The translations under genes were made by a program, and so were the position numbers. The notes under the pieces were generated by a model, which worked only from the letters and a program-made list of their open reading frames with translations, had not been told where the DNA came from and made no database searches. Source: Bacteroidota bacterium (GTDB lineage: Bacteria > Bacteroidota > Rhodothermia > Rhodothermales > Salinibacteraceae). Taken from it: a DNA stretch of 35,111 nucleotides. Each line of letters starts with the position of its first letter. The first letter of the stretch is position 1. Location of the stretch: positions 1 to 35,111 of the forward strand of contig JAAAOT010000204.1 in assembly GCA_009908725.1 (NCBI GenBank). Reading direction: 5' to 3'. Positions 1-35,111 of this stretch are shown in pieces.

Positions 1-2
1 GC

Positions 3-3000
3 CGTTACAAGACAATGCAGGGCTTTCGCGTTGCCCGAAAGGCAGGATGGGACACGCACGGCTTACCTGTTGAGATCGAGGTCGAGAAAGAACTCGGCCT
101 TCAGACGCGGGCCGATGTCGAAGAGTACGGCATCGAAAAGTATAACGCCGCCTGCCGGGAGAGCGTCCTCAAGTACAAGGACGAGTGGGACGAGCTGACG
201 GAGCGTATGGGCTACTGGGTCGACCTTGACGACCCGTACGTCACCTACGAAACGGAATACATCGAAAGCGTTTGGTGGCTCCTGAAGCAGATTCACGACA
301 GCGACCTGCTGTATCGCGGCAAGAAAGTGCAGTGGTACAGCCCCGGCTCGCACACCGTTCTGTCCAGCCACGAGGTGAGCCTCGGTTACGAGGAAACGCA
401 GGACCCGAGCGTCTACATCCGCTTCTCCGTCGACGACGAGGAGGATACGTACTTCCTGGCGTGGACGACGACGCCGTGGACGCTCATTTCCAACACGGCG
501 CTCGCGGTCGGCACGGACATCGAATATGCGAAGGTCCGCCACGACGACCCGCATCAGGGCGAAGAGTACCTAATTCTGGCGGCGGACCTGCTCGACACGG
601 TTCTTGATGAGGACTACGAGGTTGTCGATACCTTCTCCGGTTCCGACCTGGTGGGCCGAACATATCAGCCGGTCTTTAGCTACTTCACCGACGAGGTGGA
701 GAAGGGCGAGGCGTGGCGCGTCGTGCCGTCGGGCATCGTGTCGACGGAGGAGGGAACCGGCGTCGTGCACATGGCGCCCGCCTACGGCGCCGACGATCAC
801 GCGGTCGCGCAGCAGGAAGGCCTGCCGCTGTTCAACCCGATCGACACCGACGGCTGCTTCACCGAGGAGGCGACGCTGGTGGCCGGGGAGTGGTTTAAGG
901 ACGCGGATAAGCAGATCACGACCGACCTGAAGGAGCGCGGGCTGCTTTACAAGCATGAGACGTACCTCCACAACTACCCGTTCGACTGGCGCAAGGGGAC
1001 GCCGCTGATGAGCTACCCGGTGGACAGCTGGTTTATCCGGACGACGGCGCTCAAAGAGAAGATGGTGGAGCGCAACCGGTCGATCAACTGGCAGCCGGAA
1101 GGCATCGGCACCGGGCGGTTCGGCGAGTGGCTTGAGAATAACGTTGACTGGGCCCTCAGCCGTCGCCGGTACTGGGGCACGCCGCTCCCGATCTGGGTAA
1201 ACGACGAGGACCCGGACGACTACTTCATCGTCGGATCGATCGACGAGCTCCGCGAACGCTTCGGGGATCAGATCCCTGCTGACGACGAAGAGGTCGATCT
1301 GCACCGGCCGTTCGTGGACGACTGGACCTGCGAGGCGGAAGAGGGCGGCACCTACCGCCGCGTCCCGGACCTGATCGACGTGTGGTTCGACTCCGGGTCG
1401 ATGCCGTACGCCCAGTGGCATTACCCCTTTGAAAACAAGGAGCAGTTTGAGGCCAACTTCCCGGCGGACTTCATCGCCGAGGGCGTCGATCAGACCCGGG
1501 GCTGGTTCTACACGCTTCACGCCATCGCCACGCTCGTGATGGACGATGTTGCGTACAAGAACGTCGTCGTCAACGGGCTCGTGCTCGACGAGGACGGCAA
1601 CAAGATGTCGAAGTCCAAGGGCAACTCGGTCGCCCCGTTCGAGGTGATCGACGAGTACGGGGCGGATGTCGTCCGCTGGTACATGATGAGCAATACCCCG
1701 CCGTGGGAGAACATCAAGTTCAGCGAGCGCGGCCTGCGCGACCTCCGGCGGAAGTTCTTCGGCACGCTGGAAAACGTCTACAGCTTCTTCGCCACGTACG
1801 CGAATATCGACGAGTTTGACGCAGGCGCGGATCGTATTCCCGTGGCGGAACGGCCCGAGCTGGACCGCTGGATCATCAGCCGGCTCAACACGACAATCGA
1901 AGACGTCGTCGCTGCGCTGGACGACTACGACCCGACGACGGCCGCCCGGGCAGTGGAAGGGTTTGTCGAGGAGCTCTCGAACTGGTACCTCCGCCGGTCG
2001 CGCCGGCGCTTCTGGAGCGCCAAGCGGGACAACGGCGCCCACGCTGAAGCCGTCGCGCCGGAAAACAAGCAGGCCGCCTACCAGACCGTCTACGAATGCC
2101 TGCTGGCCACAGCGAAACTGATGAGTCCGGTCGCCCCGTTCTTCGGGGAAAAGCTGTACCGCGAACTCTCCAGCGAAACCGTCGGCGACGTCGCCGAGAG
2201 CGTTCACCTGGCGGAGTTTCCGAAGGTCGACGCGTCCGAGCGCGACGACGCCCTTGAACACCGAATGGGGCTGGCCCGGACGATCTCGTCGGTGGTGCTG
2301 AGCCTTCGCAATCAGGCAGAAATCAACGTTCGCCAGCCGCTACCACGCATTCTGGTGGTAACCGGCACCGGCGTCGAAAAATCCGTCGTCGACGACGTGT
2401 CCGATATCATCCTTGACGAGGTGAACGTGAAGGACATCCAGTACGTCGACCACACGAGCGATGTCGTGCGCCGCTCCGCGAAACCCAACTTCAGCCGTCT
2501 GGGCCCGCGTCTCGGTGCGAAGATGAAGCCGGTCAACCAGAAGGTGCGTCAGCTCGACGACGACGCGATCACCGCCTATATCGATACGGGCTCCCTCGTG
2601 CTGGAGGTCGACGGCGAAGAGATCGAGCTGGGGCCGAACGACCTTGAGATCACGAGTGAAGGAATCGAGGGCTGGCTGGTCGAGCAGCGGGCCGGGGTCA
2701 CGGTCGCGCTCGACACGCACATCAGCGAGGCGCTCCTTCAGGAAGGACTGGCCCGGGAGAGCGTCAAGCGGATTCAGAACCTCCGCAAAGACGCCGGTTT
2801 CGACGTTACGGACCGCATCGAGATCGACTACCGCGGCTCCGATCGAATCCGGGGTGCGATCGATCAGTGGGCCGAGTGGATTCGGAACGAGACCCTGGCT
2901 CTGGAGTTGCAGCCGTCCGAACAGCCGGAGGGCGAGGCCGTGGAGACGTTCGACATTGGAGAAGAGAAGCTCACGGTTGCGGTCCGACGGGCCGTTACAC

Positions 3001-3017
3001 CGTCCTCCACGTCCTGA
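3..3017 (+). CDS. ileS: Isoleucyl-tRNA synthetase, 5'-truncated by window edge
   Basis: Frame is open from base 3 (RYKTMQGFRVARKAGWDTHGLPVEIEVEKELG); KMSKS loop GNKMSKSKGNSV; WFDSGSMPYAQWHYPFE; C-terminal anticodon-binding region. HIGH motif lies upstream of the window. Confidence 0.97.
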   Translation, partial: RYKTMQGFRVARKAGWDTHGLPVEIEVEKELGLQTRADVEEYGIEKYNAACRESVLKYKDEWDELTERMGYWVDLDDPYVTYETEYIESVWWLLKQIHDSDLLYRGKKVQWYSPGSHTVLSSHEVSLGYEETQDPSVYIRFSVDDEEDTYFLAWTTTPWTLISNTALAVGTDIEYAKVRHDDPHQGEEYLILAADLLDTVLDEDYEVVDTFSGSDLVGRTYQPVFSYFTDEVEKGEAWRVVPSGIVSTEEGTGVVHMAPAYGADDHAVAQQEGLPLFNPIDTDGCFTEEATLVAGEWFKDADKQITTDLKERGLLYKHETYLHNYPFDWRKGTPLMSYPVDSWFIRTTALKEKMVERNRSINWQPEGIGTGRFGEWLENNVDWALSRRRYWGTPLPIWVNDEDPDDYFIVGSIDELRERFGDQIPADDEEVDLHRPFVDDWTCEAEEGGTYRRVPDLIDVWFDSGSMPYAQWHYPFENKEQFEANFPADFIAEGVDQTRGWFYTLHAIATLVMDDVAYKNVVVNGLVLDEDGNKMSKSKGNSVAPFEVIDEYGADVVRWYMMSNTPPWENIKFSERGLRDLRRKFFGTLENVYSFFATYANIDEFDAGADRIPVAERPELDRWIISRLNTTIEDVVAALDDYDPTTAARAVEGFVEELSNWYLRRSRRRFWSAKRDNGAHAEAVAPENKQAAYQTVYECLLATAKLMSPVAPFFGEKLYRELSSETVGDVAESVHLAEFPKVDASERDDALEHRMGLARTISSVVLSLRNQAEINVRQPLPRILVVTGTGVEKSVVDDVSDIILDEVNVKDIQYVDHTSDVVRRSAKPNFSRLGPRLGAKMKPVNQKVRQLDDDAITAYIDTGSLVLEVDGEEIELGPNDLEITSEGIEGWLVEQRAGVTVALDTHISEALLQEGLARESVKRIQNLRKDAGFDVTDRIEIDYRGSDRIRGAIDQWAEWIRNETLALELQPSEQPEGEAVETFDIGEEKLTVAVRRAVTPSSTS

Positions 3018-3121
3018 CGCGGGCTCCACGGGGGGATGTGGTTGCCGATGGGCGTTCGCCGATCGACCACGTTTTCGGATCGATCTTCGTTTCTGACCGA
3101 CATCCGCGAGGCGCATTCATT

Positions 3122-3583
3122 ATGGCGAAAAAGGAGTCTCAACAGACCAACGGGAATTCCTCAGAGGCGCCCCGACCGGGGGCCGATGACCGCGAGACGC
3201 CCTTCTCCGAAGAAGAGCTGGAGCACTTCCGCGGTCTCATCATGAAACGACGGCGCGCCGCCCGCGAAGACATCGAACGCATGCGCGGTCAGATCGACGA
3301 GGCGCGCGAGCAGGCCAGCGACAACACGGCCTACTCGTTTCACATGGCCGACGCCGGTACGGATGCGATGGAGCGGGAGAAACTGTATCTGATGATCGCC
3401 CGCCAGCAGAAGTACATCGGATACCTCGACCGCGCCCTCGAGCGGATCGACAACAAGACTTACGGCATCTGCAAGGTGACCGGCGAGCCGATCGCGAAAG
3501 AGCGGCTGGAGGCCGTTCCCCATACGGAGATCTCCATCGCGGCGAAGCAGCAGCAGAAGAAGAAAGAGAAGCAGAACGGGTAA
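3122..3583 (+). CDS. TraR/DksA family regulator with degenerate zinc finger
   Basis: MAKKESQQTNG...DAGTDAMEREKLYLMIARQQKYIGYLDRALERIDNKTYGICKVTGEPIAKERLEAVPHTEIS; located between ileS and lspA. Confidence 0.9.
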   Translation: MAKKESQQTNGNSSEAPRPGADDRETPFSEEELEHFRGLIMKRRRAAREDIERMRGQIDEAREQASDNTAYSFHMADAGTDAMEREKLYLMIARQQKYIGYLDRALERIDNKTYGICKVTGEPIAKERLEAVPHTEISIAAKQQQKKKEKQNG

Positions 3584-3713
3584 GCCGGATCCGGATTCGT
3601 CCGTTGGCGGCGCCGGGGGATCACCGTCCGACCGCTGCACGCGCACCGGCCGGGTGGCGGTCGTTTGACGCCGCTAACCTGCACGGCCCGCCCGTGTCGT
3701 CCATGCACTGATT

Positions 3714-4454
3714 TTGAAGCACATGAGAGTACTCTGGCTGTCCGGGCTCGTCGTTGTCCTCGACCAGCTCACGAAAGCAGCGGTCCTTGAATACATGTAC
3801 CGCGGCCAGTCGATTCCCGTTGTGGGGGACTGGCTCAAGTTCACCTTCACCGAGAACCCGGGCATGGCGTTCGGGATACAGATCGGCCCGAAAGGGACGG
3901 TGACGGTGCTCGCCCTTCTGGCGATGGGCCTCGTGGCGTACTACTTCTATCACGTCCGCCACAGCTATCTGCCCTACCGGCTGAGCCTTGCCTTCATCTT
4001 CGGCGGCGCCATCGGCAACATCATCGATCGGGTGTTTTACGGCGCGCTTCTTGGCTACGGCGAGCTGTTTCAGGGGAAGGTCGTCGACTTCGTCCACGTC
4101 AGCGTGTGGAAGGGGTGGATCCCCGAGGCCGTCCCGGTCTACGGTGGCGCGTATATCGACCTGTTCCCCATCTGGAACGTCGCGGACATGGCGATTGTCG
4201 GCGGTGTGATGGGTGTTCTCACGTTCCACCACACGTTTCACGAGCGCGAGCGGCTCCGCCTCCAGCGAGCCTCGATGCGGATCGCATCGGTCGAGCCGGC
4301 ACGTGTGGACTTTGCCCTCCCGCCCCTTCGTGCGCACGTCCCACACGGGCTGCACAACGGCAACGGCACATCTGCGTCGGCATCGAACCCGACATCGGCA
4401 TCTTCCGTCCCCGAGATGGCCGACACGTCCGACCGGACCTCGGCGGCCGCATGA
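3714..4454 (+). CDS. lspA: Lipoprotein signal peptidase (signal peptidase II); start may be ATG at 3723
   Basis: [50 protein letters not shown]; four hydrophobic segments. Confidence 0.95.
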
Positions 4455-4659
4455 TGCGGACCACTGCGGCTCCCCCGACCATCGGACCTGTTGGTGTCGG
4501 GGACACGTCTTTTCGCACAGTTACCACGGTTTCGGGACGTGCTGTTGTCGAACGTCGCGCGCTGTCGTGCGTGTAACACATCCTGCAAAAATGGCGGTCC
4601 CGTCGCACGGCGCCGGCCCGTCGTCCCTCGCGAGCATCCCTCAGGTTTCCGCATCGCTC

Positions 4660-6483
4660 ATGCCTGATCAGTCGAAGATCCGCAACTTCTGCATCATTGC
4701 CCACATCGATCACGGCAAGAGTACGCTCGCCGATCGCCTGCTGGAACGCACGGGGACGATCAGTGAGCGGGATATGCAGGAGCAGACGCTCGACGACATG
4801 GATCTCGAGCGCGAGCGTGGCATCACGATTAAGAGTCACGCCGTCCGGATGACGTATGAGGCGCAGGACGGGAAGGAGTACATCTTCAACCTGATCGACA
4901 CGCCCGGCCACGTAGACTTCACCTACGAGGTGTCGCGTGCCCTGAAAGCGTGCGAAGGCGTGATCCTGCTCGTTGATGCGGCCCAGGGCATCGAGGCGCA
5001 GACCATCTCGAATCTCTATCTGGCGCTCGAGCAGGACCTGGAGATCATTCCGGTGCTGAACAAGGTCGACCTGCCCGTCGCCCAGCCGGACGTGATCGCG
5101 CAGTCGCTCGAAGACCTCATCGGCGAGCCGGCGGAAGACATTCTGGCCGTCAGCGCCAAGACCGGCACGGGCGTGGACGACCTGCTGGAGATGATCATCG
5201 ATCGCGTCCCCCCGCCATCCGGCGACCCCGACGCCCCGCTTCGGGCGCTCATCTTCGACTCCGTATACGATTCCTACCGCGGGTCGGTCGTGTACGCCCG
5301 CATTTTCGACGGGACGCTGTCGCAGGGCGAAGGCATGGAGTTCATGTCGAATAAGAAACGGTATGACGCGGAAGAACTCGGCACGCTCCGCCTCGGAAGG
5401 CAGAAAGTCGACAAGCTCTCCGCCGGCGACGTTGGCTACATCATCGGCTCGGTGAAAGACGTGCAGGACACGCGCGTCGGTGATACGATCACGACCGAGA
5501 AGAACGGAGCCACGGAGCCGATTCCCGGCTTCAAGGAGGTGAAGCCGATGGTGTTCAGCGGCATTTACCCGACGGACACCGACGACTTCGAAGACCTGCG
5601 CAGCGCCCTCGACAAGCTCCAGCTCAACGACGCGTCGCTGACCTACGAGCCGGAAACGTCGGCGGCTCTCGGATACGGCTTCCGCGTCGGCTTCCTGGGA
5701 CTGCTCCACATGGAGATTATTCAGGAGCGCTTGGACCGCGAGTTCGGCCTCGACATCATCACCACCGTGCCGAACGTGGAGTACCGCGTCAAGGTCAGCA
5801 AGCCGGGGGAAAAGGACGACGGAGACATCGTCACGGTCGACAACCCCGAGGAGATGCCGCATTACGGCGACATCGACGAGGTTTACGAGCCGTACATTCG
5901 GGCAGACATCATCACGCCCAGCGACTACATCGGCAACCTGATTCAGCTCTGTGAAGACCGCCGCGGCGAGTACGTCGAACAGCGGTGGCTGGACACCGAG
6001 CGCGTCAGTCTCGTCTACGAGCTACCGCTTGCCGAAATCGTCTTCGACTTCTACGATACGCTGAAGAGCGTCAGCCGCGGGTACGCCTCCTTCGATTACG
6101 AGTTTATCGAGTACCGCGAAAGCGACCTCGTCAAGCTTACGATTCTCATCAACGAGGATCCGGTGGATGCGCTGTCGACCATCGTTCACCGCGACTCGGC
6201 GTACGAGATCGGCCGGAAGCTGACGAAGAAGCTTAAGGAACTCATCCCCAAGCAGATGTTCGAGGTACCGGTGCAGGCGTCGATCGGTCGCCGCGTCGTG
6301 GCCCGCGAAACGATTCGCGCACAGAAGAAAAACGTGACGGCGAAGTGCTATGGCGGCGACATTACCCGGAAGCGGAAGCTCTGGGAGAAGCAGAAGGAGG
6401 GGAAGAAACGCATGAAGCAGGTCGGTAGCGTCGACGTGCCACAGGAGGCGTTTCTCGCGGTGCTGTCGATGAACGATAACTAA
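4660..6483 (+). CDS. lepA: Elongation factor 4 (LepA GTPase); alternative ATG at 4591
   Basis: [51 protein letters not shown]-terminal [42 protein letters not shown]. Confidence 0.97.
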
Positions 6484-6686
6484 CCTTCCCCCTGACCGCC
6501 GGTCGGTCCGGAGCGCCGGGTGACCAGAGGTCTGGGTGATTGAATCCGGGTACACTCCTTGATGTAACCAACCCTGCGCCCGATCTTAAAGGGCGTTGAT
6601 ACGGACGGGCGCACGTCGCTTCCGAATCGCCTCCGTCCGCGTACGCACTTCCTGGCTTTCCCGTGGTCTTTTCCCCTCGCCTGCCG

Positions 6687-7601
6687 ATGATTCCCCCCGT
6701 TCGTTCTTCGGCGTTCCTGCTTCCGATCCTGTGTCTCGCTTTGTTCGGGATGCCGGTCGACACCCACGCCCAGCAGATCTCCTCGGATGGATCCACGGCA
6801 CCGGTCCGGACGGTGACCTACAGCGGAGACGCCGAGCGTCCAACAGACACATCGCCGACGCTCGTGGAGCGGTATCAGCGTGCTCGCCTTCAGATGCTGG
6901 CCGAACGGATGCAGCGCGAGACCCGCGGACGCGTCGCCATCGCAGGCCCCGAGCGCTTCCGCGTCCCGTCTGATTCGCTGCGTCCCGGCGCGTCGGGCGG
7001 AGAGAAGGCATCAGCGCCGGCTCCATCGTTCCCCGTTTCCCGGGTGCGTGCCGTGCGGAAGCTCGAACGGGGATGGTATCGGGACCGCTTCTCGGATACC
7101 CGGTGGTCCTTCCTCGGAGCCGGGCGACACTTCACGCCGATCGATACGACGCTGACCCGCCGGCTTCGTGCCCAGCTTCAGGCCCACTACGGCGATCCGA
7201 CACAGGTCCTGGCCGACTTCAACCTGCGACAGCCACGCGACGAGTACGTCCAGTTCGAATACTGGCTCGTCGTAAACGACTCCATCCCCGTCAAAATCAG
7301 CGACGCCAACGGAGCCCGCGATCGCGGCCTGATCGTCGCCACCTCTGCGGAGTACCGCGATGAGCTGTTTGCCCTTCGCCAGGCCGTACTCGAGCCTGCG
7401 CTGCGCTCGCGGCCCGCGCCGTATGTCGATTATTATTTTGAAAGCGAGACACGCCGCTGGTATCGTACGGGGTATGACGGGTCGACCTACTTCCTGGACC
7501 CGATGTCCCGATATCGAACGACGCCCGGACAGCGTCCCCGGCTCGATGCCCGACGCTCGGCCCCGTCCGACGCCGGCGTGTCGTCTGCCAGCACGCAGTG
7601 A
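6687..7601 (+). CDS. Secreted hypothetical protein
   Basis: MIPPVRSSAFLLPILCLALFGMPVDTHAQQ signal peptide; high-GC coding bias; no recognised domain. The ORF-track start (GTG 6663) is likely too early. Confidence 0.65.
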   Translation: MIPPVRSSAFLLPILCLALFGMPVDTHAQQISSDGSTAPVRTVTYSGDAERPTDTSPTLVERYQRARLQMLAERMQRETRGRVAIAGPERFRVPSDSLRPGASGGEKASAPAPSFPVSRVRAVRKLERGWYRDRFSDTRWSFLGAGRHFTPIDTTLTRRLRAQLQAHYGDPTQVLADFNLRQPRDEYVQFEYWLVVNDSIPVKISDANGARDRGLIVATSAEYRDELFALRQAVLEPALRSRPAPYVDYYFESETRRWYRTGYDGSTYFLDPMSRYRTTPGQRPRLDARRSAPSDAGVSSASTQ

Positions 7602-7708
7602 GTCGCTCGCGTGCCTTTCCATACGAACCGAAGGAGCAGATGCGTTTGGATGAGGCGTTGTCCCGCCGCTCTGCGTGTCCTTTTTTCCACTGATCCCGGT
7701 TTCTGACT

Positions 7709-8854
7709 TTGCCCTCGACCAATACCTCCGACGCTCGCGTGCGTACCCGCGTCTCCGACGAAGAGCGGCCGGACGCCCGACCCGAGAAAAGTTCGCTCCG
7801 CCAGTGGGTGGAGGCCTTCGGGTTTGCCCTCGTCGTCGTACTCGTCCTGCGCGTGTTTATCTTCGCGCTGTTTACGATCCCGACGCCGTCAATGGAGCGA
7901 AATCTCCTCGTGGGCGACTACCTTTATGTGTCGAAGCTGCATTACGGGCCGCGTATGCCGATGTCCGTCGGGATTCCGTTCGTCCAGTCGTGGTCCGTTC
8001 CCGGTGTCGAGTTTCCATACACCCGGCTTCCGGGCTTCGGCTCTGTCGAACGCGGCGATGCAATCGTCTTCAACTACCCTCCCGACGACGGTCCGATCGA
8101 CCGTCGGATGCACTACATCAAACGGGTAATGGGGATGCCGGGCGACTCCATCAGCGTCCGGGAAAAGGTTGTTCACATCAACGACGAGGCGTACCCGCTC
8201 GGCCACGGGATGCAGCAGAACTGGCTGGTGACCAAAGAAAACGCACGGTACCAGATTCCGCGCCCGCGCCGGGAGGAACTCAACATCTCCTCGATTCAGC
8301 CGACGTCGGACGCGCGGACCGTCCGCATGACCGCGACCCCGTCCGCGATTCAGGCCATCTCCGACCTGCCGTGGATCGAACAGATCCGCCCGGAGATAAC
8401 CTCCCAGCCGCAGGCCACGCTGTACCCGGGTGATCGCGGCTACTCGCGCGACAATTACGGCCCGGTCTTCGTCCCCGGAGAGGGCACCACCGTGGAGTTG
8501 ACGGCTGAAAACTGGGCCGTTTACGGACCGGTCATCGATCGCTACGAGAACCGGAACGCCCGGCAGATGACGGACTCGACGTTTGCAATTGACGGGCAGG
8601 AGACGACGACGTACACGTTTCAGCAGAACTACTACTTCGTCATGGGCGACAATCGTGACAACTCGCAGGACAGCCGTTTCTGGGGCTATGTGCCCGAGGA
8701 TCACATCGTCGGCAAAGCCATCGTGACGTACTTCTCCCGCTCGCCGTCAAGTGTCGTGCCCCGTTTCGGTCGCATCCTGCGCCCGATTGACGACGTCAGC
8801 GTGTTTCGCGAGACGTCCGTACTCCAGCAGATCCCGGAAACGGTGGCGCCGTAA
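7709..8854 (+). CDS. lepB: Signal peptidase I (S26A), large-insert type; probable TTG start
   Basis: TIPTPSMERNLLVGDYLYVSKLHYG (catalytic Ser), HYIKRVMGMPGDSI (catalytic Lys), VMGDNRDNSQDSRFWGYVPEDHIVGKA. Confidence 0.95.
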   Translation: MPSTNTSDARVRTRVSDEERPDARPEKSSLRQWVEAFGFALVVVLVLRVFIFALFTIPTPSMERNLLVGDYLYVSKLHYGPRMPMSVGIPFVQSWSVPGVEFPYTRLPGFGSVERGDAIVFNYPPDDGPIDRRMHYIKRVMGMPGDSISVREKVVHINDEAYPLGHGMQQNWLVTKENARYQIPRPRREELNISSIQPTSDARTVRMTATPSAIQAISDLPWIEQIRPEITSQPQATLYPGDRGYSRDNYGPVFVPGEGTTVELTAENWAVYGPVIDRYENRNARQMTDSTFAIDGQETTTYTFQQNYYFVMGDNRDNSQDSRFWGYVPEDHIVGKAIVTYFSRSPSSVVPRFGRILRPIDDVSVFRETSVLQQIPETVAP

Positions 8855-8947
8855 CGGCATGTACCGCCGTCCCGCGTCTTGCTCCACCAACGCCGTGCGG
8901 GGATGGGCGGCCGATCAACTCGCGGGTCGCAATCTCCGTGATGGCGC

Positions 8948-9946
8948 TCAGCGCGACGCCCGCTGTTTACGTATCCGATCCCACATTTCCTGTTGCGGCG
9001 TGCCCGGTTCCACTTTGTAAGGATCCGTCGGCAGCGAGACGCGCTTCAGGACCGGGTACCGTCGCTTCTCGACGAACGGGTTGGGATGGTGCTCCGGCGG
9101 ATCCTCGCCGAGGACGAGCACCATCGTGCCGGGGGACTGGATCCGTCCCTGCCCGCTACCGGGCCCGATGTGGCCGCGCGTCGTCTCCCAGGGGTCGGCC
9201 CAGTTGTAGATCCATTTCGCGTCGGCGTCCACGAGCCGCACGCAGCCGTGGCTGGTCGGGCCGCCCGTAGGCATGGCGTACTGGTGCACGTGGATGCCAC
9301 GGGCCGCGTGGAAGTTGAAGACCCAGAACATCTCCCATTCCTCGCCGGGCGGGCTGAGGGTGGAGACGCGCTGCTCTTGCTTCCAGTTAAAATTAAAGCG
9401 TCCGTTCGGCGTGGCCGTTGAGTCCGGATTCCCGGTGTTCACGATGCCCCACCGCTGGAGCGTGCCGTATTCGTACGCGGCAAAGGCCTGAATCGTCTTG
9501 TGGATCATAAAGACCTTGCTGTGGTCGCGGGCGCCCGGGTAGTAGCGGGGGAACGGGGAATAGGCGCGGAAGTCGAGCCCGTATTCGGTCGGGACGACGA
9601 GCGTATCGCCGAGAGAGACGTTCTCCAGCGTCACGCGATTGAGGAGTTCGACGAGCTGGGCACGCTGGTGCCCGAGCTTCATGTCGCCGTCCCCGAGGCG
9701 GGAGTAGAGACGGTTTCGGGCCATCACGCTGTTGCCGCTCGGGTCATCGTACACCATGTACTCGTAGTAAACCTCTGGCAGCGCGTCGAGCGAGCTGGCT
9801 CGCCGCGTCAAAATATTCTCCAGCTCATACTGGTCGAAGTACCCCTGCGCGGATGCCGACGTGGGGAGGAGGAGCGCGGCGAGTAGAACGGCCGCAAGGG
9901 CGGACGGGAGGCGCTGCAGCAGACGGGGAGAGCAGGTCCTTCTCAT
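8948..9946 (-). CDS. L,D-transpeptidase (YkuD family), secreted
   Basis: MRRTCSPRLLQRLPSALAAVLLAALLLPTSASAQG signal peptide; catalytic motif HQYAMPTGGPTSHGCVRLVDADAKWIYNW. Confidence 0.9.
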   Translation of the reverse strand: MRRTCSPRLLQRLPSALAAVLLAALLLPTSASAQGYFDQYELENILTRRASSLDALPEVYYEYMVYDDPSGNSVMARNRLYSRLGDGDMKLGHQRAQLVELLNRVTLENVSLGDTLVVPTEYGLDFRAYSPFPRYYPGARDHSKVFMIHKTIQAFAAYEYGTLQRWGIVNTGNPDSTATPNGRFNFNWKQEQRVSTLSPPGEEWEMFWVFNFHAARGIHVHQYAMPTGGPTSHGCVRLVDADAKWIYNWADPWETTRGHIGPGSGQGRIQSPGTMVLVLGEDPPEHHPNPFVEKRRYPVLKRVSLPTDPYKVEPGTPQQEMWDRIRKQRASR

Positions 9947-10030
9947 ACGGGCAAGCGAAGTCTGAGGCACAGGGCAACGATCGTGCGTACCCACCCGAGG
10001 GATGGCAGTTTCCGGGGGTGGGCCACGTCG

Positions 10031-11089
10031 TCAGTCGGGCGGCATGCAGCCCTTCTCGCGAAGCGTCCGGATCATGTCCGGATCACCGAGCACGATCAGG
10101 ATGTCACCCTCCTGGATGCGGGCGGCCGGATCCGGGTTGAAGCGCATCATGTCGCCTTCGCTCTGGTCGATCATGCCGATGACGATTGCGTCGTATTGCT
10201 GGCGGAAATTGCTATCCGCGAGGGTCTGTCCGGCGAGCGAGGCGCCCGGCATGACCTCCACCTCGTCGATCTGGAGGCTGAGGGCGCCCGCCCGGAGCAC
10301 GCGCTCGAGAAACTGATCCACGTTCGGCCGGAGGATCACCTGCGCCATCCGGTCGGCGCCAACCTCGCTCGGCGCAATAACCTTGTCCGCTCCGGCGTGC
10401 AGAAGCTTCGATCGATTGCGGTGATCGATCGTCCGCGCGAGGATGAACACGTTCGGGTTCATCTCCCGGGCGGTCAGCGTTACAAACACATTCGAACTGT
10501 CCTCGGGAAGGGCGAGAATGAGACCGAATGCCCGGTCGATCCCAGCCTTTCGCAGGGTGTCCTCGTCCTCAGCGTTGCCCTGCACATACAGCCTCTCGTT
10601 CTCCTGGCACTGCTCGATTTCCTCATCCGCCTGGTCGATCACGACGAACTCTCGCTGTGCGTGCTCGAGGTCTTCGGCGAGTCGCTGTCCGACGCGACCG
10701 TATCCGCAGACGATGTAATGATTCTCGAGGTCGTTGATCTTCTTCATTTTCTGTCGTTCGCGGAGTCGGTCGCTGGCGAGGAGAAGCTGGGCGGACCGGG
10801 CGGCGACGAAGGTGACGATGCCGATGCCGGTCAGGGCGATGAAGATCGTAAAGAAGCGGCCGACGTCGGAGAGGGGCCGCACTTCGGCAAACCCGATCGT
10901 CGTCAGCGTGATGAACGTCATGAAGAGGCCGTCCATCCACGGCCATCCCTCAATCACGCGATACCCGGACGTCCCAATTGCGATGACAACGAAGAGCGTC
11001 GTCGTCGCCAGGAGGATCTCCCTGCGGGACTGGTCCATGCGAACGTACCAGGTACGCAGGCGCTCGGTGGGATTGCCGAAGAGGCTCAT
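10031..11089 (-). CDS. Two-TM potassium channel with RCK (TrkA-N/TrkA-C) domains
   Basis: Pore region MDGLFMTFITLTTIGFAEVRPLSDVGRFFTIF; NHYIVCGYGRVGQRLAEDLEHAQREFVVID Rossmann fold; C-terminal TrkA-C (ARIQEGDILIVLGDPDMIRTL). Confidence 0.9.
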   Translation of the reverse strand: MSLFGNPTERLRTWYVRMDQSRREILLATTTLFVVIAIGTSGYRVIEGWPWMDGLFMTFITLTTIGFAEVRPLSDVGRFFTIFIALTGIGIVTFVAARSAQLLLASDRLRERQKMKKINDLENHYIVCGYGRVGQRLAEDLEHAQREFVVIDQADEEIEQCQENERLYVQGNAEDEDTLRKAGIDRAFGLILALPEDSSNVFVTLTAREMNPNVFILARTIDHRNRSKLLHAGADKVIAPSEVGADRMAQVILRPNVDQFLERVLRAGALSLQIDEVEVMPGASLAGQTLADSNFRQQYDAIVIGMIDQSEGDMMRFNPDPAARIQEGDILIVLGDPDMIRTLREKGCMPPD

Positions 11090-11144
11090 CGGTGGGTGGA
11101 CCGTGGAAACGCACGCGAACACGCGAGGAGAGGCTGCCGGTGGA

Positions 11145-11648
11145 CTACGCCGCCGTCGGAATCTGGAAGACGCGTGCATGCCATGCTGCTCCCGCCGGCT
11201 GTTCGAAGTCGCCATCGCGGAGTGCGCCGAGCGTCGTGATGCTCGGGTCGAACACCCGGGTGGATGCGTCGACGCGGTCCTCCGATACGAGCCGTCTGAA
11301 ATCGGCCCGGGAAACCGAGCGGACGTTGCCGTCGGCGTCTCGATACAACACGTCGAGCGGGGACGTCCACTCGAGGCCGAGGTCGCCGGCCACCTCGTCG
11401 ACGGCGTTCACCGATGCATCGATGCCGCATCCGCTGACATCGCCGTCCGCCACGGTGGCGGCGAGAATCACAAACCGATCGTCTCGAATCGTGGCTTGCG
11501 CCTGGACCGGGCGATTGTGTGATGTCCAGCCTTCCATGAATCCGTCGAGACGTTCGAGAACCTCGGATTGCTCGGCTTCAGACAGCGGATCGGCGGTGGT
11601 GTAGATCCACAACCGTGCTATGTCCGGCAACTCGGGAAACGTGGACAT
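11145..11648 (-). CDS. Conserved ~165-aa protein of the family often labelled 'ABC transporter ATPase' in Bacteroidota (no Walker motifs)
   Basis: ARLWIYTTADPLSEAEQSEVLERLDGFMEGWTSHNRPVQAQATIRDDRFVILAATVADGDVSGCGIDASVNAV...AWHARVFQIP; no GxxxxGK[ST]. Confidence 0.7.
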   Translation of the reverse strand: MSTFPELPDIARLWIYTTADPLSEAEQSEVLERLDGFMEGWTSHNRPVQAQATIRDDRFVILAATVADGDVSGCGIDASVNAVDEVAGDLGLEWTSPLDVLYRDADGNVRSVSRADFRRLVSEDRVDASTRVFDPSITTLGALRDGDFEQPAGAAWHARVFQIPTAA

Positions 11649-11936
11649 GGAGGGGGGAAACGTCGGTGATAGAAACGTTGATAGCGCCGATGGCACAGCT
11701 ATGTACGACCAACTCCACGGCGCGTTTGTTCGGATCCGAGTCGCCGTGGTGATCGCAAGCGTGTTCGAGAACCCGCCCCGCGCACATGGAAGGTCTGTAA
11801 CGAACGCGGGAATCGTGAGCACGCATGCAACGCCTCCACGATTCCATCATATTACCTTACGTGTTTCTTCATAATCGCCTAGCCGGCTGTCTCGCGCGAA
11901 TCGCCGGTTGCTTCTTCCACCGTAGCGTGATAGCCC

Positions 11937-12749
11937 ATGAACACGTATCGGACCGTTGTAGACTGGATTCAATCACATCAGGAGGTTGTCCTGGACATTA
12001 TCCGAGTGTATCTCGGGATTGGTTTGCTCGTCCGCGGCGGGCTGTTCATTTCACAGACCAGCGGGGTCGGCACGCTCGTCGACATGAGTCAGTTCGACGT
12101 CTGGGCCGCTGCTGTCGTGCATTACGTGACCTTTGCCCACATGATTGGCGGTCTGCTGCTGGCTGTCGGTTTGCTGACGCGCATCGCGGCTCTTGCTCAG
12201 ATCCCGGTATTGATCGGCGCCGTATTTTTCGTGCACCTGAACGACGGCCTGTTGAGTGCGAACCAGTCGCTTGAGTTTTCCGCGCTGGTTCTGTTTCTGC
12301 TCGTCGTGGTCTTTGTGTTCGGTCCCGGGCGGTGGTCGGCCGACCACTACGTCTTCCGCGAGGAGGAAGAAGAAGTCGGTGAAATGTGGTGGCGTGAAGA
12401 CGACGGCGATGGCGTCCCGGTTGGCGGCGACGGCGATCCGGTGCCGGTAGGAGCCGATACGGGTGCGGGGTCTTCCACTGGTGTGGTTGTAGCCGAGGGA
12501 GTGGGCACGGCCACGGAGCGCTCCGTGCAGACCGCTGCCGCGGTGCAGGGATGCGAGTGCGGGAACGACATCTCCGACCCGGAGGTGATCGTCGAGCCCC
12601 GCTACGGCTGGTCGTCCGGGTTCTTCTTCATGCTCGGGATTTCCGCCCCGGTGAAAGAGGTGCTCTTCTACTGCCAGGATTGCGGGACGGTGATGAAGCG
12701 GAGCAAAGACCCGGAGCTGCTGGATCGCTACCGCTGGCACACGTCGTGA
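11937..12749 (+). CDS. DoxX family membrane protein with C-terminal Cys4 ribbon-like tail
   Basis: VVLDIIRVYLGIGLLVRGGLFISQTSG...HMIGGLLLAVGLLTRIAALAQIPVLIGAVFFVH; C-terminal CECGNDI...VLFYCQDCGTVMKRSKDPELLDRYRWH. Confidence 0.85.
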   Translation: MNTYRTVVDWIQSHQEVVLDIIRVYLGIGLLVRGGLFISQTSGVGTLVDMSQFDVWAAAVVHYVTFAHMIGGLLLAVGLLTRIAALAQIPVLIGAVFFVHLNDGLLSANQSLEFSALVLFLLVVVFVFGPGRWSADHYVFREEEEEVGEMWWREDDGDGVPVGGDGDPVPVGADTGAGSSTGVVVAEGVGTATERSVQTAAAVQGCECGNDISDPEVIVEPRYGWSSGFFFMLGISAPVKEVLFYCQDCGTVMKRSKDPELLDRYRWHTS

Positions 12750-12764
12750 CGCGGTGCGGTCGCC

Positions 12765-14462
12765 TCAGGCGATCGACTCCACTTCTCCTTCAGTCTCCGG
12801 AACCTCGTCGGTCGCGCTGTCGGCCTGCGAGGTTCCGTTTGCTGTCGGGGAACGCCGGGAGACCCGTGCATCGAGCGCAAAGTAAAGCGTGAACGTCGTT
12901 CCGTCGCCCTTCTCACTTCGGACGTAAATGTCGCCCTTCATCAGCTGAACGAGGCGTTGCGTGATGGAGAGGCCGAGACCGCTCCCCTCATGGCTCCGGC
13001 TGAGGCCCTGGCTTTCCTGATGGAAGGCCTCGAACATTTTCTCCTGAAACGACTCCGACATGCCGATCCCGTTGTCCGTGACCTGGAGGACGGCGTGGGA
13101 CGCGCGCTCAGGCGGGTCGTCGAGGACATGAACCTGTGCCCCACTTCGGACGGCGTCGGGGTCGGTCGGCGGGTGGGCACTGTGGCCGATGCGGATGGTG
13201 ACCCCGCCTCCCTCGTCGGTGAACTTGATGGCGTTGCCGACGAGGTTGCGCAGGATGCGCTGCAGTGCGCCGTGGTCGAGCATGCACGTGCATCGATCCG
13301 AGAATGCCTCGATCTCAAGCTGGACGCCCGCGGCATCGGCCCGATTCGACTGCTCGAGTACCATGGCCCGGGCTTCCTCCACGAGGTCCAGCGGCTTCTG
13401 GTCAAGCTGAACCTTGCCCGCCTCCAGTCGAGAAAGCTTCAGGACCGAGTCGAGCGTCTCCATCAGGCGCCGGCTGCTTTTTAAAATAAGCGACGCGAAG
13501 TGCTCGCTCTGCCCATCGGTTTCTTCCTCCAGGACCTCGGAGAAGCCGATAATAGCCGTCAGCGGCGTGCGTACCTCGTGGCTCATGTTGGCGAGCATGG
13601 CCGACTTGATCCGGCTGGACTCTTCGGCTTCTTTCTTGGCGTCGGTCAGAGCGGAGACCGTGTGCGACAGCTCTTCCTCTCGCCGCTCCAGGGTCGACTT
13701 GGCGGATTGAAGATCCTCCATTGTCTCGCGTAGCGTCCGCTCCGAGCGTGCGAGCGACTCCCGCTGGCGTTCCTCGGCCTCCAGCGCCTCACGAAGGGCC
13801 TGCTTCTGACTCTCACTGACGAGCCGCAGCTGCTCAGCGCGGACGTTGGTCCGGCGCCGGATCACATGGATCATCGTCGAGAACGCGCCCGCCGCGCCGA
13901 TGTTGATGGCGGGAATAACGAGCTCGGTGAGGGGAAACGAGATCACGGACGTGATGAGCCAGACAAAAAGGGTCAGTCCGAGGAATCCGGCAAACCACCG
14001 GCGCGACATGATGATAACCCCGGCCCCGACGACCAGCAGCGTCACCTGCGTCAGGGGGACGCTGCCGGTGATTATCTGCGTCAAAATCGTATGGACCAGA
14101 ACAACGCCGCCAACGAGACCGCTGACGGCGTGCATCCCTCGATAGTCCGGGGCGACGGTGCGTAAATAGAGGCGAAGGAGGAGCGCACCGACCGCCGTTG
14201 CCGCGGCGAGAAAAGAGATATATGCCGCGTACGGCATCGACACGAAGATGAGATGCAGCACCATGTTGAGCATGAACAGAACGCTCAAACCGGTGGTCAC
14301 AGGCAGCAAACTATCGTGCACGACCGCACGAAGGGCAGCATCCACCGATTCAGGGTCGACGGCATCCAGGTCGACCTGACGGGGGACTTCGGGGAGACGA
14401 ATCGTAAAGTCGGCACCGGCAGGTGGGTCATCCCACACGCTCGGCTCGTGAGCGTCACTCAT
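12765..14462 (-). CDS. Membrane-bound sensor histidine kinase (HisKA/HATPase_c)
   Basis: N-terminal hydrophobic segments, coiled coil, H-box MLANMSHEVRTPLTAIIGFSEVL, N-box LQRILRNLVGNAIKFTDEG, G1 VTDNGIGMSE, G2 GSGLGLSITQRLVQLM. No receiver domain. Confidence 0.95.
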   Translation of the reverse strand: MSDAHEPSVWDDPPAGADFTIRLPEVPRQVDLDAVDPESVDAALRAVVHDSLLPVTTGLSVLFMLNMVLHLIFVSMPYAAYISFLAAATAVGALLLRLYLRTVAPDYRGMHAVSGLVGGVVLVHTILTQIITGSVPLTQVTLLVVGAGVIIMSRRWFAGFLGLTLFVWLITSVISFPLTELVIPAINIGAAGAFSTMIHVIRRRTNVRAEQLRLVSESQKQALREALEAEERQRESLARSERTLRETMEDLQSAKSTLERREEELSHTVSALTDAKKEAEESSRIKSAMLANMSHEVRTPLTAIIGFSEVLEEETDGQSEHFASLILKSSRRLMETLDSVLKLSRLEAGKVQLDQKPLDLVEEARAMVLEQSNRADAAGVQLEIEAFSDRCTCMLDHGALQRILRNLVGNAIKFTDEGGGVTIRIGHSAHPPTDPDAVRSGAQVHVLDDPPERASHAVLQVTDNGIGMSESFQEKMFEAFHQESQGLSRSHEGSGLGLSITQRLVQLMKGDIYVRSEKGDGTTFTLYFALDARVSRRSPTANGTSQADSATDEVPETEGEVESIA

Positions 14463-14840
14463 TATCGACGCGTCCTCTGCAGACAGCCGTTATAGAAGCG
14501 GACGGACGGGCAACAGGGTACGCCGCCCAGATCCTCGCAGATGAATAATATACCGAGGAAAACTGTTGCAACTGCTCCACAATGTACCTTCACCACAAAC
14601 TGAAAGTCAATTTTAAGCCTTTCATGATTGTCGGAAGTAAATAGGGGATCCGGCTTTTTTACGATATTCGAGCCACATCCTCTGGCTCACGGATCGGTGT
14701 TCCTATGAAGCAAGCATTGCGCCGATTCAATGCAGGACGCAGGTGTCCCGGGTCGGGAGCTTGAATCCGTCCTACGCCGGTGTCGGCTGGAAGCCCCTCA
14801 TCCTCTGCTCATCGTCATCTCATGTAACACCGACCGGATC

Positions 14841-15725
14841 ATGTCGAATACATCCGAAGGATCGACGCGCATACTGGTGACCGGTGCCACCGGCACAGTC
14901 GGACGCGAGGTCGTCGCCCGGCTTTGTGATGCGGGAAAGCCCGTCACGGCGGCCGTTCGTGACCCACGGGCGGCGGACGTGGTGCCCGGCGTGCCCACCG
15001 TCCGGTTCGATTTCGAGCAACCGGCGACGTACGGACCCGCGTTTGCAGACCACGGTGCGCTTTTTCTCGTGCGTCCGCCGGCGATTACCCGGGTCTGGTC
15101 GTCCATCTTTCCAGCGATCGACGCGGCCGTTAGAGCCGGCGTGCGCCACGTCGTGTTCCTATCGCTTCAGGGCGCGGAGGCAAATCCGCTGGTGCCGCAT
15201 CGATGGATTGAATGGAAGCTGGCGTCGACGGACGTGACGGCAACGCTGCTTCGGCCGAGCTTTTTCATGCAGAACCTGGTCACGACTCACCGCCGCGAAA
15301 TCGCGAGAGACGGGCGACTCGTGGTCCCGGCCGGCACCGGTCGGACGGCGTTCATTGATGCCCGAGACATCGCGGCCGTCGCGGCCCGGGTGCTGATCGA
15401 GCCTCGCTACGCCGGACGTGCATTCGAACTTACCGGTCCCGCGGCACTGACGTATCACGAGGTGGCGGACGTGCTGTCCGACGTGCTGGGTCGCACAATC
15501 CGCTACGACGAACCCGGAGTGCTAGATTTTCTTCAGCACAGCCGGAGGGAAGGACGCCCGTGGCCGTTCATTCTGGTGATGACGGGCATCTACCTGACCG
15601 CACGGTTCGGCGGCGCCGCGCGGACAACATCGACCGTGGCGTCTGTGCTGGAGCGTCCCGCACGATCGTTCCGGCGCTTCGCCGAGGACTACGCGACTGC
15701 GTGGGAGAGGCAAAGGCCAGCGTAA
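14841..15725 (+). CDS. NmrA-like / atypical SDR NAD(P)-binding protein
   Basis: RILVTGATGTVGREVVARLCDAGKPVTAAVRDP; FIDARDIAAVAARVL; AFELTGPAALTYHEVADVLSDVLGR. Confidence 0.9.
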   Translation: MSNTSEGSTRILVTGATGTVGREVVARLCDAGKPVTAAVRDPRAADVVPGVPTVRFDFEQPATYGPAFADHGALFLVRPPAITRVWSSIFPAIDAAVRAGVRHVVFLSLQGAEANPLVPHRWIEWKLASTDVTATLLRPSFFMQNLVTTHRREIARDGRLVVPAGTGRTAFIDARDIAAVAARVLIEPRYAGRAFELTGPAALTYHEVADVLSDVLGRTIRYDEPGVLDFLQHSRREGRPWPFILVMTGIYLTARFGGAARTTSTVASVLERPARSFRRFAEDYATAWERQRPA

Positions 15726-15746
15726 ATTTTCGCCGTCGCCTCTCCG

Positions 15747-17210
15747 CTACGGACCGGACGGACCCGACGGGCCGAGAAGCGGGAACTGCATTTCCTGCGT
15801 GGTCCCGTTTTCAAACCGAACGCGTAGGGTAGCCGTCTGCGAGCCATCCTCAATTTCGCCCGGAGGCGTGATGAGCCAGATCTCCGTGCGATTCATTTCG
15901 CCCTCTGGAACGGCAATCGGCGTTCGGCCGAGAACCTTGACCGTGGCCGAGGCAGGTTCGATCGCCTCGACCGTGTAGGTCGTCTGCTTGGGCGACTGGT
16001 TGAGTACGCGGAAACGGAGACGGTTGGCGACCTCGTCGTTCGGGAGGACGACGAACGGTTCGCCGGAGGCCCGGGCCACGTTCACATCGTAGGATCCGCG
16101 CGTCGTAAACGCGATGGCGAAGATCGATACGATGAGGACCATCAAGAGGCTGTAGATCACCGTGCGGGGGCGCACCGTGCGACGGCTCTTGCCTTCGTCT
16201 TCGCGCTCGGACGAGTACCGGATGAGGCCCGGCTCGAAGCCGACCTTCTCCATGATGTCGTCGCAGGCGTCGATGCACTGGGTGCAATGGAGGCATTCCA
16301 TCTGCAGGCCGTCGCGGATGTCAATCCCGGTCGGGCAGGTGCGGACGCACGCGTAGCAGTCCACGCAGTCGCCCATGTCCGATCGTTCTTTGCCCTTGCC
16401 GCGCGGTTCGCCGCGTTCCTCGTCGTAGGAAACGATGAGAGAGTCCGGGTCGAGGAGAACCGACTGAAACCGGGCGTACGGGCACGCGATCGTGCACATT
16501 TGCTCGCGGAAGAATCCGAAGTCGAACATGATGAGCCCGGTAGTGCCGGCCATCATGACGAAGTACCCCCAGTGGTCGGTCGGCGAGCCCTGCATCCAGG
16601 TGATCAGGTTGTCCCACCCGGCGAAGTACGCGACGAACGTGTGCGCGAGAGCGAGCGAGAAGGTCAGGTACACGGCGTGCTTTCCGACTTTCCGCCATAC
16701 CTTGTCGAAGCTCCACGGTCCTTCATCGCGGCGCTTCCGCACGTGCTCTTTTCCCTCGAAGAGCCGTTCGACGGGGCGGTAGAAGAATTCGAGATAGACG
16801 GTTTGCGGACACGCCCATCCGCACCAAACGCGCCCGAGGAGTGCGGTGAACAGCACGACGCTGACCAGCGCACCGATCATCAGGAGCATCAGGAGCAGCG
16901 TGTCTGTCGGGTAAAACGTCATCCCGAAGAACGTAAACTCCCGATGCAGCACATCCAGGAAGATGGCCGGCTTGCCGTTGATCTTGATGATCGGAAGCGC
17001 AACGAAGACAGCGACCAGTACCCACGCGACGATGAGACGGTAGTAGTACCAGCGGCCCTTATTCAGCTCAGGGTACAACCATTTCCGGCTGCCGTCCGCG
17101 TTGAGCGTGGCCATGATGTCCTCCGGCGGGGCATCCATCACACCGACGTCTCCGGCGGGGATGAATTGCTGCGTCTGTCGGCCGTTGCTGTTGCGGTCTG
17201 TCACTTCCAT
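15747..17210 (-). CDS. ccoG: cbb3 oxidase accessory ferredoxin-type protein CcoG (FixG/RdxA)
   Basis: WCGWACPQTVYLEFFYRPVERL; two 4Fe-4S clusters: DCVDCYACVRTCPTGIDIRDGLQMECLHCTQCIDACDDIM; C-terminal Ig-like FixG_C region. Confidence 0.95.
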   Translation of the reverse strand: MEVTDRNSNGRQTQQFIPAGDVGVMDAPPEDIMATLNADGSRKWLYPELNKGRWYYYRLIVAWVLVAVFVALPIIKINGKPAIFLDVLHREFTFFGMTFYPTDTLLLMLLMIGALVSVVLFTALLGRVWCGWACPQTVYLEFFYRPVERLFEGKEHVRKRRDEGPWSFDKVWRKVGKHAVYLTFSLALAHTFVAYFAGWDNLITWMQGSPTDHWGYFVMMAGTTGLIMFDFGFFREQMCTIACPYARFQSVLLDPDSLIVSYDEERGEPRGKGKERSDMGDCVDCYACVRTCPTGIDIRDGLQMECLHCTQCIDACDDIMEKVGFEPGLIRYSSEREDEGKSRRTVRPRTVIYSLLMVLIVSIFAIAFTTRGSYDVNVARASGEPFVVLPNDEVANRLRFRVLNQSPKQTTYTVEAIEPASATVKVLGRTPIAVPEGEMNRTEIWLITPPGEIEDGSQTATLRVRFENGTTQEMQFPLLGPSGPSGP

Positions 17211-17416
17211 CTCCTGAGGGCAATCTTGAGGGTGATTCACGGGCAGCTCCCCTCCCGGCACGTTGCCGGATCCGGTGCCGCGGGGTGGGTGCTGGTAGCC
17301 CCCGTCGGGGCAGCAGCAGAACGGTCCAGCACAACAGCGTCGGGGGGAAGGTGTCAGCGACCCGACCGCGCGCCGGAGGCCGCCGATACACGTTTCAGAA
17401 AACGAAACAGAGAAAT

Positions 17417-17448
17417 GCCGACTCGACAGAGTAGCCCTACCTTTCGGC
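17417..17448 (-). other. Potential stem-loop in ccoG leader (low confidence)
   Basis: GCCGA...TCGGC outer stem with ACTC/GAGT inner helix; a second short hairpin GTTTC-N7-GAAAC at 17392-17408. Confidence 0.25.
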
Positions 17449-17582
17449 GTAGTTGGATACGGAGAACCGATGTGGTGCAATCCCCCACATGGAAGGTCGG
17501 GGGGACGCGCTATGACCGTTAGGGGCGGATCGGTGGCGGGACCGGCCTCGGGCGGGTTAGGGAAATAAACATTATGGGACAT

Positions 17583-17622
17583 AAGAAAACGGCGGAGCCT
17601 CACCAGCTGGAGTCTCCGCCGT
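17583..17622 (-). terminator. Rho-independent terminator of the ccoNOQP operon
   Basis: On the minus strand: CGGCGGAG-N16-CTCCGCCG followed by TTTTCTT; lies between ccoP stop and ccoG. Confidence 0.7.
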
Positions 17623-17729
17623 CGCGATCCATGTTGCCTCACCGCCTCACCGCGCACCGCGTCACCGCCCGCTAGCGCCGGGTGGTCCCGGACGTGGCGG
17701 TTTACTGCACTCGGCGTACTGCCTGGGAA

Positions 17730-18365
17730 TTACTCCATGCGTTCTCCTTCCGGTGCTTTTGCGCCTTCCGGCTCCGTGCCCTGAATGGACTGGATAAAGG
17801 CGACCAACTCGGCCCGTTCTTCCGGGCGGAGGCTGGCGTCCCAGGCCGGCATTCCCTTCTCTGCCACGCCTTCCGTGAGAATATTAAAGATGTCCATGTT
17901 GGTGCCGCCGTGAATCCAGTAGGGATCGGTCAGGTTGGGACCGATCACGCCCTGGCCCTTGTCGCCGTGGCAGGATGCGCACAGGCTCTGGTACGTCTCT
18001 TCGCCGGATGCGGTGCGGTCGCTGTTGCCGATGAACTCGGCGAGCGATGCGGGTGTCGCCTCGAAGGTGGGGTTCGCTTCCGCGTACTCGGCGCGCTGGA
18101 TGGCGAGGGCTTCCTGGCTCTGCGCGAGATCGTCTTCGTACGTGTCTACGAAGTCGAACCACGTGATCCCGACGAAATAGACGACGCTGAAGGCGATGGA
18201 GCCCCAGAAGATCCAGATCCACCATCCGGGCATCGGGTTGTCGTATTCCTTGATCCCGTCGTAGCGGTGACCCTGAATCAGTTGGTCGTGGGTGCGGCCG
18301 TAGAGCGTCGATCCTTCGTCCGATCGGGAGCCCTCGGGGCGAGAAGTGTTGGGGTCGTTAGGCAT
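17730..18365 (-). CDS. ccoP: cbb3-type cytochrome c oxidase subunit CcoP-like, single heme c
   Basis: YDGIKEYDNPMPGWWIWIFWGSIAFSVVYFVGITWF (CcoP N-terminal signature); a single CASCHGDKGQG; IQSIQG C-terminus. Confidence 0.93.
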   Translation of the reverse strand: MPNDPNTSRPEGSRSDEGSTLYGRTHDQLIQGHRYDGIKEYDNPMPGWWIWIFWGSIAFSVVYFVGITWFDFVDTYEDDLAQSQEALAIQRAEYAEANPTFEATPASLAEFIGNSDRTASGEETYQSLCASCHGDKGQGVIGPNLTDPYWIHGGTNMDIFNILTEGVAEKGMPAWDASLRPEERAELVAFIQSIQGTEPEGAKAPEGERME

Positions 18366-18440
18366 GAGGCAGTGCAGGTTGGAACGGCTGGGGCAGAGGG
18401 TGAAGCGCGGCGGGATTACAGGCAATCCCCCGGAATCGGA

Positions 18441-18623
18441 CTATCGCCCGTCGCCGCCGACGGAGTCGGCGTCGTCGAGAGGCATGTTGAGCGCCGACTC
18501 ACAGTCGCGTTTGGGGAGCGTGAGCGCGTAGATCACGATCAGGACGAACGCGATGAAGAAGGCCAGGAGGCCGACTTCGGAGAGGGCACCGGTTTCCAGG
18601 GCGCGGACGGCATCTTTCCACAT
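18441..18623 (-). CDS. ccoQ: cbb3 oxidase small subunit CcoQ/FixQ-like
   Basis: 60 aa, single TM: ALSEVGLLAFFIAFVLIVIYALTLPKRDCESALNMPLDD; positioned between ccoO and ccoP. Confidence 0.8.
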   Translation of the reverse strand: MWKDAVRALETGALSEVGLLAFFIAFVLIVIYALTLPKRDCESALNMPLDDADSVGGDGR

Positions 18624-18671
18624 AACAGGTCGGTCGGAAGTGAGTCAGAGGGGCGAGGCAGGCGTGGGGTG

Positions 18672-19451
18672 CTATTTCGAGGCGTCGGCCGTGACGTCCG
18701 ATTCGGCTGAGCCGGCGTCGGACGGGCCGGCGTCAGAAGGGCCGGCGTCAGAGGCCGCTGCTACGTCCGTCCCGAGGCTCTGCAGATATGCCACGAGGGC
18801 CATGATTTTCTTGTCCTCCAGGTCTGTGGGCCCGCCCTGTTCTTCGACCTCTGTGGCGATGGCCTTCGCCTGCGTTCGTGCGATGGTAGCGGCGTTCTCG
18901 ATGGTTTCCTCCGCGTACGGGGTTCCGAGGCGTTTCAGCGTTCGCAGTTTTGCCGTCAGCCCGTCGAAGTCGATCTTTTTCTCGAGCAGGTGCGGGTAGG
19001 GAGGCATGATGGAGCCCTTGCTGGTGGAGCGGGGATCCTCCATGTGGCGCACGTGCCAGAGCGCCTGCGGCCGGAGCAGGCCTTCCCGGGCGAGGTCGGG
19101 ACCGGTGCGCTTCGAGCCCCACAGGAACGGGCGCTCGTACACTGTTTCACCGGCTTTGGAGTATCCGCCGCCATTTTGACCGTAGCGTTCGATTTCGTGG
19201 CGGAAGGGGCGGACCTGCTGCGAATGGCAGGTATTGCATCCTTCTGCGATGTAGATGTCACGACCCTCGAGTTCGAGCGGCGTCCAGGGCTCGACCGTTT
19301 CGATACGGTCGACCGAGTTGTTTACCAGCACGAGCGGCAGAAACTCGACGAGGCCGCCGACGAGGATGGAGAGCGTGGTGAGGACGGTGAAGACCAGCGG
19401 CCAGCCTTCAAGCGTCCGGTGCATTCCGTTGCTTTTAATGAATCGTCCCAT
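18672..19451 (-). CDS. ccoO: cbb3 oxidase monoheme subunit CcoO
   Basis: GCNTCHSQQVRPFRHEIERYGQNGGGYSKAGETVYERPFLWGSKRTGPDLAREG. Confidence 0.96.
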   Translation of the reverse strand: MGRFIKSNGMHRTLEGWPLVFTVLTTLSILVGGLVEFLPLVLVNNSVDRIETVEPWTPLELEGRDIYIAEGCNTCHSQQVRPFRHEIERYGQNGGGYSKAGETVYERPFLWGSKRTGPDLAREGLLRPQALWHVRHMEDPRSTSKGSIMPPYPHLLEKKIDFDGLTAKLRTLKRLGTPYAEETIENAATIARTQAKAIATEVEEQGGPTDLEDKKIMALVAYLQSLGTDVAAASDAGPSDAGPSDAGSAESDVTADASK

Positions 19452-19559
19452 GACAGGAGGGGGAGGTGTAGATGATCGTTGCAGGGCAGGGGGCGTGCGG
19501 CAGTGCGACCGGTCCCGGCGACCCGGTGGGAATCGGGGGCCGGGACCGAGCGCCGGGCG

Positions 19560-21365
19560 TCAGGACGCGTCGTCTTCGTTGTCGTCGTCGTCCGCATCGT
19601 CGGACGCGTCCGGTCCCTTGGCTTTCTTCGAGCCGGGGAGCTGCGCCTTCTTGGTGCCGGGGCCCTCTGCTTTTTTCGGGCCGGGGCCTTCCGCTTTCTT
19701 CGTTCCCGGGCCCTCGGCCTTCCTGGAGCCGGGCAGGGACGCTTTCTTCGTCGCGGGTGTGTCGTCCGCCTCGGTCGGGACCGGGTCGGATTCGCTGGCG
19801 GTGCGAGCACGGGCAGGCGCGGGCTCGGGGGCCTGCTCGGAGGTGCCGTCGCCGGAACCGTCGCCGTGACCGTAGTTCATCGGCTGGCGTGGGGCGGCAA
19901 AGGCCGGATCGGGCAGTTCGTCCGGGGCGGAGCGGATGGTCATGTACATGTTGGCCATCATCATGACGACGCCGCCGAGGTAGAGCAGTCCGCCGATCAG
20001 GCGAACCCAGTACATCGGGATGACCTGCACGACCGTCTCGATAAATTCGGGGTACATCAGGTTGCCGGCTTCATCAAACGCGCGCCACATCAGGCCCTGC
20101 GTGATACCGGAGTTGTACATGGCGAGCACGTACAGCAGGATGCCAATGGTGCCCGTCCAGAAGTGGGCGTTGGCCAGTTTCTGGCTCCAGAGCTCCGTTC
20201 GCCAGAGGCGGGGCAGCAGCCAGTAGATCATGCCGAAGGTCATAAAGCCATTCCAGCCAAGGGCACCGGAGTGCACGTGCCCGATCGTCCAGTCGGTGTA
20301 GTGGCTGAGCGCGTTTACGCTCTTAATCGACAGCAGCGGCCCTTCGAAGGTCGACATGCCGTAGAAGGTGATGCCGATCACGAACATCTTCAGCACCACG
20401 CTATCACGCAGCTTGTGCCACGCACCGCGGAGGGTGAACAGCCCGTTGATCATGCCTCCCCAGCTCGGCATCCACAGCATCACGCTGAAGAGCATCCCCA
20501 GGGTACCCGCCCATTCGGGGAGCGAGGTGTACTGCAGGTGGTGCGGCCCGGCCCAGATGTAAATGAACACCAGGCTCCAGAAGTGGACGATGGAGAGGCG
20601 GTAGCTAAAGACCGGCCGCTCGGCCGCTTTCGGCATGAAGTAGTACATCAGGCCGAGGAACGGCGTGGTCAGGAAAAAGGCCACCGCGTTATGCCCGTAC
20701 CACCACTGCACCAGGGCATCCTGGACGCCGGCGTAGATCGGGTAGCTCTTGAGCATCGAGGCCGGCAGAGCGAGGCTGTTGCCGACGTGCAGCACGGCGA
20801 CCGTTACGATCGTCGCGATGTAGAACCAGAGCGCCACGTACAGGTGCTTCTCACGGCGCTTGTAGAGCGTCCCGAAGAAGTTGATTGCAAACACGATCCA
20901 GACGACCGCAATCGCGATGTCGATCGGCCACTCCAGCTCGGCGTACTCCTTCGAGGTGGTGTATCCGAGAGGAAGCGTGATCGCCGCCGAGACGATGATG
21001 GCCTGCCAGCCCCAGAAGTGGAACTTACTCATCCAATCGCTGAACATCCGTGCCTTGCACAGACGCTGCGTGGAATAGTAGATAGCCGCGAAGATGGAGT
21101 TGCCGGCAAACGCGAAGATGACCGCGTTCGTGTGCACCGGACGGAGGCGGCCGAAGGACAGGTACTCGCCAAGGTTGGCGGCAGGCCAGGGCAGCTGCAG
21201 CGCGATCAGGGCTCCGACAGCCATGCCGATGAAGCCCCAGAGGACCGTCGCGTACACGAAGTAGCGAACGATCTTCTCGTCGTACGTGAAAATGTCAATG
21301 TTCGAACGCTCGCGCCCGGCCGAACGCATATCGGTTGGCGCTGAAGCGGTGCTGGCTTGAGCCAT
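19560..21365 (-). CDS. ccoN: cbb3 oxidase catalytic subunit CcoN with octapeptide-repeat and acidic C-terminal tail
   Basis: [113 protein letters not shown]. Confidence 0.97.
19608..19751 (-). repeat. Degenerate 24-bp tandem repeat (6 units) inside the ccoN 3' end
   Basis: Translates to [48 protein letters not shown]. Confidence 0.9.
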
Positions 21366-21566
21366 GGGTAGGTACGTAGGATAAGCGGTGAGGGCGGTGG
21401 AGCGAGCTCCGCATGGGCGATGCGAGAGCGGGGAATCGGCCTCAGCGCGACCAGCACGGTCACGGAGAACACGACTCGGCAATTGTGACGAAAACGTATG
21501 AGGTGGCGATCGGGATGTCTGTCGGTAGCCTCTGTAGCCCGACGTAGGTCTCGCCCGACCTGCCGT

Positions 21567-21583
21567 GTGGGGATGATCCCCAC
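21567..21583. promoter_or_regulatory. Perfect 17-bp palindrome upstream of ccoN
   Basis: GTGGGGAT-G-ATCCCCAC, 8-bp perfect arms. Confidence 0.6.
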
Positions 21584-21707
21584 GTCCGGGGAAATGGCGG
21601 CTTGCTGTGCCTGAAGGGGATCAGGCGAGAGGCACCCCCTTACAGTCGGCGCGTCGCATAACGGGCGCGTCGGCCGATTCGATCGGCCTGGGTGCCGACG
21701 GCGGCGA

Positions 21708-22730
21708 TCAGACGGCGTCCGTCGTGGAAGACTCCGTGTTCGTTTTCCAGCCGGTGGTTCGAGCCGACACGTCGGGTGCAGAGCCGGGCGCGCCGTCATT
21801 TGTTCCAGCGCGCGGTGTCCACGTCTCGCCCACGAGCGATCGGCCGAACGCGCGGGTTAGAAAGACCGGGCGGGCGACGCGTCGCAGCACGCGTTCGACG
21901 ACGTGGCCGAGCGGATGCTGTTCACGGCTGATCGTGCCGTGGGTCGACATGACGAGCAGGTCGCTGTCCTGCTTGGTGGCGAATTGCCCGATCTGGTCGG
22001 CTGCGTCTCCGTGGCGGATGTGCACGTGAACGGTCGGGTAGAGCGGGCCGTCCGGAATGAGGGCCTCCGCGCGGCGTTTGGCTTTCCGTTCCGGAAGCGT
22101 GGCGTCGCTGAGCGAGAGCATATCGGTCTCATTGAGCGCAACGTACTGCGGCCGGTCCATCACGTGGAGCAGATCGATCTCGGCATCCAGGTCGACCGCC
22201 ATCGCGAAGGCGTGGCGGAGGGCGGACATCGAGTTCTCCGAAAAGTCCGTCGGCACGAGAATGCGACGGATGGGCGAGCGATGATCTTCGCCCACCGTTC
22301 CACACCGCATGACCGAGCGGCCCGTCACGAACACCGGGACGTTCAGGCGCGTCACGAACTGCCGCGTTGGCTCGCTGGCCAGGGCGGGGATGGGGCCGCG
22401 GTCCGACGGCGTGTCCAGCACCACCAGGTCGATGTCTTCCTGCTCTACGTACTGCAGGATTCGGTCGACGGTGACCACGTCCTCATCGAGCGCCGTGGTG
22501 ATCGAGCGCGGCGGGAGCGGCGAGCCACTCGTAGCCGCCGCCACGATGTCCAGAATCTGGTTGTGCAGGGAGCGCACAGGTCCAGCGTCGGGTGCGGCGG
22601 TCGCCTCTGGATGGGGCACCACGTGCACCGTCGCACGGCACGTTTCCGCTAGGGAAAGCGCCTGCATCAGGGCCGGGTGCGCGTCGGCGCCGGGGTGAAC
22701 CGGGCAAAGAATGGTATTGGCGGAAAGCAT
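21708..22730 (-). CDS. Tandem universal stress protein (two UspA domains)
   Basis: MLSANTILCPVHPGADAHPAL...; second domain IRRILVPTDFSENSMSALRHAFAMAVDLDAEIDLLHVMD...DLLVMSTHGTIS...VLRRVARPVFLTR. Confidence 0.92.
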   Translation of the reverse strand: MLSANTILCPVHPGADAHPALMQALSLAETCRATVHVVPHPEATAAPDAGPVRSLHNQILDIVAAATSGSPLPPRSITTALDEDVVTVDRILQYVEQEDIDLVVLDTPSDRGPIPALASEPTRQFVTRLNVPVFVTGRSVMRCGTVGEDHRSPIRRILVPTDFSENSMSALRHAFAMAVDLDAEIDLLHVMDRPQYVALNETDMLSLSDATLPERKAKRRAEALIPDGPLYPTVHVHIRHGDAADQIGQFATKQDSDLLVMSTHGTISREQHPLGHVVERVLRRVARPVFLTRAFGRSLVGETWTPRAGTNDGAPGSAPDVSARTTGWKTNTESSTTDAV

Positions 22731-22947
22731 AAGGCCACATCGGTCGGATGAATCCCCGTGTTGATCGACATTTCCGAACAGAGTCGCTCCCACGTTCTGG
22801 GGAGAGGAACGGCGTGAGGCAAGAGCGGGGAGGTAACGTGTCGCCCCTCGACGGTCTCATCGATCCGTTTCCAAAGACGCGGTTGAGCGGTCGCGATCAT
22901 GACAGAAGCACCACAGTGACCTACGTGGAGAGATGTCGTTCAGCGAT

Positions 22948-22964
22948 GTAGGGGAAATGCCCAC
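22948..22964. promoter_or_regulatory. Imperfect 17-bp palindrome between divergent usp and sensor kinase genes
   Basis: GTAGGGGAAATGCCCAC; 12 of 17 bases identical to the site upstream of ccoN. Confidence 0.45.
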
Positions 22965-23225
22965 AGCCCCACGGTCGGGATGCGACGGTGATGTAACCGC
23001 GGGCGGCCGCGAACACATCAGGAAACGATGCGACTGTATGCCACGGTGGTCGTAAACGAGTCCGATATTCTCTGACGAAGAACGATCTCTTTTGTATGTT
23101 TTAGCATAGGCATCCCCGACCGCAAAGGCCTGTCCGGCCAACGGGTCGGGGGAGCAGTTGCTCGCTCGCCGAGGACCGCCGTTAGCATTCGTTATTTTGA
23201 TCCGGAAACAGCCGCTCTGACCTGT

Positions 23226-25262
23226 ATGGACACGCTTGTATATGGTCCTGCATCGCAGAACCGCACGGTCGTTGAGCGGGTGCTCCGCGAACGCGGGCAT
23301 GCCGTTGACGTCGCCGCTCCATCTCACGATGCGCCTCCGACGGAGGAAGCAGGCCGGTTCGCCTATGATGTGTGCGTGGTTGTTGACTCGGAGCCGCCGG
23401 TCTTGCGCCGAGCGGAAGAATGCACGCAGCAGTATGACGACCTGCAACTGGTTCTCATCGGCGTTGACCGGGATCCGGAAAGCATCCACCGGGCATTCGA
23501 GGCGGGGGCGAGCGACGTGATTCTCGACGGGTTCGATGCCGATCGGCTGAGCACCCGTCTCGGCCTGGTCGAGCAGTACGTCGAGTCGAACATTCATCGT
23601 CCGCCGGAGGCCTCTCCGTCGCGGCACCAGGCCGTTGTGGCCGAGATCGGTCGCCGGGCACTGGCGGGAACCGAGCTGGAGGTGCTCATGGCACAGGCCG
23701 TGCGCGCCGTGGCTAAGGCGCTCGACCTGAGCATGTGCAAGGTTCTTGAGCATGATCCGGCCCAGAACTGTCTCCGCATAAAGGCCGGCATTGGCTGGTC
23801 GGCCGGAGCAGTTGGCTCAGCCACGGTGACGGACGGTACCGAGTCGCAGGCCGGATACACGCTCCAGGCCGACGCCCCGGTGGTCGTCGAAGACATCAAC
23901 GAGGAAAGCCGGTTCACACCGCCGGACCTTCTGACCGCGCACGGCGCCACGAGCGGGGTCAGCGTCGTCATTGCGAGCACGCCCTCACCGTACGGCATTC
24001 TCGGCGCCCACAGCACCGATCGTCGCGGCTTCGACGAGGAGGACGTGTATTTCCTTCAGTCTGTGTCCAATGTTCTGGCAGGGGCGGTCGAGCGCGCCCG
24101 GACGGAGCGCGCGTTGCGGGAGAGTGAAGCGCGCGCCACGTCGATCATCGATACGACCGTCGACGGCATCATCACGATCGACACCGGCGGCATCATCCAG
24201 TCCTTCAATGCTGCGGCGGAGCGCATCTTCGGGTACACCGCCGAGGAGGTGATGGGCAAGAACGTAAAGGTGCTGATGCCGCAGCCGTACCGGGAGGAGC
24301 ACGATAGCTACATGCGCAGCTATCACGACACCGGCCGACGGCGCATTATCGGGATCGGTCGCGAGGTCACGGGCCGCCGCAAGGACGGTAGCACCTTTCC
24401 GATGGACCTTGCGGTGAGCGAGGTGCACACGGGGTCCGTCCACGCATTCACCGGGATCGTGCGCGACATCAGCGAGCGACGACGGCTGGAGAAAGAGATT
24501 CTGGACATATCCGAGCAGGAGCGTCGACGCATTGGCCAGGACCTGCACGACGGCCTCGGCCAGATGTTGACCGGCATCGGTCTGCTGAGCCAGAACCTGT
24601 CGCGCCAGCTTCGGAACGAGGACAGCGAGTTGGTGGACGAGGCGGAAGAAATCACCGACCTCATCAAGGAGGCGGATCAGTATGCACGCGACCTCGCCCG
24701 GGGCCTGACGCCGGTCGATCTCGAGGCAAACGGTCTTTCGAAAGCCCTCCAGCGACTGAGCGACAACGCCGAGCGTCTCTTCGGTGTCGAATGCACGCTC
24801 GACGAGGCCGGGACGGGACTGGTGCATAACGCCACGGCCGCCACGCACATGTACCGAATTGCGCAGGAGGCCGTCAGCAATGCCGTCCGGCACGGAAGCG
24901 CCGAGCGCATCAAGATCGCGTTTGCGTCGGGAGCCGAGCAGATTCGCCTGCGCATCCAGGACGACGGCGTCGGATTTTCCCCGGAGAACATCGACGGGCC
25001 GGGGATGGGCGTTCATATTATGAACTACCGCGCCCGCATCATCGGCGGGACGCTGGAGATTAGCAGTACGCCGGCCGGCGGGACGACGGTGACGTGCACG
25101 TTGCCCGGCGGCGCCTCGCCCGGTGGCGGGGACGGTGAACGCAGTGCGCAGGAGGGTCCGCCCGGCCCGCCCGTGGGCACGACCGACGGCAACGGCACCG
25201 GCCCCTCAAACATCGGCGGCGGCCCGTCGAGCGGAGGCGGTGGATGCCCGGTGGCCCACTGA
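23226..25262 (+). CDS. Oxygen-sensor-like histidine kinase: receiver-like N-terminus - GAF - FixL-type PAS - HisKA_3 - HATPase_c
   Basis: PAS: [74 protein letters not shown]; H-box [23 protein letters not shown]; HATPase [14 protein letters not shown]...IQDDGVGF...[16 protein letters not shown]. Confidence 0.95.
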   Translation: [678 protein letters not shown]

Positions 25263-25288
25263 CATCGCGGCAACCAGCCGACGCTCGT

Positions 25289-25633
25289 ATGATCCACATT
25301 GTCCTGCACTTCGTCATACCGCTCGCCGTCGGTCTCCTTTTCTATCGTGCGCACTGGCGCGAGGCGGTCGTGATCATGCTGCTGACAATGGTCGTGGACG
25401 CGGACCATCTCCTGGCAGACCCGATCTACGACCCGTCGCGGTGCTCGATTGGCTTTCATCCGCTCCACACGGTGCCGGCCATCGTCGTTTACGCGCTCCT
25501 CTTCCTCGGCCCGCTGGTCGTGCGGTCGACTGCGCCCCTGCATGAGCGCTCCGTGCTCGCCCGCACCGCGCACCTCGCTGGTCTCGGGTTGCTTATTCAC
25601 ATGGGACTCGACGCGGCGGACTGTGTGTGGTGA
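25289..25633 (+). CDS. Small membrane protein, DUF6122-like
   Basis: MIHIVLHFVIPLAVGLLFYRAHWREAVVIMLLTMVVDADHLLADPIYDPSRCSIGFHPLHTVPAIVVY...; conserved D/H residues resemble YdjM/membrane metal-hydrolase-like proteins. Confidence 0.75.
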   Translation: MIHIVLHFVIPLAVGLLFYRAHWREAVVIMLLTMVVDADHLLADPIYDPSRCSIGFHPLHTVPAIVVYALLFLGPLVVRSTAPLHERSVLARTAHLAGLGLLIHMGLDAADCVW

Positions 25634-25638
25634 GGAAT

Positions 25639-25680
25639 CGTTTGGTTGGTCGTGTGTCGCGTTTGGTTGGTCGTGTGTAG
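25639..25680. repeat. 21-bp tandem duplication
   Basis: CGTTTGGTTGGTCGTGTGT twice (25639-25657, 25660-25678). Confidence 0.85.
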
Positions 25681-25849
25681 CGGGTAGGTTGTGGGATCGG
25701 GAGCTACCGGGGTGCCGCCCCCTCCAGCGGGCAACTTACGACTGGCGGCAAATGAACGCCGCCGACAATTCTTGGAACGCCTGCCCCTGTTTGTATTCTT
25801 ACGTGTGCTTTTTTTTAAACCCCTCTTTTTTTCGCGGTAGTAGCTGGTT

Positions 25850-26470
25850 ATGGTTCGAAGCTCGGTGTACCGTTCACGTGCGGTTGTCCTCTTGCTGCTA
25901 TTTGCAGCACCGTCGGGTGACAGCATGGCTCAGCTTCTGACTCTTTCGCTGCGTGCGGAGGCGTCCGTCACGGCGATTCAGCCAGGGTGGCGCGTATATG
26001 CACCGTCAGTGTGCAGCCCGGCTGCTCCGTGCGTGGCCTCAAAAGCAACCGTGTCAGGCAGCGAGACCGGGGATTATAAAACCTCGGAGATGGCTTTCGG
26101 GCTCGCATTACTCGGCTACGCGATCGGTGGCACCATCGGCGGCTTCACGATGCATGCCGTCGCACCCACCCCGGAAGACCGGTATCGAGGGACTCCGGTG
26201 CGTGAACTCCTCGTCGCCTCGGTGGTCGGCGCGGTCTCGGCAGGCACCGTTCTCCACGTTGTTGACGGCCGGACCGGACACTACGGCTACACAACCGGCG
26301 GGGCCGTCGTCGGAAATTTCGTGACGGTCGGCCTTGGCAGTCTGCTCGCGCGCATAGGGCGATCCCGACGCAGCGAAGGGCTGGGATGGTTTGCGATCTA
26401 CACCTTCGCCGTCACCCCGCTCGTGTCGGTCGCCGTCGCCGACGCCGTAAATCAACATACCGCACGGTAG
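25850..26470 (+). CDS. Hypothetical protein with signal peptide and Gly/Ala-rich hydrophobic segments
   Basis: MVRSSVYRSRAVVLLLLFAAPSGDSMAQ...; FGLALLGYAIGGTIGGFTMHAV; VASVVGAVSAGTVLHVV; VVGNFVTVGLGSLLAR. Confidence 0.6.
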   Translation: MVRSSVYRSRAVVLLLLFAAPSGDSMAQLLTLSLRAEASVTAIQPGWRVYAPSVCSPAAPCVASKATVSGSETGDYKTSEMAFGLALLGYAIGGTIGGFTMHAVAPTPEDRYRGTPVRELLVASVVGAVSAGTVLHVVDGRTGHYGYTTGGAVVGNFVTVGLGSLLARIGRSRRSEGLGWFAIYTFAVTPLVSVAVADAVNQHTAR

Positions 26471-26485
26471 AAGAGGCCCCGCCCA

Positions 26486-26565
26486 AACGCATCAACGCTC
26501 CAACGCATCAACGCTCCAACGCATCAACGCTCCAACGCATCAACGCTCCAACGCATCAACGCTCC
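26486..26565. repeat. Five perfect tandem copies of a 16-bp unit
   Basis: AACGCATCAACGCTCC x5, itself two related 8-mers (CAACGCAT / CAACGCTC). Confidence 0.97.
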
Positions 26566-26567
26566 TT

Positions 26568-26604
26568 GTGGGGAAATCCCCGGTACGTGTGGGGGAACCG
26601 TCCC
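26568..26604. promoter_or_regulatory. GTGGGG/CCCC palindrome-like elements upstream of the NarL/FixJ-type regulator
   Basis: GTGGGGAAATCCCCGG (26568-26583) and GTGTGGGGGAACCGTCCC (26587-26604). Confidence 0.4.
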
Positions 26605-26703
26605 TGACGGCTGTCTTTTTGGATCATGTGTACGTTATCGGATGCGGGGCGCCTGTTGTGGGTGTCGCGTGTCCACCGACCGTGTTCACCGATCGCACCG
26701 ATT

Positions 26704-27357
26704 ATGACGGATATCATCATTGTTGACGACCATCCGCTGATGCGAAAAGGTCTGGCTCTGGCGCTTGATGCCGAGGCGGAGTTCAACGTGTCGGGGCAGA
26801 TGAGTAGTGCGGAGGAGGCGCTGGAAGACATCGACGAATTGGATCCCGACCTCGCCATCATCGACATTTCGCTGCCGGGCATGAGCGGGATGGAGCTCGT
26901 GAAGCACCTTCAGGCTCGCAAGCCGGACATCAAGATCCTCGTGGTGTCGCGCCACGACGAAACGCTCTACGCCGAACGTGCCATCCGGGCCGGTGCCCGC
27001 GGGTACGTGATGAAGCTCGAAGCGGGCGAGATGATCGTCAAAGCCGTCCGGCAGGTCATGCGCGGAGGCATCTACGTGAGCGACGAGATCAACGAACGCC
27101 TGCTGATGAGCATGGCCACGGGCGGACGGGAACGGATCACGCAATCGCCGCTGGAGATCCTCAGCGACCGCGAGCTGGAAGTGTTTGAGCTCACGGGCCA
27201 CGGCTCGTCTACGCGCGACATCGCCGAACGCCTGCACCTGTCCGTGAAAACCGTCGAGTCGTATCGGGCCCGGATCAAGAAGAAACTGAACCTCGAATCG
27301 GCAACCGAACTCATGAAGCACGCGGTGCAGTGGGTTGAGAGCGAAAGCGCGACCTGA
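26704..27357 (+). CDS. NarL/FixJ-family response regulator (REC + LuxR HTH)
   Basis: MTDIIIVDDHPLMRKG; phospho-acceptor D54 in IIDISLPGMSG; LSDRELEVFELTGHGSSTRDIAERLHLSVKTVESYRARIKKKLNL. Confidence 0.96.
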   Translation: MTDIIIVDDHPLMRKGLALALDAEAEFNVSGQMSSAEEALEDIDELDPDLAIIDISLPGMSGMELVKHLQARKPDIKILVVSRHDETLYAERAIRAGARGYVMKLEAGEMIVKAVRQVMRGGIYVSDEINERLLMSMATGGRERITQSPLEILSDRELEVFELTGHGSSTRDIAERLHLSVKTVESYRARIKKKLNLESATELMKHAVQWVESESAT

Positions 27358-27423
27358 TCGTCCCGGTGTTTTACGCGTCCCATCCCTCCATCCCTTCCTA
27401 TCGTCACGGAACCCCGAACGGCC

Positions 27424-28377
27424 ATGCTTGACATCAACCGTATTCTTTTTCCGACGGACTTCTCGGCAGTCGCGGAAGATGCCTTTTCGCACGCCGCACA
27501 CCTTGCGATGCGGTATGACGCCGAAGTGTACGTCTTTAACGTCGTGACCCCGCAAGAGGCTCACGAGATGAACCCGATGGAGTACCTTCCGCTTGAGGAA
27601 GTGGAGGGACGTCCTGGAATGTTCTACATGCCGGCGGAAGGCGTCGACGTAAAAACCCCTGCGGAGGAAGAGGGGCGCGTCCGCGTGACGTACGGTCAGA
27701 TCGAGTCCGTATCGCCTGCCCATGCGATCATCGAGCAGGCCAAGTCCGACGACGTCGACCTGATCGTGATGGGCACGCACGGCCGGCGGGGTTTCGACCG
27801 GCTCCTCAGTGGAAGCGTGTCGGAGGAAGTCGTGCGTGAGGCGCCCTGCCCCGTGTTTACGGTACTTGCGGGCGACGAACCCACGGCCGGTCCGTTTGTG
27901 GATCACGTGCTGGCCCCGGTCGACCTGTCCGATCAGTCCCGTCTCGTGGCCGACCACGCGGCGGAGCTCGCGGCGACGTACGAGGCGCGCCTGACGCTGA
28001 TGCATGTCGTCGAGCAGGCGGCCTACCCGACGGTGTACGGCGTCGACCCGCTGGCTCCGGACCTTCCGAACGTCGAGGCCCGGGCGCGGGAAGCGCTCGA
28101 AGAGGTGGCCGACCGCGTTCGCGACCGTGTCGATGACGTGCATACGGTCATCACGACCGGGTACGCGGCGCGCGACATCGTCGATTACGTGGAGGAAGGC
28201 GACGTCGACCTCGTGGTGATGGCGACGCACGGGCGGACCGGACTGAAACGGTTCGTGATCGGCAGCGTAGCCGAGAAGGTCGTGCGGACGGCGCCGTGCC
28301 CCGTATTCACGCTGCGGAGCTTCGGACGGAGTCTGCTGCTGCAACCGGCGGGCGAGGGCAGCGAAGAAGCGTCGTAA
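27424..28377 (+). CDS. Tandem universal stress protein (two UspA domains)
   Basis: INRILFPTDFSAVAEDAFSHAAHLA; LIVMGTHGRRGFDRLLSGSVSEEVVREAPCPVFTV; VVMATHGRTGLKRFVIGSVAEKVVRTAPCPVFTL. Confidence 0.95.
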   Translation: MLDINRILFPTDFSAVAEDAFSHAAHLAMRYDAEVYVFNVVTPQEAHEMNPMEYLPLEEVEGRPGMFYMPAEGVDVKTPAEEEGRVRVTYGQIESVSPAHAIIEQAKSDDVDLIVMGTHGRRGFDRLLSGSVSEEVVREAPCPVFTVLAGDEPTAGPFVDHVLAPVDLSDQSRLVADHAAELAATYEARLTLMHVVEQAAYPTVYGVDPLAPDLPNVEARAREALEEVADRVRDRVDDVHTVITTGYAARDIVDYVEEGDVDLVVMATHGRTGLKRFVIGSVAEKVVRTAPCPVFTLRSFGRSLLLQPAGEGSEEAS

Positions 28378-28458
28378 CCCCGGTTCGCACGATGCGCCCG
28401 CGGATGAGTTCGAGTATCGCCCGCGGACTCGTTCAACACATACGACCGGATGACCTGG

Positions 28459-28491
28459 CCCCTGACACCATTCGCTGTCAGGGGTCTTTTT
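28459..28491 (+). terminator. Rho-independent terminator
   Basis: CCCCTGACA-CCATTCGC-TGTCAGGGG followed by TCTTTTTG; 9-bp perfect stem. Confidence 0.9.
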
Positions 28492-28749
28492 GTGAAAATA
28501 AGATGCAACGAACCGGTCAGGTAGGCTGCATGCGTCCGTTAATCGTCGAGGGAAGAAGGACCGCGCCGTCCGTTGCGCCCCACTTCATCGTGTGTTTAAG
28601 GTGTATAGCACGAAGTTATTGCGTCATACAGGGTTTTTAGTCGAAAAACTACGGGTCGAAAGCGGTTTGCGGTTGTTTTCTTGAAATGTCTTGAGTTCGT
28701 GGCTGTGGGATTCTAGGGGATTCTGGACGTTCACAGGCGTAATGATTTC

Positions 28750-28820
28750 TTGACATCCTCGGGGTCCGTCGCTATCGTACACGCGGAAGCGGTTCCGCGA
28801 ACCCTTCGAACCCGGTTCCG
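28750..28820 (+). promoter_or_regulatory. Putative sigma70-like promoter overlapped by LacI-type operator palindromes
   Basis: TTGACA (28750-28755), 17-bp spacer, TATCGT (28773-28778); CGCGGAAGCGGTTCCGCG (28782-28799); GGTTC-CGC-GAACC (28791-28803); GAACC-C-GGTTC (28808-28818). Confidence 0.55.
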
Positions 28821-28889
28821 ACCGTGTTTTGTGCCGAGTGCGTTACACGGCGTTCGGCCAGTCGCCACCCCTCATTGAATCGAAGGTTT

Positions 28890-29927
28890 GTGGGACGAAC
28901 GACGATTGATGACGTTGCGGAGCGGGCCGGGGTCTCGAAGTCGACGGTGTCGGCTGTTATGAACGACAGTCGGCCGGTGAGCGACGGAACGCGAAGCAAG
29001 GTCATGGCGGCGGTCAGCGAATTGAATTACCGCCCGCGCTCCACCGCCCGTAACCGCATGCGCAGCGGTCGAAGCATCGGAATCGTCGTGAAGGAGCGCG
29101 CCAACCCGTTCTTTTCCGAAATTGCTGACGGCGTCAGCCGCCGCGCTCGCGAGGCGGGCTACACCGTCTACACCGCCAGCTCAGAGGGAGACTTTGCCGC
29201 GGAGACCGAGATCATCGAGGATCTCCAGCGTCGAGACACCGACGGCCTCATCATCTACCCGGTGATGAACGATGAGACCGATCTGACGAATCTGATCGAG
29301 CTTCGTCGGGCCCGCATGCCGTTCGTCCTGATGGAGCACATCCTCGGGGTAAAGGCCAACACGGTCGACGTGAGCCTGCTGTCTGCCTCGAAGGCGGCCG
29401 TGTCCTACCTTATCGAGAACGGGCATCGGCGGATTGTTCACTTCGCCGGGCCGGCGTACTCGACGCACAGCGACGATCGTATCGCCGGGATGCGCCATGC
29501 ATTCAGCGAGTCCGAGCTTGCGTTTTCCGACCGAATGGTGGTACAGGCAGGGGCGCGCATGGAGGACGGGTACCGCGCCGCCCTCGATTACCTCGACAGC
29601 GTGGACCCCGATGACCGTGCAACAGCCGCCACCTGTTTTAACGACCTCGTTGCCGTCGGCGTAGCTCGGGCGCTTCGCGAGAAGGGGCTCGACGTTCCCG
29701 GCGACGTGTCCTTGATCGGCTGCGACGGCATCGACCTGCTGGACTTCATGCCCACACCGCTGACGACCCTTCGCAGCCCCCGACGCGAAATGGGGGCGTG
29801 CGCGGCCGACATCTTGATTCACCAGATTGAGGCGGATACGCAGCCCGACATCCAGCAGGTCAGCTTCGAACCCGAACTTGTCGTGCGCGCTTCGACGCGC
29901 CCCATTCGATCCGTTGGCGCCGCTTGA
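28890..29927 (+). CDS. LacI-family transcriptional regulator (probable GTG start)
   Basis: VGRTTIDDVAERAGVSKSTVSAVMNDSRPVSDGTRSKVMAAVSELNYRPRSTARNRMRSGRSIGIVV; periplasmic-binding-like effector domain. Confidence 0.95.
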   Translation: MGRTTIDDVAERAGVSKSTVSAVMNDSRPVSDGTRSKVMAAVSELNYRPRSTARNRMRSGRSIGIVVKERANPFFSEIADGVSRRAREAGYTVYTASSEGDFAAETEIIEDLQRRDTDGLIIYPVMNDETDLTNLIELRRARMPFVLMEHILGVKANTVDVSLLSASKAAVSYLIENGHRRIVHFAGPAYSTHSDDRIAGMRHAFSESELAFSDRMVVQAGARMEDGYRAALDYLDSVDPDDRATAATCFNDLVAVGVARALREKGLDVPGDVSLIGCDGIDLLDFMPTPLTTLRSPRREMGACAADILIHQIEADTQPDIQQVSFEPELVVRASTRPIRSVGAA

Positions 29928-30001
29928 GACAGTATCTGCGCCCCGAGCAGCACCTGATTTGACGACATCCGATCCGTTTTTTCCCTAGCATCCACACGAT
30001 T

Positions 30002-33000
30002 ATGCAACGCAGCTTACGAGTTCTTTTCGTGCTCCTGCTTGCATGTGCGGTGTCCTCTGCGGCACCAGCTTTCGCACAGCAACAGATCACCGGTACGGTG
30101 ACGGACGCCCAGACGGGTGAATCCCTCCCGGGCGCCAGCGTGTCGGTTCCCGGCACTACGACCGGAACAGCGACCGACATCGACGGCCAGTACGAGCTGA
30201 CGGTCGGGGCAGAGGCGGATTCGCTCCGGTTCTCCTTCGTCGGCTACTCGGCCCAGACCGTCGCCATCGCGGGACGGTCGACCATCGACGTCGCGCTTTC
30301 CCCCGCCACCCAGCAGCTTGACGACATCGTCGTCATCGGCTACGGTGCCGTGGAGGAGCGGGACGTGACGGGAACCGTCGAAAAAGTGTCCGCAGCAGAC
30401 TTTAACCCCACGGCCGGCGCGAGTCCCGAGCAAGTGCTCGCAGGGAAGGTGGCTGGTCTTCAGATCTCTGCCGCAGATGGCGCGCCGGGGAGTGCAAACT
30501 TCATTCGTATTCGTGGTACGACCTCGGTTAACGCCAGCAACGATCCGCTCTTCGTGATCGACGGTGTGCCGATTGATAACGAAGGCAACACGGCGACGCG
30601 TAACCCGCTGAACTTCCTGAATAAGAGTGACATTGCGTCGGTCACCGTCCTTAAGGACGCTTCCGCGACCGCCATTTATGGGTCGCGTGGAGCCAATGGC
30701 GTGATCCTGATCGAGACGAAAAGTGGTGCAGGGGCCGACACACCACGCGTAACCTACTCTGGCTCGGTAGCCGCCTCGACCATTACGAACCAGATCGAGG
30801 TGCTAAACGCCAGTCAGTTCCGCCAGGTGGTACAGGATAACGCACCTGCGCGCCTCGGAGAGCTCGGTGACACCAGTACAGATTGGCAGGAGGCTACACA
30901 GCGGACCGGCATCTCGCAGGACCACTCACTGAGCTTCTCTCGCGGATACGAAGACGCTGATCTTCGTGCTTCCCTCGGGTACTACGATGCCAAGGGCATC
31001 ATCGAAACTTCGTCCACGCGTCGAATCAGTGCCTCGCTGAAGTACAACCAGGACGTGCTCGATGACGACCTGTCGCTCTCGCTCAGTTTGCGCGGTGCGC
31101 AGACAGAGGACGCATTTGAGCCGGGCTCCGTTGTCGGAGCTGCGGCCAGCTTTGATCCGACGCAGCCGATTCGCGACGTCGATAGTCCGTTTGGTGGTTT
31201 CTATGAGTGGCAGGACAACGACCTCGCCGAGAACAATCCGGTGGCGTCGTACATCCTCGAGTCGAATGTGGGCGTCAACTACCGTACGCTGGCCAACCTG
31301 GAAGCGGAGTACAACATTCCGTACGTGGATGGCCTGAGCGTTCGAAGCATCGTCGGATTTGACGTCAACACCGGTGAGCGCGAATTCTTCGCGCCCTCGT
31401 TTCTTAAGTCGCAACAGGAAGGAGAGGAGCCGAACGGCACCGTGACGCGTGCAACATTCACGCGGACGAACAAGCTTGCGGACCTCTACCTGAATTACAA
31501 CGAGACGTTCGACGAGATCAGCAGTAAGTTTGACGTAACCGCTGGTTACTCGTATCAGGACTTCGACGAGGAATATCCCGAATTTACGGGGCAGGATCTT
31601 GCCCAGAACGTGTTTGGGCCGAACAGCCTGGAGCCCGCAGGCGAGATCGAAGCCTTTGTCGATGAACTTCCGAATCGTCTGATTTCGGCTTTCGGTCGAC
31701 TCAACTACACGTTCAACGATAAGTATCTCCTGACGGCGACGGTTCGCCGTGACGGTTCGTCGCGCTTTGGACCGGCCAATCGCTGGGGTACGTTCCCATC
31801 GGCTGCGCTGGCATGGCGCGCGCACCAGGAGTCCTTCGTTCAGGACTACGCGTCCTTCATCTCGACGATGAAATTCCGTGTCTCGTACGGCGTGACGGGT
31901 AACCAGGACATCCAGGACTTCGCGTACGCTCCGCTTTACACGCCAGGTGGCCCACAGGCTCAGGTGCAGTTCGGTGACCAGTACTTTAACACGATTCGCC
32001 CGAGTGCCGCGGATGAGACGCTGAAGTGGGAGGAAACGACGATGGTCAACATTGGCGTCGACTTCGGCTTCCTCGACGATCGCCTGACCGGGTCCATCGA
32101 GGCCTACCGTAGCGACACAGAGGATCTTCTCTTCATCGTTCCGGTCGCTGCAGGGGCCAATCTCAGCAACGAGGTGTTGACCAACATCGGTGACATGCGC
32201 AACGAAGGCATTGAGTTTTCTCTCAATGCCCTGGTTGTGCAAACCGATAACTTCACTTACGATGCGAGCGTGAATGCCTCGACCAACCGAAACGAGCTGG
32301 TCAGCATTAACCGCGATGCCGAGGGAGTCCTCGAGCTCGAAACGGGTGGAATCAGCGGTGCCGTGGGTAATGAGATCCAGGTCAATCGCGAAGGCGAAAC
32401 GCTGAACTCGTTCCTCGTCTTCCAGCACCGCCGCGACGAACAGGGCAACCCCCTCGTCGACGGTGTGGATCACAATGGCGACGGCTCGATCAATAGCCTC
32501 GACATCTACAAGGACATCAATGAAGATGGGCAGATCAACCAGGCGGATCGTGTGATTGACGGCAACCCGCGCCCGGACGTCATCATCGGGCACACATCGC
32601 AGTTCCGCTACCGGGACTTCGACCTGAGCTTTACGCTTCGTGCGCATCTCGGTCAGCAGGTCTACAATAACCTCGCGTCGAACTACGGCCACTCCAGCCG
32701 CCTCACGACGCAGGTCCCGTCGAACCTGCATCGCTCGTTCCTCGACTACGGATTCAACGGCGCGCAGCTGTTCTCCGATGTTTACGTTGAGGACGCCGAC
32801 TTCCTCCGGATGGACAATATCACGCTCGGCTACACGATTGACCAGATTCCGTCGGTTCGCAACCTGCGAATCTTCGGCTCGGTTAGCAACGCCTTCGTGC
32901 TCACGGGATATAGCGGTCCCGATCCGGAGATCGGAAACGCGGGTTCGCTCGGGATTGACAACAATCTCTACCCCCGTTCCCGCACGTTTACCGGCGGCAT

Positions 33001-33016
33001 CAGCGTCTCCCTCTAA
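30002..33016 (+). CDS. SusC/RagA-type TonB-linked outer membrane transporter
   Basis: Signal peptide to AFAQQ; carboxypeptidase-like ITGTVTDAQTGESLPGASVSVPGTTTGTATDIDGQYEL; plug DPLFVIDGVPIDNEG...SVTVLKDASATAIYGSRGANGVILIETK; C-terminal barrel. Confidence 0.97.
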   Translation: MQRSLRVLFVLLLACAVSSAAPAFAQQQITGTVTDAQTGESLPGASVSVPGTTTGTATDIDGQYELTVGAEADSLRFSFVGYSAQTVAIAGRSTIDVALSPATQQLDDIVVIGYGAVEERDVTGTVEKVSAADFNPTAGASPEQVLAGKVAGLQISAADGAPGSANFIRIRGTTSVNASNDPLFVIDGVPIDNEGNTATRNPLNFLNKSDIASVTVLKDASATAIYGSRGANGVILIETKSGAGADTPRVTYSGSVAASTITNQIEVLNASQFRQVVQDNAPARLGELGDTSTDWQEATQRTGISQDHSLSFSRGYEDADLRASLGYYDAKGIIETSSTRRISASLKYNQDVLDDDLSLSLSLRGAQTEDAFEPGSVVGAAASFDPTQPIRDVDSPFGGFYEWQDNDLAENNPVASYILESNVGVNYRTLANLEAEYNIPYVDGLSVRSIVGFDVNTGEREFFAPSFLKSQQEGEEPNGTVTRATFTRTNKLADLYLNYNETFDEISSKFDVTAGYSYQDFDEEYPEFTGQDLAQNVFGPNSLEPAGEIEAFVDELPNRLISAFGRLNYTFNDKYLLTATVRRDGSSRFGPANRWGTFPSAALAWRAHQESFVQDYASFISTMKFRVSYGVTGNQDIQDFAYAPLYTPGGPQAQVQFGDQYFNTIRPSAADETLKWEETTMVNIGVDFGFLDDRLTGSIEAYRSDTEDLLFIVPVAAGANLSNEVLTNIGDMRNEGIEFSLNALVVQTDNFTYDASVNASTNRNELVSINRDAEGVLELETGGISGAVGNEIQVNREGETLNSFLVFQHRRDEQGNPLVDGVDHNGDGSINSLDIYKDINEDGQINQADRVIDGNPRPDVIIGHTSQFRYRDFDLSFTLRAHLGQQVYNNLASNYGHSSRLTTQVPSNLHRSFLDYGFNGAQLFSDVYVEDADFLRMDNITLGYTIDQIPSVRNLRIFGSVSNAFVLTGYSGPDPEIGNAGSLGIDNNLYPRSRTFTGGISVSL

Positions 33017-33059
33017 CCCTGACGAGCGAGCCGACTCCCAGCATTTTCCGCGCAGGACC

Positions 33060-33090
33060 AGCCGGTTGGCCCCGACCGGGCAGACCGGCT
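33060..33090 (+). other. Intergenic hairpin between susC- and susD-like genes
   Basis: AGCCGGT ... ACCGGCT perfect 7-bp arms, with nested GCCC/GGGC. Confidence 0.5.
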
Positions 33091-33124
33091 GCCTCCCGCG
33101 CCGCGCCACACTTGTGCACACACC

Positions 33125-34798
33125 ATGATTGGAGCTATGACACGTCCACGAACACAGATTCTACTAACAGCGGTGTTGTTATTTGGCCTTGCCCTAGGCC
33201 TGACAGCCTGCGACAACGTTGGAGTGCAGCCGAAGAGCTCGGCCAGCGCCAACAACATCTTTAGTGAAGATGGATCTTACAAAGCCTATCTCGCCAAGCT
33301 GTACGGCGGCCTGAATGTGACCGGCCAGGAAGGCCCGGCCGGATCCGGCGATATCGGCGGCATTGACGAAGGCTTCTCTCAGTACCTCCGCCTGTACTGG
33401 GAGATGCAAGAGCTGACGGCCGACGGCGCCGTGATCGCATGGGACGACGCGGGGGTTGAGTTGCTCAACGCGCACCAGTGGTCCGATGGCAACCAGTTCA
33501 GCCGCGGTATTTACGACCGCATCTTCTTCCAGGTGTCGCAGTCGAACGAGTTCCTGCGCCAGTCGACCGCGGCTCGCCTTGACCAGTTCGGCGTGAGCCA
33601 GGAGCGGCGCCGCCCGATTCCGCAGTACCGCGCCGAGGCTCGCTTCCTGCGCGCTCTCAGCTACTGGCACGGTCTGGATCTCTTTGCGAACATTCCGCTC
33701 GTCGACGAAACCTTCCCTCGCGGTACGCAGGCGCCCCCGCAGGCGACGCCGCAGGAAGTCTTCAACTTCATCGAGTCGGAACTGGAGGACATCACCGATG
33801 GCGACGGTGCCGAGCAGCTGCCGGATCCGGGTCAGTCCGAGTACGGTCGCGTGGATAAAGCGGCAGCCTGGATGCTTCTCGCGAAGCTTTACCAGAATGC
33901 CGGTGTGTACCTCGACGGCGAGCAGGTGGGAAGCCGGTCCGACGACGTGATCGAGTACACCTCTCGCATTCTCGACTCCGGGGCGTACAGCCTGCACCCG
34001 GAGTACCACGAGCTCTTCCTTGCGGATAATCATCAGGCAAGCTCCGAGTTCATCTTCGCCATTCCGCATGACGGGATGAATACACAGCACTTCGGTGGAA
34101 CGACATTCCTTGGAAACGCACCGCTGCCGGGCGATGCCGCCGATGCTTTCGGACTGAGCGGATGGGAAGGCATTCGTACCACCTCAACGACGGTCGACCT
34201 GTTCGATAGCGCCGACACGCGGCCCATTTTCCCGAACCTCCCGACACCGGGCACGCAGTTCTTTACGGAAGGTCGCTCGAAAGACATTACCAATATCGGC
34301 GACTACCGAAATGGTGGTGGTTACGTCGTTCCGAAGTATCAGAATGTGACGTCTACGGGCGAGCCAGGACAGAACGCCACGCACTCTGACGTTGACTTCC
34401 CGATGTTCCGTCTGGGTGATGTCCACCTGATGTATGCCGAGGCGTACAAGCGAGAGGGCGGCGGAAGCGCCGGACGGGCCGTGAGCCTCGTCAATGACCT
34501 GCGCGAACGTGCCGGACTTGGACGCGACATCGACGCCAGCACGCTCTCGCTTGACTTCATCCTGGATGAGCGCGGGCGCGAGCTGTTGTGGGAGGCGCAC
34601 CGCCGTACCGACCTGATTCGCTTTGACCGGTTCACGGGCGATGAGTACGTGTGGGCCTGTAAAGGAAAGCGCCGCACCGAGGGTTGCACCAATCCGATCG
34701 GGGTGGCCACGGATGACCGGTACGACCTCTTCCCGCTGCCCGCTTCGGAACTGCGTGCGAACCCGAACCTCACGCAAAATCCCGGTTACGGCTCTTGA
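33125..34798 (+). CDS. SusD/RagB-family outer membrane lipoprotein
   Basis: Lipobox ALGLTACDNVG; YRAEARFLRALSYWHGLDLFANIPLVDETFP; FPMFRLGDVHLMYAEAYKREGG; DERGRELLWEAHRRTDLIRFDRF. Confidence 0.96.
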   Translation: MIGAMTRPRTQILLTAVLLFGLALGLTACDNVGVQPKSSASANNIFSEDGSYKAYLAKLYGGLNVTGQEGPAGSGDIGGIDEGFSQYLRLYWEMQELTADGAVIAWDDAGVELLNAHQWSDGNQFSRGIYDRIFFQVSQSNEFLRQSTAARLDQFGVSQERRRPIPQYRAEARFLRALSYWHGLDLFANIPLVDETFPRGTQAPPQATPQEVFNFIESELEDITDGDGAEQLPDPGQSEYGRVDKAAAWMLLAKLYQNAGVYLDGEQVGSRSDDVIEYTSRILDSGAYSLHPEYHELFLADNHQASSEFIFAIPHDGMNTQHFGGTTFLGNAPLPGDAADAFGLSGWEGIRTTSTTVDLFDSADTRPIFPNLPTPGTQFFTEGRSKDITNIGDYRNGGGYVVPKYQNVTSTGEPGQNATHSDVDFPMFRLGDVHLMYAEAYKREGGGSAGRAVSLVNDLRERAGLGRDIDASTLSLDFILDERGRELLWEAHRRTDLIRFDRFTGDEYVWACKGKRRTEGCTNPIGVATDDRYDLFPLPASELRANPNLTQNPGYGS

Positions 34799-34815
34799 TC
34801 TGCACCGTCGGGCCG

Positions 34816-34857
34816 ATGGCGCCGGGCTCCGAGTCGACCGGCTCGCCCTGGCGCCAT
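34816..34857 (+). other. Strong intergenic hairpin downstream of susD-like gene
   Basis: ATGGCGCCGGGC ... GCCCTGGCGCCAT; 8 bp + 4 bp arms with a single bulge; no T-tract. Confidence 0.6.
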
Positions 34858-34914
34858 TGCGCTCCTGACGGTTCCGCCTATCCCACTTTGTCTTTCCTAG
34901 GCTTCACGTTCGAT

Positions 34915-35111
34915 ATGCGAAGCGTCTCGCGTTATCTCCTTCCATTTATTCTACTGTTGACTCTGGGGACGCTCACTGCGTGCGATAGCAGTCCGACCAG
35001 CGTCGAGGACTTCGACTTCCAGCCCGACCTGAGGTCTCCCGCCTCTGCCAGCCTGGTGCTGATTGGCGACGCCCGCACGACCTTCACGATCACATACCAG
35101 GGACTCGACGG
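34915..35111 (+). CDS. Lipoprotein, 3'-truncated by window edge (probable PUL-associated surface lipoprotein)
   Basis: MRSVSRYLLPFILLLTLGTLTACDSSPTSVEDFDFQPDLRSPASASLVLIGDARTTFTITYQGLD; lipobox LTAC; open to the window end, so absent from the ORF track. Confidence 0.8.
   Translation, partial: MRSVSRYLLPFILLLTLGTLTACDSSPTSVEDFDFQPDLRSPASASLVLIGDARTTFTITYQGLD

Follow-up and report, generated by a model that had tools for sequence, protein, structure and literature searches.

A palindrome upstream of ccoN is a probable operator of a putative oxygen-sensing two-component system in the Rhodothermales

The described systems closest to the locus analysed here are FixL-FixJ of rhizobia, NreB-NreC of Staphylococcus and Bacillus, and DosS/DosT-DosR (DevR) of Mycobacterium together with OsdK-OsdR of Streptomyces. 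In FixL, a histidine and an arginine of the haem-PAS domain bind haem and gate O2, and FixJ, in a system that has cbb3 oxidase as an output, acts mainly via FixK. NreB, a kinase of HisKA_3 type with a PAS domain that works with a NarL-family regulator, carries a cysteine-held Fe-S cluster. The mycobacterial and streptomycete kinases are also of HisKA_3 type, with haem in a GAF domain, and their operators are G-tract/C-tract palindromes of 16-20 bp with a GGG-N8-CCC core, such as the 16-bp AGGGCCGATCGGCCCT type. The OsdR and DevR regulons contain universal stress protein (usp) and nitroreductase genes, and OsdR has a predicted PPDK target (PMC5069765).

The window, that is, the whole stretch of 35,111 nucleotides that was analysed, corresponds to contig C313 in a draft genome of 4.05 Mb (G000); among named relatives, MAGs of Rhodothermia/Rhodothermales are the nearest to its ccoN. 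It encodes on the plus strand a sensor kinase (23226-25262) in which Pfam identified GAF, PAS, HisKA_3 (PF07730) and HATPase_c domains. The best PDB matches of the PAS domain are haem domains of FixL (E 1.8e-38), and all 32 sequences compared, that of the window among them, have the His that ligates haem in FixL and the distal Arg, so that haem-based O2 sensing by this domain is highly probable. The kinase shares with NreB the combination of PAS and HisKA_3-type core and the NarL-family partner, but its 125-residue PAS segment matches FixL and contains no cysteine. In a Salinibacter-like genome (G008; locus L191, 7062-8459) the kinase keeps the FixL-type PAS, with the GAF part replaced by a different, apparently membrane-spanning N-terminus. 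The response regulator, encoded on the same strand (26704-27357), is of NarL/DevR type according to Pfam and to its matches among solved structures, DevR being the best (3c3w, E 1.9e-30), followed by NarL (9.7e-27) and FixJ (1e-13). Its orthologues above about 60% identity are found in most of the order, frequently adjoining ccoN, and their recognition helix, LSVKTVESYRARIKKKL, is nearly invariant. Although a His and an Arg placed as in FixL and the cbb3 oxidase as output are shared with FixL-FixJ, the system is not a member of that type, because the kinase core is HisKA_3, the FixL-type HisKA not being listed among its Pfam domains, and the regulator resembles FixJ less than it does DevR and NarL; moreover, the site described below lies directly upstream of ccoN.

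The preliminary description had reported a perfect 17-bp palindrome with 8-bp arms some 210 bp before ccoN and outside any coding sequence, and both statements were confirmed. The palindrome GTGGGGATGATCCCCAC (operator 1, no strand assigned) occupies exactly positions 21567-21583, with 8-bp perfect arms flanking a single base, and its centre lies 210 bp upstream of the ccoN ATG at 21365, 124 bp beyond the end of usp1 at 21708 and in no called gene. Its outer arms, GTGGGG and CCCCAC, are separated by a 5-bp spacer. The 4.05 Mb of the genome contain three copies of the form GTGGGG-N5-CCCCAC and, when one mismatch is allowed, 16, compared to 13 for the reversed control, while the two-mismatch form is at chance level, with no enrichment, within the window. 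Counts in the organism's own genome are thus uninformative as evidence for a motif, and the palindromic form by itself is not rare and could be due to chance. What places the palindrome above chance is that its arms are kept in a diverged intergenic stretch of the sister species and that a relaxed form of the motif precedes orthologous genes throughout the order. On the ccoN side of operator 1, a weaker half-site CCTAC (21544-21548, minus strand), 23 bp from the CCCAC of the operator, shows in the column profile of an alignment of 23 sites upstream of ccoN and is found at the same place in the sister species. Further on towards ccoN lies a block conserved with that species, TCATACGTTTTCGTCACAATTG (21480-21501, minus strand), in which TACGTTTT is a possible -7 element of the Bacteroidota type; no sigma-70 consensus was found.

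In the sister species (G001, same genus, CcoN 92% identical) the orthologous place carries GTGGGGATCCGCCCCAC, in which the 6-bp arms and the spacer length of GTGGGG-N5-CCCCAC are the same, but the inner pairs have changed, as has much of the flanking sequence. Since the sister retains the arms alone, the two extra inner pairs are not part of the conserved unit, and the perfect 17-mer was rejected as the functional one. A second site with one mismatch, GTAGGGGAAATGCCCAC (operator 2, 22948-22964, no strand assigned), lies in the divergent intergenic region between usp1 and the kinase gene and is perfect in G001 and G008. Its counterparts are GTAGGGGAAACCCCTAC in G001, GTAGGGGAAATTCCCAC in G006, GTGGGGGCACGCCCCAC in G008 and GTGGGGATTTTTCCTAC in G004, and the motif was therefore relaxed to GTRGGG-N5-CCCYAC. 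The predicted functional unit is thus a pair of 6-bp arms around a 5-bp spacer, or YGTRGGG-N5-CCCYACR in its extended form. A third site, GTGGTGCAATCCCCCAC (operator 3, 17472-17488, no strand assigned), also with one mismatch, lies between ccoP and ccoG and has counterparts in G001, G006, G032 and G038. Exact matches to the relaxed motif number 35 in eight genomes of the family, against nine for the reversed control, and 25 of the 31 sites whose surroundings were read are intergenic, as compared to 3 of 9 control sites (Fisher p = 0.012; genes were called with a simple codon-usage script, so that individual cases may be wrong). The preliminary description had named equal frequency of the motif in other sequence as an outcome that would refute its proposal, and this refutation did not come about. 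Four near-copies of GTGGGGATAGACCCCA(T/G) within 1 kb of the sister genome (G001:C10:110022-111014) form a local repeat that looks unrelated to the motif.

Of 27 Rhodothermales loci, two of which are repeats of genomes already counted, 10 have the motif upstream of ccoN without a mismatch, 9 with one and 6 with two (reversed control 0, 1 and 3); that is, 19/27 loci have it with at most one mismatch, against 1/27 for the control, and 0/71 ccoN loci of other phyla do. Among 19 genomes outside the family in which the motif had been defined, 13 carry it at this threshold before ccoN, and in the same genomes none of the other combinations of permuted letters and spacer length, 780 in all, reaches the count of the true half-site and spacer, the runner-up, with 9 loci, being an overlapping register. 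Spacer 5 scores best among lengths 0 to 12, and the column profile of the 23 aligned sites reads YGTAGGG-N4-CCCCYACR. The ccoN upstream regions of many genomes contain, in addition, a weaker half-site, CCYAC, on the downstream side of the operator at a distance of 23 bp, about two helical turns, which suggests tandem dimers or a promoter element. The motif also precedes the kinase gene, with at most one mismatch, in 18 of 23 loci (control 0/23), the usual mark of autoregulation. A good site is absent before ccoN in G044 and G030, though both have ccoN with a regulator adjacent, and none was found upstream of the kinase genes of L181 (G035), L130 (G047) and L299 (G212).

Over the order, an excess of the motif is seen solely in families that have the regulator. 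The members of families f14 and f15 that were sampled have no close orthologue of it; in these families the motif has 8 matches against 23 for the control (22 genomes), whereas in the other families it has 162 against 79 (92 genomes), a contrast (Fisher p = 1.5e-5) to which base composition may contribute. When the scan was extended to the class outside the order, an exact match was found in one of the four genomes with a close regulator, namely G187, of another order, where the only one in the genome is about 0.5 kb from the kinase match, on its upstream side; one of the ten genomes without a close regulator match has an exact site, within a long open frame. The presence of the motif before ccoN and the kinase gene, its excess solely in families bearing the regulator and the near-invariant helix together support the earlier proposal that the palindrome is a binding site for the regulator encoded at 26704-27357, and on these comparative data such binding is very likely.

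Among the genes that repeatedly follow the sites are ccoN, usp1 and the gene of the kinase. In the window, the likely targets, all on the minus strand, are ccoN (19560-21365, cbb3 oxidase subunit I, Pfam COX1), ccoG (FixG-like; 15747-17201, start approximate; Fer4_18 and FixG_C) and usp1 (21708-22793, start uncertain; Usp). Between ccoN and ccoG lie ccoO (18672-19451, minus strand, FixO) and ccoP (17730-18425, minus strand, FixP_N and Cytochrome_CBB3), and a second universal stress protein gene, usp2 (27424-28377, plus strand), assigned by Pfam Usp and synteny, stands directly downstream of the regulator gene. Elsewhere, sites precede a second usp gene (G000, G001, G008, G015, G020 and G004), hemA (G000, G001, G006, G033 and G045), a ccoI-type ATPase gene (G035 and G047), nitroreductase genes (G052), a PPDK-like gene (G047), and genes for a cytochrome c with Rrf2, HiPIP and PEPCK; ten of the target identities were confirmed by Pfam and the rest come from reading translations. 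In several g8 genomes they precede an apparent ba3-type oxidase operon, assigned by eye, whose small first protein had no Pfam match. This distribution, mainly intergenic and before respiration, haem and usp genes, agrees with the enrichment upstream of respiration and usp genes that the preliminary description had suggested looking for. One operator lies between hemA and a divergent gene for a DUF819 membrane protein (G000:C244:11855-11871, G001:C1:675587 and G006:C96:5626), which hints that the latter may also belong to the regulon.

The output side thus resembles the DosR and OsdR systems in the kinase type, in DevR as the nearest solved regulator, in the G-tract/C-tract palindrome and in a regulon with usp, nitroreductase and PPDK genes. 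It differs from them in the operator, GTRGGG-N5-CCCYAC and not the 16-bp type, the motif, with 5 as its best spacer, lacking the GGG-N8-CCC core; probably in the place of the haem, which is expected in the FixL-type PAS and not in the GAF domain; and in having cbb3 oxidase and haem synthesis as core targets. The resemblance to NreC and DosR boxes noted earlier is thus a loose one: the orientation of the G- and C-tracts is common to them, while spacing and flanks differ. By sequence comparison, the system appears FixLJ-like at the sensor end and DosR/OsdR-like at the output end.

It could be argued that the operator is read by a different regulator and that the adjacent system is merely among its targets. 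Each genome encodes about 20-45 related NarL-family proteins, so that another of them could read the site, and these include a paralogue 57-58% identical to the regulator (57% for G000:C77:3253-3888; in the sister, G001:C1:561308-561943). This paralogue is less likely as the reader because its recognition helix differs, and the tie of the site, over many families, to the gene of the regulator's partner kinase, and to the presence of the regulator, together with the position of the only copy in G187 next to this system, makes a different reader improbable. A somewhat less remote alternative, though still an unlikely one, is that the system works as proposed but the regulator represses, or that the signal is NO, CO or the redox state instead of O2. 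Haem-PAS proteins can bind gases other than O2, genes for Rrf2-family regulators stand beside some sites, and sequence alone does not give the sign of regulation; against this, the PAS domain is closest to that of the O2 sensor FixL, the target set fits low-O2 respiration, and the sites are mostly well upstream of the start codon, as is the case with activators.

Two further explanations do not involve a regulator of this type. The position of the palindrome past the usp1 stop and its possible 8-bp stem would suit an RNA hairpin such as a usp1 terminator, but there is no T-run, terminator-like site or Rfam match at the palindrome, the motif also occurs in divergent intergenic regions, and the inner pairs of the stem are missing in the sister; the search for terminators and known RNA elements thus gave no support to this reading, which is very improbable. 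That the palindrome arose by chance in a GC-rich genome would agree with the counts in its own genome, barely over the control, and with the lack of enrichment in the window, yet it is scarcely credible in view of the orthologous conservation and the coherent targets over genera and families.

The palindrome is, as far as comparative evidence can indicate, one copy of a DNA switch that is conserved throughout the order Rhodothermales and located before genes of low-O2 respiration, haem synthesis and stress proteins. It is likely to be an operator for the neighbouring O2-sensing system, through which the cco and usp genes would be activated at low O2. In the mechanism that we propose, the FixL-type haem-PAS of the kinase would sense O2; as O2 falls, the haem would become empty and the kinase active, and the NarL/DevR-type regulator would be phosphorylated. 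A dimer of the phosphorylated regulator would bind GTRGGG-N5-CCCYAC, a second one perhaps occupying the weak half-site that lies closer to the gene by 23 bp, and the bound regulator would activate ccoNOP, ccoG, the usp genes and its own kinase gene. The activating sign is probable, though held with less assurance than the operator itself, since FixL and DosR set a precedent for it and the sites lie upstream.

No report of the motif or of the system was found in the open-access papers searched. There is about an even chance that the system represents a global O2 regulon of the Rhodothermales, a counterpart in Bacteroidota of the dormancy regulon of mycobacteria. In that case its kinase would be of DosS/NreB type but with a haem-PAS of FixL type, its regulator DosR-like with an operator code of its own, and under their control would stand haem synthesis, copper loading, cbb3 oxidase and further oxidases, universal stress proteins and nitroreductases. 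For this group the open-access literature searched describes no such regulator, and from one palindrome the analysis has arrived at an order-wide candidate regulon that can be tested and whose sensor, regulator, operator and targets are named. If this regulon is real, a FixL sensor module would be joined to a DosR-like output, and low-O2 respiration and universal stress proteins would be linked outside the actinobacteria.
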